Part shown: one piece after another, positions 1 to 64,000 of the stretch
Layout of the letters: each line of letters begins with the position of its first letter
Numbering within the stretch: position 1 is the first letter of the stretch
Source: Phycisphaerae bacterium
Lineage (GTDB): Bacteria > Planctomycetota > Phycisphaerae > UBA1845 > PWPN01
Assembly (NCBI GenBank): GCA_030372985.1
Contig: JAUCQB010000180.1
Coordinates: forward strand, 62,001 to 126,000
DNA length: 64,000 nt
Direction: 5' to 3'
The notes under the pieces: generated by a model
What the model saw: the letters and a program-made list of their open reading frames with translations, nothing else
What the model was told of the DNA's origin: nothing
Database searches by the model: none
Program-made: the position numbers and the translations under genes

Positions 1-1298
1 AGGGTGCCGCCAGTGCCGCTCGCCATGACAACAGGCGGCGCAACAGCAACGAGGTTCTCGGCGCGTACGGATGGAACCTCACGATGGAGGAAATGAAGTT
101 CGTGGCCGACCATGTGCTCCTGCGAGGCCAGAACCTGCTCTATCCGCACGCTTTCTACTATTCCGTTCGCGGGAGTCGCCTTCACGAGCGGCCGCCGGAT
201 GTGGGACCGCGCAATACCTGGTGGCCCCATTACCGCCTGTTTGCGGATTACAGCTCGCGCCTGTGTCAGCTGTTGACCGGTTCCGAGCAGGTCTGCGACG
301 TGGCGGTGGTGGCCTGCGGCAACCGCTTGCCCTGGCGGGCCGCACGATGGTTGTATCAGAAGCAGGTGGATTTCAACTACGTGGAAGAATCTCGATTCAC
401 CGGACAGGCCGCGGTTCGCGACGGCCGTCTTGAAGTCGGCAAGATGCGGTATCGCACCTTGATCATCGACAGCGACGAAGGCATCCCCCAGGCCGTCAGC
501 GCAGCGGCCGACTCTTTGAAACAGACGGGTGGATGGGTCTGCCATCTCAGCGCCGAGCCGGCCGAACCACTGGTTCCCCTGACGGGCCGCGACGTGGTTG
601 CCAGCCCGCCGGTTCCTGACCTTCGTTATATCCACCTGGTCAAGCGAGGAATCGATTTCTACCTGTTGGGCAACGAAGGCGAAAAGGATCTTGACACCCG
701 CCTGACCGTGCGACGCGTGGGCCAGGCCGAATGGTTTGATGCCTGGAAAGGGGTCTTCAGCCCTGCAACTGTCATCTCGGCGACCGATTCGACCATGACA
801 GTTACGCTGCAACTACCTCGACGGGAGACGCGCGTTCTGTGCATCGACGCGTCAAGGCCGCCGATGATCTCTTCTGCGCGGGAGCCCGCCGGCTTTGTTG
901 ACTTCATGACTCTTGACGGATCGTGGGCAATCACCGTGCGAGGAAAGGAACCGCGACAGGAGGCATTGGGCGATTGGACCTTGCGGCCGGAGCTGGAGAC
1001 CGAGGTCGGCCCGGTGCTGTACCGCACGTCTTTTGACATGCGGCGCAACCAGGGCAGCCGCTACGTTCTCGACCTGGGCGTTGTTGGAGACTGGGCGGTC
1101 GTGCGTCTGAACGACCAGGAACTTGGCGTGCGCTTCTGGTCCCCGTTCACATGGGACATAACGGATGCCCTGCGCGACGGCGAGAACACTCTGGCGGTTG
1201 AAGTCACCGGCTCGCTCGCCAACCGGCACGCCCCGAAAAACCGCTGCCCGGCCGGGCTGATGGGTCCGGTGCGAATCCTCACCGCCTCCCGAGACTGA
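1..1298 (+). CDS. C-terminal part of a large glycoside hydrolase, GH106-like (5' truncated by the window edge)
   Basis: The reading frame is already open at base 3 and continues through the first internal ATG at 84, so the gene starts outside the window and about 431 residues are visible. The sequence just after the edge (GWNLTMEEMKFVADH, then LLRGQN) has the look of the end of a TIM-barrel glycosidase, followed by a second domain and a C-terminal jelly-roll with a GH2-type sugar-binding pattern (VGDWAVVRLND, then FTWDITDAL, ENTLAVEV). That domain order is typical of GH106 alpha-L-rhamnosidase-type enzymes, but the catalytic part is not here, so the family is an inference. It ends at a TGA, 148 bases before the next gene on the same strand. 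Confidence 0.6.
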   Translation, partial: GAASAARHDNRRRNSNEVLGAYGWNLTMEEMKFVADHVLLRGQNLLYPHAFYYSVRGSRLHERPPDVGPRNTWWPHYRLFADYSSRLCQLLTGSEQVCDVAVVACGNRLPWRAARWLYQKQVDFNYVEESRFTGQAAVRDGRLEVGKMRYRTLIIDSDEGIPQAVSAAADSLKQTGGWVCHLSAEPAEPLVPLTGRDVVASPPVPDLRYIHLVKRGIDFYLLGNEGEKDLDTRLTVRRVGQAEWFDAWKGVFSPATVISATDSTMTVTLQLPRRETRVLCIDASRPPMISSAREPAGFVDFMTLDGSWAITVRGKEPRQEALGDWTLRPELETEVGPVLYRTSFDMRRNQGSRYVLDLGVVGDWAVVRLNDQELGVRFWSPFTWDITDALRDGENTLAVEVTGSLANRHAPKNRCPAGLMGPVRILTASRD

Positions 1299-1399
1299 TT
1301 TTCGGATTCCCATGGCGGTTCTCTTTCGATTCCTTTTCCGATTGGGACCTGTCGAGCGTCTTGGCTCCACAGTAGGCCTGGGACTTCGACGCCTGATGG

Positions 1400-1407
1400 G
1401 ATATACT
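1400..1407 (+). promoter_or_regulatory. Possible -10 element upstream of the FucI-like gene
   Basis: TATACT lies about 40 bases before the ATG at 1447, matching the sigma-70 -10 consensus at five of six positions. No good -35 is visible at 16-18 bases, so this is a weak call. Confidence 0.25.
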
Positions 1408-1446
1408 ATGCTGCGTTCAATCGTCTGGAAAACAGGAGCCAAGATC

Positions 1447-2934
1447 ATGTGCGAATCGTGTTCATCGTATGTTCTGAATCGGCGTGGGTTTCTGGCGGCC
1501 ACCGGTGCGATCGGGGCGGCGGCGTTCGTCTCGCGGGCCATGGCCCAGCAGGCCGCCACGACCGCCGCGTCTGCCCTGCCGAAGCGCGACAAGAAGCCCG
1601 CCAGGGTCCTCGTCGCCTTTCTGTATCCGCCGGCAGATGTGGTGAACGAGGGAAGGATGGAGGACTCATGGCGGGTACATAACTGGTTCACCTGGCCGGG
1701 CAACCAGTTCGAGCCGGAGCAGCAGGAACGCAAATTCACCGCGAAGATCAGGGCGATTGCGGACAGGCTGGGGGTCGTCGTCGAGTTCCAGCCGAAAGCC
1801 ATCTACCAGGAGGCGAAAGTCAGAGAGTTCATCGAACAGGCCAAGGCAGCCCAGCCGGATGCCGTCTTTGTCGTCAACTTCTGGAACACGTTCTCCAAAT
1901 GGTCGCACGAGATGGCCACCGAGCCGGGCGCCCCGACGGCCATCGTCTACCATTCGCTGGGGTCGAATCATCAATTGCCGCCGGAGTATCTGCGGAAGGC
2001 CGAGGGGCTGTACTACATCCATTCCATCGAGAACTGGGACGAGATTGAACGCGGCCTGACGGCCATCCATGCCAAGAAAATGCTGGCGCAGAGCCGACTG
2101 CTGCGCATCTCCGGCAAGCCGGCCGCCGGGCCCGTATCCGAGCCTCGGCTCGAGGTTGAGGTGGTCGGAGCCCCGGCCGAGGAATTCAACGCCGTGTTCG
2201 ACGGCATCGCAGACGACGACGCACTGGTGCGAGACGCGATGCAGTTCAAGAAGAACGCCGCGAAGGTCACGGAAGTGGTCGACAAGTATTTCGTCGATGC
2301 CATGCGGGCCCATCGGGCTGTCGAGCAGATGATGCATCGCTACGGCGCCGACGCGATTACCATCGAGTGTCTGCAACTCAAGCATCGAAAGCCCTGCATC
2401 AGCTTCGCCACCCACAACGGGGCGCTCGTGCCCTGCGGCTGCGAGAACGATCTGAACGCCTCGCTCACGCTGATGCTGGGACGATGGCTGCTGGGCCGCG
2501 GCGGCTTTCAGCACAACCCCGAGTTTGACACGAGCGAGAACAGGTACTTTGCATCCCACTGCACCTGTGCCTGGAAGCTGCACGGTCCGCAGGGGCCTTC
2601 GCAGGAATACTTCGTCCGGCCGTTCTTCCACCAGTTGCCCAAGACTGCCGCGCTCGATGTCCAGTGGACGCCCGGCGAACCGATCATCCTGGCCAAGTAT
2701 CTCAGCGAACAGGACACCCTCAACTGCTGGACCGGCAAGGTGATCGTGTCACCCACCTCGCCGCCAACAGGCGGCTGCGCGACGCGCGTGCTGATGGAAA
2801 TGGACAACGTCGACGACGTGTGTAAGGTCTACGCCGGTCCGCATCCGATCCTGTTCTGCGGTAACCGCGGCGAGGCCGGGCGACTGAAAGCATTCGCCAA
2901 GATGTACCGTCTGACGCTGCAAGGTAACGTGTAG
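1447..2934 (+). CDS. Tat-exported L-fucose/L-arabinose isomerase-like protein
   Basis: This 495-residue protein starts at the ATG at 1447, which has an AGGAG ribosome site about ten bases upstream; an upstream in-frame ATG at 1312 would add an unlikely leader. The N-terminus carries a twin-arginine signal (LNRRGFLAATGAIGAAAF) ending near AMAQ. The rest resembles the fucose isomerase fold: an N-terminal Rossmann-like half and a C-terminal half with CGCENDLNASLTLMLG and a His/Cys-containing segment (FASHCTCAWKLHGP). FucI-type enzymes are Mn-dependent aldose-ketose isomerases and normally cytoplasmic, so a Tat signal is unusual outside planctomycetes and related groups. The role in fucose or another deoxy sugar is inferred; it could be a non-enzymatic relative. 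Confidence 0.72.
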   Translation: MCESCSSYVLNRRGFLAATGAIGAAAFVSRAMAQQAATTAASALPKRDKKPARVLVAFLYPPADVVNEGRMEDSWRVHNWFTWPGNQFEPEQQERKFTAKIRAIADRLGVVVEFQPKAIYQEAKVREFIEQAKAAQPDAVFVVNFWNTFSKWSHEMATEPGAPTAIVYHSLGSNHQLPPEYLRKAEGLYYIHSIENWDEIERGLTAIHAKKMLAQSRLLRISGKPAAGPVSEPRLEVEVVGAPAEEFNAVFDGIADDDALVRDAMQFKKNAAKVTEVVDKYFVDAMRAHRAVEQMMHRYGADAITIECLQLKHRKPCISFATHNGALVPCGCENDLNASLTLMLGRWLLGRGGFQHNPEFDTSENRYFASHCTCAWKLHGPQGPSQEYFVRPFFHQLPKTAALDVQWTPGEPIILAKYLSEQDTLNCWTGKVIVSPTSPPTGGCATRVLMEMDNVDDVCKVYAGPHPILFCGNRGEAGRLKAFAKMYRLTLQGNV

Positions 2935-2999
2935 TGCGGTTGAGCAGAGCGGCCGGCAGTCTTGTGGGGTCGCGGATGAAACGCCGCAGGCGGACTCCT

Positions 3000-3037
3000 G
3001 GCCCCTGAACCCTGAATCCCGAAACCTGGACCCTCAG
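3000..3037. repeat. Short-period degenerate repeat (CCTGAACCCTGAATCC type)
   Basis: The 99-base space between the convergent genes ending at 2934 and 3034 contains several imperfect copies of a CCCTGAA-like unit (CCCTGAACCCTGAATCCC, then CCTGGACCCTCAG). It belongs to the general class of intergenic arrays seen at 9.9, 17.2, 19.9, 47.3, 48.7, 49.8 and 52.5 kb. Confidence 0.6.
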
Positions 3038-4275
3038 CCGCAGAACCTCTCGAAGTTGCCGCCGAAGAGGTCGGCGGCATCGCGTCGGATCTCCTGCTCG
3101 GTCGGCATCCAACCCGCCCGGGCCAGGTCGAGGTACTTGTCGGCCAGCACGTCGGCGATGATGCGGCGGGAGTGGGACCACTTATAGATGAGCTGGTCCA
3201 GGACACGGGCGTCCGAGTGCTGCGGAATGACGGACGTCCCCAGCAGTTCGAGCCGAATGCGCGTCATCTCCTCGATCAGACTGGGGTTGTTCAGAAACCA
3301 CCAGCAGCCAAACACCATCAAGTTGGGGTGCTTGCGGGCGGTGACGCAGAGTTCGTGCTGGTTCTCGCGGGCCAGCATGGTGACCAGGAAGCGGTTGTCC
3401 GGGTGGGCCACGCACAATCGGCTGACGCTGGTCACGTCGGCGGCGCCCACCCCGTCGCCGGCCAGTCGCAGTTGCGGATTCAGGCTGCGCCGCACGCCGA
3501 TCATCATCGCGAACGGGATGCCCGCCTCACGGCATACGGGCAGCACGCACCCGGCGATGAGGGCAGCCCGCGGACCGTCCTCGGGGATGGTGAAGTCCGG
3601 CGGCAGCGACACGGCCATGTAGCGCGGGCTCATCCGCTCGACCCAGTCGATGAGAAACCGCCGCACCTCGGCGACGTCCGACGTCCCCAACGTACCGTTC
3701 ACGCGGTAGCCCCAGCCGGCCAGTCGCTTGACCGCGCCGTCCCAATCATTCAGCAGAGGATCGATTCGCAGAGCGGCCTGAAATCGCTCGTCCGGTTCGG
3801 GTCCCTGCTCCCAGACCGGCCGTTCGTTATCGTCAAACGGGTCATTGGTCATGATCACCCGTCTCACATGGGACAGCTTGAACACCTGGTCGATGTAGGC
3901 CTCTCGCGCAATCGCCGAAAGGTGTTTGCGGATGCTTGTCAGGTTCTTCTGCTTCGGATCGATCCCGAATGCCTGCAGAACCGTCAAGACGCCCCGGCAT
4001 GCCTCGGAAACGGGAGAGTGCTCGATGAACAGGTGTTGCCAGATGTAGTCGGCCTGCTCGGATTTCGACATCCCCCAGAACCGTTCGTACGGCAGCGGGG
4101 CAACGCGAAACACCTCCGCGATCAGGTAATGATATGTCAGCAGTTCGTCCAGCCCGTACAGCAGCAGCCTGCCGAATCGCGCCGAGTATACATGGGTGTG
4201 AATGTCGAGAACGGGAGTCTCCGATGCCACCCGGTGGACGAATTCTCGCAGATTGTCTCGGCTCACTTCCGGCAC
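3034..4275 (-). CDS. Uronate isomerase-like amidohydrolase
   Basis: The 413-residue protein has the amidohydrolase-superfamily opening motif LDIHTHVYSARFG near residue 23 and no signal peptide, so it should be cytoplasmic. The length, the HxH motif followed by a helical insertion (residues about 40-130) and the ending LFGGNFERF suit the glucuronate/galacturonate isomerase (UxaC) family, which interconverts aldo- and keto-uronates using a barrel-bound divalent metal. It is shorter than the usual 460-470 residues of UxaC, so it may be a diverged member with another substrate. It is transcribed convergently with the FucI-like gene and divergently from the six-hairpin glycosidase, which fits a shared role in breaking down a uronate- or deoxysugar-containing glycan. 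Confidence 0.68.
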   Translation of the reverse strand: MPEVSRDNLREFVHRVASETPVLDIHTHVYSARFGRLLLYGLDELLTYHYLIAEVFRVAPLPYERFWGMSKSEQADYIWQHLFIEHSPVSEACRGVLTVLQAFGIDPKQKNLTSIRKHLSAIAREAYIDQVFKLSHVRRVIMTNDPFDDNERPVWEQGPEPDERFQAALRIDPLLNDWDGAVKRLAGWGYRVNGTLGTSDVAEVRRFLIDWVERMSPRYMAVSLPPDFTIPEDGPRAALIAGCVLPVCREAGIPFAMMIGVRRSLNPQLRLAGDGVGAADVTSVSRLCVAHPDNRFLVTMLARENQHELCVTARKHPNLMVFGCWWFLNNPSLIEEMTRIRLELLGTSVIPQHSDARVLDQLIYKWSHSRRIIADVLADKYLDLARAGWMPTEQEIRRDAADLFGGNFERFCG

Positions 4276-4381
4276 TTTCTATTCCTCCCACGCCTCGGCA
4301 CTGTATAAGCCGGCGCCAGTGCTGTAAAGTATCCAGACTGCGGAGGTCGAGGGGTGTTCAGAGCCGGAGACATGGGTCACG

Positions 4382-6679
4382 ATGATTGTCCTTGATAGCG
4401 AATCAGTTGTCCTTTCGAGCCGCGCTTTCAGAATCCGGCTGAGCACTCGTCCCGGCACCTGTCGGCTCCTCGAGGAGTTCTGCACGTCGCTCAACCGCGA
4501 CGGCCGTTACGATGTTCGCATTCCTCTCGTGCCCTGGACCGGTTTCGCCGGAGTCACCAGCCACACCCGCGAGTTCTTCATCACCACCGAGGGACCGCAG
4601 TCGCCCACGGTCGAGGTGCTCCATGATGAGGACGAGATCAGCCGGGTACGGTACGGGCCGCTGTTCGCCGCATCCTGGGAGATCTACTGGACGATCGGGC
4701 TGGTCAACGACGACCTGCAATGGAACGTCTCGGTGCAGGTCGGCCGCAAGACCCTGCCGGACGACGAAATCAACCTGCTGGCGTTCGACGTGCCGGAAGA
4801 CGAAGAGATTACCGATGCCTGGTTTGACACCGGCTATATCTTGCCTCCCAAGGAGTGGTTTGCGATCCGGGAACCCGAGGTGACCTATCGGGGCAACGAC
4901 GATAGCCGTGGAACTCTCGACCGCCGCGTGCGGCTGACGTTCGCCGGCGACGGGCACGAAATCATGTACCTCAACTTTGCGGGCGGGTACGGCCTCCAGG
5001 TGGCCTGCTCCGGAGACAATCTTTTTCGTATCGTTCCGAAGGCGACTTGTAGGCCTGCCGGCCGGCACGGTCCTCGCCGGTTGCCGCCGGCCCGCTTCGC
5101 CTTCAAATCTCACGAGCGGTTCTGTATCGGCACTTCTCGATGGTCGGAAGCCGAAGTGATCGAACCTCAGACGCAGTTTCAGTGCAGTACAGTGATTCAG
5201 GTGCGTCGGCCGGAGAAGATCGAAACCATGCATCTCGAAACGCCGGACCGGACGGTGGCGGAACGAACGATGCGCTTTCATCGCACGCATGCCCACGGCT
5301 CCATCGCCCACCGTGCCGGTTTTGCCGGCGGATGGCACAACGTGGGGCTACCCAAGGCCCACAGCGTTTCTTTCGAGTACTACATGCATGGCAAGGCGCA
5401 TTTCTTCGGTCTGCACCCGGCGATCGACGAAGTCATGGCCCGCGCCCTTGATGCCGTTTATGAGCGAGAGACCCAGTCGGATGGTCTGATCTGGGCACAC
5501 GGCTTCAACGGCCGGGGCGCCTTCTATGAAAACAACGCTTCGATGCTGATCTTCCTCGCCGACTATGCCCGACGAACGGGCGACCTCAGCCGCCTGCGGT
5601 ATGGCGAACGATGGGCGGAATACATACTGACGCATTGCACCGAGAAACCCTTTCTCTATCTGGCCCCGACCTCAACCGGCATTCCCAGCCCGGGCAACGG
5701 TGCTCGCGTCTGCAACTGGTGGGACGTGGTTTCCTGCGGCGGCTACGATGCCTTCATCAACGTGCTGACGTATCCCGCGCTGCGCGACCTGGCCGAGATG
5801 GAGCGCGCCGCGGGCAGGGCTGAGTTGGCCGATCGTTACGCGGCCGCCGCGAGACGTTTGCGGCAGTCATTTAACGATTGGTTCTGGGACGAGCAGGCGG
5901 GCCGGTACATCTCGTGGGTGGACACGCAGGGAGGCCGTCACGACTACTTCTTCACCTCGGTCAACCTCATCGCCGCCGTCGAGGGCATTGCCGATGAGCC
6001 CAGGCGCCGGCGAATCCTTGATACGATTGATCGGCGCGTGGTGGAACTGGGCTACAAGGGCTTCTCCCTGCCCTGCAACCTGATCAGCATCCCACCGGAA
6101 CACTACAACGCCGGCGACTGGTGGCTTGAAACCTACGGCTATCCGCATTTCTACGACACGTTCGGCACCTACGAAAACGGCGGCATCTTTCCGTGGGTCA
6201 GCGCCTACTACATCGCCGCCATGGCGGAATTCGATCCGGACAAGGCCTACGACCGCTATATGGCCATTCTGGATCAGTATGAGCGGGACAACCTCCAGGG
6301 CGCGGGCAACGGTTACTTCTGGGATACGGAAACAGGACTGCCGACTGAGGGCAGCAAACAGGAGCCCTATCTGGCCAATGTGGCCATGACGATCTGGGGC
6401 TTCATGTCCCTGTTTGGCCTGACCTTCGACTTCGCGAAGGGCATTGCCATCCGCCCCCATCTGCCGAAGCGGCTGGACGGGGCAAGATACTCGATGAGGT
6501 ATCGCGGCGCCCGCCTGACGTTCAGCTTCAAGGGTTTCGGAAACAAGGTCACCGGCATACGTGTCGATGGCCGTGCTCTGTCGCCCGATGGCTTCATCTC
6601 GGCAGACCTGCTGCGCGAAGGCAGCACTGTGGAGGTTGAGGTATCAGAGGAGCGAACCAGGGCTTCAACGCGTGTGTGA
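4382..6679 (+). CDS. Six-hairpin (alpha/alpha)6-barrel glycosidase-like protein
   Basis: This 765-residue protein has no obvious signal peptide. An N-terminal beta-sandwich (about residues 1-290) precedes an (alpha/alpha)6-type region (about 340-690) rich in the aromatic and acidic segments typical of six-hairpin glycosidases (HGFNGRGAFYENNASMLIF, WWDVVSCGGYDAF, NDWFWDEQAG, GYPHFYDTFGTYENGG), and a short C-terminal beta domain (GARLTFSFKGFGN). Alpha-L-rhamnosidases and related enzymes share this architecture; I cannot place it in a numbered GH family. Carboxylates in the ENGG and YENN segments are candidate catalytic residues. It is divergent from the uronate isomerase-like gene, with 106 bases between the two starts. 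Confidence 0.6.
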   Translation: MIVLDSESVVLSSRAFRIRLSTRPGTCRLLEEFCTSLNRDGRYDVRIPLVPWTGFAGVTSHTREFFITTEGPQSPTVEVLHDEDEISRVRYGPLFAASWEIYWTIGLVNDDLQWNVSVQVGRKTLPDDEINLLAFDVPEDEEITDAWFDTGYILPPKEWFAIREPEVTYRGNDDSRGTLDRRVRLTFAGDGHEIMYLNFAGGYGLQVACSGDNLFRIVPKATCRPAGRHGPRRLPPARFAFKSHERFCIGTSRWSEAEVIEPQTQFQCSTVIQVRRPEKIETMHLETPDRTVAERTMRFHRTHAHGSIAHRAGFAGGWHNVGLPKAHSVSFEYYMHGKAHFFGLHPAIDEVMARALDAVYERETQSDGLIWAHGFNGRGAFYENNASMLIFLADYARRTGDLSRLRYGERWAEYILTHCTEKPFLYLAPTSTGIPSPGNGARVCNWWDVVSCGGYDAFINVLTYPALRDLAEMERAAGRAELADRYAAAARRLRQSFNDWFWDEQAGRYISWVDTQGGRHDYFFTSVNLIAAVEGIADEPRRRRILDTIDRRVVELGYKGFSLPCNLISIPPEHYNAGDWWLETYGYPHFYDTFGTYENGGIFPWVSAYYIAAMAEFDPDKAYDRYMAILDQYERDNLQGAGNGYFWDTETGLPTEGSKQEPYLANVAMTIWGFMSLFGLTFDFAKGIAIRPHLPKRLDGARYSMRYRGARLTFSFKGFGNKVTGIRVDGRALSPDGFISADLLREGSTVEVEVSEERTRASTRV

Positions 6680-7234
6680 AGATCGACGCGGCCGGACGGC
6701 AAAACAGCGTCGAGCCTGCCTCGCCTTGGTCCGCCGTGGCGACCGCAGGCGGGCTCGCCCCCGCGCCCGAGGCCTGCCATACTGTTGAGCTTGGGTTTCA
6801 TGGGCGCTGTTTTCCGGGGCGAGTGGTGAGCGTCGGGGACGGGGGCAGCGCGATGAGTCGTCAGTCCCGATTGAGGCCCTACGGCAAGTCGAAGCACGCC
6901 GCGCCAGCATTCTGAAAACCACACCCAACATTCGTAAGCCAACCAGCTTGCAGAACGGAAGATGGGCCAGGAATCACCGTGCGGAATCCCTTCGGACGGC
7001 CGCCCGTCACCACAATTCTTCCGCCGGTGCACAGATCGTATTGACAGCTCTGACAGGCCTGATACAGAGTAGTTTTAGCATGAGCGTTATTGGGTTTCTG
7101 CCGATGCTACAATGCGTCGGAAATCGTTGCTGCGGGGCGAGATGCGTCCGCGACGAGCAAGCTGGGACAGCCCCAGCCGGTGCGCGTGTGCGCGTGCCTG
7201 ACTAGCCTTGGTTCTCTATGTATGGTGGGTCAAT
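6680..7234. other. Intergenic region without a convincing gene
   Basis: This 555-base stretch has only short open frames lacking recognisable protein character. Its right half holds candidate promoter elements for glgP: TTGACA at 7041-7046 with TACAGA 16 bases later, and a separate TACAAT at 7108-7113. No RNA gene or terminator was recognised. Confidence 0.5.
7041..7068 (+). promoter_or_regulatory. Possible sigma-70-type promoter for glgP
   Basis: A perfect TTGACA is followed after 16 bases by TACAGA, which matches the -10 consensus at only three positions, and a better -10-like TACAAT lies further downstream. The exact start is therefore unclear. Confidence 0.3.
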
Positions 7235-9793
7235 ATGCCTCAAGTTCGCAGCTTCATGGTCTTGCCGGCCCTCCCCGAGCCTCTCAGACCCCTGCGGGAT
7301 CTGGCATACAACGTCTGGTGGACATGGAACCCCGATGCCATCGAGCTCTTCCGCCGCCTGGACGTTGACCTTTGGAGGGAGCTGAAACACAACCCGGTTG
7401 CGATGCTGGCCCAGCTTCGGCAGGAGCGTCTTGACCGGCTGGCCCGCGATCCGGCCTACATTGCCGCCCTGCGTCGCGTGCAGGAGCAACTGGCCGCATA
7501 CCTGGAGCGCCCGACGTGGTTCTCCGAGACGTACGGCCATGAGAGCATCGGGAAGATCGCCTACTTTTCGGCGGAATTCGGGTTGCACGAGTGCCTGCCG
7601 ATCTACTCGGGCGGCTTGGGCATTCTGTCCGGCGATCATCTCAAGAGCGCCAGCGACCTGGGACTGCCGCTGTACGGGGTGGGCCTGCTCTATCGACAGG
7701 GCTACTTCCACCAGTATCTGACCAATGACGGCTATCAGTTTGAGGACTACCCTGAGCTGGATTTTGCCACCATGCCGGTCACGCCGGTGCTGGAGTCGTC
7801 CGGCAACCAGTTGTGCATTCAACTGGACGTCGGCGGGCGAAATGTCTGGATCAAGGTGTGGAAGGTCGCCGTCGGGCGCGTCATCCTGTACCTTCTCGAT
7901 GCCAACCATCCGAACAATCGGCGAGAGGATCGCGACATCACCGCCCGGCTCTACGGCGGCGATCAGGAGGTCCGCATCCGACAGGAGCTCGTCCTGGGTA
8001 TCGGCGGCATGCGGGCACTGGCGGCGTTAGGCATCACCCCGTCCGTCTGCCACATGAACGAGGGGCATTCGGCTTTCCTGGCCGTCGAACGCATCCATCA
8101 ACGGATGCGTGAGGACAAGCTCACGTTCGAGCAGGCCCGCGAAGTGGTGTCGACCGGGACCGTCTTCACGACGCATACGCCGGTCCCGGCCGGGATCGAC
8201 CACTTCCCGCCGGCGCTGGTCACCAAGTATCTCACTCCTTACTGCCAGATCCTGGGCATCACCGAACAGACGCTGCTCCAACTGGGCCGGATGCAGCCCG
8301 AAGACGCCCACGAGCCTTTCTCCATGGCCGTTCTGGCTCTGCGGCTGTCGTATCTGAGCAACGGCGTCAGCCAGCTTCACGGAGAAGTCTCTCGCAAGAT
8401 GTTCGGGCCGGTTTATCCGGGTGTGCCGACCAACGAGGTGCCGATCACGGCGATTACCAACGGCGTCCACATCAGGAGCTGGCTGTCGCGGGACATGGCC
8501 CATCTGCTGGACCAGTATCTCGGGCCGCAGTGGGCGGAAGACCCGCTGAACCAGGCGATCTGGCAGCGCGTGGATCTGGTGCCGGACGCGGAGCTGTGGC
8601 GAACGCACGAGCGGCTCCGCGAACGGCTGGTCGGCTTCGCCCGCCGGCGGTTGAAGGCCCAGTTGATCGCCCGCGGAGCTCCGCCCGCCGAGGTCGATGC
8701 GGTGGAGGAAATGCTCGACCCGGAGGCTCTGACTCTGGGCTTTGCGCGGCGGTTTGCGACCTACAAGCGGGCAACGCTGCTGATCTACAACCAGGACCGC
8801 CTGCGCAAGCTGCTGACCGACCCGCAACGGCCGGTCCAGGTCATCATCGCCGGAAAGGCCCATCCCAAGGACGAGGCAGGCAAGGAACTGATCAAACGGA
8901 TCGTGGCTTTCACCAAGGACCCGCGGGTCCGCAACCGGATCATCTTCCTTGAAGACTACGACATGAGCATCGCCCGCCTGCTCATCGAAGGCGTGGACGT
9001 ATGGCTCAACACCCCGACCAAACTGCATGAAGCCAGCGGCACCAGCGGCATGAAGGTCACGCCCAACGGTGGCATCAACATGTCGGTGCTGGACGGCTGG
9101 TGGCCCGAAGCCTATGACGGGACCAACGGCTGGGCGATCGGCGATCGCCGGATCTACAACAACCAGGACTACCAGGACTTCATGGAAGCCGACTCGCTGT
9201 ACGACCTCCTCGAGAAGGAACTCATCCCGATGTTCTACGACCGGGGGGGCGATGGTCTGCCGCGACGGTGGACGGCGATGATGAAGGCCTCGATGCGAAC
9301 CTGCTGCCCGGTGTTCAACACCAACCGCATGGTCCGCGAGTACACCGAGCGGTTCTACCTGCCTGCGGCCCGTCGGTGGCACCGGTTCACACAGGAGAGC
9401 TACAAGATCGCCCGCGATATCGCCGGCTGGCGGCAGCGGGTGAGCGACAAGTGGAACGAGGTGCGAATCGAATCGGTGGATGCGAATGTGCCCGCCGAGG
9501 TCACCGTCGGGACCGAGTTGCCGGTCCTTGCCCAGGTGCGACTCGGATCCATTAAACCCGAGGAGGTGTCCGTCGAGTTGTACTACGGGCCGCTGGACGC
9601 CAGCGGGCAGATCACCACCGGAAGCTCGACACCGCTGCGATGCGAGGGATCCAACGGCTCGGACAACGTCTACCGTTACAGCGGCGTCGTGCCCTGCGAA
9701 TACAGCGGACAGTACGGATACGCCCTGCGGATCGTTCCGAGCCATCCTGAGATGCCGGCCCGCTATCACATCGGGCTGGTGCACTGGGGCTGA
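7235..9793 (+). CDS. glgP: Alpha-glucan (glycogen/maltodextrin) phosphorylase, GT35
   Basis: The protein (852 residues from the ATG at 7235; a TTG at 7208 is a less likely start) releases glucose-1-phosphate from alpha-1,4-glucans using pyridoxal phosphate. It begins with the short-type N-terminal domain (PLRDLAYNVWWTWNP, formerly DUF3417) that distinguishes the bacterial/archaeal branch from the muscle-type enzymes. Recognisable parts are the GGLGILSGDHLKSASDLG glycine-rich segment, the RRFATYKRA motif, and SGTSGMKVTPNGG, whose lysine is the expected PLP attachment site, followed by LDGWWPEAYDGTNGWAIG. The protein is complete and cytoplasmic. It stands alone; no other glycogen gene is nearby. 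Confidence 0.93.
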   Translation: MPQVRSFMVLPALPEPLRPLRDLAYNVWWTWNPDAIELFRRLDVDLWRELKHNPVAMLAQLRQERLDRLARDPAYIAALRRVQEQLAAYLERPTWFSETYGHESIGKIAYFSAEFGLHECLPIYSGGLGILSGDHLKSASDLGLPLYGVGLLYRQGYFHQYLTNDGYQFEDYPELDFATMPVTPVLESSGNQLCIQLDVGGRNVWIKVWKVAVGRVILYLLDANHPNNRREDRDITARLYGGDQEVRIRQELVLGIGGMRALAALGITPSVCHMNEGHSAFLAVERIHQRMREDKLTFEQAREVVSTGTVFTTHTPVPAGIDHFPPALVTKYLTPYCQILGITEQTLLQLGRMQPEDAHEPFSMAVLALRLSYLSNGVSQLHGEVSRKMFGPVYPGVPTNEVPITAITNGVHIRSWLSRDMAHLLDQYLGPQWAEDPLNQAIWQRVDLVPDAELWRTHERLRERLVGFARRRLKAQLIARGAPPAEVDAVEEMLDPEALTLGFARRFATYKRATLLIYNQDRLRKLLTDPQRPVQVIIAGKAHPKDEAGKELIKRIVAFTKDPRVRNRIIFLEDYDMSIARLLIEGVDVWLNTPTKLHEASGTSGMKVTPNGGINMSVLDGWWPEAYDGTNGWAIGDRRIYNNQDYQDFMEADSLYDLLEKELIPMFYDRGGDGLPRRWTAMMKASMRTCCPVFNTNRMVREYTERFYLPAARRWHRFTQESYKIARDIAGWRQRVSDKWNEVRIESVDANVPAEVTVGTELPVLAQVRLGSIKPEEVSVELYYGPLDASGQITTGSSTPLRCEGSNGSDNVYRYSGVVPCEYSGQYGYALRIVPSHPEMPARYHIGLVHWG

Positions 9794-9867
9794 GGCGACC
9801 CATCGGTCGTGAAGTCGGGACCGTGGATGAGCCCCGGGGCGCTCGATTCGGGGAAATGAACGGTTCT

Positions 9868-10030
9868 CCAATGACCAAATCCCAATGACCAATCATTAAG
9901 GAAGGGCGAAAGTCGAACGAACAAGCAGACCGGTCTGCTCACTCAGGTCGCGTCATCCCGGCTTCTTTCGTCATTCGGATTTCGTCATTCGGGCTTCTTT
10001 GGTCATTGGGACTTCGGGACTGGTCATCCC
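9868..10030. repeat. Inverted, short-period intergenic repeats (GGTCATTGGGATT type)
   Basis: The gap after glgP holds AATGACCAAATCCCAATGAC near 9868-9890 and, on the opposite orientation, repeated CGTCATTCGG / GGTCATTGGGACTT units between 9970 and 10030. The two clusters are partly complementary and could pair. The remaining bases of the 380-base gap (9794-10173) show no gene. Confidence 0.6.
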
Positions 10031-10173
10031 CCCATTCTGTCACCAACGGTGGGATGGACCTCGGTACGGCTCTCTCGCCGGCGGTGGGTCCGCGGCTCAT
10101 CGTCCCGTCTTGCGGGAAGCCGTCCAATCCGTTATGAGATGGCGACGCGCCACTGATCTGAAAAGGAGAATCC

Positions 10174-10944
10174 ATGAGCAGAAAGACTGTACTCCATTGG
10201 TTGACGATCCCCGCGTGCGGACTCCTCACAGCCTTGTGCGGATGCGCCACCATGGGATTCGACAGCGACAAGGGAAGAACCATGACGTACCACGTGAAGA
10301 AAGCCCCCGGCCCGATGACCATCGACGCCAACTGGGACAAGCCGGAATGGAAAAACGCGCCGGTCGCCGAGCTGACCCATTACATGGGAGACAAGCCCGA
10401 TCACTCTCCCAGAACGCAGGCCCGGGTGATGTACGATGACCAGGCGCTGTATGTGATCTTCCGCGTCGAGGACCGTTACGTGCTGGCGGTGGCAAAGCAG
10501 CACGACGATACCGTCTGCCGCGACAGTTGTGTGGAGTTCTTCTTCGTGCCGGGCATGGACATCGCCAAGGGATACTTCAACCTGGAGATGAACTGCGGCG
10601 GAACGATGCTGTTCCACTTCCAGATCATCCCGCGCAAGGATTCCATCGCCCTGGCCGCCGACGACCTGGCGAAGATCCAGGTCGCGCACACCATGCCCCG
10701 GCGGGTCGAGACCGAGATCACACAGCCGACCACATGGGTGGTCGAATACCGGCTGCCGCTGGATATCCTGCCCAGGTATCGAAAGGACATCGCCACACCG
10801 GGACCGGGTGTCACCTGGCGGGCGAACTTCTTCAAGTGCGCCGACAACAGCTCACACCCCCATTGGCTCACGTGGTCCAAGGTTGAAAGACCTCAGCCCG
10901 ACTTTCATGTGCCGGAGTGCTTCGGGACGCTGCTGTTCGAGTAG
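10174..10944 (+). CDS. Lipoprotein with a carbohydrate-binding family 9-like domain
   Basis: This 256-residue protein starts at ATG 10174 behind an AAGGAG site. A signal peptide ends in the lipobox ALCGC, so the mature protein should be lipid-anchored at a cysteine near residue 25. The body has the CBM9-like pattern seen in sugar-associated and cytochrome-associated proteins: PMTIDANWDKPEW at the start, ALYVIFRVED in the middle, and a late WRANFFKCAD segment. CBM9 domains bind reducing ends of glycans; this one carries no catalytic domain. It heads a same-strand run with the glycosidase-like genes at 11.1 and 13.6 kb. Confidence 0.75.
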   Translation: MSRKTVLHWLTIPACGLLTALCGCATMGFDSDKGRTMTYHVKKAPGPMTIDANWDKPEWKNAPVAELTHYMGDKPDHSPRTQARVMYDDQALYVIFRVEDRYVLAVAKQHDDTVCRDSCVEFFFVPGMDIAKGYFNLEMNCGGTMLFHFQIIPRKDSIALAADDLAKIQVAHTMPRRVETEITQPTTWVVEYRLPLDILPRYRKDIATPGPGVTWRANFFKCADNSSHPHWLTWSKVERPQPDFHVPECFGTLLFE

Positions 10945-11071
10945 CCTGCGGCCGGAGATGAGAGGACGGCCGGAAAGGAGCCACGTTCAGCATCGGCGCC
11001 GGGAGGCCGGTTTGCATCTGCCGTTCAATGAATCTCATCCGGCGCAATCATCGAGTTAACAGGAGTCTGAC

Positions 11072-13573
11072 ATGCAGACGTTCGCCAAGCTTGTGATGAC
11101 GCTGGGGGTCGTGGCGGTGTTCGGCTGTTCGCAGTCATCGCGCTATCCTGAGCTGGTCCCACCCCCTCAGGAAATTCAGTGGGCGGCCGATCCGCCCCTG
11201 GCAGTCAGCAAGGACAGTGTGCAGATCGTATTGGGGGTCCGGGCCACCGCTCCTGAGAAACACGCCGCCAAGATGCTCCGGGACAGCGTATCACGCCGCT
11301 TCGGACAAGAATGGCCGATCGTCGAGGAAGGTCGTATACCGGAGGATTACGAGACGGCCGTGTTGCTCAGCCAGCGGGCATCGAGCGAATGGCTGGAACG
11401 GCTGTGCGAGCAGAAGCGTCTTGATTTGAGAACGGCGGCCCCGGGGAACGACAACTACGTCATCGAAATCCTGGATGACGGCGGCCGGACGGTGGTTGTC
11501 GTTGGCGGCGGCAACCCGCGCGGCGTGATCTACGGCCAGGACACGCTTTTCCAGATGTTCCGGGAACGCGTCGGGCGGCTGGAACTGGTCCGTGCGTCGG
11601 TGTGCGATTGGGCGAGCATTCCATGGCGAGGCCGGCCTCAGACGAACGTGGAACTCTATCTGCGACCGGGCGAACCTGACTGTTACTTGCGATCGCGAAT
11701 CAACTTCGTGGACCTGCGCAACGGCATCTATGCCTTCGAGCCGAGTGACAAACTGGATGAGTCGCTTTTGTCTCGGGCCATCAATGAGATTCACCAGCGG
11801 GGTATGCTCGTCTACGGCACGGTCAACACCGGCGTGCCCGAGACGGAGTACGACAAAGCCATTGCGATGTTCGAGCGGTTCATCGCCCTGGGCGCCGACG
11901 GCCTCTGGGTATCGTTCGATGACAAGGGACCGGGCGACAAGCCTGAAGAGATCGTTCGCCGCGTGCTCGAACTCGGGCTGAAGCACAAGATGACGGGCGA
12001 GCGAATCGCCATCACTCCGCCGAAAGGCGCCTACCAGGACATCTCAGCCCCGTTTAACCGCAAGATCATGGCGGTGCCGGGCATGGAATCGGCGCTGTGG
12101 TTCTGGACGCGATACCCCTGTGATGCGGATGTCGAAGCCGCTCGTTCGATCGGATTGAAGGTGTTGCCGAGCTGGTGGCACAATTACCCCCGGACGCTCA
12201 ACAACCACGACTACACCGGCATCCCGCCGCTGGCGCTCGGATGGCACGGGCCGGGCTACGACTTGCTGTCCGATGCCGGGCGTCAGTTCACGGCGGTGAT
12301 GCCTTGGGGCGGCAACGCCTACGGCCCGTACTACGTGGTACCGGTTATCGGCTGGTGGAGCTGGAATCCAAAGGTCCACGACTGGCAGGCGACACGCAAG
12401 CGGATACATGGTTTCGTGTTCGGCGAAAACCAGGCGGCGGCCGTGGCCGAGTTTGACGAGACGCTGGCCCAGACGCGGCCATTGCTCCATGACGCCGCCG
12501 GTGACGGCGAATGGCAGCCGGTCGGCCCGCCGAGGCTGAATGATCCGGCAGATCGGCGGCGCGCAATGTCGCTTGTCGGTCGGCTGGAGGCATTGCTGAT
12601 AAAGATCAAGCACGCCGCACCGGCCCAGAGCATGCTTGATGCCGACCAGTTGCAGGCCGGCTATCTGAGCAAGATGGGAGAAGAGGTCGCTACGTTGCGA
12701 GCGGCCGCAACGCTGCCTTTCCCGGAATACTGGTGGATCGCTCATCAGCGGGCCGTGCTTGACGCCGTGTATGACGAGAACATGGCGCGAGTCGAGCGGT
12801 TAGCCGCCGCCGTGCGTGAGCCTCTGCTGCGGGACATCGACGAAATCACCCACAAGGGCCGGCACCTTGGCAAGATCGACGACTACGTCAGATGGTGGAC
12901 CGAGCAGGCCAATCTGGACGCCGCCGGTTGGAAAAACCTGGTCGAGAAACGCCGCGAGGAACTGGTCAAACGTCTGGCGGATTACAATTATTTCGTGAAG
13001 GTGCGGTCCGACATGCTGAAAGGGTTGGCCGACCCGCCGGTTGACTGGGGCACCGGCCGCTGGGAGTACGCAAACCTGGTGCGGGCCGGGGTGACGTTCA
13101 CCCAACGCGAGCAATTCTGGGGCAATTGGATCGCAGGCGTGTGCGAGCATGAAGGCAGCAAGGTCGCCGCTTTCGCCACCAGCCGGCGCACGCCGGCCGC
13201 CGAGGGGGAATTTGCAGAGCTGGAGCTGATCCTGCCGATCTCGGGGGCTCGCGACCGGCTGGCCCTGCTCATCTACCTGGCGGATGTGAACAAGGAGCTG
13301 ATCGGCCTGCACTACGTCAAATGGCGCTGGGCCGATTACCGCAGAATTCAACTGTTGCACCGCGATCATGTGCTGTGGGAGGCAAACCTCGGCGTGCAAC
13401 GGGAGCAGGGCGAGTGGTTCATGGTCAAGCTGCCGCCCGTGCCGGAGAACATGAAGGAGGCAACGTTGCGCCTGCGCGTGGAGAATCTGCGGGGCGCGAT
13501 CGGGAATCAGACGCTCGCCCTGGTCGGACCCATTCGTCTGATCGAGTTGCCCAAGCGAACCAACGTGGACTGA
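11072..13573 (+). CDS. GH84/GH20-like beta-N-acetylhexosaminidase-type lipoprotein
   Basis: The 833-residue protein opens with a lipoprotein signal (VAVFGC) and a GH20-type N-terminal beta/alpha domain (residues about 25-170, ending in GGGNPRGVIYGQDTLFQMF). A TIM-barrel follows from DWASIPWRGRP (about 178) with a GADGLWVSFDDKGPG segment near residue 275; the paired aspartates sit where GH84 enzymes have their two catalytic acids. The region after about 480 is helical, and a C-terminal beta domain closes the protein. Alpha-glucuronidases (GH67) use the same N-terminal domain, so the substrate is not certain. It lies 127 bases after the CBM9 lipoprotein and 18 bases before the next gene, an apparent operon. 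Confidence 0.62.
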   Translation: MQTFAKLVMTLGVVAVFGCSQSSRYPELVPPPQEIQWAADPPLAVSKDSVQIVLGVRATAPEKHAAKMLRDSVSRRFGQEWPIVEEGRIPEDYETAVLLSQRASSEWLERLCEQKRLDLRTAAPGNDNYVIEILDDGGRTVVVVGGGNPRGVIYGQDTLFQMFRERVGRLELVRASVCDWASIPWRGRPQTNVELYLRPGEPDCYLRSRINFVDLRNGIYAFEPSDKLDESLLSRAINEIHQRGMLVYGTVNTGVPETEYDKAIAMFERFIALGADGLWVSFDDKGPGDKPEEIVRRVLELGLKHKMTGERIAITPPKGAYQDISAPFNRKIMAVPGMESALWFWTRYPCDADVEAARSIGLKVLPSWWHNYPRTLNNHDYTGIPPLALGWHGPGYDLLSDAGRQFTAVMPWGGNAYGPYYVVPVIGWWSWNPKVHDWQATRKRIHGFVFGENQAAAVAEFDETLAQTRPLLHDAAGDGEWQPVGPPRLNDPADRRRAMSLVGRLEALLIKIKHAAPAQSMLDADQLQAGYLSKMGEEVATLRAAATLPFPEYWWIAHQRAVLDAVYDENMARVERLAAAVREPLLRDIDEITHKGRHLGKIDDYVRWWTEQANLDAAGWKNLVEKRREELVKRLADYNYFVKVRSDMLKGLADPPVDWGTGRWEYANLVRAGVTFTQREQFWGNWIAGVCEHEGSKVAAFATSRRTPAAEGEFAELELILPISGARDRLALLIYLADVNKELIGLHYVKWRWADYRRIQLLHRDHVLWEANLGVQREQGEWFMVKLPPVPENMKEATLRLRVENLRGAIGNQTLALVGPIRLIELPKRTNVD

Positions 13574-13591
13574 TGATGGAGACCGCGCCCT

Positions 13592-15985
13592 ATGAGCAGA
13601 CACTTCGCTTGCCTGGCCATCCCGCTTCTCTCGTGCACCGCCGCCTTTGCTGCGAGAGTCGCCCCACCGATTCGGGCGCAGATGACTCCCGTGCCGGCGA
13701 CCATCCGGGCCGGTCAGGCCGTTGACATCGTGCTGGACCGCTACTGGCGCAGCAACGTGAAGGTCGACCAGGACGGCCTGCACAACAACAAGAAGAGCTT
13801 CCCTCATGTGCCCCACCTCATCGAGTATCGCTTTGAGTTGCCGGTCGGCGGCGAGTACGAGCTTCAGGGCCGATATGTGGCGGGGACCGCCAGTCCGACG
13901 TTATTGACGATCGACGGCAAGCCGCAAGGGATGCGTTTTGAGAGAGCCGAGGATCGTCGGACGGAATGGGTTTCACTTGCACAGACACCGTTGACACCCG
14001 GGAAACACTGGATCCGCTTCACCTCACACTACGTGGAAACGCCCTTCCCGACGGTGACCGGCCTTCGGCTGGTGTACCGCGGCGGACAAAGCCCTGAGCC
14101 GGACCCCGAACCGCCCCTCGTGGGACCGAGACCGTCGCTACCCGACGACTGGTCCAAGACCATCAGCCGCAAGATCCACAGCGACTTTCACACTGCCGGC
14201 TTCATCCGGGGAATCGGCTCCAAGTTCGACGGCGAGACCTTCGGCAAGACGCTTCGAGACAGCGGCGTCAACGCCATCTGCATTTTCGCCAAAGGACATC
14301 ACGGGTACGCCTACTACAACACCAAGATCGGGACGCGGCATCCTGGGCTGGACTTTGATCTGATGAAAGCCCAGATCGACGCCTGCCACAAGTATGGCAT
14401 TGCCGTGTGGACTTATTTCTCCATCGCCCCGGATGAACTCTACACCAGCACCTGCGACCAGACGATCATGGACCCGAACGACCGCCCCACCGATATGCAG
14501 GTGGATATTAAATCGTCTTACGTGGTCGACAATCTCTGGCCGATGATCATCGAATGCGTCCGTAACTACGACCTGGACGGGCTCTTCTTTGATTTCCCCG
14601 GAAACGAGGAATTCGTGCGAGAGACCGTGCGTCTGGTCAAGGGCATCAAGCCCGGAATGGTCGTGGCCTACAACCATCAGTGGGCCAAAAGCCGGGAGGA
14701 ACTCGGCGGGCTCGACGTCCTCGAACTCGAAAGCTGGCGGCACAAACAGCCGCTCTATCACTGGCAGTACTATGCCCGCTACGCCCGTGGCGCAGTGCCC
14801 CTGACGGCCATGACCATTCGCTTTCACAAGAGCTGGGGCGACTTCGGCGGCATCACCAGTGAGGCGATGCTCCGCGTCCACGCGGCCACCGCCATGGCCA
14901 ACGGATGTCTGTTGACCATCGGTGATCATCTGCACCCTTCGGGGCAGCTCGACCCGGCGGTCTACGATCGCATCGGCCGTGTCCTGCGCGACGTCATGAA
15001 GATTGAGCCGTACGTCACCGGCTCGGAGAGCATCCCTTACGTCGCCCTGTTGCGGCCGAAAGACGTGGCTCTGATGGGCGTAGACGGCGCCTGCCATGCC
15101 CTGCTGGATTCGGGCGTCCACTTCACGGTCATCGATCCCTCGCAGGAGCTCAAGCCGTTTGCGGCCGTCGTCGTGCCAGAGGCGGGCACGACTGATGATG
15201 CCCTGACCGCGCGGTTGCAGCGATATGTCGAGAATGGCGGCCGGCTGCTGGTTTTCGGCAAGCCGTCGGCGAAGATGGCGGAATTGCTGGGCATTGAGGC
15301 ACAGGCGGCGAGCGAGGCCGCCTATATCCAGATCGATCCGCGGATTCTCCCCACGCCGCCCGCCACAGTTTTGTATACCTACTTGGAGGTCGCTCCGGCC
15401 CGGCCGCTGGAGGGCACAGCGATGCTGGCCCCGCTGGTGTGGGCGAAGAATCACGGGACGATCCACGTGTCGCGGCGGCAAAGCCCGCCCTCGGATGAGC
15501 CCTCGGGCCTGGCGGCCATCACCGGGAGAGAGCTCGGCAAGGGCCAGGCCGTCTACTGTGCCGCCCTGCTGCCGGAGGTCTATGCCCGGTGGGGCTACTC
15601 GGCCATGCGGGAGATCGTCGCCGATCTGCTGAGGTACATGATCCCCGCCGATCAGCGGCTGGCGGACGTGGACGCCCCGGTCCACCTGGAAGTCTCGCTC
15701 AACCGCCAGGGCAACCGCATCATCGTGCATCTGGTACACTGTCCGCAGAGCCGCGCGAGCCTCGGCACGTTCAACAAGGATGACCTGGTCAACCAGGACC
15801 CGGTGATCGACGAGATGCCCACGGTGGCGGGGACGAAGCTGCACCTTGCGGAAAGCCTTGTCGGCAATCGCAGCATCAGGCTGCTGCCGGTGGGGACGGA
15901 CATCAGGCCCGACCGTCGTGAGAAAGGCGTGGTGACGATCACGGTGGCGGATTTTCAGATCAGTTCAGTGCTGCTCATCGAGTAG
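13592..15985 (+). CDS. Secreted alpha-L-fucosidase-like (GH29/GHL6-type) protein
   Basis: This 797-residue protein has a classical signal peptide (FACLAIPLLSCTAAFA). A beta-sandwich domain (about 30-150) precedes a TIM barrel (about 180-470) with GVNAICIFAKGHHGYAYY, a DLDGLFFDFPGNEEF segment that could supply the nucleophile region, and LDVLELESWRHKQPLYHWQ. A C-terminal Rossmann-like domain (about 490-690) resembles the trimerisation domain of GH42-like enzymes (FAAVVVPEAG, NGGRLLVFGKP). I call it fucosidase-like because the barrel start resembles GH29 and GHL6 proteins; activity is not established. A degenerate QSPP-coding palindrome is embedded at about 15470. It lies 18 bases after the GH84-like gene. 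Confidence 0.55.
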   Translation: MSRHFACLAIPLLSCTAAFAARVAPPIRAQMTPVPATIRAGQAVDIVLDRYWRSNVKVDQDGLHNNKKSFPHVPHLIEYRFELPVGGEYELQGRYVAGTASPTLLTIDGKPQGMRFERAEDRRTEWVSLAQTPLTPGKHWIRFTSHYVETPFPTVTGLRLVYRGGQSPEPDPEPPLVGPRPSLPDDWSKTISRKIHSDFHTAGFIRGIGSKFDGETFGKTLRDSGVNAICIFAKGHHGYAYYNTKIGTRHPGLDFDLMKAQIDACHKYGIAVWTYFSIAPDELYTSTCDQTIMDPNDRPTDMQVDIKSSYVVDNLWPMIIECVRNYDLDGLFFDFPGNEEFVRETVRLVKGIKPGMVVAYNHQWAKSREELGGLDVLELESWRHKQPLYHWQYYARYARGAVPLTAMTIRFHKSWGDFGGITSEAMLRVHAATAMANGCLLTIGDHLHPSGQLDPAVYDRIGRVLRDVMKIEPYVTGSESIPYVALLRPKDVALMGVDGACHALLDSGVHFTVIDPSQELKPFAAVVVPEAGTTDDALTARLQRYVENGGRLLVFGKPSAKMAELLGIEAQAASEAAYIQIDPRILPTPPATVLYTYLEVAPARPLEGTAMLAPLVWAKNHGTIHVSRRQSPPSDEPSGLAAITGRELGKGQAVYCAALLPEVYARWGYSAMREIVADLLRYMIPADQRLADVDAPVHLEVSLNRQGNRIIVHLVHCPQSRASLGTFNKDDLVNQDPVIDEMPTVAGTKLHLAESLVGNRSIRLLPVGTDIRPDRREKGVVTITVADFQISSVLLIE
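15470..15492. repeat. Degenerate copy of the GGCGGGC palindrome inside a gene
   Basis: GGCGGCAAAGCCCGCC at this site is one base short of the perfect arms seen at 59907-59923. In frame it encodes RRQSPPS, close to the GGQSPPY peptide encoded by the copies in the M56 fusion gene. Confidence 0.45.
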
Positions 15986-16014
15986 AATTCGCAACCTGAC
16001 GCGAGGATATCGAG

Positions 16015-17178
16015 ATGCGGGTTCATCGCTTGGCTATGGTCGGGTGCGGGGCGTTCGCCAAGCTCTACCACCTGCCGATCATCCGAGCCAATCCCAGGGC
16101 AAGACTCGCGGTTGCGTGCGACCTTAATCTGGATGCCGCGAAGGAGTGTGCAGATCGCTTCAACGCCGGAAAAGCAACCGCCGACTGGCGAGAGGTGATC
16201 GGCGATCCCGACGTGGATGCCATCATCCTGGCCACGCATACCAACCTGCGCGGCGAACTGATTATCCCGGCATTGCAGGCGGGCAAACCGGTGTTCGTCG
16301 AGAAACCCGTAGCCAACACCGACGCCGAGATGGTGGAGATTGTGCGAGCCGGCCGCGAGAACGGCGTGCCTGTCTGCGTGGATCACAATCGCCGTTCAAG
16401 CCCGGCCATACACGATCTTTACAGGCTGCTGGAAAAGGCCCGCAAAGGCCCCGGGGGGCATCTGCCGTCTGTGGACCGCAGCGACGGCGGCCAGCGCCCC
16501 GCCATGCCGCAGGAAAAGCAGACCCAGATCCTGATCCGCGTCAATGATGACTGTCGCAGTTGGGTGGACTGGGCGTTAACCGATGCCGAGGGAATCCTGT
16601 TCGCCGAGATGGTCCACTTCATTGACGTCGCCATGTGGCTCATGACGCCTTCGCCGATCACCCGCGTCTTTGTCGAGGGCTCGGCCCAGGGCAATTTCGC
16701 ACTGACGATGCGATTTGCGGACGGCTCTCTGGCCACGATACAGCAGACTGTTTGCGGCCACTTCGACTACCCCAAGGAGCTGATCGAAGTCACCGCCAAC
16801 CACGTCACCCTGGCGATGGAGCACCACGTCGAGTTGCGCCAGCGGGGCCTGCCGGACGAACCTTTCCGTCGGACGTATCCGTTCAAGTCAATCAACGGAC
16901 GACTGGAGAACGGCGGCATCGAAGCGTTTCACCTCGCGGTGACTGAAACATTCGAAAACACCCGCCGCACCGGTTCTCCGCCGGTGTTCATCTCACCCGA
17001 TAAGGGACACGCGGCCCACATCGATCGTTTTCTTGACTGCATCGAGGGCAAGGGCGAAAACCCCTGCGACGTTGTCGATGCGGTGCGCGTCACGCGAGTC
17101 GCCTTGAAATTGCTGGGATCGGTTCGCAAGGAGGCGCCGGTGGAGATCAGCGAGCGTGACTGGCTGGTCGAAGGGTAG
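16015..17178 (+). CDS. Gfo/Idh/MocA-family oxidoreductase (cytoplasmic)
   Basis: The 387-residue protein begins with the Rossmann motif LAMVGCGAFAKLYH and has the family's EKPVA segment near residue 97 (FVEKPVANTDAEM), which places the substrate-binding lysine. The second domain has the expected alpha/beta fold, with a long loop near residues 145-185 containing WVDWALTDAEGI. Such enzymes use NAD(P) to oxidise or reduce sugars and inositols. No signal peptide is present, unlike the two Tat-exported relatives at 29-30 and 47-48.6 kb. It follows the fucosidase-like gene by 29 bases with a GAGG site, so it probably handles a sugar released by that operon. Confidence 0.85.
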   Translation: MRVHRLAMVGCGAFAKLYHLPIIRANPRARLAVACDLNLDAAKECADRFNAGKATADWREVIGDPDVDAIILATHTNLRGELIIPALQAGKPVFVEKPVANTDAEMVEIVRAGRENGVPVCVDHNRRSSPAIHDLYRLLEKARKGPGGHLPSVDRSDGGQRPAMPQEKQTQILIRVNDDCRSWVDWALTDAEGILFAEMVHFIDVAMWLMTPSPITRVFVEGSAQGNFALTMRFADGSLATIQQTVCGHFDYPKELIEVTANHVTLAMEHHVELRQRGLPDEPFRRTYPFKSINGRLENGGIEAFHLAVTETFENTRRTGSPPVFISPDKGHAAHIDRFLDCIEGKGENPCDVVDAVRVTRVALKLLGSVRKEAPVEISERDWLVEG

Positions 17179-17234
17179 TCGGGTGATCGAGCCACCCGGC
17201 CCAGCCAGGGAAACGTCAATGACGAGACCGGGTC

Positions 17235-17306
17235 GTGAGTTCTCAGAAGTCGTCAGCTTCAGCCTCCGTCCCGGTCGAATGCCGGACTTCTGAGGACTGA
17301 GAACTG
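17235..17306. repeat. Inverted short-period repeat (GTTCTCAG / CTGAGAAC type)
   Basis: Between two convergent genes, GAGTTCTCAGAAGTC at 17236-17250 is matched by GACTTCTGAG and CTGAGAACTG at 17285-17306, an interrupted inverted repeat. It could fold as a bidirectional stem-loop, but there is no T-tract. Confidence 0.55.
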
Positions 17307-17316
17307 CCCACTTCCG

Positions 17317-19914
17317 TCACTCCTCCCACCGATCCAGCCAATGCCGGATACGCATGGCTGTCGGGTCGATGCGGTGGTCGCTGCGGATCTCGACGGTCTT
17401 GGTCGAGCCGGGCAGCATGTCAAAGAAGTTGTCGCTCAGCAGCACGCCTTCGCTTTCAATGCCGTCGATGTGCACCATGCGGGCATAGTTGACGGTGCTG
17501 AAGTTGATCTTCATGCCATAATGCGGGCCGGACTTGTATGAAAGCGGGGCGGGTTTCCGGATGCTCTCGCTCATTCGCCAGCTCAGCTCGGGCACCGGCC
17601 AGTGGATTTCCCGCCATGGCCGATGGAAGAACGACGTTTCGGCCAACGACCTGGCACCGATGCCGAAGAAGGCGAACAGATACGAGTCGGCTGTGGCTTT
17701 AACCTGCCTTTTGCGGATCGACGCCGCGAGCTGTGACGAATTTGCACCCACTCTGACGCGGCACTTGCGTGACCAGACGGGCCTGCCGGCAACGCGGCCC
17801 TGGCCGAAGGTCAGCGTCCCGGCCAGCGGCTTGAGCGTGTCGTTGACCACGTATACGTCGTAGCGGTCCGGCTCGTCGACGATCGCGGCGATGATCGGCG
17901 CGAAACCGCGTTTCCCGGCATAGTAGGCCGGCTTGGGCACCAGGTAGTAATCGACCACGGACCAGCTTGCGCACGGCCAGCAATCGTTGAACATCCAGAA
18001 CATCGCCCCGGCGTTTTCCCACTTGCGCCGGCGATGGTGTTCAATCTCCGCGCGGATCAGCTCGGCGTGGAAGGTCGAGGCGCAGCGGACGAAGCTCTCG
18101 GCGTCGTTGATTTCGCCGACCAGCGTTGAGGCCATCCTGGCCTGTACCTGGGCGAACGTCTCGGGGATGGTGTTGTACGGGTTGTCCTGGACGTGGTATT
18201 CCATCTCCGGGCTGATCGGCCAGATCTTATCCCTGGGCACGAACTTGATCAGCGACTGCATCCGCGTCGGGCCGTGGTAACCGAATTCGGAGTTGAACAC
18301 GGTCTTGAAGTCCCGCAGCTTCTCTCTCCAGCAGGTGATGCCCGCCTGATAGGCATCCTCGTAGCAGCCGCCGTGCGAGTCGCCGGAGTTCCTGTCGTTG
18401 CCCAGGTCGGTGTGACTCTGCGGACTGGCGGGGCGATAAGGGCGGGTGGGGTCGAGGTCGGTGCACGCGCCCCGGATGATCACGTGGAACAGCCGCTCGC
18501 CGTAGCTGACCCTGAACCCGGCCGAGCCCGTCTTCTCGTTCCCGCCGCACCAATACACCACGCACGGCCGGTTGCGCAGCCGTTTGACCTGGTGTTCGAT
18601 TTCCGGAATGACCTCGTCGATGAATTCCGGATGATCGTCCGGGCAGTCGCTGCAGGCAAACATGAAGTCCTGCCAGACCATGATGCCCAGTTCGTCGCAG
18701 GTGTCATAGAAAGCGTCGGATTCGTAAATCCCGCCGCCCCAGACGCGGAGCATGTTGTAGTGGGCATCCTGGGCGAGGTGGACCAGATGCCGATACCGAT
18801 CCGGCTTCACGGTGCCGGGGAAGCAGGAGGGCGGCACCCAGTTGGCCCCTTTGCAGAAAACCGGCGTGCCGTTGATCTCGAAGCGAAAGCTCAGGCGATC
18901 GCTGCCCAGCGGTTCCTCAACGAGCTTGACCTCGCGGAAGGCGAACCGACCCTCGACCTGGTGATGCGTGCGGCCGTTGCGGATCAGCGTGATGCGATAC
19001 TTGTACAGCGGCTGCGCCCCGCAGCCGTTAGGCCACCAGAGCCGGGGTTTCGGCACCGAGAGCGTGCAGAAGTTCTTCTGGCCGGTGACGGCAATCTTGT
19101 GGCGGATGGGATTGTTCTTGGCGGCCTTGGGCAGGTTGAACGGCCCGGTGATCTCGACCAGCAGGTTGCCCGTCGGCCGGACGGTCTTCGCCGCTTCGTC
19201 CTCCATACTGCTCTGGTCGAGGTCCTGGCGATAGGTTCGCTCGTCGAGAGCCATGTGGAAAGTGACCTGTCCGTCATTTCGCGCCCGCACGGCCACGTCC
19301 ATGATCCGCCCGCTGTCAAACGATTCGAGCCGCACGCTCCGCCAGATACCCAGAGCGGGCAGGTGCGGGGCCCAGTCCCAACTGAACTGGCACTGCGCCT
19401 TGCGGGCGAAGACCCGCGGCGTGTTGAAGCACGCGAAGTACTTTTGATACGGGTTGGCCTCCAGGATTCGCAGCGTCGCCCCGACCCGGACGACCAATGT
19501 GTTCCGCTGCCCCGGCAGGATCGCCTCGGTCACGTCCATGCGGTAGGCGCGGTGGCTGTTGCGGGTCTGGCCGACCATCCGGCCGTTCAGCCAGGCCGTG
19601 CCGAACAGGTCGATGCCCTCGAACACCAGTTCCGACCGCCCGCGCACAAAGTCGCCCGGCACGTCGAAGTCGCGCCGGAACCACCATTCGCGCTCGCCCG
19701 TCCATCGGCACTGCTCGACATTGGTGCCCATGAACATGTCCGCAGGCAGCCGGCCGGCGTCGACCAGCGTCGGGTGAATGTCCCCCGGCACCGGCGTGCT
19801 CAGCCAGTCGTCGGTCGGGCAAGCAGCCTCGAACGGCCTTGCGGCCTCGCCGCGCTCGTGACCGAAATCCTTCAGCAACCAGTCACCGTCGAGTGTGATT
19901 GTGTTGACAGGCAT
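17317..19914 (-). CDS. Beta-mannosidase-type GH2 glycoside hydrolase
   Basis: The protein (865 residues) hydrolyses terminal beta-mannosides or a related bond. The ATG at 19914 has GGAG six bases upstream and is preferred over the TTG at 19935. Domain order is the GH2 standard: sugar-binding jelly roll (about 1-190), Ig-like domain (190-330), TIM barrel (330-620) and C-terminal beta domains. The barrel has NMLRVWGGGIYESD, the acid/base region VVYWCGGNEKTG and a nucleophile region FNSEFGYHGP. The sequence WDWAPHLPALGIW is typical of beta-mannosidases. No signal peptide is visible. It follows the HAD phosphatase gene on the same strand with a 102-base, repeat-filled gap. Confidence 0.85.
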   Translation of the reverse strand: MPVNTITLDGDWLLKDFGHERGEAARPFEAACPTDDWLSTPVPGDIHPTLVDAGRLPADMFMGTNVEQCRWTGEREWWFRRDFDVPGDFVRGRSELVFEGIDLFGTAWLNGRMVGQTRNSHRAYRMDVTEAILPGQRNTLVVRVGATLRILEANPYQKYFACFNTPRVFARKAQCQFSWDWAPHLPALGIWRSVRLESFDSGRIMDVAVRARNDGQVTFHMALDERTYRQDLDQSSMEDEAAKTVRPTGNLLVEITGPFNLPKAAKNNPIRHKIAVTGQKNFCTLSVPKPRLWWPNGCGAQPLYKYRITLIRNGRTHHQVEGRFAFREVKLVEEPLGSDRLSFRFEINGTPVFCKGANWVPPSCFPGTVKPDRYRHLVHLAQDAHYNMLRVWGGGIYESDAFYDTCDELGIMVWQDFMFACSDCPDDHPEFIDEVIPEIEHQVKRLRNRPCVVYWCGGNEKTGSAGFRVSYGERLFHVIIRGACTDLDPTRPYRPASPQSHTDLGNDRNSGDSHGGCYEDAYQAGITCWREKLRDFKTVFNSEFGYHGPTRMQSLIKFVPRDKIWPISPEMEYHVQDNPYNTIPETFAQVQARMASTLVGEINDAESFVRCASTFHAELIRAEIEHHRRRKWENAGAMFWMFNDCWPCASWSVVDYYLVPKPAYYAGKRGFAPIIAAIVDEPDRYDVYVVNDTLKPLAGTLTFGQGRVAGRPVWSRKCRVRVGANSSQLAASIRKRQVKATADSYLFAFFGIGARSLAETSFFHRPWREIHWPVPELSWRMSESIRKPAPLSYKSGPHYGMKINFSTVNYARMVHIDGIESEGVLLSDNFFDMLPGSTKTVEIRSDHRIDPTAMRIRHWLDRWEE

Positions 19915-19929
19915 GGGGGGCTCCGGAGG

Positions 19930-20035
19930 AGCCAAGCTCTTAGCTGTCAGCTATTAGCTATTAGCTCCAAGAGGCAAAGGGTATACGATCTCTTCTTTCT
20001 GGCCAACAGCTAAAAGCTAAGAGCTAATAGCTAGT
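19930..20035. repeat. Inverted short-period repeats (AGCTATTAGCT type)
   Basis: AGCTGTCAGCTATTAGCT and related units at 19938-19970 are answered by AGCTAAAAGCTAAGAGC and AGCTAATAGCTAG at 20009-20033. The left and right clusters are complementary, so the transcript between the HAD and beta-mannosidase genes could form a long imperfect hairpin. The right arm reaches into the last codons of the HAD gene. Confidence 0.65.
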
Positions 20036-21006
20036 GCCACTTCCTCAAACGTCCCACAATAGCTCGTGCACAGCGCCCTTGTTCCGCTCTCGATGATATT
20101 GCCCCCGGCCAGGCCGATGGTCGCAAAGCCTGCCAGGCGGATCGAGCAGACGCCGGCGCCGCTGTCCTCGATACCGACGACATGGTGCCGCCGCTCGAAG
20201 GGGATGCCCAGACCGACCCGGCAAGCCTCGGCATACAGCCACGGATGCGGTTTGGGCGAAAGCTCACCGAGTGTGCCGACCTCGCCGTGACGCAGCGGGA
20301 ACCCGGCGGTGATAATCGCGTCATAGAACTCCTTCGGGTCGCCCAGGCCCAGGGTTCGGAGGGCCGAGACAATCTCCGGCCAGGCCTTCTCGTACAGCCC
20401 CGACGACACCACCGCCACTTTCACCCCGGTTGCCTTGAGTTCCAGCAGGAACTCCTTGAGCCCCGGCGTCGGCGTGAACGCGTTCTCCCGGCCACGGCCG
20501 GCGACGATCTCGGCCATCTCGCGGTGGGTATGCTGGAAGTAATAGCGGCGGGCTTCCTCCACGGTCTTGCCCGGGCAGTACTTGCGGATGCAGTATTGCA
20601 GGTGCTCGGAGACACTGTGGCCGGAGACGAACGGCAGGTCCGCCTCCTCCAACTCGAACCGCGGGTTGCCCAGCAGGCTGGCCGTGGTCCGCTGAATGAT
20701 CCAGATCCAGAAGTCCTCGCTTCGCACGCTGGTGCCGTCGAGGTCCATCAACACCGCCTCGACCGGCCGGTCGAGTCGAACCGGATGCACCGGGTAGTAC
20801 GCCGGGTAGCCCATCGCCGACTTGACGTGCGCCAGGGTGTGATTGGCAAAAGCAACGAACTCCACCTTGCGGTCGCCCGTGGCGGTGACCGAGACAACGC
20901 CGTCCCGTCCAACATGAAAACGGCCGTCGGTCGTCGCCGGCAGCGGAACCAGACCCGATTCTTCCGATATCGCCCCGATGGCCGGTATGTCGGCAATCAT
21001 ACCCAT
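20017..21006 (-). CDS. HAD-superfamily hydrolase (beta-phosphoglucomutase/phosphatase-like)
   Basis: About 329 residues from the ATG at 21006 (ATG 21000 or a TTG at 21033 are alternatives; none has a strong ribosome site). The HAD motifs are present: motif I VLMDLDGTSV near residue 90, motif II VVSSG, a lysine in SPKPHPWLY, and motif IV VGIEDSGAG. A helical cap lies between I and II. The 85-residue N-terminal extension before motif I is longer than usual and I do not recognise it. Substrates in this superfamily are sugar phosphates and similar small molecules. It precedes the beta-mannosidase gene on the same strand, suggesting a sugar-phosphate step. Confidence 0.75.
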   Translation of the reverse strand: MGMIADIPAIGAISEESGLVPLPATTDGRFHVGRDGVVSVTATGDRKVEFVAFANHTLAHVKSAMGYPAYYPVHPVRLDRPVEAVLMDLDGTSVRSEDFWIWIIQRTTASLLGNPRFELEEADLPFVSGHSVSEHLQYCIRKYCPGKTVEEARRYYFQHTHREMAEIVAGRGRENAFTPTPGLKEFLLELKATGVKVAVVSSGLYEKAWPEIVSALRTLGLGDPKEFYDAIITAGFPLRHGEVGTLGELSPKPHPWLYAEACRVGLGIPFERRHHVVGIEDSGAGVCSIRLAGFATIGLAGGNIIESGTRALCTSYCGTFEEVALAISS

Positions 21007-21072
21007 GTCGATCCAACTCAATACGAGACGCAAACAGTGTACCGGATCAGGCCGATTTCACAACGTTTGTGA

Positions 21073-21102
21073 TTGACAGTGTTCCGCCCGGATCAGCATA
21101 AT
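21073..21102 (+). promoter_or_regulatory. Sigma-70-type promoter for the beta-propeller lipoprotein gene
   Basis: A perfect TTGACA at 21073-21078 is followed after 18 bases by CATAAT at 21097-21102, five of six matches. Transcription would start near 21109, about 47 bases before the ATG at 21156. Confidence 0.6.
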
Positions 21103-21155
21103 GCGGGCGGCGCTCGACCGGACGTCCGGCGAAACCAAGTCTCGGAGGACGAACC

Positions 21156-22298
21156 ATGACAACCAGGACGAGCTTCGGAATCCTGATGCTGTGCCAGCTC
21201 GTGTGGATGGCGGGTTGTTCAGACAGCGCATCTTTTGCCCCCGCCGTGCGGCGGGAACTGCCCATGGCCATCCTGCGACCGGCGCCGCCGATGGAACTGC
21301 CCGGTGCGGCCATGCCCGAGCGAAATGTGGCCGGCCTGGTGGACTGCAACAATCCGGTTCACTGGGACGGAGGCACGATGTACGTGTTTTCCTCCATCGG
21401 TTACGCCGATCGCGGCGAGGGCTCCGACCTCTTCACGCTCAAGAGACCTTCGATCCGCACCCACTACGACAACGAAGCCGACCCGTCCATTGGCGGCCGG
21501 TGGATCGAAGCCACCTTCAAGCACGACAGCGGCGCGCTTTACGGCTGGTATCACAATGAACCGCCGAACGTCTGCGGACCGCTCAAGCGGCTGACGGCCC
21601 CTCGAATCGGAGCAGTGATCTCCCATGACAACGGCCTCAACTGGAAGGACCTGGGAATCATTCTGACCGCGCCGCCTGATTCGCTCTACTGTGAGACCGC
21701 CAATCGCTACTTCGCCGGAGGCAACGGCGATTTCTCTGTGATTCTCGATCGGCAGAGCCGGTATTTCTACTTCCTGATCAGTACCTACAACCGCGACGTG
21801 GCCGAGCAGGGTGTGACCATTGCTCGTATGGCGTTCGCAGACCGCGACAAGCCGGTCGGCAAGGTGTTCAAATGGTACAAGGGGGCGTGGGGTGAGCCGG
21901 GGTTGGGCGGACACGTTACGCCGATCCTTCCGGCCGCCTCCGACTGGCACCAGGAGAAGGTCGATGTCTTCTGGGGGCCGTCCATTCACTACAACGCGCA
22001 CCTGGACCAGTACGTCATCCTGATGAACCGGGCGATTGACAGGGAATGGTCCCAGGAGGGCATCTACGTAACCTTCTGCTCCGATCTGGCCAAACCGAAA
22101 GGCTGGGCCACGCCGGTCAAGGTCTTCGACGGCCGGGGGTTTGCGCCCAGACGCCATGATTGGTGGTATCCCCAGGTCATTGGCATCGACGCATCGAACA
22201 AGGAAACGGACAAACTCGCCGGCCGCGTTGCCCGCTTTTTCATCCGCGGCAAATCCGCCTGGGAGATCGTCTTCCTCCGTCCGGGAGAGAAGCTGTAA
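21156..22298 (+). CDS. Lipoprotein with a beta-propeller (GH43-like) fold, function unknown
   Basis: This 380-residue protein starts behind a GGAGG site and has a lipoprotein signal ending in WMAGC. After a proline-rich linker, the sequence shows repeated propeller-like blades with Trp/Asp turns: NNPVHWDGGTMYVFSSIG, FKHDSGALYGWYHNE, SHDNGLNWKDLGII, FWGPSIHYNAHLDQYVILM and WWYPQVIGID. Five-bladed propellers of this kind occur in GH43, GH62 and related arabinan- or sialidase-like proteins. Acidic residues are present in several blades but I cannot assign a catalytic triad. It may be a glycan hydrolase or binding protein at the cell surface. It is transcribed away from the HAD gene. Confidence 0.55.
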   Translation: MTTRTSFGILMLCQLVWMAGCSDSASFAPAVRRELPMAILRPAPPMELPGAAMPERNVAGLVDCNNPVHWDGGTMYVFSSIGYADRGEGSDLFTLKRPSIRTHYDNEADPSIGGRWIEATFKHDSGALYGWYHNEPPNVCGPLKRLTAPRIGAVISHDNGLNWKDLGIILTAPPDSLYCETANRYFAGGNGDFSVILDRQSRYFYFLISTYNRDVAEQGVTIARMAFADRDKPVGKVFKWYKGAWGEPGLGGHVTPILPAASDWHQEKVDVFWGPSIHYNAHLDQYVILMNRAIDREWSQEGIYVTFCSDLAKPKGWATPVKVFDGRGFAPRRHDWWYPQVIGIDASNKETDKLAGRVARFFIRGKSAWEIVFLRPGEKL

Positions 22299-22307
22299 GC
22301 CTCAGAG

Positions 22308-22445
22308 TCACAACTCGGCGAACGGGATAGCCGTCACGCCGGGTGCCAAGGGCAGGCGGACGTTACCGGGATGCACCACGTAGCCCGGCTTGGCCTTGTG
22401 GCCGTAAGCTTCTCGAAACGCCACGACGCCAGCCGACCTGTGCAA
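22308..22445 (-). pseudogene. 3' remnant of a gene resembling the C-terminus of DUF4143 ATPases
   Basis: The minus strand has an open 45-codon tail (AFREAYGHKAKPGYVVHPG, then VRLPLAPGVTAIPFAEL and stop) with no start; an in-frame TGA lies immediately upstream at 22446-22448. A different frame is open further upstream to 22581. The tail resembles the end of AAA_14/DUF4143 ATP-binding proteins, whose last strand-loop region ends with a hydrophobic PF-x-L. I read it as a gene fossil; the family assignment is from pattern memory only. The rest of the 22299-22630 gap shows nothing else. Confidence 0.4.
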
Positions 22446-22630
22446 TCATGCATTTGAAATGCAGATTCGCAGGGTCCGATAATCCTGGCATGCGATAGTG
22501 CCGAAGAATGGCTTCCAGGCTCTCCCCATACCGGCTGGGCCTCAGCAGGGGGTTGTCGAAGGATGCAGCCCTCTTGGCCATCTCGTCGCTCAGCCCGACA
22601 GCCGAACGCTGATGAGTGTCAGGCCTCGAA

Positions 22631-24157
22631 TCAGTTCGCGCAGTTCGGATCGCCCGGATCGTTCGGAGCGGTCAGACATCTCTGGAGGACGCTGAAGTCC
22701 GACTGGTCGACATCGCCGTCGGGATCGAGGTCGGCGAGTTGACAGGTCGGGCTGCCGTTGTCCGGTACGCCGGGACCTGACGCACAGAGTGCGAACAAGT
22801 CGAGGTCGTCGGCATCGACGTCGCCGTCGCGGTCGATATCGCCGGGAACAAGAGGCGGGCACCCGTTCGCATCGACTGTCACACCCTCGATGGTGTTCGG
22901 GCACAGGTCCGACAGGTCCGGCACGCCGTCCCCGTCCGCATCCGAAACCACCTTGAACACTTCGCCGCCATCCAGATCGCAGATGTACATCTCACTATCG
23001 GCGTCCTCACCGAATGAGGAAATGGACAATATGCTCAGGCTGCCGCCGGGCACCATTTCGGCAGTACGTTCCGTCAATTCTGTCACCGCACCACCCACGA
23101 TTCGAAAGCTCCAGATCTGATCGCTGCAGTGATCGGCGAAGAAGTACACACCCTGGATTTCGGGAATGGAACCGCGGTAGACAATGCCGCCGGTGATCGA
23201 GCATCCCTGTGTGTGGCTGTATTCATGGACCGGGTCGGTCAGCCCGCCGGGGTCGCAGTTTGTTGAGGGATTGAAGCAGTGGAAGCCCTCCTTGAGCCGC
23301 CAGCCGTAGTTCTGGCCGCCGGTTGAAGCGGCGGGCTGATAGTTGACCTCCTCCCATGCGCCCTGGCCGACGTCGGCGATGTAGAAATCGCCGTTGGCCC
23401 GGTCAAATGCGCACCGCCACGGGTTGCGAAGCCCGTAGGCCCAGATCTCGTCGTCACCTGGCACCCCCGCGAACGGGTTCGCGGCCGGGATGGCATAGTT
23501 GCGAAGCGAGTCGGCCGGGAAATCATCCCCGTTCACGTCGATTCGCAGGATCTTCCCCAGCCAGTTGTCGGTCGTGTCCTGACCGTTGCCGGTTCCGACG
23601 GTATGACCGGCGTCATCGTCGCCGGTGCCGCCGCCGTCGCCCGATGCGATATAGAGGTACCCGTCGTTTGGTCCGAAGCCGATCCAACCTGCGTTGTGGT
23701 TCGACTGCGGCTGGTCAAAATGAAGAATGACCCGAGCGCTTCCGGCGTCGGCCAAGTCCGGATCTGCAGCGGAGGCCTGGTACTCCGCCACGATGGACTG
23801 CCCGGCCGGCCCGCCGCCGGTCGTCGTGTAGTAGATGTAGAAACGCCGATTGGATGCATACTGGGGATGGAAAGCAAGCCCCAGCAGTCCCTGCTCGTTG
23901 CCCATGGTCACACCCGCCACGGTCAGGAATGCCGTGGGCAGAAGCGTCCCATCTTTGATGATGCGAATCCTGCCGACATGCTGCTCCAGAACGAACTGAC
24001 GTTGGGCGTCGCCCGGCGGCGAGGTAACAAACACCGGGCGGGACAGACCGGAGGCGATACGAATGGTTCGAACCGCGGCCGCTCCTGTCTGCGGCAGGGC
24101 CAAGCCGATCAGCATGCTGGCTCCCAGGCATGTCGGTGTGTTCAGTTGGTATCGCAT
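22631..24157 (-). CDS. Secreted PQQ-dependent sugar (glucose/sorbosone) dehydrogenase-like protein with Asp-rich C-terminal repeats
   Basis: The 508-residue protein has a signal peptide and a six-bladed quinoprotein propeller (about 30-380): RPVFVTSPPGDAQRQFVLEQ, GLLGLAFHPQYASNRRFYIYY, FGPNDGYLYIASGDGGGTGD, WAYGLRNPWRCAFDRANGD and ADVGQGAWEEVNY are characteristic of the Hhip/GSDH family. After it comes a calcium-binding thrombospondin-3-like stretch (DADGDGVPDLSDLCPNT) and two DGDVD repeats (DIDRDGDVDADDLDLF, DLDPDGDVDQSDF) ending with DPNCAN. That tail is shared with the neighbouring 1298-residue protein, suggesting common sorting or attachment. The substrate of the dehydrogenase domain is unknown. 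Confidence 0.82.
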   Translation of the reverse strand: MRYQLNTPTCLGASMLIGLALPQTGAAAVRTIRIASGLSRPVFVTSPPGDAQRQFVLEQHVGRIRIIKDGTLLPTAFLTVAGVTMGNEQGLLGLAFHPQYASNRRFYIYYTTTGGGPAGQSIVAEYQASAADPDLADAGSARVILHFDQPQSNHNAGWIGFGPNDGYLYIASGDGGGTGDDDAGHTVGTGNGQDTTDNWLGKILRIDVNGDDFPADSLRNYAIPAANPFAGVPGDDEIWAYGLRNPWRCAFDRANGDFYIADVGQGAWEEVNYQPAASTGGQNYGWRLKEGFHCFNPSTNCDPGGLTDPVHEYSHTQGCSITGGIVYRGSIPEIQGVYFFADHCSDQIWSFRIVGGAVTELTERTAEMVPGGSLSILSISSFGEDADSEMYICDLDGGEVFKVVSDADGDGVPDLSDLCPNTIEGVTVDANGCPPLVPGDIDRDGDVDADDLDLFALCASGPGVPDNGSPTCQLADLDPDGDVDQSDFSVLQRCLTAPNDPGDPNCAN

Positions 24158-24391
24158 GGTGTCGTTCCTACGGCGAATGCTCTGTCAAAAGAACGTCGGC
24201 TCACGAGTGGCAGCGGCCCGGGCGACGAACTGAAACTGAGGTCACCCATCACGCACCTGCCGACGACCGAATCATAGACCTCGTCCAAGGCGAAGTTGAA
24301 TAGTGTCTCATCGTTGACACAGCTCAGGCCGGAATTCTGCTTGGCCTCGGTCAGTTTCAGTCCGTCGGCAAGGGAATCGGATGCCGCCGGC

Positions 24392-27300
24392 CTAGTTCGC
24401 GCAGTTCGGATCGGCGGGTATGCCGTCGCCGCTCAGGCAAAGGTGCACCAGTGCAAAATCGGACTGGTCGACGTCGCCGTCGTTGTCGAAGTCCCTGCCC
24501 TCGCAACCGGTCGCCCGCGGCACGCCCGGCCCGGAGGCGCAGGCTTCGAAGAGGTCCAGATCGTCGCCGTCCACGTCGCCGTCAGTATCCAAATCCGGAG
24601 GAACGGCTGTTCCGAGCAGGGCTCCGTTGCTGAGCGCGCCGCCGCAGGCATTCGATACGGCGCAAGTGTAGATGCCCCCGTCAGCCTGCTGGACGCCGGT
24701 GAGGGTCAGAACTGGTGTTGTGGTTCCCGAGAAGCCGCCGCCACCGGGGGCCGGCCCGTCGACCAGGTTCTGGCCATTCCGCTTCCACTGGTAAGCGAGA
24801 CTTCCATGACCGGCAGCGGCCACGGTGAGGGTAACATTACCGCCGGGACTCAGCGGCTGTGACTGCGGATGGCGGTCGAAAACGACACGGTCGAGATACC
24901 GGTATTCGTAGGTGATGAATGGATGGTTGGGCGCACCGTAGTAATCAGCGAATACGGCCACCATCGCCCCGCGCTTCGAGTCGTAGGCCATCGCCTGGCA
25001 GAACAGTCTGAAGGCGGGTGGGCTGTCGGGCGCGTCATTAGGCAGCAGCAGCCCCCAATCCATCCCGAGATCAAAATAACTGACCGTGTACAAGCTCAGT
25101 GAGCCATAATTGGCGTAGAAGATCACATTTCGCCGCCGCGTGCTGTCGTATTGCATGAAGCAGAAGGGCATCTGCGGCGTGGTCGCGGGATCGGGCGCCC
25201 AGGAGGTGCCGTTGTAGCGCCACGTTTCTTTGGGGACGCCGAAGAGTCCGCCGTTCCCGTAGTAGTGCACCACCTGGTTGCGGCCGGGATCGTAGCCGAT
25301 TGCACCGCCGTAACCGGCCGTAAAGCCGTTGCTGGGCACCGTCAGCGACCATTGGCCGGTCGCGGGATCGAACTCGTACGTCTCACTGCTGCTAATCGTG
25401 TTTTGCTGATTCCGCACGAGGATGATGCGCTTGCGCGTGCTGTCATAGGTCAGCTCGGGCGTGGTGGTCGGATAGGGTGATTCCCGCGGCGGGATGTCGG
25501 ATGGGCCCACAAGCTGGACCCAGTCGTCGCCGTCGTACGCCCAAAGGTCGCTGGGCCACGCCGGCTGTCCGATTTCGCTCTGGAATCCTCCGTACAAGAC
25601 GACACGCTTGAGATCGCTGTCGTAGGTCATGGCGTGCCCACTGCGCCGGCCCGGCGTGTGGGCGGGGTTTCGCTGGACCCACTCGATGCCGTCCCATTCC
25701 CATGTATCAGTGAGATAGGTGCTGTAGTACCCGCCGTAGAGGACGCAGACGCCTCGGTGGGAATCGTAGGCCATATCGCAGTCGCTCCGGATGATCGGGG
25801 CGGTCGCCGGGCTGCGCAGCTGCCACGTCGGCGTGATGCTCAGTGTGAGCAATGCGGGGTTGCAGGGTCTCGTCTCGCAACTGTCGGTGACCGCGCAGTC
25901 GTATAGACCCTCATCCTCGTAACGCAGCTTCATGATCGACAGCGAGGGGGTGCCGGCGCCACTGATCCGGCCATCATCGACCAGGTTCACCCCGTCATGT
26001 CGCCACTGGTAGGAGAGCGTGCCCACGCCGCGGGCGATAACATTGAACGCGGCCGACTCACATGGCAGCTTTGTCTGGGGCGCAGGTTGCTGGTCGAAGC
26101 TGACGCCGACCTGCAGGCGGTGCTGGCCGGTGTATCCACTGCCGCACGCGTTGACATATTTGAGGCGATAGTCGCCGGTATCGTCGTGTACCAGCGGGGT
26201 GAAGGAGAAGGCCTCGCCGTAGGAGATCGTGCGGCCCAAGACGTCCTGCCACGTGACCCCGTCGTGCTTCTGCAGCGTGACGGTCATGGGAAAGGCCCCG
26301 CTGGCGGGCACTGCGGGAATGATGACGGCGTTGGTGCCGGGGCAGGTCGCGTTCGGCCAGGCGACAAAGCCCGTGACAACCGGCGCGGTCAGGACATTGA
26401 GCGTCGCCGGGTTGCTCGTCGTCGCGGCGCACAGACCGATCACGGTACAGGTGTACTGCCCGGCGTCGGCCAGAGTCACCGACGGGATGGTGTGGTTGTA
26501 GAACGTCGCCCCGACGATGGGCTGACCATTCTTGTTCCACTGGTAATCGGCAACGCTGACCCCGTCTACGCCGACGCTGAAGGTGACCGGCTGGCCGAGG
26601 CAGATGTCCTGCGATGCCGGGTGTTGCGTGATGCCAGGGACTGGGCAGTCCCGCGTGATCTGGGCCCACTGCACGGCCCATCGGTCGATCCCGCCAACAA
26701 AAGGAAGCTCGGCGTATTCCTGGAGCGTCCAGAAGGTCTTGTCATCGAGGGGGTCTACGACCGTGGCCGAGTAGTCGCCCCAGCGGTTCTTCGTGGTGAT
26801 GATCTTGACGTACTTGGCCAGTCCGTCCTTGAAGTACTGCGTGGAACTGGTCGTCCCCGGTGGGTCGCCGGCCCGACGCGTAACGTAGCAGGCTGACGGA
26901 TAGATGGCAGGACTGGTGGACGAGAAGCCGATACATGCGTCGTTGCCGCAGTTGACACCGATGCTCGGGTAGATGTAGTGGGCATTCGGACCGCCGCTCT
27001 GGATGATGCCGGATTGAATGATCGGGTTGGGCAGTGCCGGTTGGAGCTCATACCAGAACAGTGCATTGCGGTCAGGGGCATCGGCTGGGTATCCGCCGCC
27101 ATGGACGGCCCAGATCCGCCCGTTGCGGTACACCACGTTGCACATCCGTGAGTCGCCGCCGTCGAGACCGGTCGCGGAGTCGCGTTGTGCGGCGGGCAGC
27201 AGGGTGTTCGAGAACCGGTTCTGGACGGCGAAGAAGCCCGCGTTGGTGGTGTTGGAGCCGGGCAGGGCTGACCAGGCCGGTGCCGCTGCCGTTCCGGTGA

Positions 27301-28288
27301 TCCGGGATAAACGCAGCCAGTTGGTGTTGCCGTTGGGGTCGCCGGTCCAACTGGACGAATCCAGGATATACAGATCTGCGACGCCCGGTTCCATGCAGAT
27401 CGCCGGCTGCATGCAGAAACCGCTGTCAACGTCGAAGTCGACGTCGAACTCGGTGAAGCCGACGGTCCCGCCGGCCAGGAGTTCAGGCTTATTGAACACC
27501 CACATTTTCGAACCGGTCGCCGGTGCGGGCATCACGCCGGTAACGGCGAAAGCGTTGAAAGTGACCGCCACCCACTTGTCGTTCAGGCCCACGCAAGGGA
27601 AATCGACCCAGCGGGTGTTCGCTCCATCCCCGTCGAGGTGATAAGAGGTCCAGGAGCCGGTGGGATCGTTTGCATTCGAGATCGCGATCTCCCAATCCGA
27701 GTTTGCCGAATCCTTGCTGCCCAGACATACGGCGATCCAACGTCCCGAGAGGTTGTCGTAATAGACCTTCGGATCGAACGGGCCGCTGAGACCCGCCCAG
27801 AACGTGCCGAGACTCACAGTGGAGTAGGTCACCGCACCGTTGCGATTGTGGATGCGGACCTGAGTGTTGAGCATGGTCATGACATGCCGCGGACCAACAC
27901 CCCCGATGGTATCCGGCGGGATGGCGGAGTTGTCATCGTCCAACCCCTGGAAGCCGAAGCCGAAGTTGTGGGTGGGCTGGGCGGGGAAGCCCGGGCAAAG
28001 CGCTTCAGGAGCAGGCAAGAGCGATTGCTCGCCGACTGCCTCCCCCGCCCGCCGGAGCGACGGGCTTGGCACTTTACGTGCCTGTGCCCGCCTGTGGTCG
28101 GGAGCCTCGCGGGGAACGACCGCATCCGGTTGCGGACCTGCGACCGTCTCCTGATCGAGCAAACCCTTCCAAGTGAACTGTCTTGTCGGGGCGACCTCTC
28201 GCGAGAGCTGGGCCCATCCAGGCTCGATGAAGGTCAGCAGCAACAGGCTGGCGAAGCCCGGGCGCCATGTGACACGCTTGCGGTACAT
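24392..28288 (-). CDS. Very large secreted protein with Ig-like and Kelch-like repeats and DGDVD C-terminal tail
   Basis: The 1298-residue protein starts at the ATG at 28288, behind GGAGG; an open frame continues 51 codons upstream without a better start. A signal peptide ends near PGWAQ. Residues about 70-590 form a beta-rich region with no family I recognise. Ig-like domains follow (VTFSVGVDGVSVADYQWNKN with GQYTCTVIG; YQWRHDGVNLVDDGR with GLYDCAVTD), then Kelch-type blades (MAYDSHRGVCVLYGG, MTYDSDLKRVVLYGG, LTYDSTRKRIILV), another Ig domain (GIYTCAVSNACGG), and the tail DTDGDVDGDDLDLF / DNDGDVDQSDF ending DPNCAN. It is probably a surface or extracellular binding protein. The 234-base gap to the dehydrogenase gene is empty. 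Confidence 0.75.
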   Translation of the reverse strand: MYRKRVTWRPGFASLLLLTFIEPGWAQLSREVAPTRQFTWKGLLDQETVAGPQPDAVVPREAPDHRRAQARKVPSPSLRRAGEAVGEQSLLPAPEALCPGFPAQPTHNFGFGFQGLDDDNSAIPPDTIGGVGPRHVMTMLNTQVRIHNRNGAVTYSTVSLGTFWAGLSGPFDPKVYYDNLSGRWIAVCLGSKDSANSDWEIAISNANDPTGSWTSYHLDGDGANTRWVDFPCVGLNDKWVAVTFNAFAVTGVMPAPATGSKMWVFNKPELLAGGTVGFTEFDVDFDVDSGFCMQPAICMEPGVADLYILDSSSWTGDPNGNTNWLRLSRITGTAAAPAWSALPGSNTTNAGFFAVQNRFSNTLLPAAQRDSATGLDGGDSRMCNVVYRNGRIWAVHGGGYPADAPDRNALFWYELQPALPNPIIQSGIIQSGGPNAHYIYPSIGVNCGNDACIGFSSTSPAIYPSACYVTRRAGDPPGTTSSTQYFKDGLAKYVKIITTKNRWGDYSATVVDPLDDKTFWTLQEYAELPFVGGIDRWAVQWAQITRDCPVPGITQHPASQDICLGQPVTFSVGVDGVSVADYQWNKNGQPIVGATFYNHTIPSVTLADAGQYTCTVIGLCAATTSNPATLNVLTAPVVTGFVAWPNATCPGTNAVIIPAVPASGAFPMTVTLQKHDGVTWQDVLGRTISYGEAFSFTPLVHDDTGDYRLKYVNACGSGYTGQHRLQVGVSFDQQPAPQTKLPCESAAFNVIARGVGTLSYQWRHDGVNLVDDGRISGAGTPSLSIMKLRYEDEGLYDCAVTDSCETRPCNPALLTLSITPTWQLRSPATAPIIRSDCDMAYDSHRGVCVLYGGYYSTYLTDTWEWDGIEWVQRNPAHTPGRRSGHAMTYDSDLKRVVLYGGFQSEIGQPAWPSDLWAYDGDDWVQLVGPSDIPPRESPYPTTTPELTYDSTRKRIILVRNQQNTISSSETYEFDPATGQWSLTVPSNGFTAGYGGAIGYDPGRNQVVHYYGNGGLFGVPKETWRYNGTSWAPDPATTPQMPFCFMQYDSTRRRNVIFYANYGSLSLYTVSYFDLGMDWGLLLPNDAPDSPPAFRLFCQAMAYDSKRGAMVAVFADYYGAPNHPFITYEYRYLDRVVFDRHPQSQPLSPGGNVTLTVAAAGHGSLAYQWKRNGQNLVDGPAPGGGGFSGTTTPVLTLTGVQQADGGIYTCAVSNACGGALSNGALLGTAVPPDLDTDGDVDGDDLDLFEACASGPGVPRATGCEGRDFDNDGDVDQSDFALVHLCLSGDGIPADPNCAN

Positions 28289-28952
28289 TGGGTTGACCTC
28301 CGTTGACCTTTCTGCGTTCGGGGAATCGGGTCCGGCGTAGCGGCCAGGCCACGTGAACAGAAGGTGGACTCTTGCGCAAGTCCGCCTGAGCAACGCCGCA
28401 GTCGTTCTCCAGGTCAGCCTTCTCGCGCCTGCGTGTGGCACATCCTCGGCTGCACCTGGACAATTCCTCGATATTGCGAGAGGGTCGGAACGGGCCGGGG
28501 GAAAAGATAAACAGGCACACGCACTGGACGCCGCACGCCCGCCACTCCTCCGACGGGACTGTAGGTGGGCCGCGAGCCAATACCCATCTGCGCGTCAAAC
28601 ATCAGCAAATGATGCCATGTGGATTATCCTGGCAGGATCGCGACTGTCCCGCCAGCGACACGTGATCGCGTTCTTGGGGCGTCGATTGCAGGTATGTCGG
28701 GGGCGCAAAGGTCGCGAGTTGGTCTCACAGACCCTCGATCGGGGGCTAATTCGGGTGCTGGCTCGGAGCGGCTCGGGCCCGGAAAAAGAAGGAGCAGGGC
28801 GAGGTGGTGTTCGCCCTGCTCCGTTGTTACTTGGGAGTCGGCCGGCCGATTCCGGGCGGATCGGCGGCCGTCGGCTCAAGGGGTGCCTGGCTTTCAGGAG
28901 GCCTTCGGAGGGCCTGCCCGTTTGGCCGGCTTGGTGCTTCTTGGCGGGCCCG
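28289..28952. other. Intergenic region: promoter side of the Ig/Kelch gene and a terminator
   Basis: This 664-base gap has no convincing gene; a long frame across it on the plus strand is antisense to the oxidoreductase gene. The only clear element is the stem-loop at 28781-28822. Confidence 0.5.
28781..28822 (-). terminator. Intrinsic terminator of the Tat-exported oxidoreductase gene
   Basis: GGAGCAGGGCGA at 28791-28802 pairs perfectly with TCGCCCTGCTCC at 28811-28822 around an 8-base loop. On the minus strand the hairpin is followed by TTCTTTTTCC, a good U-tract, and it lies 130 bases after the stop of the gene ending at 28953. Confidence 0.8.
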
Positions 28953-30218
28953 CTATTTTCCGGGCACCGGGATGTGCCTTCGGATCACCTCGTCCTCGAG
29001 CTTGTAGTCCGGCGGGCCGAGCTTGAGGTCGGACTCGATCGCATCCTCCCAGGTGACTTCCTTGCCGGTGTAAGCCGACATGCGGATCATGATCGCGGTC
29101 ATGGTGGACTCGCTGACGTTCTGCGTCTCGTTGATCCGCTCGCCGCTGCGAATGGCCTTGATCAGGTCCACGTGCTCCTGGACGTAGGGGTCGTTGCCCG
29201 GAATGTCCAGCTTGCCCTCGCCGCTGATCCAGCCGGCGCAATTGGAGACGCCCTTCTCGCCGATCACCCGTTCGCTGACGCTGGAAGCACAACCGGTCAC
29301 CTGCCGGCACATGCTGTGGACGTGGATGTCCATGTTCTCCTTGTCCGGGGCCTCCGGGTCCGGGAACGACAAATCCGCGGAGAAGAAGTCGTACTGGTCG
29401 CCGGTGACGCGGCGGGCCCGTCCGCCCATGGCCACGGCCTTGCGAGCATGGGTCTTGAGCACCCAATGCATGATGTCCAGGTTATGGACGTGCTGCTCGA
29501 CGATGTGGTCGCCCGAGAGCCAGGCCCAGTTCACCCAGTCCCTGTGCATCCACTCCATGTCTGACCAGTTCTCCTGGCGGTCCTTGTACCAGAGTTGGCC
29601 GCCATTCCAGTAACACTGGGCGGCGCGGATCCTGCCGATGACCCCGTCGTGGATTCGCTTGATCGTCTCGATGTAGGAGTTCTGGTGGCGCCGCTGTGTG
29701 CCGGCGGTGACGGAGAGCTTCTTCTCGTCGGCCATCTTACCGGCCTCGAGCATCATCCGGATGCCCACCGGATCAACAGCCACGGGCTTCTCGGTGAAGA
29801 CGTTCCGGCCCGCCTTGATCGCGGCAGTGAAGTGCTCGGGCCGGTAGTGAGGCGGTGTGGCCAGGATCACGTAGTCCAGGTCCAGTTCGACCAGTCTCTT
29901 GTAGGCGTCGAAACCAACGAAGCAGTGCTTATCCTCGATTTCCACCTTGGTCTTCTCGACAACGCTCTTGCGGCAGTCTTGCAGGCGATCCTTGTAGGCG
30001 TCGGCCAGGGCCACGATCCTGACGGCCGGGTCGGCCGCAATCGCATTGTGGGCCGCGCCCGTGCCGCGCCCGCCGCAGCCGATCACGCCCACCTTGACCG
30101 GTTTGTCGGATGTTGCTCCCCGCAGGATGTATGGGAAAGCCGTGGTCGCCGCTGCCGCCACGGCCGCGCCGCGGACCACCTGACGCCGAGACAGTCCATT
30201 GGACTTGCCGGATTGCAT
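28953..30218 (-). CDS. Tat-exported Gfo/Idh/MocA-family oxidoreductase
   Basis: The 421-residue protein starts behind AGGAGG and has a twin-arginine signal (LSRRQVVRGAAVAAAATTAF) followed by the Rossmann motif VGVIGCGGRGTGAAHNA and the family's EKPVAVDP segment near residue 143. The C-terminal domain has typical features (HNLDIMHWVLKTHARKA). Export of a folded, cofactor-bound oxidoreductase parallels glucose-fructose oxidoreductase of Zymomonas. It probably acts on a sugar or cyclitol outside the cytoplasm; the substrate cannot be read from the sequence. Confidence 0.87.
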   Translation of the reverse strand: MQSGKSNGLSRRQVVRGAAVAAAATTAFPYILRGATSDKPVKVGVIGCGGRGTGAAHNAIAADPAVRIVALADAYKDRLQDCRKSVVEKTKVEIEDKHCFVGFDAYKRLVELDLDYVILATPPHYRPEHFTAAIKAGRNVFTEKPVAVDPVGIRMMLEAGKMADEKKLSVTAGTQRRHQNSYIETIKRIHDGVIGRIRAAQCYWNGGQLWYKDRQENWSDMEWMHRDWVNWAWLSGDHIVEQHVHNLDIMHWVLKTHARKAVAMGGRARRVTGDQYDFFSADLSFPDPEAPDKENMDIHVHSMCRQVTGCASSVSERVIGEKGVSNCAGWISGEGKLDIPGNDPYVQEHVDLIKAIRSGERINETQNVSESTMTAIMIRMSAYTGKEVTWEDAIESDLKLGPPDYKLEDEVIRRHIPVPGK

Positions 30219-30480
30219 AAGAGTTCCTCCTGGTTTGAAGCTTGTGCATCGTGCAAACCGGAGGAGGCGGCCGGCACGATCGCCGGCACGGATCTTCAGG
30301 TTCTACGCATGCACGACGCAGTCTGATCTGCACATGATGCCGATGGGCCGTCAGATGTCAACTTCGGCAGCCGATATCCGGCCCATTCCTACCCACAGGG
30401 AGCTCCGGCGCACAGTTGCATACCGCCAGCATGGCAGATAGCCTTGTTCTTCCAGGGGTTTAGGTGTTCTGAGCACACAG

Positions 30481-31356
30481 GTGACCACGGTGTTTGAAAT
30501 GGCTGCCGGCTACGAGCGTCTGCTGTCGGCCTGTGGGCTGGACGGCCTTGACGCCGTTTTTCGGTGGGACCAGGGCGAGCGGCTCGACAAGCCCGGCCTG
30601 GAAGGCTGGCGCCAGCGATGGCGCATTTCCCTGGGCGTGCCGCCCGCAGGGGCGGAAGTCTTCTACCTGAAGCGTTTTCTGAATCCCCCGTTCCGACGAC
30701 AATGTGACCGTTGGTTACAGGGCAACTGGGGCCTCAGCACGGCCGGCATCGAGTGGCGAAACGCCCGGGATCTGGCTGCGGCCGGCATTCCCGCCGCCGT
30801 GGCAGTTGCCTTTGGCCAGGAGATGATCGGCCCTTGGGAGCGGCGAAGTTTCGTCATGCTGCACGCCGTAGAAGGCATGTCGCTGGAAAAGTGGGTTCCG
30901 GCAAACCTGCCTCACACCAGCGGCAGGGCTGACAGCCTATGCCGCCGTGAACGTATTGATCGTCTTGCCAGGTTTGTGGCCTCCCTTCACCGGGCCGGTT
31001 TCGTTCATCGGGATCTCTACCTGTCCCACGTGTTTTTGGAGCCGGGGGTGGGCAAGCCGGACGAGTTGCGAGGCGAGGGTTATCGTCTGATCGATCTCCA
31101 GCGGGTTTTCCGGCCCAGATGGCGGCTTGGCAGGTGGGTGGTGAAGGATCTGGCGGCACTGCACTATTCGACGCCCGCCGAATGCGTGACACCCCTGGAG
31201 CGGTTGCGTTTTCTGGCCCGTTATGTGCGGTGTTGTGGCCGGCTCATCTCCGCCCGGCAACTGTCCGAGAAGGTGCACGCCAAGACGCTGAGAATGCTCA
31301 AACGCGGCCGCGACCGCCGGGCCGTGACAGCCGAAAGCGGTGGATCTGGCCGATGA
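30481..31356 (+). CDS. Lipopolysaccharide kinase-like (WaaP/Kdo kinase family) protein
   Basis: The 291-residue protein starts at a GTG at 30481 (an ATG at 30499 is an alternative; neither has a strong ribosome site). It has the protein-kinase-like pattern of LPS core kinases: a lysine in VFYLKRFL, the catalytic loop FVHRDLYLSHVFL near residue 178, and the metal-binding DLQRV (in place of DFG). These enzymes phosphorylate heptose or Kdo in the lipid A core. Its stop overlaps the next start by four bases (ATGA), so translation is coupled to the glycosyltransferase, which fits a shared role in outer-membrane glycolipid assembly. Confidence 0.78.
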   Translation: MTTVFEMAAGYERLLSACGLDGLDAVFRWDQGERLDKPGLEGWRQRWRISLGVPPAGAEVFYLKRFLNPPFRRQCDRWLQGNWGLSTAGIEWRNARDLAAAGIPAAVAVAFGQEMIGPWERRSFVMLHAVEGMSLEKWVPANLPHTSGRADSLCRRERIDRLARFVASLHRAGFVHRDLYLSHVFLEPGVGKPDELRGEGYRLIDLQRVFRPRWRLGRWVVKDLAALHYSTPAECVTPLERLRFLARYVRCCGRLISARQLSEKVHAKTLRMLKRGRDRRAVTAESGGSGR

Positions 31357-32534
31357 ATGTGGCCCTGATCATAGAGCGAATTGAGACTTGGCGCGGCGGT
31401 GCTGAGACCTCGACCGTTCAGTTTGCGCGTCACCTTGGGAACCTGGGTTGCAGCGTCACCGTTCTGACGACAACGGACATTCCCTCGACGCCCGCGATGA
31501 GCATCGTGCCGATCAAGGTCGGTGCCGGCTGGCGGTCCGGGCGGACCTGGCGGTTCGTCCGGGGGGCCGCGAGCTACGTTCGCTCGCATGGCTTTGACGT
31601 CGTTCATGCCATCACGCCCTGCCCCTTCGCCGATGTGTATCAACCCCGTGGCGGCACAGTCCCCGAGATGCTGTTTAGAAACCTGGCGTTGAGGCCTTCG
31701 GCGGTCAAGCGAGGGTTCAAGTGGCTCGGCCAGCGTGTGGACCTCAAGTACCGCGTGCTCGGCGCCCTGGAACGACGCCTGCTGAGCCGCCGGCCGCCGC
31801 CGTGGGTCATCGCCATTTCGCAGTACGTCAGCGACCAATTGAAGCGGCATTACGGCTTCGATGCCGGCCGTATCCGTCTCATCTTCAACGGCGTCGACCC
31901 GGACACGTCACCGGCTCACGAACGGCGGCAACACCGAGTCGAGATCCGCCGGCAGTTCGGGCTGGCTGATGACGACCTCCTGCTGCTGGCGGTCGCCCAC
32001 AATTTCAAGCTTAAGGGTGTGGACAAGATGATCCAGGCCATGGCAGATGGTCGGGTTCGCGGGCTGGGCCACGTTTATGCGATCATTGTCGGCCGCGACA
32101 ATCCGAAAACCCTGGCCGGTCAGGTTGCCGCTCTGGGACTGGCGGATCGTGTTTTCTTCGCCGGACCGTCGCAACGAGTGAACGCCTTCTATCATGCGGC
32201 CGATATCCTCGTTCATCCCACGTATTACGATCCCTGCAGCCGTGTGGTACTCGAGGCGATGGCTGCCGGTCTGCCGGTCATCACGACGAAGTACAATGGC
32301 GCAGCCGAGTGCGTCACAGACGGCCGTGAAGGTTACGTGATCGGTTGCCCGACCGACTGGGAGACCCTCGCGGATCGAATCTTCCGCCTGGCAGACAACG
32401 CCCATCGGCGCCAGTGCGCCCAGGCCACGTTGGCAGCGGTCGAGCCGTTCACGATGGCCCGCCATGCGGCGGAGGTCATGAGGCTCTACGAGGACGTGCT
32501 GCAAAGCCGCGATCGGCGCACGCCCGGTGATTGA
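31353..32534 (+). CDS. GT4-family glycosyltransferase (WaaG-like)
   Basis: The protein (393 residues) starts at the ATG at 31353 inside the stop of the kinase gene; an open frame upstream of it overlaps the kinase and is not used. It has the GT-B layout: an N-terminal acceptor half starting MNVALIIERIETWRGGAETS and a donor half with RIRLIFNGVDPD near 180 and the GT4 motif VLEAMAAGLPVITTKYNGAAE with ILVHPTYYDPCSRVVLE before it. It transfers a sugar from a nucleotide donor; WaaG, which adds the first glucose to the LPS inner core, is the closest functional analogue and commonly sits beside WaaP-type kinases. No signal peptide; likely membrane-peripheral. Confidence 0.85.
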   Translation: MNVALIIERIETWRGGAETSTVQFARHLGNLGCSVTVLTTTDIPSTPAMSIVPIKVGAGWRSGRTWRFVRGAASYVRSHGFDVVHAITPCPFADVYQPRGGTVPEMLFRNLALRPSAVKRGFKWLGQRVDLKYRVLGALERRLLSRRPPPWVIAISQYVSDQLKRHYGFDAGRIRLIFNGVDPDTSPAHERRQHRVEIRRQFGLADDDLLLLAVAHNFKLKGVDKMIQAMADGRVRGLGHVYAIIVGRDNPKTLAGQVAALGLADRVFFAGPSQRVNAFYHAADILVHPTYYDPCSRVVLEAMAAGLPVITTKYNGAAECVTDGREGYVIGCPTDWETLADRIFRLADNAHRRQCAQATLAAVEPFTMARHAAEVMRLYEDVLQSRDRRTPGD

Positions 32535-32591
32535 GAGGCCTGCCACCCGCTGGTGCAGATCACGCCGCGGGTGTTCCGGAGACCTGCATCA

Positions 32592-33299
32592 ATGATTGGA
32601 TTGACGATCGAATGGTGGCACACGGCGGGCCTGATATTGCTGAGCTACCTCTGCGGCGCCGTTCCATTCGGACTGTTGATCGGCCGGCTCAAGGGGGTGG
32701 ATGTTCGCACCAGGGGCAGCTGCAACATCGGCGCCACGAACGTAGGCCGGGTGCTGGGTCGACCTTATGGAATCCTGGTCTTTGTCCTCGATGGCCTCAA
32801 GGGTTTTCTGCCTGTGACCCTGGGCAGGTTTCTGCTGTTTCGCGCGGCAGGCGGCGGCGAGTCGGCGGGTCCTGGCTACCTGCCTTATCTCCTGTGGGTG
32901 CTGACAGCGGTAGCCTGCGTCCTGGGCCATATGTTTCCCGTCTATCTCAAGTTCAAAGGCGGCAAGGGCGTGGCGACTTCACTGGGCGTGGGGCTGGGCA
33001 TCTATCCGTACTATACCCTGGCGGGACTGGCGGCTTTTGCTGTCTGGGGGATTGTTCTATGGGGCAGCCGCTACGTCTCAGTGTCCTCCATCGTGGCGGT
33101 TGTCGCTTTCCCGCTCATATTTGCGGTGTTGGCCGCGTGGAACCGCGACCAATGGGGGGACTTTTCAACACTCTGGCCGCTCCACATGTTCGGTCTTGTG
33201 ATTGCGGCCCTGGTGGTTTATCGTCATCGGGCTAATATCGGTCGTCTCTGGGCCGGGACGGAGCACAAGATCGGAGGTTCATCCGGCCCGTCAAAGTGA
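32592..33299 (+). CDS. plsY: Acyl-phosphate:glycerol-3-phosphate acyltransferase
   Basis: PlsY moves an acyl group from acyl-phosphate to sn-glycerol-3-phosphate, the first step of phospholipid synthesis, in the inner membrane. The protein (235 residues from the ATG at 32592, behind GGAG; an in-frame GTG at 32553 is less likely) has several membrane helices and the family's three conserved loops: GSCNIGATNVGRVLG, GHMFPVYLKFKGGKGVAT and YRHRANIGRLWAGTEHKIG. It is slightly longer than the usual 195-215 residues because of an insertion around residues 75-90. It lies 57 bases after the glycosyltransferase on the same strand. Confidence 0.95.
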   Translation: MIGLTIEWWHTAGLILLSYLCGAVPFGLLIGRLKGVDVRTRGSCNIGATNVGRVLGRPYGILVFVLDGLKGFLPVTLGRFLLFRAAGGGESAGPGYLPYLLWVLTAVACVLGHMFPVYLKFKGGKGVATSLGVGLGIYPYYTLAGLAAFAVWGIVLWGSRYVSVSSIVAVVAFPLIFAVLAAWNRDQWGDFSTLWPLHMFGLVIAALVVYRHRANIGRLWAGTEHKIGGSSGPSK

Positions 33300-33352
33300 C
33301 CGACAAATACGCAAGCGGGCACGGCTTCCGCAGGGGGCCTGGGGAGCCCCGG

Positions 33353-33371
33353 CCGGCGCTGAGTGCGCCGG
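33353..33371 (+). promoter_or_regulatory. Perfect GC-rich stem-loop just upstream of the parvulin gene
   Basis: CCGGCGC pairs with GCGCCGG around the loop TGAGT, ending eight bases before the GGGAGGA ribosome site of the gene starting at 33394. It has no U-tract, so a role as RNA stabiliser or translational element is only a possibility. Confidence 0.35.
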
Positions 33372-33393
33372 TGATGATGGGAGGACAAGTTCG

Positions 33394-34668
33394 ATGGCAG
33401 CAGGTTCCGTACCGAGTGGAAAGCTCATGGCCTTTGTGCTGAGTGCGTTGCTGATCTGGCCCGCAACGGGTTGTTCGAAGCCGGCAGAAGGCTTGGCGAA
33501 GGAGTCCACGACGAAGACCGCCGCCAGCCAACGGGCCTCCGAGCGGATACTGGTCCGCATCGGCGACAAGGCAGTCGTCACTCAGGCCGATGTGGAGAGG
33601 CTCCTCCGCACCATGCCCCCCGAGAAGCGCAGAGTCGCCGCACAAAAAGCCTTGGGGACGGTCTTGAGCAACACAGTCTTTTCAGTTTACCTGGATGAAC
33701 ACCCGGAGTTGATCACCCAGGAGGATATTGACCGGGAGATCCAGAGAGACGTCAAGGTCGCCAAACTGAAGAGCGTTGAGGACCTGAAGAGAGGCCTTGA
33801 CGAGTCCGGTGTTGGCTGGAAGCGCTACCTCGAGCAGCTCAGGATTCGCATTGGTCATGCCAAGCTGTCGCAACGGGGTGCGGCAAAGGCAAAAGACGAA
33901 GAGTACCTTCGCAAGCTCTATGACGAGCACCCGGACTACTATAACGACACGCGGGTGAAGCTGCGGCACATCGTCTTCGCTGCCCCGGTAACGTCCACCC
34001 CTGAACAGAAGAAGGCGAGGCGAGAGGCTCTCGCGCGTTTGCGGGAGGAAATCGTATCCGGCAAGAAGACCTGGGATGAGGCTGTCAAGCTGACCAACGA
34101 CAATACCCGTGCCATCGGCGGCCTGCTCGGCACGATGCCCAGGTACATGCGGTTGAACGAGGCGCTGATCAGCACCGCCTGGTCTCTGGAACCGGGTCAA
34201 ATCTCCGAGGTTGTGGAGACCGGCGTAGGCTACCACATTGTGCAGGTTCTTGAGCGTATTCCTGGGCGCCGCCCCTTTGACGATCCCCACACGAAGTTTC
34301 AGATGCGCTCCCTCCTGCAGGCCCGACCGGTGATCGAGGCGGTGGAAGAGACCCAGAAGAAGTATCCGGTCGTCGGCGTTCAGCCGATCGATCTGGCTTC
34401 GATCATGGCGCTCCCCCCACCTGCCTCCAAGCCGGCGGCAACCCGACCGGCAAAGCCAAGCACGCGCCCGGCCACTCGCCCGGCGACGCGGGCGACGGCA
34501 ACCAGGCCTGCGACGCGTCCGGCGGCCCTCCGAACAGCCACCCGTCCCGCCAACCTCCGGCCTGCCACGCGCCCAATGTCCCTCCGGCCGGCGACGCGTC
34601 CGGCGGCCATTCCGTCAGGGATACCCGTCGGTGTGTCCGGTGCAAAGGCGACCTCGCAGCCGTCCTGA
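33394..34668 (+). CDS. Parvulin-type peptidyl-prolyl isomerase lipoprotein with a TRPA-rich tail
   Basis: The protein (424 residues) starts at ATG 33394 behind GGGAGGA; the in-frame ATG at 33202 lies inside plsY and is not used. A lipoprotein signal ends in ATGC. A SurA-like N-terminal helical domain (about 45-170) with VVTQADVERLL is followed by a rotamase domain (about 180-300): RVKLRHIVFAAPVTSTPEQ, GGLLGTMPRYMRLNEALIS and SLEPGQISEVVETGVGYHI. These proteins help fold outer-membrane and periplasmic proteins. The last 80 residues repeat TRPA/ATRP units, giving a long basic, proline-rich tail unlike its neighbours. Confidence 0.88.
   Translation: MAAGSVPSGKLMAFVLSALLIWPATGCSKPAEGLAKESTTKTAASQRASERILVRIGDKAVVTQADVERLLRTMPPEKRRVAAQKALGTVLSNTVFSVYLDEHPELITQEDIDREIQRDVKVAKLKSVEDLKRGLDESGVGWKRYLEQLRIRIGHAKLSQRGAAKAKDEEYLRKLYDEHPDYYNDTRVKLRHIVFAAPVTSTPEQKKARREALARLREEIVSGKKTWDEAVKLTNDNTRAIGGLLGTMPRYMRLNEALISTAWSLEPGQISEVVETGVGYHIVQVLERIPGRRPFDDPHTKFQMRSLLQARPVIEAVEETQKKYPVVGVQPIDLASIMALPPPASKPAATRPAKPSTRPATRPATRATATRPATRPAALRTATRPANLRPATRPMSLRPATRPAAIPSGIPVGVSGAKATSQPS
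34437..34620 (+). repeat. Coding repeat for the TRPA-rich tail of the parvulin protein
   Basis: Degenerate ACNCGNCCNGCN units repeat through this stretch. One 18-base stretch, GCGACGCGTCCGGCGGCC, occurs exactly twice, at 34510-34527 and 34591-34608, which suggests growth by slippage or recombination. Confidence 0.6.
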
Positions 34669-34806
34669 CCGGACTCGCTGTCGGCAGCCCGTTCCCGGGA
34701 TGCGCTGCGGCCTCGTCACATCCGCCGGTAACCGAAACCGGGTGCGCGTTGCATGGATATTTTGCTTCCGGCCTCACGGACGCGTGTGGTTCTTCAGTCA
34801 TGAGGC

Positions 34807-36750
34807 TCAGTTTTTGACCAGCTTCTTGACCTGCTCAGTGGTTCCGGGGCCGAAGATATGCTGAGCCAACATTCGGCCGTCGGGGCCGATCAGGCAAGTG
34901 TAGGGAATACCCAGGCCGTCGAGCATCTCAAAAGTCTCCTCGGCCCCGGACTCCGGTCCCCATACCTGCGGCCAGTCCATTTTCTTTTGCGAGACCGCTT
35001 CCTTGAAGTCCTTGTTCTCGGTGTCGAGACTTACTCCAATGAGAACGAAGCCTGATTCACTCTTCATGGCCTCGTAGAGGGCCTTGACATTCGGGATCTC
35101 CTTCTGACACGGGGGGCACCAGCTTGCCCAGAAGTCGAGAAAGACGTACTTGCCCTTCAGCTCAGAGAGCTTGTACTTCGTCCCATCCAGGCCGATGAGG
35201 GTGAAGTCCGGCACAGTCTGACCGACGGGGATCTTGACCCCCGTCGGTCCCGGACCGCCGCCCGCGACGGCCGGAGTTGCGACTTCTTCCAGAACGATGC
35301 GGTAGTCGGTTTTGCCTGCGACCATGGTCTGGCGTATCGGTCTGCTGGACCCGGCCTTGACGATGGTGAAAATGAGTTCGCCTTCCGGAGCGTGCTTGAA
35401 CAAGAACCCGCCTTCCTCATCGGTTGCGGCCCGCATTCCGATGGTCTGGTATCCTTTCCATTCTTCCAGCACGACCCACGCCTGTTCGATCGGCTCATCG
35501 TCCGGCCCGACCACGGTTCCGGCGATGGCTTCTCCCGCGTTCAGCCTGGCATCGAGGGTACCGGTCTGCCCCGCGTTGAGTGAGACTTCCCGCACATCCG
35601 GGGCGTGATCGGGGTGCTGGAAGGTGAGGGGAATCAGCCCGGCCGGCAACCCGCTCAACTGGTACTCTCCATCCAGGTCGGTCCAGGTCACCGGCATGTC
35701 AGAGCGACTCTTTCGTCCGGCGCTCACCCGCACCCCGGCAAGCGGCTCATCTTTGTCGTCGGTGATTCTCCCTCGCACCTTGGCGGCGATGTTCACGATG
35801 ATTCTGTGCAGGGCCGGCCGGGTCGTTGCCGGCATCGTTTCGGCCGCCGGTTGTGAAGCCGTCAGATAGAGCCGCTCATCAAAGCCCGCCATTCTGACGT
35901 AACGGTCTCCATTAAGCCGCAGGCGGATTTCATCCACCTCTTCGCCGATGCCCCGCAGGGTGGCCCGGCCATTCGCGTCGCTCATGGCCTCGACTGAGCT
36001 TCTGGTCGATTCGATCCAGCCTTCGATCAATACCTTCTCAGCCGGGTCGCCGTCGCTGGTGACGACAAGCAGTTCAACGGGAAGCTCCGCGGACAGGTCG
36101 ATGTCCTCCTCCGCGTCCTGCTCGTCGATCTCCAGGATCGTTCGGAACGTGGCAAAACCGTCTGCCACGACCTTAAGACGGGCTTTCCCCCGCACGATTC
36201 CCGTGAGGGTGTACTTGCCCTTCGCATCGGTCCGGGCCGCCGTTTCACGACCGCCGCTTTCACCCAAGACCCTCGCGTTCGCGACCGGCTTGCCGCTTGA
36301 CCTGGCCCGCACGACGCCGCTGATGGTGCCCGCCCCTTGGAGGGCGGCATCGACAAACGCCGGGTTCTCTGGATCGGTCGGGTCGACCTCCTGCACGAAT
36401 TCCTGGTAACCATCCATTTGGATACGGACGCGCACGTTTTCATTGACCCGCTTGGGCAAGCGGATGCGAATCTCGCCGCCCTTCCCGGACTCGCCCTCCG
36501 CAATCGGCGGATCCCCGGGCTTGGCGTTCAGGGCTTCAACGCGGATTCGTGCCCCCGTGATGCCGCCTCCGTAGTAGTTGAGGACCAGACCTTCGATCAC
36601 TTGCCCGCCGGATTGCTCATCCGCCGGAGCCGACTCCGCCTGCTCGCTTCCTGCTTCGGCGTCGTCGTTCATTTGACCCGTTACCGGGCCGACAATCAGC
36701 ATCGTGGCCGCCACGGCCCAAACGACGGTTCTCAGCAACTCGTATCCCAT
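34807..36750 (-). CDS. TlpA-like thioredoxin-fold protein with repeated carboxypeptidase-regulatory-like domains
   Basis: The protein (647 residues from ATG 36750) has a signal peptide ending near VTGQ. At least four carboxypeptidase regulatory-like beta-sandwiches follow (GTISGVVRARSSGKPVANA; KVRGRITDDKDEPLAGVRV; AIAGTVVGPDDEPIEQAWV, each ending in a DxxGxY-type strand). The C-terminal 145 residues form a thiol-disulfide reductase-like domain: GQTVPDFTLIGLDG, then FLDFWASWCPPCQKEI with the CPPC redox pair, and GIPYTCLIGPDGRML. TlpA/ResA proteins reduce disulfides in the periplasm or act in cytochrome c maturation. The N-terminal domains probably mediate surface attachment or binding. It is transcribed convergently with the parvulin gene. 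Confidence 0.85.
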   Translation of the reverse strand: MGYELLRTVVWAVAATMLIVGPVTGQMNDDAEAGSEQAESAPADEQSGGQVIEGLVLNYYGGGITGARIRVEALNAKPGDPPIAEGESGKGGEIRIRLPKRVNENVRVRIQMDGYQEFVQEVDPTDPENPAFVDAALQGAGTISGVVRARSSGKPVANARVLGESGGRETAARTDAKGKYTLTGIVRGKARLKVVADGFATFRTILEIDEQDAEEDIDLSAELPVELLVVTSDGDPAEKVLIEGWIESTRSSVEAMSDANGRATLRGIGEEVDEIRLRLNGDRYVRMAGFDERLYLTASQPAAETMPATTRPALHRIIVNIAAKVRGRITDDKDEPLAGVRVSAGRKSRSDMPVTWTDLDGEYQLSGLPAGLIPLTFQHPDHAPDVREVSLNAGQTGTLDARLNAGEAIAGTVVGPDDEPIEQAWVVLEEWKGYQTIGMRAATDEEGGFLFKHAPEGELIFTIVKAGSSRPIRQTMVAGKTDYRIVLEEVATPAVAGGGPGPTGVKIPVGQTVPDFTLIGLDGTKYKLSELKGKYVFLDFWASWCPPCQKEIPNVKALYEAMKSESGFVLIGVSLDTENKDFKEAVSQKKMDWPQVWGPESGAEETFEMLDGLGIPYTCLIGPDGRMLAQHIFGPGTTEQVKKLVKN

Positions 36751-36916
36751 TGTGTTTGCCCCGTTACACGAAGAGAAACACAACATCCTGCGGCAAGGCC
36801 GCACAAGTGCCGCACGCGGTTACCCGGTCGAGCAGTCTCTCTTGTCGCCCTTGCCGCACCAGTGTGAAGGGTCCGCAGTCCTGAGCCTGCGCAGCCCCCT
36901 CTTGCGGCCCCGCTGC

Positions 36917-36922
36917 ATTATA
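36917..36922 (-). promoter_or_regulatory. Perfect -10 element for the TlpA-like gene
   Basis: TATAAT on the minus strand at 36922-36917 lies about 165 bases upstream of the ATG at 36750. No convincing -35 is present, so it could be an extended or alternative promoter. Confidence 0.35.
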
Positions 36923-37157
36923 CACTCGCATGCTGAAAGAGGGAGATGGCCAGACGCCACAACGGCAGACCCGACGCCGTGGCGGCGTGGCGGAGCCCTT
37001 CGGGAAAACCCTGACTCGGCGAGGGTTTCAGGCGAGGACTGCTCCGCGGTTCTCGCACATATCCTCAGAACCTTATGGCCAGAGCTCTGTGCGGCTTGCG
37101 CGCATGTTGCTGGATCGCAGCACGTTTTGGCTGCGGCCCGCAAAAAAGCGGTCCGCC
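36923..37157. other. Region after glpP with two stem-loops, no gene
   Basis: Directly after the glpP stop, GCGGCCCGC at 37133-37141 and GCGGTCCGC at 37148-37156 pair with one mismatch around an A6/T6 loop. Further on, AAACCCT at 37006-37012 pairs with AGGGTTT at 37022-37028, and the minus-strand RNA then continues U-rich. The second looks more like the glpP terminator. No gene is visible in the rest. Confidence 0.45.
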
Positions 37158-37757
37158 TCAGGACGTCGAGCGATTGAGCTGCCACAGATCGGCTGTACTG
37201 GTGCTGACCGCGTCACAGCCGGCTTCGATGAGGCGGCGAACCAAGTCGGCAGATCGGATGAGGCCGCCGGCGATCCGCGGCATGGGGACGTTGGCGAATT
37301 GCGGGAGGACTTCGAGGGCGGCCACGCCGGGGACGAGTTCGATAATGTCGGGCTGCGACTGTTCGACGATGTGCAAGCCGCGATCCACGGCCCGGCCGTC
37401 CTGGAGGAACAGCAGCAAGATCGACGCCAATCCCTGCTTTCGGGCCGCGGACACCATGTGGGGGCGGACGGTAATGATCCCGTCGATCTGGCCGATGCCG
37501 GCCAGGTACCGGAGGCCGGCATCGTCACTGCTCAGGCCGGCCAGCAGGTCGATGTGCAGCATGATGGGCAGGTGGGCCAGAGGTCCCTTTCTGAGCCAAT
37601 CGAGCATGCTGGCAAGATCGGCCAGTTCGCAACCCTGGAGAAACAGGAGGCTGGCCTCGGCCACCAATGCCGTATCAACATTGGCCTGCGAGACCACAGG
37701 AATGATCGGTCGCGTCAGCCATTGCCGGATGTCGTCTGAACGATCAGTCTTTTTCAT
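37158..37757 (-). CDS. glpP: Glycerol-3-phosphate-responsive antiterminator
   Basis: The 199-residue protein matches GlpP of Bacillus in length (about 190) and layout. It is a small TIM-barrel-type protein with PVVSQANVDTALVAEASLLF, LHIDLLAGLSSDDAGLRYL, IDGIITVRPHMVSAARKQG, ELVPGVAALEVLPQF and the C-terminal RIAGGLIRSADLVRRLIEAG plus STS. GlpP binds glycerol-3-phosphate and then mRNA leaders of glp genes, preventing early termination. Here it is transcribed divergently from the glp operon, with 286 bases between the starts that contain a promoter and stem-loop on the operon side. A glpP gene next to its probable target is a strong functional pairing. Confidence 0.9.
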   Translation of the reverse strand: MKKTDRSDDIRQWLTRPIIPVVSQANVDTALVAEASLLFLQGCELADLASMLDWLRKGPLAHLPIMLHIDLLAGLSSDDAGLRYLAGIGQIDGIITVRPHMVSAARKQGLASILLLFLQDGRAVDRGLHIVEQSQPDIIELVPGVAALEVLPQFANVPMPRIAGGLIRSADLVRRLIEAGCDAVSTSTADLWQLNRSTS

Positions 37758-37882
37758 GAGGCGATCCGCTCCGCCCTTTTCGCATCTGCTGTCTCGCTGC
37801 CTTGCTCTCTTTCCGCCTTCTTTTGTCTCGCTCGGACCGGAATCCTCTCCGGGCCCCTCTCGTTGCGGCTTTGCTCCGACTC

Positions 37883-37912
37883 TTGACAGGGGCCGCCGCC
37901 TGCCGATACACT
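37883..37912 (+). promoter_or_regulatory. Sigma-70-type promoter of the glp operon
   Basis: A perfect TTGACA at 37883-37888 is followed after 18 bases by TACACT at 37907-37912 (four of six matches). Transcription would start near 37919, giving a leader of about 125 bases before the ATG at 38044. Confidence 0.6.
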
Positions 37913-37971
37913 ACTGTTAACACTGGATTCAAGCCAGCGTTCATCGTATTGCGGGCCAGAGAACAAGAGAA

Positions 37972-38010
37972 AGGCCCCTGCGAGCTTCGAGCCTTCGCAG
38001 GGGCCTCTTT
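37972..38010 (+). promoter_or_regulatory. Leader stem-loop of the glp operon, probable GlpP-controlled terminator
   Basis: AGGCCCCTGCGA at 37972-37983 pairs perfectly with TCGCAGGGGCCT at 37995-38006 around an 11-base loop and is followed by CTTT. It sits about 50 bases after the predicted transcription start and 37 bases before the first start codon. In Bacillus, GlpP acts on inverted repeats at exactly this kind of position. The U-tract is weak, so the terminator reading is inferred mainly from context. Confidence 0.6.
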
Positions 38011-38043
38011 GCGCGCGCCTGGTGTCCGGTTGAGGGCGGAACC

Positions 38044-38985
38044 ATGAACCGTTTCGAGATGGCAGCGAGTTTCGTTGGCAGGGCCCGTCGTCTGGTCGGG
38101 CGAGGTCCTTCGTCCGTGGCTTTGTTGGCGTGGATGACCGGGTGTTCATTGCCAGGTGACGGCGTCAAGAAAGCGACAGGCCCCTCGCCACCCACGGTCG
38201 TCATTCAGTCGCATCGTGGGGCGGGAAAACTCGCCCCCGAGAACACCATGCAGGCGTTTGAGCTGGCGTGGCGGCTCGGCACGGTGCCGGAAGCCGATGT
38301 CCGGACAACCAAGGACGGCGTGGTCGTGGCGTTCCACGACACGACTTTCGATCGGCTGGTCAGCAACCTGCCGCCCGATTTGCGGGGCAAGGGTACAAGC
38401 GACCTGACCTGGTCGGAGCTGACCAAGTTGCGAATCGGCCCGCAGGGGCAGCCGATTCCTCAGATCGTGGAAGTGCTGGATGCCATACGCGGCCGGCCCG
38501 AGCGATGGTTGTATCTTGACGTCAAGCAGGTGCCGCTTGAGCGCCTGGCTGAGATGGTCTCGCAGCGCGGGGTTGCATCGCAGGTGATCCTGGCGTCAAC
38601 GAAATACGAGGAACTCCGACGATGGAAGGAATTGCTGCCCCAGTCGCAGACACTGCTGTGGATGGGCGGCACCGAGGCCAGGCTGGGCGAGCGACTCGAA
38701 GAAGTCAGAACGGCGAGTTTTGCGGGCGTGACCCAGCTTCAGATCCACGTGAAGGTGGGCGACTTGACGTCAGAGGGCGGCTTCCAGCCGTCCGCCGCGT
38801 TCCTGCGAGCGGTCGCAGAGGAGCTCGAAGCTCGCCGTATTCTGTTCCAGGCCTTCTGCCCGGGCGGCTGTGACGTGGCCGGGTATGAGCGATTGTTGCA
38901 GCTTGGGGTCCAGTCGTTCGCCACGGACGACCCGGAGGCGGCACTCGAGGCCGTCCGCAACCACCAGAAACGGAGCGGGAAATGA
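38044..38985 (+). CDS. Glycerophosphodiester phosphodiesterase, lipoprotein
   Basis: The enzyme splits glycerophosphodiesters into sn-glycerol-3-phosphate and an alcohol. The 313-residue protein has the GDPD signature: SHRGAGKLAPENTMQAFE (substrate-binding His-Arg and metal-binding Glu), EADVRTTKDGVVVAFHDTT (acidic metal ligands and the second catalytic His) and a KGTSDLTWSEL segment. Its N-terminus ends in the lipobox WMTGC after a rather long basic stretch, so it should be anchored outside the cytoplasm. It is the first gene of the operon, and its stop overlaps the next start by four bases (ATGA). It would feed G3P to the antiporters encoded downstream. Confidence 0.9.
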   Translation: MNRFEMAASFVGRARRLVGRGPSSVALLAWMTGCSLPGDGVKKATGPSPPTVVIQSHRGAGKLAPENTMQAFELAWRLGTVPEADVRTTKDGVVVAFHDTTFDRLVSNLPPDLRGKGTSDLTWSELTKLRIGPQGQPIPQIVEVLDAIRGRPERWLYLDVKQVPLERLAEMVSQRGVASQVILASTKYEELRRWKELLPQSQTLLWMGGTEARLGERLEEVRTASFAGVTQLQIHVKVGDLTSEGGFQPSAAFLRAVAEELEARRILFQAFCPGGCDVAGYERLLQLGVQSFATDDPEAALEAVRNHQKRSGK

Positions 38986-40373
38986 GCTGCGAGCAACGAT
39001 CACAGGCTACCTGTGAAGAGGGATTCATCGAGCGAGTCGAACGGGCACTCCGTATGGTGTCGGACACACGGGAGGTGCGGGTCGGCGAGGGTGTGATCGG
39101 TTTGACGGCCGATGTCTTTCGCCGGCAGTTTCCCGAGTCAACGGCGGTGGTTGTTGCCGACCGCAACACATTCCTGGTGGCCGGACAACGCGTATCAGGT
39201 TTGTGCCGAAAGGCCGGTCTGCCGGTAGCAGAGTCCCTTGTTCTCGAAGAACCGGATTTGCACGCCGAGTATCGTCATGTGGAGCGGTTGCAGAGCGTCC
39301 TGAACGGCAGCGGCGCGGTGCCCATCGCGGTCGGTTCGGGCACAATCAACGATCTGACCAAGCTGGCGGCCCACCTCTGCGGAAGACCGTATATGGTTGT
39401 GGCGACCGCCGCGCCGATGGACGGATACACGGCATTCGGAGCGTCGATTACCCGGCATGGCTCGAAGGAGACGTACTTCTGTGCGGCCCCGCGGGCGGTG
39501 ATTGCCGATTTGGACGTCGTGTGCGAGGCACCCGGCGAGCTGAATGCGGCCGGCTACGCGGATCTTGCGGCGAAGACCACGGCCGGGGCAGATTGGATTC
39601 TGGCCGATGCATTGGGTGTTGAGGCCATCGAGCCGGAAGCGTGGCATCTTGTGCAGAGACGCCTCCGAGAATGGGTTGCCGACCCGGCGGCGATTCAAAG
39701 AGGTGATCGCGCGGCGATCCGAGGGCTGCTGGAGGGCCTGCTGATGACCGGGTTCGCGATGCAGCACTGCCGGTCCAGCCGCCCAGCCTCGGGTGCCGAG
39801 CACCAGTTCAGCCACCTCTGGGACATGGAGCACCATCGACATGCAGACACAGTCCCGCTGCATGGTCACAAGGTCGGCGTAGGAACGCTGGCGGTGACGC
39901 TGTTATATGAGGAGATGCTGCGATACCCGCTTCAACTGATGGACGCGCAGCGAATCTGCGATCGTCGGCCGGATGTGGAGTCGGTTCGCGAGCAGGTTCG
40001 CCAGATGCACACGGTACCCGAGTTGCGGGAGGTCTCGCTCCGGGAAGTCGAGGCCAAGCATCTTGATCGAGAGCAGGCCCTGGCGCTACTGCAAAGGCTG
40101 CGGAAGGTGTGGCCCGATCTGCGGGATCGACTGCGCGAGCAACTGATTCCTTCGCGGGTTCTTTGCGGGATGCTGGAGCAGGCGGGGGCCCCGTGCCGGC
40201 CGGAGGCGATCGGCATTGACCTGCCACGGTTGCGGCGCAGCTATCTTGCGGCACAGCAAATACGGCGTAGGTTCACCGTGCTGGATCTGGCGACTCTGAC
40301 AGGGCTTCTGCCCGAATGCCTGGAGCGGCTTTTCGCCCGAGGCGGGGCATGGGAGCAATTGGGACGCGAATAA
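38982..40373 (+). CDS. sn-Glycerol-1-phosphate dehydrogenase (AraM/EgsA family)
   Basis: This 463-residue protein belongs to the iron-containing-alcohol-dehydrogenase superfamily and resembles B. subtilis AraM, which reduces DHAP to glycerol-1-phosphate. The NAD-binding glycine motif is AVGSGTINDLTKLAA; AAPMDGYTAFGASITRHGSK is a strong family segment. Metal ligands are expected in AAGYADLAAKTTAGADW, GAEHQFSHLWDMEHH and LHGHKVGVGTLAV. It is longer than AraM (about 394) through a C-terminal extension. It overlaps both neighbours' operon context: ATGA with the phosphodiesterase, nine bases before the antiporter gene. G1P is the archaeal lipid backbone, so its presence in a bacterial glp operon is noteworthy. 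Confidence 0.88.
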   Translation: MSCEQRSQATCEEGFIERVERALRMVSDTREVRVGEGVIGLTADVFRRQFPESTAVVVADRNTFLVAGQRVSGLCRKAGLPVAESLVLEEPDLHAEYRHVERLQSVLNGSGAVPIAVGSGTINDLTKLAAHLCGRPYMVVATAAPMDGYTAFGASITRHGSKETYFCAAPRAVIADLDVVCEAPGELNAAGYADLAAKTTAGADWILADALGVEAIEPEAWHLVQRRLREWVADPAAIQRGDRAAIRGLLEGLLMTGFAMQHCRSSRPASGAEHQFSHLWDMEHHRHADTVPLHGHKVGVGTLAVTLLYEEMLRYPLQLMDAQRICDRRPDVESVREQVRQMHTVPELREVSLREVEAKHLDREQALALLQRLRKVWPDLRDRLREQLIPSRVLCGMLEQAGAPCRPEAIGIDLPRLRRSYLAAQQIRRRFTVLDLATLTGLLPECLERLFARGGAWEQLGRE

Positions 40374-40382
40374 CGGGATCAG

Positions 40383-41732
40383 ATGATGCTGAGGCAAATC
40401 ACAACACTGTTGCGGCCTGCTCCCGAGATCGATCGCATTCGCGATGCCGCCAAGGTCGAGCGCCAGTACGCTTACTGGCGACAGAGAATTCTCTATGCGA
40501 GCCTGATCGGCTACGCGGTTTTCTATTTGGTGCGCAAGAACCTGCCTATCGCGATGCCGGTCATGCAAGAAACGATGGGCGTGACCAAGGCCGATCTTGG
40601 CCTGTTCTTGACGCTGCATGGTGTCCTCTACGGCGTATCCAAATTTGCCAACGGATTCCTGGGCGATCGGACAAACCCTCGATGGTTCATGGCTCTGGGG
40701 CTGTTGCTCTCGGCGATGATGAACATCTTCTGCGGGTTCACCGGCGCGGCCCTGACCTTCGGTGTCTTCTGGGTGATGAACGGGTGGTTTCAGGGCATGG
40801 GCTTTCCGCCCTGTGCGCGGAGTCTCACGCAATGGTTCTCGCCCGCCGAACGGGGCACAAAGTTCGCTTTGTGGAACACGTCGCATTCGATCGGAGCGGC
40901 CGCGGCCCTTGGGCTCTGCAGCCTGCTGGTCACTCACGACTGGCGGTTGTGCTTCCTGGTTCCAGCGGTGGTCGCGGTGGCGGGGGCGGTTTTCCTTGTC
41001 GATCGGCTGCGAGACTCGCCGCAGTCGCTCGGTCTGCCTCCCATCGAGACGTATTGGGACATGCACGAGGGCGGCTCCGGGCAAAACGCGGACGCGGACA
41101 GTGAGGCCACGGCCTTTCGCGAATTCGTCATTCACCGCGTGTTGCTCAACCCGATGATCTGGGTCGTGAGCCTCGCCAACTTCTTTGTGTACACGCTGCG
41201 GTATGCGCTTCTCGACTGGGGCCCGACCATGCTCTCGGAGATGAAGGGGATTCACGTGAGCAAGGCCGGCTGGAGCGTGGCGGCGTATGAATTGGCCGGT
41301 GTGGCGGGCATGCTGCTCAGCGGGTGGATGACCGACAGGGTCTTCCGGGGACGAGCCGGCCGTGCATGTGCCGTCTGGATGGGTTTGTGCGGCGTGTGCG
41401 TCTGGTTGTTCTGGCGATCGCCTTCGCAATCGCCGTTGGTGTACAGTGCGTTGTTGTGTGCGGCGGGTTTCTTCATCTATGGTCCGCAATGTCTGGTCGG
41501 CGTGATTGCGGCCAACCTGGCATCACGGCGTGCGGCGGCGACCGCCATCGGGCTGACCGGCCTGCTGGGTTATCTGAGTACGGTACTTTCCGGGTGGGGG
41601 CTGGGGCGAATCGCCGACACGGCCGGCTGGGACCCGGTGTTCGTGGTCCTGCTGGCGTCGGCTGTTGTCGCGGGCCTGCTGTTCGTGTTGTGCTGGAACG
41701 CGGTTGCCGTTGAGCACGTGGAGAAGTCGTGA
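40383..41732 (+). CDS. Organophosphate:phosphate antiporter, GlpT-type (first copy)
   Basis: The 449-residue major-facilitator protein has about 12 predicted membrane helices and OPA-family landmarks: YAVFYLVRKNLPIAMPVMQE (helix 1 with the conserved Arg), KFANGFLGDRTNPRWFMALG (loop 2-3), and WFQGMGFPPCARSLTQWFSP. OPA carriers exchange inorganic phosphate for sugar phosphates or glycerol-3-phosphate across the inner membrane. Context points to G3P or G1P. A second, different copy ends the operon. Its stop overlaps the HAD gene's GTG start by four bases. Confidence 0.9.
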   Translation: MMLRQITTLLRPAPEIDRIRDAAKVERQYAYWRQRILYASLIGYAVFYLVRKNLPIAMPVMQETMGVTKADLGLFLTLHGVLYGVSKFANGFLGDRTNPRWFMALGLLLSAMMNIFCGFTGAALTFGVFWVMNGWFQGMGFPPCARSLTQWFSPAERGTKFALWNTSHSIGAAAALGLCSLLVTHDWRLCFLVPAVVAVAGAVFLVDRLRDSPQSLGLPPIETYWDMHEGGSGQNADADSEATAFREFVIHRVLLNPMIWVVSLANFFVYTLRYALLDWGPTMLSEMKGIHVSKAGWSVAAYELAGVAGMLLSGWMTDRVFRGRAGRACAVWMGLCGVCVWLFWRSPSQSPLVYSALLCAAGFFIYGPQCLVGVIAANLASRRAAATAIGLTGLLGYLSTVLSGWGLGRIADTAGWDPVFVVLLASAVVAGLLFVLCWNAVAVEHVEKS

Positions 41733-42589
41733 GCGAGCTACCGGGCAAACATGGCGCGTCGTCGAAGGCGAACCTTCAAACCATTCGACACCTGGCGCTG
41801 GACATGGATGGCACCATCTACAAGGGCGGCACCTTGTTTGATTTCACGCCGACCTTTCTGGCAAGGCTGCGAGAGATGGGGATCGGCTACACCTTTCTGA
41901 CCAACAACTCGTCGCGGAGCGTGGCGGATTACGTCGGCCACCTGCGCAAGATGGGTATCGAAGCCCAGGCCGGCGAAATCTACAGCTCGTCACTCTGCAC
42001 GACCGACTACCTGCGCAGGAATCTCCCCCAGATCCACCAACTCTTTGTTCTCGGCACACCCAGTCTCCAACGGGAGTTCGCCGAGGCGGGTTTTGAAATC
42101 CTGGGTCCAAACGAGGAGCCGGACGCTGTGGTTGCGGGATTCGACACGGGCTTGGCGTTCGAGCGGCTATGCAAGGCGGCCTGGTGGATCAAGCGGGGCA
42201 AGCCGTTCATCGCCACGCATCCGGACCGTGTGTGTCCGACGGATCAGCCGACCGTGCTGGTGGATTGCGGAGCGGTGTGTGCGTGTTTGACGGAGGCGAC
42301 AGGCGTGAAGCCGCTGGTTGTTCTGGGCAAGCCCGATCCGGCGATGCTCACCGGTATCCTCGTCCGGCACTCGCTGCAGCCGTCGCAACTGGCGATGGTC
42401 GGCGACCGGCTCTACACGGACATGGTGATGGCCCACCGCGCGGGTGCGTTGGGCATTCTGGTTTTGACGGGTGAGGCAACAGAAAAGGACGTCGCGGCCT
42501 GTTCTGAACGACCGGACCTGGTGGTACCGAGCCTCAGGGAGTTGGGAGAGTTGCTGGCCGTGGCACACGGTGACAAGAACGATCGATGA
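41729..42589 (+). CDS. HAD-IIA phosphatase (NagD/AraL/PGP-like)
   Basis: The 286-residue protein starts with GTG inside the stop of the upstream antiporter gene. It has DMDGTIYKGG near residue 30 (motif I), LTNNSSRS (motif II), VLGKPDPAMLTGIL (motif III lysine) and MVGDRLYTDMVMAHRAGA (motif IV), plus the C2 cap typical of HAD class IIA. Relatives remove phosphate from glycerol-phosphate, 4-nitrophenylphosphate and sugar phosphates. In this operon a glycerol-phosphate phosphatase role (releasing glycerol) is the natural suggestion. Its stop overlaps the GlpD start by four bases (ATGA). Confidence 0.88.
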   Translation: MSELPGKHGASSKANLQTIRHLALDMDGTIYKGGTLFDFTPTFLARLREMGIGYTFLTNNSSRSVADYVGHLRKMGIEAQAGEIYSSSLCTTDYLRRNLPQIHQLFVLGTPSLQREFAEAGFEILGPNEEPDAVVAGFDTGLAFERLCKAAWWIKRGKPFIATHPDRVCPTDQPTVLVDCGAVCACLTEATGVKPLVVLGKPDPAMLTGILVRHSLQPSQLAMVGDRLYTDMVMAHRAGALGILVLTGEATEKDVAACSERPDLVVPSLRELGELLAVAHGDKNDR

Positions 42590-44109
42590 GCGAGATGATG
42601 AGCGACGAACGGGTGAAGACTGTCAGTGAACTGGTGAGCGAGCCGCTGGACGTGCTGGTTGTCGGCGGCGGGATCGTCGGAACCGGCATTGCCCGCGACG
42701 CGGCCATGCGGGGCCTGCGCGTCGGGCTGGTCGAGCAACACGATTTTGCATTCGGAACCTCCAGCCGGTCGAGCCGACTGCTCCACGGCGGACTGCGCTA
42801 CCTGGCCCAAGGGCGGATCGGGCTGGTTCGAGAAGCGAGCATCGAGAAGCGGATCGTGCACGGGCTGGCCCCGCACATCTGCGAGCCGCTGGCCTTCATG
42901 TTGCCGACCTACCGGGGGGCGCCGTGGGCGCCTTGGGCTTTGTGGAAGCTGCGAATCGGCGTGCGGATATACGACTGGCTCTGCAGCGGACGCAACTTCG
43001 GGGATTCCGGCAGCATGAAGCCCGGGCAGGTGGTTGACTATCTCCCGGGGGTCAATGATCGCAACCTGACCGGCGCGGTCCGCTACTTCGACGGGTTGAC
43101 CAACGACGCCCGCCTGACCATCGATACCCTGCGATCGGCGGCCAAGGCCGGGGCCAAGGTCCTCAACTACTGCAAGCTGGAGACGGCCACGCACGAATCC
43201 GGCAAGTGGCATTGCCGGCTCGAAAACCGCGTCAGCGGCGACGAAGTCAGGATCATCAGCCGCTGCGTGGTCAACGCCACAGGCCCATGGGGCAGCCAGT
43301 TCAAACAGAGCACCATCCCGCTGCGGCTGACCAAGGGGATTCACCTGGTGGTGGAGCGGTTCCGCCTGCCCATTCCCGATGCCGTGGTTATGACCGAGGG
43401 CAAGCGGATTCTGTTTGCCATCCCCTGGGGCGAGCGCGTCATTCTGGGCACGACCGACACCGACTATGACGGCTCGCTCGACGAGGTTTTCGCCGATCCG
43501 GCAGATGTCAGCTATGTGCTCGGTGTGGTCAATGAGGCGTTTCCACGAGCATCGCTGTCCACCGAGGACATTGTCAGCACGTGGGCCGGTCTGCGGCCTC
43601 TGATCGCCGATCCGAACGGCCGACCCTCGGACATCTCCCGCTCGCACGAAATTCGCATGTCCGAGCCGGGCTGGTACAATGTCGCCGGCGGCAAACTGAC
43701 GACCTATCGGCTGATGGCCGAGCAGACGGTGGATCAGATCGTCAGGTGCCTCGGGCGCGGCCGTCTGCCCTGCAACACCGCTGTCACACCGCTTCTTGAG
43801 CCACGGGAAGTCGAGAACCTCAGCGGGATCGTGCCACCCCCGGTGTCTGCCCCCGCAGTCGAGCACTATTGCCGCCGCGAATGGGCGATTCATCTCGACG
43901 ACGTCATCATCCGGCGGGCCGGCTGGCATTATTACCAGCGTCAGGCCGAGGGTATCGCCGACCAGGTGGTTCGCTGGATGGCCGACATACTCGGCTGGAA
44001 CGAGGCCCGACAGGCGGCCGAAATCGAACGATACCGCCGGCAGGCAGGTTTGCCCGTCTTGTCAGGGGCCAATCGCCGCCCGCAGGTCGAGACAGGTGTG
44101 CGTGCATGA
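42586..44109 (+). CDS. glpD: FAD-dependent glycerol-3-phosphate dehydrogenase
   Basis: GlpD oxidises sn-glycerol-3-phosphate to DHAP and passes electrons to quinones at the inner membrane. The 507-residue protein has the FAD-binding dinucleotide fold VLVVGGGIVGTGIARDAA near residue 24, the family signature GTSSRSSRLLHGGLRYLAQG, DGLTNDARLTIDTLRSA, and a second substrate/FAD segment WGERVILGTTDTDYDG. The C-terminal domain includes REWAIHLDDVIIRRAGWHY. No glycerol kinase or GlpF is seen here, so the operon appears built for glycerophosphates rather than free glycerol. It overlaps both neighbours by four bases. Confidence 0.95.
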   Translation: MSEMMSDERVKTVSELVSEPLDVLVVGGGIVGTGIARDAAMRGLRVGLVEQHDFAFGTSSRSSRLLHGGLRYLAQGRIGLVREASIEKRIVHGLAPHICEPLAFMLPTYRGAPWAPWALWKLRIGVRIYDWLCSGRNFGDSGSMKPGQVVDYLPGVNDRNLTGAVRYFDGLTNDARLTIDTLRSAAKAGAKVLNYCKLETATHESGKWHCRLENRVSGDEVRIISRCVVNATGPWGSQFKQSTIPLRLTKGIHLVVERFRLPIPDAVVMTEGKRILFAIPWGERVILGTTDTDYDGSLDEVFADPADVSYVLGVVNEAFPRASLSTEDIVSTWAGLRPLIADPNGRPSDISRSHEIRMSEPGWYNVAGGKLTTYRLMAEQTVDQIVRCLGRGRLPCNTAVTPLLEPREVENLSGIVPPPVSAPAVEHYCRREWAIHLDDVIIRRAGWHYYQRQAEGIADQVVRWMADILGWNEARQAAEIERYRRQAGLPVLSGANRRPQVETGVRA

Positions 44110-45461
44110 TTACGGCCGTCTGGCGTCGGTTCTTTGCCCCAGCCCCACACATTCCGCGCCTGCCGGACGACGAGGTTCGACGCGTCTATCCGTTCTTCCG
44201 CTGGCGGGTGATGGAAGCCACGTATATCGGATACGCGACTTACTACCTGGTGCGCAACAACCTCGGCGTAGTCACCAAGGACATGGAGATCGCTCTCGGC
44301 TACGACGACAGGATGGTGGGCAGCCTACTGATGGTCACTGCCCTCACGTACGGGCTCGGCAAGTTCGTGATGGGGGCCCTGTCAGACCGCAGTAATCCGC
44401 GAAGGTTCATGGCCGCGGGGCTTCTGCTGACCGCCATATGTAACTTCGCCTTCGGCAGCGTCGCCAACTATCACGTGCATCTGGGGCTCTGGGGTCTCAA
44501 TGGTTTCTTCCAGGGCATGGGCTGGCCGCCATGCGGGCGGAGCATGGGGCACTGGTTCAGCGAGAGAGAACGCGGCCTGACCTTCAGCATCTGGAACACC
44601 GCCCACAATGTCGGCGGTGGTGTGGCCGGCGTCATTGCCGGGGGGGCGATCCACTATCTTGGCGGCTGGCAGTACGCGTTCTATCTGCCGGGTGTCCTGG
44701 CCACGATCGGGGCTTTCTACATCCTCTTCCGGCTGTGCGACACGCCTCAATCGGTCGGGTTGCCCCCGATCGAGGAGTATCGACAGGACTATCCCAACGG
44801 GGCTCGTCCGGGTCTTGATGCCGAACGAGAACTGACGACTCGCGAGTTGTTGGTCGACATGGTGTTCACGAACAAGTACATCTGGATCCTGGCGGCGGCA
44901 AACTTCTTTGCCTACGTAACCCGCTACAGCATGCTCGATTGGGGGCCGAAGTACCTTCGCGAGATCAAAGGGGCCACCGAACTGGGAGGCGGCTTCAGCA
45001 CGATGGCCCTCGAGTTTGGGGGCATCCCTTCGACGATTCTGCTCGGTTGGGTGTCGGACCTGCTCAAGGGACGACGCGGCATGGTCGCAGTGTTGTGCCT
45101 GGCGCCCACCATGCTGGCCTTCACAGTGATCATGCTCACGCCGGCGGGACATCTCTGGCTGGATATGACCATGCTGACGATGATCGGGTTTCTCATCTAC
45201 CCGGTGATTAATCTGATCGTGATCCAGGCGTTGGATTTGACCTCGAAAAAGGCCATCGGTACGGCCGCGGGCTTCATTGGTCTGATGGGCTACTTCGGCA
45301 AGGCGGCCCAGGCCAAGAGCTTCGGCTGGATCCTGTATCACCTCAAACCGATCTACGGCCCGGAAACCGCTTGGATGGTCGTTCTGGGGGCCATTCTGCT
45401 CTGCACCGCCATCGGTGTCGTCCTGCTGGCCTTCACTTGGCGCCTCAAGCCGAGGGCGTAG
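44106..45461 (+). CDS. glpT: Glycerol-3-phosphate:phosphate antiporter, GlpT-type (second copy)
   Basis: The protein (451 residues, starting at ATG 44106 in the GlpD stop; an upstream in-frame start would overlap glpD heavily) is a 12-helix OPA-family carrier. It has YATYYLVRNNLGVVTKDME, KFVMGALSDRSNPRRFMAAG, FFQGMGWPPCGRSMGHWFS and IWNTAHNVGGGVAGVIAGG. It is clearly paralogous to the carrier at 40383 but diverged throughout, so the pair likely differs in substrate or affinity. It is the last gene before an intrinsic terminator at 45463. Confidence 0.9.
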   Translation: MITAVWRRFFAPAPHIPRLPDDEVRRVYPFFRWRVMEATYIGYATYYLVRNNLGVVTKDMEIALGYDDRMVGSLLMVTALTYGLGKFVMGALSDRSNPRRFMAAGLLLTAICNFAFGSVANYHVHLGLWGLNGFFQGMGWPPCGRSMGHWFSERERGLTFSIWNTAHNVGGGVAGVIAGGAIHYLGGWQYAFYLPGVLATIGAFYILFRLCDTPQSVGLPPIEEYRQDYPNGARPGLDAERELTTRELLVDMVFTNKYIWILAAANFFAYVTRYSMLDWGPKYLREIKGATELGGGFSTMALEFGGIPSTILLGWVSDLLKGRRGMVAVLCLAPTMLAFTVIMLTPAGHLWLDMTMLTMIGFLIYPVINLIVIQALDLTSKKAIGTAAGFIGLMGYFGKAAQAKSFGWILYHLKPIYGPETAWMVVLGAILLCTAIGVVLLAFTWRLKPRA

Positions 45462-45462
45462 G

Positions 45463-45486
45463 AACTGTCTGTCTCGACGGTTTTTT
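45463..45486 (+). terminator. Intrinsic terminator of the glp operon
   Basis: AACTGTC at 45463-45469 pairs with GACGGTT at 45476-45482 (one G-U pair) around a six-base loop and is followed by TTTT, directly after the stop codon of the second glpT. Confidence 0.7.
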
Positions 45487-45491
45487 CGCTC

Positions 45492-47192
45492 CTACTCCGC
45501 CTTGAGCCGGACGATATTGCGGTAGCCGGTAATCTCGGCGCCGTCGTCATGGATGATGTCAAATTCCTCGTTGGCATCGAGGGACTTGAAGACCTCGACC
45601 AGCACGGTCTTTCGCAGGCGGTCGTAGCGTTGCGAGGCCTCGTTCTTGCCCTCGGCGTCCATTTCCCGAACCCACCACAGATCCCAGGCGTTCTTGCGGC
45701 CGGTGGGCGATTCCAGAACGATGACGTAGCCGTAGGGGACCACGATGGCCTTGTCGAGGGTCGGCCGGGCGGTGCGGATTGACGGCCGCGGCTTGGCTGC
45801 GATGTGCTTTCTCAGCGAGCGGGTCAGCTCAAGCTGTTCGGGGAACGGCATGTGGTGATCGTGGTCGCTGGTCCAGTACCAGATGTAGCGGGCGCCCATG
45901 TCATAGGCCATATCGATCGCAAGGGGAGTGATCTTCGGGTCGGCCTGGCCGTAGATGCTTGTGCCCCAGTCCTTGTTGAAGTGCCGTGCAGCCCCGCGCA
46001 GGAACGCATAGTAGTAGCGGTACATCTGCTCGGCGGTCATCCGGCGGTCGGTGCCCGTCGATGCCTTCAGGTGCTCGTTAAACTCGCCAAGCTGGTATCG
46101 ACCCTCGTGGACGATCCCGGCCGTGCCGCCGGCGAGCTGATAGAAGGCGGTTTCATAGCGGGTCTCCCACGAAGCGAAATCGGGCTGGCTCAGCCGCATG
46201 TCACCAAAGTTGATTCCCTTTCGCAGGGTCGATTCGTAGCTGTACATGGCGTGTTCCGCTTCGGCCCGGACCCGCTTGGTGACCAGGGCGGTCGCGTCGG
46301 TGGCGAAGTGCAGCAGGTTGATGACCTCTTTGTCGCCGGTCATGATGCAGGTGGGCTCATCGATGAACATGACCGGCCCGAGCATGTTGCTGCGATACAG
46401 GTCCGCGGGGTATTGCACGCTTGCCTCGGCCCGGTAAAAGACCGGCTGGGTGTGCAGGTAGCTTCCAATGTCGGGCGTGAGCGCGAAGTAGTTGTGGCCT
46501 GCCTCGACCATCGTGACGTAGTCTTCCTTGGTCCATGGGATGTAGGTGTAGTTTCGACGTTCAGGGTGCTGAGGCAGGCGGTGGCCCTCCTTGTCCTTGA
46601 ACGTACGGCCGGTGCCGATGAGCAATTCGGGGTCGAGGTTGAGCACCGTGACCTTCTCCCACGCGGGCAAGTCCTTCTTCGAGACGTTGCGAAGGGTCAG
46701 CACATGGCCGAGGTACTCGCACGTGTTGGGCAGTCCTCGCTGCCGACCGGTTCCCCGCGCGGCGTGGGGGATGAAATGACGAGCAAAGTCGCCCCAGCTT
46801 GGCAGCAGGGCCTTGCCGGTGTGGACGTTGCGGTACTCGATGGTTTCGTCGAGTGCCGGAACGCGGAGGGTGTACTTGTCAAACACCGGCGGTTTGCCGG
46901 ACTCGGACAGCGGACTCTCGGAAGTGATCGCTCGAAGCTGCATCAGCGGCTGGGTGTCCGCCCCGTCTTTCGCGTGGATGTCGATCTGCCAGAGGCATGC
47001 GCCGTCCCGTGGCTTCTCGGCCACACAGATATCGACAACCTCAAACGGCGGGGCCTTGTGGGAATCGGCGGTGAGAACGCGGTACCGGCCGCATTCCGCG
47101 GCGACGGTCTGTGCGACAGCCATGCAGGCAGCAACAGACAACACGGCTGCAACGGTCAGGGAACACTTGACTGCTCGTGAGATCCGGTTCAT
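45492..47192 (-). CDS. Secreted protein of unknown function
   Basis: The protein has 566 residues from the ATG at 47192, behind AGGAG; the frame is open 36 codons further without a better start. A signal peptide ends near CMAVAQ. I do not recognise a family. A beta-rich half (about 30-260) is followed by an alpha/beta region with KEDYVTMVEAGHNYFALTPD, YYYAFLRGAARHFNKDWGTS and AYDMGARYIWYWTSDHDHHMPF, a look compatible with a TIM-barrel hydrolase. The cluster of Asp and His residues in that last segment could bind metal. It is convergent with the glp operon and its terminator, only 30 bases away. Confidence 0.6.
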   Translation of the reverse strand: MNRISRAVKCSLTVAAVLSVAACMAVAQTVAAECGRYRVLTADSHKAPPFEVVDICVAEKPRDGACLWQIDIHAKDGADTQPLMQLRAITSESPLSESGKPPVFDKYTLRVPALDETIEYRNVHTGKALLPSWGDFARHFIPHAARGTGRQRGLPNTCEYLGHVLTLRNVSKKDLPAWEKVTVLNLDPELLIGTGRTFKDKEGHRLPQHPERRNYTYIPWTKEDYVTMVEAGHNYFALTPDIGSYLHTQPVFYRAEASVQYPADLYRSNMLGPVMFIDEPTCIMTGDKEVINLLHFATDATALVTKRVRAEAEHAMYSYESTLRKGINFGDMRLSQPDFASWETRYETAFYQLAGGTAGIVHEGRYQLGEFNEHLKASTGTDRRMTAEQMYRYYYAFLRGAARHFNKDWGTSIYGQADPKITPLAIDMAYDMGARYIWYWTSDHDHHMPFPEQLELTRSLRKHIAAKPRPSIRTARPTLDKAIVVPYGYVIVLESPTGRKNAWDLWWVREMDAEGKNEASQRYDRLRKTVLVEVFKSLDANEEFDIIHDDGAEITGYRNIVRLKAE

Positions 47193-47256
47193 GGATGTCA
47201 CTCCTGCGAGTGATATTCCGAGGGAAGGATATCGATGAACGGCAACGTGAGCAGGT

Positions 47257-47371
47257 TCGGTAGGGCGTGCTCTGCACGCCGATGTCCGTGCGAGACCCAA
47301 TCATCGTCGGGCAAAGCCCGACCCCGTTCTTCATTCATCATTCCGCATTCCTCAATCATCATTCGCCTGCC
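47257..47371. repeat. Two GC-rich palindromes plus a short-period repeat between genes
   Basis: GGCGTGC TCT GCACGCC at 47264-47280 and GTCGGGC AAA GCCCGAC at 47306-47322 have perfect 7-bp arms and 3-base loops. They are followed by ATCATTCCGCATTCC-like repeats to 47371. The palindromes match in form those inside the M56 fusion gene at 59.3 and 59.9 kb. Confidence 0.65.
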
Positions 47372-47461
47372 CCCTTGGCCTCTCCATGACCCCCGGTTAG
47401 AATGCCCGGTCCCAGTGGGTGATGAGCGAAATTCACGTTGCCGAGCGATTGGAGGCAAATC

Positions 47462-48670
47462 ATGTCCGAGCATATCGAGATGACCAGAATGGGTCGGCGC
47501 GGCTTCCTGGCAGGGACGGCCGCGACGGCTTTCACCATCGTGAGCCCTTCGCTGGTGCGGGGAGCGGGCTCCAACTCGAAGATTGAGTTGGGCCTGATCG
47601 GCTGCGGCGGACGCGGCGGATGGATCGCCGACCTTTTCGCCAAACACGGCGGATACCGGTTCGTCGCCTGTGCCGACTATTACCAGGACCGGGTCGACAA
47701 GGTCGGCGAGAAATTCGGCATCGAGCCGTCTCGACGGCATGCCGGCCTGTCGGGATACAAGAAGCTGCTCGAAAGCAAGCTCGACGCGGTGGTCATCGAG
47801 ACGCCGCCGTACTTCCATCCCCAGCAGGCGGCCGATGCGGTCGACGCCGGCAAGCACGTGTTCATCGCCAAGCCCATCGCCGTGGACGTGCCCGGATGCC
47901 TGTCGATCGGCGAGTCGGGCAAGAAGGCCACGGCCAAGAAACTCGTGTTCCTCGTCGATTTCCAGACGCGGGCCAACGAGTTCTACCGCGAGGCCGCCCA
48001 GCAGGTGCATGACGGCATGATCGGACGGCTCGTCTGTGGCGAGGCCCGCTACCCGTGGGCAGGCGGGGTCATGCCGCCGCCCAAGGACAAGGAGGATCGG
48101 CTCCGGCTGTGGTACTGCGAGAAGGCCCTGTCCGGCGACTACATCGTCGAACAGAACATCCACACGCTGGACGTGGCCACCTGGTTCCTCAATTCCGACC
48201 CGGTCAAGGCGGTCGGGGCGGCCGTCAGCAAGGGCCTGCGGACCTACGGCAACATCAAGGACTGCTACTCCGTAACCTTCTGGTTCCCGGATGACGTTTT
48301 GCTCAACTTCATGTCGGTGCAGTGCGTTCCCGGTGTGCCCGATTCGATTCATTGCCGCGTCTACGGCAAGGACGGCGTGGTGGATACCGACTACTACAGC
48401 CACGTCTGGATCAGGGGCAAGACCCCCTACAAGGGCGGCGAGTTCAAGAGCCTCTTCCAGGACGGAGCAGTGGTCAACATCAACGAGTTCCACCAGTTTG
48501 TCACCGCGGGCAACTACGCAAACCCGACCGTGGCACCCTCTGTGCGCAGCAATCTCACGTGCGTTCTCGGCCGGATTGCGGGAGAAAAGGCCGGCCAGGT
48601 CGTCACCTGGGACGAGATGATCAAGGCCAACGAGAAGCTGGAGTTTGATCTTAGCGGCTTCAAGAGCTGA
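47462..48670 (+). CDS. Tat-exported Gfo/Idh/MocA-family oxidoreductase
   Basis: The protein (402 residues) starts at ATG 47462 behind GGAGG; an in-frame ATG at 47438 lacks a ribosome site. It carries a twin-arginine-type signal (MGRRGFLAGTAATAF) ending near VRGAG, the Rossmann motif LGLIGCGGRGGWIADLF, and AKPIAVDVPG in place of the usual EKPxA. The glutamate of that motif is replaced by alanine here, although the lysine is kept. The C-terminal domain includes EQNIHTLDVATWFLNSDPVKA. It lies 276 repeat-filled bases before a sugar isomerase-like gene, so the two may act in one pathway of an oxidised sugar or cyclitol. Confidence 0.85.
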   Translation: MSEHIEMTRMGRRGFLAGTAATAFTIVSPSLVRGAGSNSKIELGLIGCGGRGGWIADLFAKHGGYRFVACADYYQDRVDKVGEKFGIEPSRRHAGLSGYKKLLESKLDAVVIETPPYFHPQQAADAVDAGKHVFIAKPIAVDVPGCLSIGESGKKATAKKLVFLVDFQTRANEFYREAAQQVHDGMIGRLVCGEARYPWAGGVMPPPKDKEDRLRLWYCEKALSGDYIVEQNIHTLDVATWFLNSDPVKAVGAAVSKGLRTYGNIKDCYSVTFWFPDDVLLNFMSVQCVPGVPDSIHCRVYGKDGVVDTDYYSHVWIRGKTPYKGGEFKSLFQDGAVVNINEFHQFVTAGNYANPTVAPSVRSNLTCVLGRIAGEKAGQVVTWDEMIKANEKLEFDLSGFKS

Positions 48671-48704
48671 GCTGCTCCCGACGTTGCGGCACGCAACGTT
48701 GGGG

Positions 48705-48840
48705 AGTTGAGAATGGCGAGTTGAGAATCACGAATTGCGGATGTCAGATTTGAGATTTCAGCTCTGAGATTCTAGATCTGAGATTTCAGATTTGAGATTT
48801 CAGATCTGAGATTCTGGATCGGCAAGTTGCGGATTGAGAA
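48705..48840. repeat. Short-period repeat (GAGATTTCAGATTTGAGATT type)
   Basis: About 130 bases are built of imperfect GAGATTTCAGATCT-like units, many with palindromic AGATCT or TCTAGA cores, preceded by two GAGTTGAGAAT copies. It fills nearly half of the intergenic space and is much richer in A and T than its surroundings. Confidence 0.75.
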
Positions 48841-48946
48841 CCGAGCGCTCGTCCGGGTGGCATGCAGAAGCCCGCCGACGGCAAGCCTGCTCGCGGTGGC
48901 GAGCGCCATGTGTGCTGCGGCGAGGACCGCAAACAAAGGAGCAATC

Positions 48947-49795
48947 ATGATCGAGTTAGGAATGCACGTTGACAACTGGCGGCACCAGGATGCCCCCTAC
49001 ACCGTTCCGTGCGAATTCGCAAAGAAGCACGGGATGAAGTACATCGAGTTCGGCAGCGTCTGGGGCGACTATTTCGTCCAGGCTTTGGGCTACAACCCGC
49101 ACATTCCGCTGCATACCGACCCGCTGCGGCTCAAGAAGTACGTCGACTCGATGGGCCTGAAGGTGTCGCAGATTGACGCCGCCTATCCCGTCTCCCTGCC
49201 CGAGGGGCTGTACCGCGGCATTCCCTACACAATCGATGCGATCAAGTTCGCCCGGTCCCTCGGGGCTCAGTTCGTCGACACCACCGACGGCGCGACCAGG
49301 CCGCAGGGCTTGTCCGACGACGAGGTCTTCGACCTGATGAAGCTCTACTATAAGATCGTGCTTCAGTGGGCCGAAAGCCACGAAATCATCATCAACATCG
49401 AGCCGCATGGTCCCTACACGAACAATGCCGACTTTATGGAGCGGCTGTTCACCGAGTTCGACACGCCGCTGCTGAGGATGAACTTCGATACCGGCAACAA
49501 CTTTATCGCCGGCAACGAGCCGGTGGCCTTCCTCAAACGTTTCCGCCACAAGGTTTCACACTGCCACATCAAGGACGTGAGCGAGTCGCTGGCCAAGGCC
49601 GTCCGCGGCGAGGAGACGGGCATCTCGACCTCGGTGGTCGCCATCGGCGAGGGCGTCAACGCCGACAACATCGCCGGCTGCATCGAGCTGCTCAAGAGCA
49701 CGAAGTGGAGCGGCGTGCTGAGCATCGAGACCGAGGCCGCGCCGGGTAAGGTCGAGCAGAGCCTGGAGTGGCTGAGGAAGCAGATAGCAAGGTGA
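48947..49795 (+). CDS. Sugar phosphate isomerase/epimerase (xylose isomerase-like TIM barrel)
   Basis: The protein (282 residues) starts at ATG 48947 behind AAAGGAG; the in-frame upstream ATG at 48827 lies in the repeat array. It has the AP-endonuclease-2/xylose-isomerase-like barrel with expected metal ligands: the Glu of INIEPHG, the Asp of MNFDTGNN, the His of SHCHIKDVSE, and a late Glu in SIETEAAP. Members isomerise or epimerise sugars and inositol derivatives. It has no signal peptide. Position after a Gfo/Idh/MocA gene is the usual arrangement in inositol and sugar-acid pathways. Confidence 0.85.
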   Translation: MIELGMHVDNWRHQDAPYTVPCEFAKKHGMKYIEFGSVWGDYFVQALGYNPHIPLHTDPLRLKKYVDSMGLKVSQIDAAYPVSLPEGLYRGIPYTIDAIKFARSLGAQFVDTTDGATRPQGLSDDEVFDLMKLYYKIVLQWAESHEIIINIEPHGPYTNNADFMERLFTEFDTPLLRMNFDTGNNFIAGNEPVAFLKRFRHKVSHCHIKDVSESLAKAVRGEETGISTSVVAIGEGVNADNIAGCIELLKSTKWSGVLSIETEAAPGKVEQSLEWLRKQIAR

Positions 49796-49860
49796 TCAGT
49801 TTTCAGTGGTCCGTTGTCAGTGAAAGAAGCTATTAGCTCTTGGCTGTCAGCCATGAGCCG
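49795..49860. repeat. Short-period repeats (CAGTTTTCAGTGG and AGCTATTAGCTCT types)
   Basis: TCAGTTTTCAGTGG with TTGTCAGTG is followed by AGCTATTAGCTCTTGGC and GTCAGCC, directly after the isomerase stop. The second type equals the units at 19.9-20.0 kb. Confidence 0.55.
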
Positions 49861-49896
49861 ACGGGTGTCTTCAGCCTGTTTCGAGGTGGGGGAGCG

Positions 49897-49992
49897 ATGA
49901 TCGCATCGATCAAGGCGGACGTCCGAACGCCCTTCCTGTTTCGCGCCGGCAAGAACGAGAATCGCTTCTTACCCGGTCGGCCGGCCGCATGA
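49897..49992 (+). CDS. Possible small ORF, 31 residues
   Basis: An ATG with a strong GGGGGAG ribosome site six bases upstream opens a 31-codon frame ending eight bases before the convergent carboxypeptidase gene. The peptide is basic (MIASIKADVRTPFLF at the start) and matches nothing I know. It may be chance. Confidence 0.2.
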   Translation: MIASIKADVRTPFLFRAGKNENRFLPGRPAA

Positions 49993-49999
49993 GTCGCGA

Positions 50000-50836
50000 T
50001 CAGTGTGTCCGGGACAGGTCGCCGATGGGCGTCGTCCTGTTGTCCTCGAAGGTGACCGCTGCCAGGAGCATGTCGCGGTAGCGGTTCCAGAGTTCCGCTT
50101 CGGGCAAACGGTGGGCGAAGCGTCGCAGTTCAATGGTGATGACGGGACGATGGAGAATCGTGCTCACATAAGAACCCAGCGAGCCGGGCAAGCCCCCAAG
50201 TCGCCGGACCGGCAAATCGCCGCAGGAGGCCATCGCTCTCGCCAACGCGTCTCCCGGGCCGTCGTAGTCGATGCAAGCGAGCGTCTCATGTATCGTGATG
50301 ACCCGGCAGGGCTGATGCAGATGCAGCAGGTCGTGAAGAACCTGCGATTCGGGTTCCGACAGCGGATGTGCCCCCGAGTGCTTGTCGGGCCGCCAGTTGC
50401 CGACCGGGAAGTTGCGGTTCAGATCCACCTCGCGGGCGTTGTAACGACTGTGCCGAACCATGCCGTCGGGGTTGAGTGCGGGAATCAGAATGACCTGCCG
50501 CCCGTCCAGAAGATCGAGCCGTTCGGCAAGGTAATCCGCCAGGCGGCGAATCAGCGGAGTGCCCGAGGGCTCGTTGCCGTGAATCGTCCCGATGAAGAGC
50601 GTGACGTCCGGTCCGTCGCCGAGAATGCGGCATTCAATGGGCCGGTCCTCGACCGACCATCCGATGATGCTGTATTGCGGATCGCGCACCGTCATCGGGA
50701 CCGGCAAGTCTGCCGGCTCCCGTGATTCGATCTGTGGTCGGTCCGGATAACAGCCGGCGGCTGACAGCAGCACCCAGCAGAGAGTGAAGATGAACTGAGA
50801 CAGCAGCGAAGACGTCCGGTGATTCACGGTGTTCAT
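50000..50836 (-). CDS. M14-type zinc carboxypeptidase lipoprotein (MpaA-like)
   Basis: The protein (278 residues from ATG 50836; the frame continues upstream into the divergent gene) has a lipoprotein signal ending in LSAAGC. The zinc site is complete: GTIHGNEPSG (HxxE) and the later His in VITIHETLA; PALNPDGMVRHSRYNARE and VDLNRNFPVG carry the substrate-binding Asn-Arg, and VITIELRRFA the catalytic Glu. MpaA-type enzymes cleave murein tripeptides, so a peptidoglycan or peptide role outside the inner membrane is likely. It shares a 114-base intergenic region with the divergent metallophosphoesterase gene. Confidence 0.88.
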   Translation of the reverse strand: MNTVNHRTSSLLSQFIFTLCWVLLSAAGCYPDRPQIESREPADLPVPMTVRDPQYSIIGWSVEDRPIECRILGDGPDVTLFIGTIHGNEPSGTPLIRRLADYLAERLDLLDGRQVILIPALNPDGMVRHSRYNAREVDLNRNFPVGNWRPDKHSGAHPLSEPESQVLHDLLHLHQPCRVITIHETLACIDYDGPGDALARAMASCGDLPVRRLGGLPGSLGSYVSTILHRPVITIELRRFAHRLPEAELWNRYRDMLLAAVTFEDNRTTPIGDLSRTH

Positions 50837-50950
50837 GTATGCCGGCACAATCAAGGAACTCCATTCCAGTACGCTTCGCCCGAATGACTTCGTGCATTCT
50901 ACTGCGAACCGGTAACGGGGTGGTAGCGGCACGGCCATGCGCCTAACATA

Positions 50951-52441
50951 ATGTCCGTGAAGTACCTCAGACTGCCATTGGCCCTGATGCTCCTGGCGCC
51001 TCTGGCCGGCAGTTCCTGCGGCGCGGACAACCCGCTGCTGCTGCCTGCCCGAGACAGTGCGGACGGTGACCAAACCGCCGGCATGGTGCTTCTGGTCCGA
51101 TTCGTGCACATCACCGACACTCAGGTGGTGGACACGCTATCACCCGCCCGGTTTCCCGGGGCCCACGAATTCACGCTCAGTGCGTGGCGTCCGTGGGAGA
51201 GCTATTCGACACAAATCCTGGATGGAATCGTGCGGACCGCCAACCGCATTCATGCGTCCGGCACCACTGTCGACTTCGTCATTCATACGGGTGACACCTG
51301 TGACAATGCCCAGTCGAACGAATTGCGATGGTTCCTCGACGTGATGGACGGCCGGGAGGTGAACCCCCTGTCCGGCCCTGATGATCGACCCCTCGAAGAC
51401 CGTCCCCCGACGATTCTGGACCCCTATGCGGCATTCCTGCCTCAGGGCCTTTATCGGTCGGGGGTGCATGGCGATCTGCCGTCGATCCCCTGGTATTGCC
51501 TGATCGGCAATCATGATCAGTTCGCCACGGGTCTCCTGCCGATCATTTCTCTTCCCGGCGGGCGAAGGGTCGCACCGTTGCCGTTCTTTGACCGGCCCGG
51601 TCTGCTCTTGCCGACCGTATTTGACCCCGCGGGCCGGCTGGCTCACGGCAATGTCACACCGGCCGAGCCCGGACCGCCGCGATTCTTCGAACCGCCCGTC
51701 TTCGTCGCCCCAAACCCGGATCGGGCTTACTTCAACCGGAACGAGTTCATCGGCGCCATGTTCACCACCGATTCGGAACCTGCCGGCCACGGCTTCGAGA
51801 CTCCGGACGCCAGGGGATGGTATCGCATCTGGCCGGCGCCGGGGATCCGATTGATCGGATTAAACACCAGCGATCAACCGGCACCCCTTCCGACGGGCAT
51901 CTATGAGGCCGGCTGCATCTCAGACGAACAATCAGACTTCCTTCGTCGCGAACTGGCCGACGCTGCACAGCACGGCGAGTGGGTCATCGTTGCCTCGCAT
52001 CATCCCAGTCAGATCCTGGAGATGCTTCACGGCTTCGCCCTCGGTCCGGAGCAATGTCGCGCCCTGCTGAACGACTATCCCAACGTGATTCTTCACCTGA
52101 CCGGGCACCTGCATCGCAATCGCGTGGCCGACCGGGGCGGTTACGTCGAGATCGAGACGTGCAGCACCCTCGACCCGCCTCAGGAGGCCCGCGTCGTCGA
52201 GATCTGGCGTGACACGGCCGACGATTCGCTGATCATCAGGTACTACATGTTCTCGCACCTCGACGATGACCTTCCGCCGCTGGGCGAAGACCCTCTACGC
52301 AGGCTGCGCGAGCAGGCCGCGCAGATCACTGCGAATGACCTGGCAAACGTGCGGCTGCAGCGCACGGCAGATGAGGTCGATGCGGACGCATCGGGCGCGC
52401 CGGAGGATCGCCAAGGCTGGATCCGGCTGGGCCATCGGTAG
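50951..52441 (+). CDS. Secreted calcineurin-like metallophosphoesterase
   Basis: The 496-residue protein has a signal peptide ending near SSCG. The metallophosphoesterase motifs are in order: FVHITDTQVVD near residue 50 (DxD/DxH equivalent, with Thr-Asp), VIHTGDTCDNAQ (GDxxD-like), LIGNHDQF (GNHE/D), VASHHPS and LHLTGHLHRN. The dimetal site therefore looks intact, though the first motif departs from DxH. Large insertions between the second and third motifs make it longer than minimal family members. It may act on extracellular phosphate esters. It is divergent from the carboxypeptidase gene. Confidence 0.85.
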   Translation: MSVKYLRLPLALMLLAPLAGSSCGADNPLLLPARDSADGDQTAGMVLLVRFVHITDTQVVDTLSPARFPGAHEFTLSAWRPWESYSTQILDGIVRTANRIHASGTTVDFVIHTGDTCDNAQSNELRWFLDVMDGREVNPLSGPDDRPLEDRPPTILDPYAAFLPQGLYRSGVHGDLPSIPWYCLIGNHDQFATGLLPIISLPGGRRVAPLPFFDRPGLLLPTVFDPAGRLAHGNVTPAEPGPPRFFEPPVFVAPNPDRAYFNRNEFIGAMFTTDSEPAGHGFETPDARGWYRIWPAPGIRLIGLNTSDQPAPLPTGIYEAGCISDEQSDFLRRELADAAQHGEWVIVASHHPSQILEMLHGFALGPEQCRALLNDYPNVILHLTGHLHRNRVADRGGYVEIETCSTLDPPQEARVVEIWRDTADDSLIIRYYMFSHLDDDLPPLGEDPLRRLREQAAQITANDLANVRLQRTADEVDADASGAPEDRQGWIRLGHR

Positions 52442-52462
52442 AAGGTCGCCAGTCGCGCTTCC

Positions 52463-52480
52463 GTGAATCTGAAATCTCAG
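52463..52480. repeat. Single copy of the AATCTGAAATCTCAG unit
   Basis: This short copy of the 48.7-kb repeat type lies exactly at the broken end of the duplicated esterase fragment. Confidence 0.4.
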
Positions 52481-52485
52481 CCTCC

Positions 52486-53068
52486 GCGGCCATGCGATAA
52501 GGACAGACGCGATCGTTCTGCGAATGGTAGAGGTAGTAGGCGCGCCCCTTGGCCCGGTCGAGCGATGGCAACTGATCGGGCTTGAACACCGACATGGCAC
52601 CGAATGAGCCGGTGACCGGTGAATTCTCGGCCAGTGAGACCGCATACGCCGCCGGTCCACCCGACGACCACGACAACGTGTAGATGTGCCGATCGTCGAG
52701 CTTGTGTTCTGCACGCACGTCTTTGATCACCGCTTCGACAGAATCCTCGGTCGCGAACTGCTGGCCGGGCACCTTGCTCATTCGCGTCGGCCAGACGATC
52801 TGCTGATCCGCCGTCCGCTTGAAAGCAACCGGCTGAGCCACGCTACACCCGGCCGGCAGCGCATTCTTGAAAATGCGGCAGACAAACGGATTGAAATTCG
52901 CCCCGCCTTTGCCACCGGGCAATACGACCACCAGCTTGTAGCCCGCTGCTGACACCCGATCATCAGCCCGCGGGCCGATCAGGAAATACCGCATCTTCTC
53001 ATTGGCGCCGGCGTTCAGATCGAGAACCGGCACGTCGACGATGTCATCCGGAACTGGCCGCGTCCGCG
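52486..53068 (-). pseudogene. Truncated duplicate of the esterase domain of the M56 fusion gene
   Basis: This stretch is a diverged copy of 53637-54219, offset by about 1151 bases, and its minus-strand frame translates to the same sequence with substitutions (EKMRYFLIGPRADDRVSAAG against EKMRYFLIGPRPDERVSAAG). The nucleophile region LSWSSGGPAAYA and the Asp region YHSQNDRVC are kept, but the copy breaks off before the catalytic His segment and has no start codon; the upstream frame runs antisense through tatA. I read it as the left arm of a partial tandem duplication. Confidence 0.75.
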
Positions 53069-53096
53069 TCGTCACCCCGAGCGTGGAGCAGCCCTT

Positions 53097-53378
53097 ATGA
53101 CGGCACACGTGATAGCCTTCTTCTTCAACCTGCCCGGCGGGCCGAAGTGGATCATCATCGGGGTGGTCGGCCTCCTGATCTTCGGCAAGAAGCTGCCCGA
53201 GGTCGCCCGTTCGCTCGGCAAGAACGTGGTCGAATTCAAGAAGAGGCTCAAGGCCGTCGAGGAGGAGATCAACAATTCCGGGAGCGAGTCCGACAAGTCC
53301 TCGAACCAGTTGCCCCCCACCAGCAACCCCTACAGTTCGGAAGCCGTGGCCGAGCCGCCGCCAAACGAAAGCCACTGA
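53097..53378 (+). CDS. tatA: Twin-arginine translocase subunit TatA/E
   Basis: The 93-residue protein has the TatA pattern: one N-terminal membrane helix (PKWIIIGVVGLLIFG), the conserved hinge FGKKLPEVARSLGKNVVEFKK beginning near residue 28, an amphipathic helix, and a polar tail. TatA oligomers form the pore for folded Tat substrates; three such substrates are encoded in this window (at 1447, 28953 and 47462). It lies between the truncated and intact copies of an esterase domain, on the opposite strand. No tatB or tatC is nearby. Confidence 0.93.
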   Translation: MTAHVIAFFFNLPGGPKWIIIGVVGLLIFGKKLPEVARSLGKNVVEFKKRLKAVEEEINNSGSESDKSSNQLPPTSNPYSSEAVAEPPPNESH

Positions 53379-53440
53379 CCGGTCCCGCCCGCCGTTGTCC
53401 AATCCGTAATCCCACCGGTCGTTCGGCCGATTCAGAACCT

Positions 53441-56400
53441 TCACGGACTTGGCTGCGAGAATAGTGTTTTACGACCCCCACCCGCAGATGGGGCCTGGTC
53501 GCCGTGCTGTCTCTCAAGCCATTCAATACCGGTCCGAATTGATCCGAAGATGTCACCGCCCTTCCAGCCGTGTCCGCCTGGATAGGTCTTGAGCGTGACG
53601 GCCGCCACTTTTTCTTTGAGCATGTTCTCCGCCTGCTGGGCCATCCGGTACGAACAAACGCGATCATCCGGCGAATGGTAGATGTAGTACGCGTGCCCCT
53701 TGGCCCGGTCCAGCGACGGCAGTTGATCCGGCCTGAACACCGACATGGCGACAAACGAGCCGGTCACCGGTGAATTCTCGGCCAGTGAGATCGCGTACGC
53801 CGCCGGTCCGCCCGAAGACCACGACAAGGTGAAGACGCACCGATCATCAACCTTGTGTTTTGACCGCACATCCTTGATCACGGCCTCGACGAAGTCTTCG
53901 GTCGCGAACTGCTGACCGGGCACCTTGTTCATCCGCGTCGGCCAGACGATCTGCTGATCGGGCGTCCATCTGAAAGCAACCGGCTGGGCCACGATGTACC
54001 CGGCCGGCAGCGCGTTCTTGAAGATTCGGCAGACGAACGGATTGAAATGAGCCCTGCCGTCGCCCCCGGGCAAAACAATCAGCAGCTTGTACCCCGCCGC
54101 TGACACCCGCTCATCAGGGCGCGGGCCGATCAGGAAGTACCTCATCTTCTCATTGCCGCCGGCGGTCAGATCGAGAACCGGCATGTCGGCGATGTCATCC
54201 GGAACTGGCCGTGTTGCGGACGACCTGTCAGGCTCACCGCTGGCAGATTGCGCATCTTGAATCCTCGCGAGTGCCTGCCTGGCCGCGTCACGAAGGCGCG
54301 GCTGGGGGTCATCCAGAAATTGAGTCAGCTTCGCCACCGCGGGTAGCGCGGCCGAGCTGATCTGGCCGAGAGCCCGTATGGCGGATTCGCGAGGATAGAT
54401 GTCTTTCTCAGCAAGCAGTCGGATCAGCCCGGCTACGTCAGGTTCGGAGACGATCAGGCGATACGAATCCACGTCGGCAAGCGAGACGTCGCGGAAATAC
54501 AGTTCCGCCTTGCCCGAGCGATTGGGCGGATCGTCTCCGCCGGCAATGAAGCTCGCGAACACCTGCTTGGGCATCTCGCGGTTCCGCAACTCAAGCACCC
54601 GCTGTGTGCCGAGGACCGCTTTGTTCTTGTCGAACAGAGTCATCTCGAACAGCGCACCGCCGGCAGTCTTGCCGTCGCGAAACTGGAAGGCCACGTCCAC
54701 CCGCGGATAGTTGTCGCGGCTCATGAACTCGATCTCGCGGATATCGAGCATCGGGGATCTCACGCTCGCGGGCTTGCTCGTCCGAAGCTTCGGGTCCTCC
54801 GGATCAAACACGTAGACCGGCCCTTCGATACCGAACTTCCTGCCCGCCCCGTCGATCACCTGCCCTTTTGCCCACAACCCCTCCAACACAACTCGCGAAC
54901 CCCCCGCCGGCCGCGTCGTGCCGGGACCCTCACCGCCGGCTCCGGCAATCTCGATCTCCACCGGATTGCTCACCACCCGCACCGGCTGGCCGACATCGGG
55001 CCCGCCCGGTTGAGCGATAAACGCCACACGAATCGTATGACGGCCGGGACGCAGATCCAGCTTGGCAGCGCCGTCATCCTTCGCCTGCCACTGGGGCCCC
55101 AGAAAGATGCTGATCCCGCCGAATTCACCACCGGGCGGGAAGTGAGAGCTCCTGACGTCGATCTCGTCTGCCCAGCGATACCAGCGTCCATCCACCTGCA
55201 GCTCGCACAATTCCTGCGATCGGGCGACCGAGAGCTCACGATTGCCGCGATTTCGGATGGCAGTGGCCAATTCGGGCGATTGTCCGATCCGCAGGTGAGT
55301 CGGTCCAGCCCACAGCCGACACTGCAGGCCCTCAACCGCCTCGCCCCAGTCTCGCCTCGGCGAGTCCTCGCCGGGCTGCACCTCGACCGTGCCGACATCG
55401 AGCGCCGCCTCGTCTGCGTCGCCGACCCCGGCTGTGAGATCGAAGCCGCTGGTGATCCAACCGAGCACCTTGTCTTTCTTTCCCTCCTGTCCGGACGGAT
55501 CAACGACGCGAACCTGCATGAAGTACCTGGCCGGCGGCAGATCTCGGATTTCGAACGATCCATCCTCCGCCGGGCTGACATCTCCGGAATAGGCTTTGCC
55601 CTCGTCGGATCTAAGAAACTCCTGATAGGCGTTGAACACAGGATCGACGCCGCTGCTATCCACGTGGAAGCCCGTCGCTTCGAGGAAATAGCGTATCCGC
55701 GTGTTCTTCGGGCTTATCTGGAAGTCTGCGTCCACGGCCGCGAGCAAGCGACCGACCACCCGCCTCATTCCGCCGACCGTCACCCGTGTGGTCTGGCCCG
55801 GCCCGATCTCAAATCGCGTTTCGCCGCCGCTCAGGTGCACTTCGCTGTCTGCCTGGCGACGAACCCACTCCCGCTTGAGCCAGCATTCGCCGGGCGGCAC
55901 TCTCTCGATGATGAATCGGCCTTGGGAATCCGGGTTGATGTTGTATCGAAGATTGATATTGGCGTTCTCCTGCTGCCAACCGCGTTCGCCGAGGCCATCC
56001 CGGCCGTAGGTTCGGTACGTGACAAGGTGGTCCACCGGCCGGCTCGTTCTGAACTTGTCCAGCCCCAGGACCATCCCTTCCACCCTGCTCCACGGCCTCA
56101 GAGTGATCGGAGACTCGGTCAGCCGGGTAAGGGGCAACTCGACGTAGCCTTCGTCGTGCAGTATGGCGACGGCAAAGCAGGCAGGTCTCGCTGGAAAGTT
56201 GAACTGCCCGTCGGCGTCCGTGACGGCCAATATGCCGTTGGGTTTGCTTTCAGTGCGGTTGTGGACCTCACGCTCGAACCGCCCGTCCACAAACCGGGCC
56301 TCGTGCTCCGCCAGCAGCAATACCACTTGCGCTCCAACGGCCGGCTTGCCGTCGGGCAGAAACACGGTCCCCTGCAAGCCTGCCGGGGGTGGCCGCGTTG

Positions 56401-59400
56401 TGGCCCCCGCCTGATCATCCACGCGTTCCAGCCACACCACATACCGCAGCGGCTGAGCGGCTTCCTCCAGGACTTCCGCGCTGCCCAGGTCAAACCGAAG
56501 CGTCTCCTCGCTCACGGATGGCACACGCTCGATGACTCCCGCGCTCTCGATAACCTGCTCCGCATGAGCGAGCACGCGATTCTCGGGCCCCGGGATCTCG
56601 ACCCGCACCCTGTATTTCGCCTTGGGCCAGCTCAGCAAGCTTACGCGAACGCTGGCGCCAAAGCGGTCCTTGCTCCGATCGAATCGGATCCACTTCGCCT
56701 CAATCGCGTTCGAGTATTCGATCGCGTTCAACGCCAGACGCAACGGCAACTCTTCATCAAATGCGATCGGATTGCCCTGGTTGGTGGACACCGATTCAAC
56801 GCCGATCCGAAATCCGACCGCCTTCGCTGGGTCGGCCGCACCGCTAAACCGGAACTGAATCTCTGCAGGTTCCTCGAAGGGAACTCTCGCGATCGCCCCC
56901 GAGGTGACATGCGTGGCCGTGGCCTGAGCCAGCACTTTCCCCGCCGCATCCAGCACGTCAATGGCGAACAGCCATTTCGTCTGTGGCCACGATGAGAAGC
57001 GAACATCGAGGACAGCTTGCAGCCGCTTCTCGACGACCCTGAACTGCACAACTGAGTGTCTGGGGAATCCGCCCGGCCCCTCGTCGCCCTTCTTCAAAGC
57101 AATGACAATGGGGATATCGAGTTCAAACCGCCCTTCGGTCTGATTTGCCGCCTCGTCGGCAGGCTTGGCCGCCGGACCGGCCGTTACCGCTTCATCCCAT
57201 TTGTCCAGGGCCAGCAGGTAGCGAATCCTCTGCTGACGATCAGCCGGTCTCCAGCCCGACTTCTCCAGTCCCCTGGCCGCGAAGTTCCTGGCGTACTCGT
57301 CCTCGTCTTGCAGTGCCCCGATAAGGACAGTCGTTGCCTTGTCTCCACCAATCTCGCCCAGCGCCCGGAGCGCATCCTTGAAGGATTCGTACTTCCTGTC
57401 GTGGTACAGTTCGATCAACGGTCCAACCGCCCGCGCGTCGCCGATCTCGCCCAGCGCCCCGGCCGCCGCTCTGCGCACGCCAACATCCTCGTCCTTCAGG
57501 GCTGCGATCAACGCCTCGACTGCCGAGGGCTCCCGCAGTCCGCCAAGGGTCTCCGCGGCCGTCTCCCGCACCCTCGGGTCTGAGTCTAGCCAGGCCAGGC
57601 GTTGGATGGCTTCCTGGGCTTCCGGTCGCGCAGTCCCGTAGGGCAGGTCGCCAGACCTGCCGCTGACGTGCCCGCCCGGAGCAGGCCGTGTGTCAGGCCG
57701 AGCGGCGGGCACGGTGCTCGGTGCCGCCGGCGAGCCGCCGTATCGCAGCCCCTGCGACTCGATCATGCGACGTGTGTCCGGCTCCCAGATGCGGAGCTTG
57801 CCTTCGTGCGTGTCGATCAGATGGCTTGCGCTGCCCCAGCCGCGGAATCTCAGCTTGCCCTTGACAAACGACGGACGCGTCGCGTCCAAAAGCGGCGAGG
57901 CCGCGTCGTCTGACAAGGGCTCGCCGTCCACAACGTCGATCAAGACAGGCTCGCGAGCAGAAGCCCCGGAGTCGCCCGGCGCGGGCCGATCAATTCTGAC
58001 AACCTTGTCGACCAACTCGTTTTGCTTTGCGCCGTCCGACCAAGCGGCTCGCGCCTTTCCGTCCACCACGTCAAGGTCCAGCGTCTTGGTGCCCAGCCGG
58101 AACCGGAGTCGGCTCTCATGCGCGCCGATCTCCAGGCCGGGCGTCGGGTCAAATGCCCAGGCCAGGCTGTCCGGCAATCGGACCGCCTCCGCCGCTGCCG
58201 TGCGTCGTTCAGCGGCGTCGTTCGGCAGCTTCACGGTCAGCTCGCGCCAGCCCGTCTTCAGCGCGCCCTGCCAGTCCGTCGGCTGCGGGACACTGACCGT
58301 GCCATCCGGGCGTTCCCATCTCACATCGGGGAACGGAAGCAGGTACCGAATCGCATAGCGCCCCGGTTTGCCCTTCAGGATGACGCCGGTCTGCCGCCAG
58401 GGCGACTCCACCTCCTGCCACTCCTGGACGATGCCCAAACCGGTGCTTTCCAGCGTCACGTCCTGGCCGGGCTTCAGCTCGTGCCGGACGATTCTCGGCC
58501 ATCCGCTGTACCACTTGGCGGGCACCTCCCGTATCGTCCCGCCGTCGTCGCGGACCTCCGCACGATCCTGTCGCTGTGTGGCGGTGGCGATTGGGATGGT
58601 GCGGTCGCTAACGTTTCGCAGGCGGAACCGCACGTCGATCTTCTCGCCGTACGCATACGCCTCCTTAGCCGGCACCAGTTCCACCGCTGCCTGTAGTCCG
58701 TCGACCGCCTCGCCCCAAGCGGGAGCATCCGCCGGTTGGGTCGGCGGCGGTGTCGCGGCCGGTGCGGCCGGCGCCTCCATCAGCGGCCGCAGCAGTTCGG
58801 TCTTGGGGACCGCGTCGATTCGCTGCCAGAGCTTGGCGATGCCTTGTGCCCTGCCGCTCGTCTGGAGTGTTCTCCCATCCGGAAGGAGCAGCAGCTTCGC
58901 CTTGAGGTTAGCGTACTCGTCAAGTTCGATCGTGCCGTCGGTGTAACGCGTCTCATCGCGATGGCCGTTGCTGTAGAGCACCACCACCCGGCCGTCGGGG
59001 AAAACTGCCATCTGCTCGTCGTCGCCCATCGGGTTCTCGAAGAACCACGTGCCGACCATCCCCGCCGGCATGGCATCGACAGCCCGGTCGTATGTTCGTG
59101 ACGACGTCAGGCGAATACAGGCCACGACGGCCAGCATCAGGAACACGCAAAGCCCAAAAACCGCCGGCCGCAACAGACGTACCGGCTCGCCGGTACTGCC
59201 CGAAACCAGGCGCAGGATTCGCAGCCGAAGCTGAGACGGGCGATCCGCGGCTCCCAGCGCGACCGCCGCCGCAGCCATGTAGGGCGGGCTCTGCCCGCCT
59301 GTGCTCAACTCTGCCATGCGCACCAGCGACTCGGCGTAGGCGAACCGCTGTCCGCCGACGGCCAGTACCAGATCATCGCAGCAGTGCTCGCGCTCGATGC

Positions 59401-60235
59401 GAATCCGCCGCGAGACAAACCACACCGCCGGGTGGAAAAACAGCACCGCCTCGATCAGCCGCTGGAGGATGTTGACTAGGTAATCGTACCGCCGGATGTG
59501 GGCCAGCTCGTGGGCCAGAAGAACCTCGATCTGCTCGGTCGTCAGCCCACTGGCGGCGGACAACGGCAGCAGGATCATCGGTCGCAGCACGCCGACGACA
59601 GTCGGCACGGCCACGTCGCGGCAGAAGGCGATCGCGGGCGTGAACCGCAGGCCCAGGGCCCGGGCCTGACGCGCAAATGCCGCCAGAATGGCCGAGTCGT
59701 CCACCGGCTCCGACCGCCGCCGCAGCCGTTGGCCGCCGCACAGCGCCACAAGCAGACGAGCGAGCATCAGCGACGTTCCGCCGAGGTAGCACCCGACCAA
59801 GTACGGGGCGTAGCGCCACCAGTCGATCGCCTCAGCGGCAGGTTCGGGCGGAACGTTCAGAGAGACTGTCTCGGCGGAGGGAGAAACCACCGGTTCGGAC
59901 GGGTAGGGCGGGCTTTGCCCGCCGAGAAACGCTGAAGGCATCTCGGGGCGCATCACTGTGTCATCCGAACGCACGTGGGGCGGGCCTTGCCCGGCGCCGG
60001 ACATCGCGGGCGTCTCCGGCGATCTCAGGGCCACGAAAGTCACGGGCGGGCAAACCGCCATGACCAGCAATGCGGCCGCAAAGACCGCATACCGGGCCCC
60101 CGCCGAGGCTCGGCCGAGGAGCAGGCTTGCGAAGATCACCAGCAGATAGACTGCCGCCCCCTGCCAGAGAAAGTGGCCCATGGTCGCGGCCAGCCGCACA
60201 CACAGCGAGGCATCGGGCAGTTGCAGCATGTTCAT
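53441..60235 (-). CDS. Giant fusion: BlaR1-type M56 peptidase, HEAT repeats, regulatory-like beta domains and C-terminal esterase
   Basis: The 2264-residue protein starts with four or so membrane helices and an M56 peptidase (about 1-370) with the zinc motif HELAH at 242-246 and the downstream EREHCCDD segment. A lipocalin-like stretch (about 395-480) and planctomycete-type EAVDGLQ/EAVEGLQ modules follow, then HEAT repeats (about 870-1010, ALKDEDVGVRRAAAGALGEI), beta domains including a carboxypeptidase-regulatory one (about 1280-1400), a second EAVEGLQ module, more HEAT repeats (about 1930-1990) and an alpha/beta-hydrolase-like esterase (about 2007-2255) with SWSSGG, HSPDDRV and GGHGWKGG as the probable triad. 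BlaR1 itself has a penicillin-binding sensor instead. It overlaps the blaI-like stop by four bases. Confidence 0.85.
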   Translation of the reverse strand: MNMLQLPDASLCVRLAATMGHFLWQGAAVYLLVIFASLLLGRASAGARYAVFAAALLVMAVCPPVTFVALRSPETPAMSGAGQGPPHVRSDDTVMRPEMPSAFLGGQSPPYPSEPVVSPSAETVSLNVPPEPAAEAIDWWRYAPYLVGCYLGGTSLMLARLLVALCGGQRLRRRSEPVDDSAILAAFARQARALGLRFTPAIAFCRDVAVPTVVGVLRPMILLPLSAASGLTTEQIEVLLAHELAHIRRYDYLVNILQRLIEAVLFFHPAVWFVSRRIRIEREHCCDDLVLAVGGQRFAYAESLVRMAELSTGGQSPPYMAAAAVALGAADRPSQLRLRILRLVSGSTGEPVRLLRPAVFGLCVFLMLAVVACIRLTSSRTYDRAVDAMPAGMVGTWFFENPMGDDEQMAVFPDGRVVVLYSNGHRDETRYTDGTIELDEYANLKAKLLLLPDGRTLQTSGRAQGIAKLWQRIDAVPKTELLRPLMEAPAAPAATPPPTQPADAPAWGEAVDGLQAAVELVPAKEAYAYGEKIDVRFRLRNVSDRTIPIATATQRQDRAEVRDDGGTIREVPAKWYSGWPRIVRHELKPGQDVTLESTGLGIVQEWQEVESPWRQTGVILKGKPGRYAIRYLLPFPDVRWERPDGTVSVPQPTDWQGALKTGWRELTVKLPNDAAERRTAAAEAVRLPDSLAWAFDPTPGLEIGAHESRLRFRLGTKTLDLDVVDGKARAAWSDGAKQNELVDKVVRIDRPAPGDSGASAREPVLIDVVDGEPLSDDAASPLLDATRPSFVKGKLRFRGWGSASHLIDTHEGKLRIWEPDTRRMIESQGLRYGGSPAAPSTVPAARPDTRPAPGGHVSGRSGDLPYGTARPEAQEAIQRLAWLDSDPRVRETAAETLGGLREPSAVEALIAALKDEDVGVRRAAAGALGEIGDARAVGPLIELYHDRKYESFKDALRALGEIGGDKATTVLIGALQDEDEYARNFAARGLEKSGWRPADRQQRIRYLLALDKWDEAVTAGPAAKPADEAANQTEGRFELDIPIVIALKKGDEGPGGFPRHSVVQFRVVEKRLQAVLDVRFSSWPQTKWLFAIDVLDAAGKVLAQATATHVTSGAIARVPFEEPAEIQFRFSGAADPAKAVGFRIGVESVSTNQGNPIAFDEELPLRLALNAIEYSNAIEAKWIRFDRSKDRFGASVRVSLLSWPKAKYRVRVEIPGPENRVLAHAEQVIESAGVIERVPSVSEETLRFDLGSAEVLEEAAQPLRYVVWLERVDDQAGATTRPPPAGLQGTVFLPDGKPAVGAQVVLLLAEHEARFVDGRFEREVHNRTESKPNGILAVTDADGQFNFPARPACFAVAILHDEGYVELPLTRLTESPITLRPWSRVEGMVLGLDKFRTSRPVDHLVTYRTYGRDGLGERGWQQENANINLRYNINPDSQGRFIIERVPPGECWLKREWVRRQADSEVHLSGGETRFEIGPGQTTRVTVGGMRRVVGRLLAAVDADFQISPKNTRIRYFLEATGFHVDSSGVDPVFNAYQEFLRSDEGKAYSGDVSPAEDGSFEIRDLPPARYFMQVRVVDPSGQEGKKDKVLGWITSGFDLTAGVGDADEAALDVGTVEVQPGEDSPRRDWGEAVEGLQCRLWAGPTHLRIGQSPELATAIRNRGNRELSVARSQELCELQVDGRWYRWADEIDVRSSHFPPGGEFGGISIFLGPQWQAKDDGAAKLDLRPGRHTIRVAFIAQPGGPDVGQPVRVVSNPVEIEIAGAGGEGPGTTRPAGGSRVVLEGLWAKGQVIDGAGRKFGIEGPVYVFDPEDPKLRTSKPASVRSPMLDIREIEFMSRDNYPRVDVAFQFRDGKTAGGALFEMTLFDKNKAVLGTQRVLELRNREMPKQVFASFIAGGDDPPNRSGKAELYFRDVSLADVDSYRLIVSEPDVAGLIRLLAEKDIYPRESAIRALGQISSAALPAVAKLTQFLDDPQPRLRDAARQALARIQDAQSASGEPDRSSATRPVPDDIADMPVLDLTAGGNEKMRYFLIGPRPDERVSAAGYKLLIVLPGGDGRAHFNPFVCRIFKNALPAGYIVAQPVAFRWTPDQQIVWPTRMNKVPGQQFATEDFVEAVIKDVRSKHKVDDRCVFTLSWSSGGPAAYAISLAENSPVTGSFVAMSVFRPDQLPSLDRAKGHAYYIYHSPDDRVCSYRMAQQAENMLKEKVAAVTLKTYPGGHGWKGGDIFGSIRTGIEWLERQHGDQAPSAGGGRKTLFSQPSP
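57642..57661. repeat. Palindrome inside the M56 fusion gene (GGCAGGTC arms)
   Basis: GGCAGGTC and GACCTGCC are perfect 8-base arms with a 4-base loop, preceded by GTA like the other copies. In frame it encodes RSGDLPYG, just before the first HEAT block. Confidence 0.5.
59279..59299. repeat. GGCGGGC palindrome inside the M56 fusion gene
   Basis: GGCGGGC (59283-59289), TCT, GCCCGCC (59293-59299), preceded by GTA. On the coding strand it yields GGQSPPY, inserted between conserved segments of the peptidase part. Confidence 0.7.
59903..59923. repeat. GGCGGGC palindrome inside the M56 fusion gene
   Basis: GGCGGGC (59907-59913), TTT, GCCCGCC (59917-59923), again preceded by TA. It encodes a second GGQSPPY in the linker before the third membrane segment. 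Confidence 0.7.
59977..59995. repeat. Imperfect GGCGGGC palindrome inside the M56 fusion gene
   Basis: GGGCGGGCCTTGCCCGGC is a near copy with one arm altered, 55 bases from the perfect copy at 59907; it encodes part of GAGQGPP. Confidence 0.45.
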
Positions 60236-60624
60236 GGCACCTGTCCCCCGGTTCTGCGGTCGATCAATTCGCGGAGTTGCCGCAGCTCTTCCGCATCGAT
60301 GTCCTTGGTCTCCAGCAGGTTAACCATCAACGCCGCGGCCGATCCGTCGAACGCCCGGTCCACCAGGTCGTGGAGCATGCCGCGAGTGGTTGACTCGGCG
60401 GAGACGGCCGCCCGATAGACGTACCCGCCCTCGCCCTTCTTGCGTTTGACGTACCCCTTGCGGGCCATGATGGTCATGATGGTCATCACCGAGGTGTACG
60501 CCAGGTCGCGAAAACCCGTGAGTGCCTCGCGGACGTGCCGTACGTTCGACGGGCCGTCCCGCCAGAGGATCTTGAGAATCTCGAGTTCCAGCTCGGTGGG
60601 GTACCGGGAAGCCGATCGTGCCAT
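60232..60624 (-). CDS. BlaI/MecI-family transcriptional repressor
   Basis: The 130-residue protein starts behind GAGGAGG and has the winged-helix DNA-binding domain of the family (LTEL-like start ELEILKILWRDGPSNVRHVR, then AYTSVMTIMTIMARKGYV) and a C-terminal helical dimerisation half (DAEELRQLRELIDRR). BlaI represses its own operon and is cleaved when the partner M56 peptidase senses a signal. Its stop overlaps the start of the fusion gene by four bases, the usual blaI-blaR1 order. No beta-lactamase gene is adjacent, so the signal may differ. Confidence 0.92.
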   Translation of the reverse strand: MARSASRYPTELELEILKILWRDGPSNVRHVREALTGFRDLAYTSVMTIMTIMARKGYVKRKKGEGGYVYRAAVSAESTTRGMLHDLVDRAFDGSAAALMVNLLETKDIDAEELRQLRELIDRRTGGQVP

Positions 60625-60728
60625 CGCGTGTCCTCCTCTTAACGAGCCGAGGAGTCTCTTGGACTGTCCTCGACCCTGAGGCCCAGACCCGAAGGGAGCC
60701 TGTCGAAGTCATCCCCTCGGTCCCGCTA

Positions 60729-60740
60729 CTAATTCATTAG
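60729..60740 (-). promoter_or_regulatory. Operator-like dyad at the transcription start of the BlaI operon
   Basis: CTAATTCATTAG is a palindrome of two CTAAT/ATTAG halves. It begins five bases after the predicted -10 (60750-60745), so a bound repressor would cover the start site. Confidence 0.65.
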
Positions 60741-60744
60741 GAGA

Positions 60745-60773
60745 AATATACCCCCGATTCCGGCCGCTGGCAA
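60745..60773 (-). promoter_or_regulatory. Sigma-70-type promoter of the BlaI/M56 operon
   Basis: On the minus strand TTGCCA (60773-60768) is followed after 17 bases by TATATT (60750-60745); each matches the consensus at five of six positions. The start would fall near 60737, inside the first dyad. Confidence 0.65.
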
Positions 60774-60783
60774 CTGGTTCTTT

Positions 60784-60795
60784 TTAATAATTTAG
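60784..60795 (-). promoter_or_regulatory. Second operator-like dyad upstream of the BlaI promoter
   Basis: CTAAATTATTAA on the minus strand has the same half-site spacing as the first dyad, with one departure in each half, and lies just upstream of the -35. Paired sites are common for this repressor family. Confidence 0.5.
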
Positions 60796-60799
60796 TAGG

Positions 60800-61203
60800 C
60801 GCCGGACGCTGCCGGCCCCATCAGCCGCCCAGCCCGCGCAGACCACAGCCTCTTCGAGGCACCCTCGTTTTTAGACGCCCAGGGACCGAATCTGTTTCGG
60901 CTCAAGTGCGGGAAACCCAAAGAGATGAGTTCTGACCGGAATTGGGACGACATTTCGTGTTCAAACGTATCGGCGTGACGCCTGATAGGCCCGAAAAACC
61001 TGAAATGGCCACTGCAAATCCTTCTACGAGCCAAATTTCGGGTTGAGCTTCCCGGCGCCGATCAGGTAGAATCAGCATCTGGAGTCGTAAATCACCCAGG
61101 CACAGACCGGTCCCGGCCGGATGGGGAAGTGGAGGCGTTCTCAGTCCTTTAAACCCCCCTACGGTCTCAGGGGCTCGCGTTGCTCGCAAGATGAGGAGCC
61201 ATC
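60800..61203. other. Intergenic region upstream of the DUF362 gene
   Basis: No gene is recognised in these 404 bases. A promoter candidate for the plus-strand gene is present: TTGAGC at 61043-61048, 18 bases, TAGAAT at 61067-61072. Confidence 0.45.
61043..61072 (+). promoter_or_regulatory. Possible promoter of the DUF362 gene
   Basis: TTGAGC and TAGAAT are separated by 18 bases and match the consensus at four and five of six positions. The leader to the ATG at 61204 would be about 125 bases. Confidence 0.4.
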
Positions 61204-64000
61204 ATGGATTGTAACCGCCATCCGCAACAAGCATTGCCGAGTTATTCGGACGCAAAACCAGAAAGGGGGGCAATTCGGCGGGTCTTCGGGCGGATCTGGC
61301 GGTGTGTTGTACACAACCGGGTGGCCATTGCCATCGCCTCGTTGGTGTGGCTCATCTACCGAAGCGGATCGCAGCCCCGGCGGCTGAGCTATCCGTGCCA
61401 GCAGGTTGCGGCGGTAAACGTCGGGGCGTTTGCGGCCGGCTTGATCCCCTTTCTGTGGCTGTGGCGCAAGCCCGCTTGCCCGGTGGCCCGGCGGGTCGCG
61501 ATCCGGCGGCAGTGCGTCGCGGCGGGCATCTTGTTCGTCACCGCCCTGGTGGGCCTCGAGAGCTATCAGTACGCCCAGAGTCTGATTCCGCCCGACATGA
61601 GCAGCATCCCCCCGCGAGAGGTCGCCGCCGGCGAAGCTGATCGGGAGTTCGTGGGCATCTACCGCCAGGCGCCGGCCGGCAGCACGTACACAACGGCTGA
61701 GATCGAAACGATGGTCCGGCAGGCTATTGCCCTGGCCGGGGGCCTGAACAGTCTCATGGTCGACAAGAACAGCGATGGGGTCGTCAGGGTGGTCATCAAA
61801 CCCAACCTGGTTCAGACCAAGTGGACGTTCCCCACGCCGACGAACAAGCAGGGCGTGGTGACCGATCCGCGGGTCTGCGCCGCAGTGGTCAAGGTGGCCA
61901 GGGAAGCGGGCGCCGAACAGGTCATCATCGCCGAGGGCACGGCCGACAACGACCCCAATCGGAACTCCACATGGATCGCCTTCACCAATGCCGGCTTCGA
62001 CACCAATTCAGACAAGGGATTCGACTACGACACCAGTGTTGATCTTGTTGACCTGAACGATTCGGGAGGCACGGACGTCAAGGACCCCGCCAAGGTGACG
62101 CTGGTCAGTGTTCCAAACGGTGTCATCCGAACGCAGTACTATGTCCCCAACGTTTTGCTCAACTGCGACGCACTGATCAGCGTCCCGACCTTCAAGAACC
62201 ACGCACAAGGTACCGTGACGCTGTCCATGAAGAACCACGTCGGCTGTGCACCGAACGACATTTATCACTACCCGGGATCGACCATCATGAAGTGGTCGCT
62301 GCTGCATTCCATAGTCAACGGCTTCCCGTGTACGGTGCCCCCGTGCCCCAGTTCGAGTGACGAGAATCAGATCGTGCAGCGGACCGTGGTTGACCTGAAT
62401 CTCGCCCGGCCGCATGACTTCGCCGTGGTCGACGCCCTGATCGGCGTGACCAATGGCCCGAACACCGATCCGCCGACCTATCCCAGCCCGAAAATGCAGA
62501 TGATCGTAGCCGCCAGGGGCGCGGGGCTTGCAGTGGACACCGTGTGCACTCTGTGTATGAAGTATAATCCCGACTTCATCACGCAGCTTGTCCGCGCCGA
62601 CAGCACGGGCGCGATGGGCCCCAAGGACCGGCGTTACATCACGGTCCTCGGCAATCATGTGGCCTCGGTACGGTCCTCGTCGTTCCCTGGCGGTTACGCC
62701 GGTTCCGTGCTCGTCGAGACGACCTCTCCCACCATCCCCGGCGACGGCATCAACCTGATTGAGGGGCAGGAGGTCTGGGGCACCGTGCCCATTTCCGTCT
62801 CCGGCGAGAGCGACAACGTCGGGGTGATCAAGGCCGAACTCATCGTCGACGGGAACTATCTGGCCACGGACACGTCCGCGCCCTACGCCTTCGACTGGGA
62901 CACCAGCACCGTTTCGCCGGGATCGCACAACGTCAAGGTCACGGTCTATGATGCGGCTCTCAACGAGGCCAGCATCGCGCGAAACGTCATGGTGGTCAGC
63001 CCGTCGCCCATCATCACGCTGCAGCCGACGTCGCTGGCGAGTTCGATCATCGTCGGCAGCAACCCCGCCAACGACTCATTCACCGTCGATAACACCGGCG
63101 CCGGGATTCTGGAATATCTCATCGAGGTCGATCAGACATGGTTGAGCCTCAGCGCCTACAGTGGAAACCTCGACGCCGCGGTCCCGCCGCACACGATCAA
63201 TGTGTACTATGACTGCTCGGCGCTGCCGGTCGGTCAGCATGCCGCCACCATTACAGTCCGCGGGCAGGACGCCGAGATCACCCCCCGGACCATCGCGGTG
63301 ACCGTTGACGTCACGCCCGAACCGCTGGAGGTCGATTTCTCCGCGACACCAACCACCGGGACTGCGCCGCTGGCGGTGCAATTCACCGATCTGTCGACGC
63401 TCGCGGGGGCAAGCGAGTGGCACTGGGATTTCGGCGACGGCCAGACCAGCACTCAGCGTCACCCGCTTCACTCCTACACCGGCCAAGGGCACTTTAACAT
63501 ACGGCTGACGGTCGTGGGCAGCGCCAAAACACAAACCGCCGAGAAGATCGAATACATCGCCGTCGCCAACCCGCCGAAGGTGGCCTTCATCGGCGGCGAT
63601 CTCGACAGCGGCGAGCCATGGCCGCCGGCGTCCGATGTCCAGATCATGCAGTACTTGCAGTCCAAAGGTCTGGTCGTGGACAGCTACAAGGATGTTCCGG
63701 CCGAGCGTCCTTCCGCGGCCACCATCGCCGCCAGCCATGACCTGGTGATCGCCTCGTCCTCCGTGACGTCGGGCGATGTGGGTGGAGAATTCAGGTATCT
63801 GTCTGTGCCGTTCATCTTCTGGGAGCCCTCGCTGGCGATCAATGGCCGTGAGGGCCTGGCGGACGGCCCCAGCACCATCACCGGCCAGACGCAGATCAAT
63901 GTCACCGACAACACCCACCCGGTCATGGCGGGCACATCCACCGGCAATGTCACGGTGTTGAACTCCAGCGAGACGTTGAGCTATTGTGAGGGCTCGGTGG
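61204..64000 (+). CDS. DUF362-type protein with Ig-like and PKD domains (3' truncated by the window edge)
   Basis: An ATG at 61204, behind GAGGAG, opens a frame of at least 932 codons that runs off the end without a stop. Two hydrophobic segments (about 35-55 and 70-125) indicate membrane anchoring. Residues about 170-500 resemble DUF362 proteins: VVIKPNLVQTKWTFPTP, the conserved VTDPRVCAAVVKVAREAG and NCDALISVPTFKNHAQGTV with MKNHVGCAP. After it come a bacterial Ig-like domain (about 520-600), a BACON-like domain (about 605-700), a PKD domain (EWHWDFGDGQTSTQRHPLHSY, about 740) and the start of a Rossmann-like domain (VAFIGGDLDSGEPWPP). DUF362 has no firm function; some members are linked to iron-sulfur or sugar metabolism. 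The fusion suggests a surface role. Confidence 0.75.
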   Translation, partial: MDCNRHPQQALPSYSDAKPERGAIRRVFGRIWRCVVHNRVAIAIASLVWLIYRSGSQPRRLSYPCQQVAAVNVGAFAAGLIPFLWLWRKPACPVARRVAIRRQCVAAGILFVTALVGLESYQYAQSLIPPDMSSIPPREVAAGEADREFVGIYRQAPAGSTYTTAEIETMVRQAIALAGGLNSLMVDKNSDGVVRVVIKPNLVQTKWTFPTPTNKQGVVTDPRVCAAVVKVAREAGAEQVIIAEGTADNDPNRNSTWIAFTNAGFDTNSDKGFDYDTSVDLVDLNDSGGTDVKDPAKVTLVSVPNGVIRTQYYVPNVLLNCDALISVPTFKNHAQGTVTLSMKNHVGCAPNDIYHYPGSTIMKWSLLHSIVNGFPCTVPPCPSSSDENQIVQRTVVDLNLARPHDFAVVDALIGVTNGPNTDPPTYPSPKMQMIVAARGAGLAVDTVCTLCMKYNPDFITQLVRADSTGAMGPKDRRYITVLGNHVASVRSSSFPGGYAGSVLVETTSPTIPGDGINLIEGQEVWGTVPISVSGESDNVGVIKAELIVDGNYLATDTSAPYAFDWDTSTVSPGSHNVKVTVYDAALNEASIARNVMVVSPSPIITLQPTSLASSIIVGSNPANDSFTVDNTGAGILEYLIEVDQTWLSLSAYSGNLDAAVPPHTINVYYDCSALPVGQHAATITVRGQDAEITPRTIAVTVDVTPEPLEVDFSATPTTGTAPLAVQFTDLSTLAGASEWHWDFGDGQTSTQRHPLHSYTGQGHFNIRLTVVGSAKTQTAEKIEYIAVANPPKVAFIGGDLDSGEPWPPASDVQIMQYLQSKGLVVDSYKDVPAERPSAATIAASHDLVIASSSVTSGDVGGEFRYLSVPFIFWEPSLAINGREGLADGPSTITGQTQINVTDNTHPVMAGTSTGNVTVLNSSETLSYCEGSV

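Follow-up and report, generated by a model that had tools for sequence, protein, structure and literature searches.

In receptors of the BlaR1/MecR1 type the canonical sensor is itself a serine enzyme fold, resembling a class-D beta-lactamase. The signal in BlaR1 is the acylation of an extracellular active-site serine in the sensor, and this drives the M56 domain to cut the repressor BlaI at Asn101-Phe102; the zinc-motif residues and Arg294 of BlaR1 have been described as catalytic or structural (PMC9834060). Slow deacylation is thought to matter in BlaR1, the sensor of which is a slow-turnover relative of beta-lactamase (PMC7593790). Because the BlaR1 sensor has a serine enzyme fold, an enzyme-type domain on a receptor of this class has precedent, and what differs in the locus described here is the kind of enzyme. 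Our searches of the open literature gave no paper on M56-esterase fusions, and the inducers of M56/BlaI systems outside beta-lactam resistance appear to be largely unstudied.

The window, i.e. the whole stretch of DNA that was analysed, consists of 64,000 nt (positions 62,001-126,000 of contig JAUCQB010000180.1, forward strand) from Phycisphaerae bacterium GCA_030372985.1 (Planctomycetota; UBA1845; PWPN01). The receptor gene (53441..60235) is on the minus strand, as are all the receptor features given below, and runs from 60235 to 53441 as one uninterrupted open frame, 2264 codons long (2264 aa). An earlier note, in which no strand was given, had placed an M56 domain, HEAT repeats and an esterase in one protein at 53441-60235, and the open frame, Pfam matches and a fold model agree with both the content and the coordinates. 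An artefact of assembly or frame, joining an M56 gene to an adjacent esterase gene, would be in keeping with the metagenome-style assembly (272 contigs, 6.45 Mb) and with the presence, 1.15 kb away, of a partial esterase copy that is 85% identical. However, GC3 is 0.71-0.82 throughout the frame, including the HEAT/esterase junction, and codon-position GC is even along it, so that a frameshift, which the earlier note had named as a possible refutation, is not visible in the sequence. Additionally, the HEAT-esterase junction has homologues in L031 and L028, where homology reaches upstream of the esterase to residues 1976-1979, and independent M56-esterase receptors are present in the closed chromosome of strain ZRK32 and in the single-contig genome G310. 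On the sequence evidence, these further receptors confirm that the fusion is real and no assembly accident, and an artefact is highly improbable.

The M56 peptidase core (residues 129-316; 59288..59851) matches Pfam PF05569 with an E of 9.7e-31 and aligns with BlaR1 (8exs). In the alignment of residues 218-371 with this cryo-EM structure of S. aureus BlaR1, the zinc motif H242-E-L-A-H246 (59498..59512) falls on H201EXXH, the third zinc ligand motif E283-H-C-C-D287 (59375..59389) on E242XXXD246 and Arg339 on Arg294. The Phe of the BlaR1 autocleavage site has no evident counterpart in the window receptor. Hydropathy suggests four hydrophobic segments (about 20-47, 43-73, 146-167 and 351-381), the last of which (TM4, residues about 354-378; 59102..59176) precedes the extracytoplasmic part. 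The NCBIfam model blaR1_generic, which has a cut-off of 400, gives a score of 80.8 and aligns with residues 146-315 only. Because of its zinc motifs and the adjacent repressor gene, the receptor is, by its sequence, a member of the M56/BlaR1-type regulators. A penicillin-binding domain was searched for and is absent: at E<=1, Pfam detects no transpeptidase or beta-lactamase family anywhere along the protein. The receptor is therefore not a beta-lactam sensor in the strict meaning of the term. No beta-lactamase gene was recognised in its immediate neighbourhood.

The repressor gene (60232..60624, minus strand) encodes a BlaI/MecI-type protein of 130 aa (Penicillinase_R, Pfam E 1e-29), and its stop overlaps the start of the receptor gene (ATGA). 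Alignment to MecI/BlaI structures matches Asn102-Leu103 of the repressor to the BlaI scissile bond. There is an operator-like perfect palindrome, CTAATNNATTAG, before the repressor gene. This putative BlaI-type operator (CTAATGAATTAG, 60729..60740) is kept before blaI in relatives, and a degenerate operator-like dyad with 2 mismatches (CTAAATTATTAA, 60784..60795, minus strand) lies about 55 bp upstream of it. An equivalent dyad is found upstream of blaI in L074, L071 and L070, which are M56 operons from the same family and order, and a slightly different form precedes blaI of the ZRK32 (L136) and G310 (L168) receptors, the repressors of which are only about 26% identical to the window repressor. 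Paired dyads, 43-52 bp apart, are also present in L071, L070, L136 and L168. Dinucleotide shuffles of six blaI promoters match the quality of the dyad rarely or never (0 to 1%).

In a strict scan the perfect motif is present in a single copy in the 6.45-Mb genome, and the strict form GCTAATTTNTTAG is present twice in the closed ZRK32 chromosome, both times before its own blaI. This suggests that the main output may be more receptor-esterase; these receptors appear mainly to control their own operon, with the proviso that a strict scan would miss weak operators. Allowing one mismatch gives three further places in the 6.45-Mb genome, in or beside unrelated genes, and one extra site was seen in G310; all of these look like chance and were rejected as regulon members. 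Other planctomycete blaI-M56 operons (L077 and L082, and L073, L075 and L069) have other dyads, of the TCTAC..GTAGA and ACGAA..TTCGT types. The type of operator therefore seems to go with the subfamily of BlaI, and could be of use in mapping regulons.

The sensor side, which follows the membrane part, is a mosaic of about 1,880 residues made up of beta domains, HEAT repeats and a carboxypeptidase-regulatory-like unit, with the esterase at the end. Closest to the membrane is a small GTWFF beta domain (385-475; 58811..59083), read from the sequence and without a Pfam match; segments of the GxWY kind resembling it are also found in the ZRK32 and G310 receptors. A beta-sandwich-like unit with the motif WGEAVDGLQ (507-670; 58226..58717) likewise has no Pfam match, and its motif returns at 1629 in a second unit, WGEAVEGLQ, recognised by this motif (1629-1770; 54926..55351). 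Between the two are a HEAT and beta unit (868-1285; 56381..57634; HEAT_2, with repeats at about 878-990, Pfam E 1e-27), to which a unit in L069 is 52% identical, and the carboxypeptidase-regulatory-like unit (1287-1621; 55373..56377; a weaker Pfam match to CarboxypepD_reg at 1287-1350), with identities of 34% in L069 and 29% in L070. A second HEAT-like stretch (1933-1995; 54251..54439) lies directly N-terminal of the esterase.

In L069, an M56 protein of the same family, units 868-1285 and 1287-1621 are in reversed order. L071:5592-8900 (G016) encodes a 1102-residue protein of the same M56 subfamily, which has a C-terminal formylglycine-generating-enzyme-type (FGE-sulfatase) domain behind carboxypeptidase-regulatory-like repeats. 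As the shuffled units in L069 and the FGE-type domain on L071 show, M56 proteins here commonly have large, shuffled outer regions that occasionally include an enzyme-type domain, and the esterase is one unit of this kind. The earlier note had treated the sensor side of about 1900 residues as a surprise, a view that does not hold: very long mosaics are ordinary in the M56 proteins of this order, where relatives of 1,902, 2,034 and 1,102 residues have no esterase.

The alpha/beta-hydrolase (esterase) domain covers residues 2009-2243 (53507..54211), as judged from family alignments, a model and PDB matches; no Pfam or NCBIfam model scores above threshold on it. The AlphaFold2 model, made with a 56-row alignment, has a pLDDT of 95.1 and a pTM of 0.92 and gives 959 matches in the PDB at E<=0.001. 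The best are feruloyl esterases and carboxylesterases (TM about 0.6, 10-19% identity), and the esterase profile matches 1auo and 3doh. Feruloyl esterases, at a TM of about 0.6 and 12-15% identity, are level with many other esterases, and no family model is reached, so that membership of CE1 or of the feruloyl esterases is only a possibility. In the model the nucleophile Ser2140 (S-W-S-S-G; 53816..53818) comes directly after the fifth strand (127-137 in model numbering), and the acid Asp2191 (53663..53665) and His2222 (GGHGW; 53570..53572) follow the last two strands. All three residues are at near-invariant positions of the family. The fold and the Ser-Asp-His triad proposed in the earlier note are thus both present in the family alignment and the model, which indicate that the domain is an alpha/beta-hydrolase with a complete-looking triad.

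Homologues of the esterase, with up to 67% identity, were found in 56 GTDB loci, the hosts being nearly all Planctomycetota with a few Verrucomicrobiota and Armatimonadota. The family is present in 32 of the 392 sampled genomes of the phylum, and no match was found on plasmids. Most complete standalone relatives start with a signal-peptide-like hydrophobic stretch, suggesting an extracytoplasmic site of action for the esterase domain, like that of the BlaR1 sensor. Elsewhere the family is joined to CBM_4_9-like or other jelly-roll domains, HEAT repeats or FG-GAP repeats. The CBM-like and esterase protein L126:5148-6569 (= L033) has both the catalytic Ser and the His replaced and is an apparent pseudoenzyme, and in L132 and L158 the His motif is lost; such losses suggest that loss of the triad is tolerated outside receptors. 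Tandem esterase genes occur in L109/L242, where a HEAT-esterase gene overlaps one for a secreted esterase, and in L133/L081, where a full copy is beside a truncated one, suggesting that local duplication is recurrent in the family.

A rival reading is that an ordinary secreted-type esterase rides on the receptor as a tethered enzyme whose display is co-regulated, with the GTW, WGEAV, carboxypeptidase-regulatory-like or HEAT unit doing the sensing. In its favour, the family consists mostly of secreted enzymes, a few of them joined to a CBM_4_9-like or other jelly-roll domain; the operon itself is the one strict target of the operator; and esterase-free M56 relatives retain the other outer units. 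At least five extracytoplasmic units other than the esterase could be the sensor. Since standalone relatives share the triad, its conservation alone cannot separate a sensor from a tethered enzyme. On the other hand, a carrier of 2264 residues is costly for displaying an enzyme of 235, and the esterase is also joined to kinases and to two M56 lineages, where co-regulated display is unneeded. We therefore regard a tethered enzyme as unlikely, although it deserves to be taken seriously.

There are three M56-esterase receptors: that of the window, that of L136, which lies on CP066225, the closed chromosome of the cultured Planctomycetota strain ZRK32 (2173 aa, esterase at 417-653), and that of L161/L168 in G310, a genome of the same genus as ZRK32. 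Three Ser/Thr-kinase proteins, L083, L131 (= L028) and L072, have an esterase of the same family. None of the six receptor fusions has lost Ser, Asp or His. The survey of planctomycete M56 fusions proposed earlier thus found the esterase again in another M56 lineage, with the triad intact each time. Directly 3' of the ZRK32 receptor gene and on the same strand, L136:13602-15776 encodes a protein of 724 residues that is hydrophobic at its N-terminus, contains a laminin-G-like lectin domain and may be a partner or target.

In the M56 tree, the window receptor falls among M56 proteins from the family and order to which it belongs (100/99), and L070 and L071 in this group are complete and lack the esterase. 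The nearest M56 relative, L074 (58%), is on a contig that ends right after TM4. On the M56 domain a single clade of all M56-esterase receptors is rejected (p-AU 6.5e-6); the esterase alignment, which is short, does not reject it (p 0.25). Because the esterase tree is weak, we base the lineage claim on two things, the M56 tree and the differing place of the esterase in the protein. The simplest reading of these sequences is at least two M56-esterase fusion events; lateral replacement of the esterase is a possible alternative. The nearest relative of the window esterase is kinase-borne (67% identity), and this, together with fusions on at least two M56 lineages, suggests that association with receptors is repeated. 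Two further proteins with a carboxypeptidase-regulatory-like unit and an esterase (L093 and L154) reach contig ends, so that any receptor part would be outside the covered sequence, and a 1370-aa frame in G581 was rejected as a fusion because it is a high-GC shadow frame.

The partial esterase copy (589 bp; 52475..53063, minus strand) is downstream of the receptor gene in the same orientation, stops short of the His motif and has neither a signal peptide nor an in-frame start of its own. A tatA-like gene (TatA_B_E, E 5e-16; 53097-53378, plus strand) is located between the two esterase copies on the opposite strand. A broken copy so close by, the swapped units of L069 and the many unrelated architectures of the esterase family would all suit a by-product of module shuffling, in which receptors and secreted proteins of this order freely exchange outer units and the esterase, as a passenger, plays no part in signalling. 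Decay of the kind seen in L126, L132 or L158 is what one would expect of a passenger, but the triad is intact in 6/6 receptor fusions and dN/dS between the receptor esterase and the partial copy is about 0.13-0.19, suggesting that the receptor esterase has been under protein-level constraint. This makes a passenger improbable.

Given a complete output arm and a different serine-hydrolase fold outside, we judge it most likely that the esterase takes part in signalling, through an ester that it binds, is acylated by or turns over, and that the signal leads mainly to the production of further receptor; we put the probability of this at about one half. The system would be a two-gene switch of the BlaI/BlaR1 kind in which the penicillin-binding sensor is replaced by a mosaic region ending in a serine esterase. 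The esterase, predicted to lie outside the inner membrane, would meet an ester that probably belongs to debris of polysaccharides or other polymers. Its binding, acylation or hydrolysis would alter the state of the outer region. The change may then be relayed through TM4 to the M56 domain, which would cut BlaI and release the blaI-receptor operon, so that the main output would be more receptor-esterase. We infer that the esterase itself is the sensor. The two M56 lineages have the esterase at opposite ends of the outer region (C-terminal in the window receptor, next to TM4 in ZRK32), which speaks against a single, fixed route of allostery. A stricter version, in which the hydrolase replaces the penicillin-binding sensor in a self-contained circuit, signals by acylation or turnover and has its own operon as the only output, while the kinases recruited the esterase independently, is possible but doubtful.

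The earlier note had suggested sensing coupled to turnover, or capture of a product. Recurrent receptor fusions with an intact triad fit this suggestion, in which turnover, substrate and coupling are hypothetical. Binding-only domains usually lose the catalytic triad. A sensor that only captures, its fold binding a product or polymer end and signalling without turnover, overlaps our preferred reading; the CBM-like domains joined to some family members point to carbohydrate binding and the BlaR1 sensor is of slow turnover (PMC7593790), but no receptor-fused member has lost the triad, and we consider capture alone improbable.

If the esterase does contribute to the signal, serine-enzyme sensing in BlaR1-type receptors would not be bound to the penicillin-binding fold. 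The recurrent joining of the esterase to receptors suggests that these bacteria use the enzyme as a sensor part, and its presence on two unrelated M56 lineages and on kinases, always with an intact triad, makes esters a concrete candidate class of ligand. The two-gene system is small enough for testing, and a cultured organism, ZRK32, is at hand.

Finally, the locus can be set beside the systems that it most resembles. It shares with BlaR1/MecR1 and BlaI/MecI of S. aureus and B. licheniformis the M56 gluzincin motifs, the adjoining repressor with a scissile Asn and the promoter dyad. Hydropathy further predicts a membrane part of four segments, after which the C-terminal region would lie outside, as it does in those receptors. 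The locus differs from them in its operator-like sequence, CTAATNNATTAG, and in having, in place of a penicillin-binding/transpeptidase domain, a mosaic outer region ending in an alpha/beta-hydrolase. Formally the proposed signal would still be BlaR1-like, an acylated serine outside the membrane, by analogy and with another serine-hydrolase fold. The carboxylesterases and feruloyl esterases (CE1-like; 1auo, 3doh, 7xrt and 3wyd) share the fold and the order of Ser, Asp and His, but the window esterase is a separate family, joined to receptors, with 10-19% identity to them. In the kinase-esterase proteins L083, L131=L028 and L072, a kinase and membrane segment(s) are followed by the esterase with its triad intact, and in L131/L028 helical HEAT-like repeats precede it, as in the window; the output is a kinase rather than a protease and repressor. 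The receptors of ZRK32 (CP066225; L136, P0002) and G310 (P0003) are the most similar in plan, with an adjoining upstream blaI, the same type of dyad, an M56 domain, GxWY domains and an esterase of the same family with its triad intact. In these receptors, however, the esterase comes directly after TM4 (417-653 of 2173) rather than at the C-terminus, there are no HEAT repeats and the M56 domain belongs to a lineage other than that of the window.
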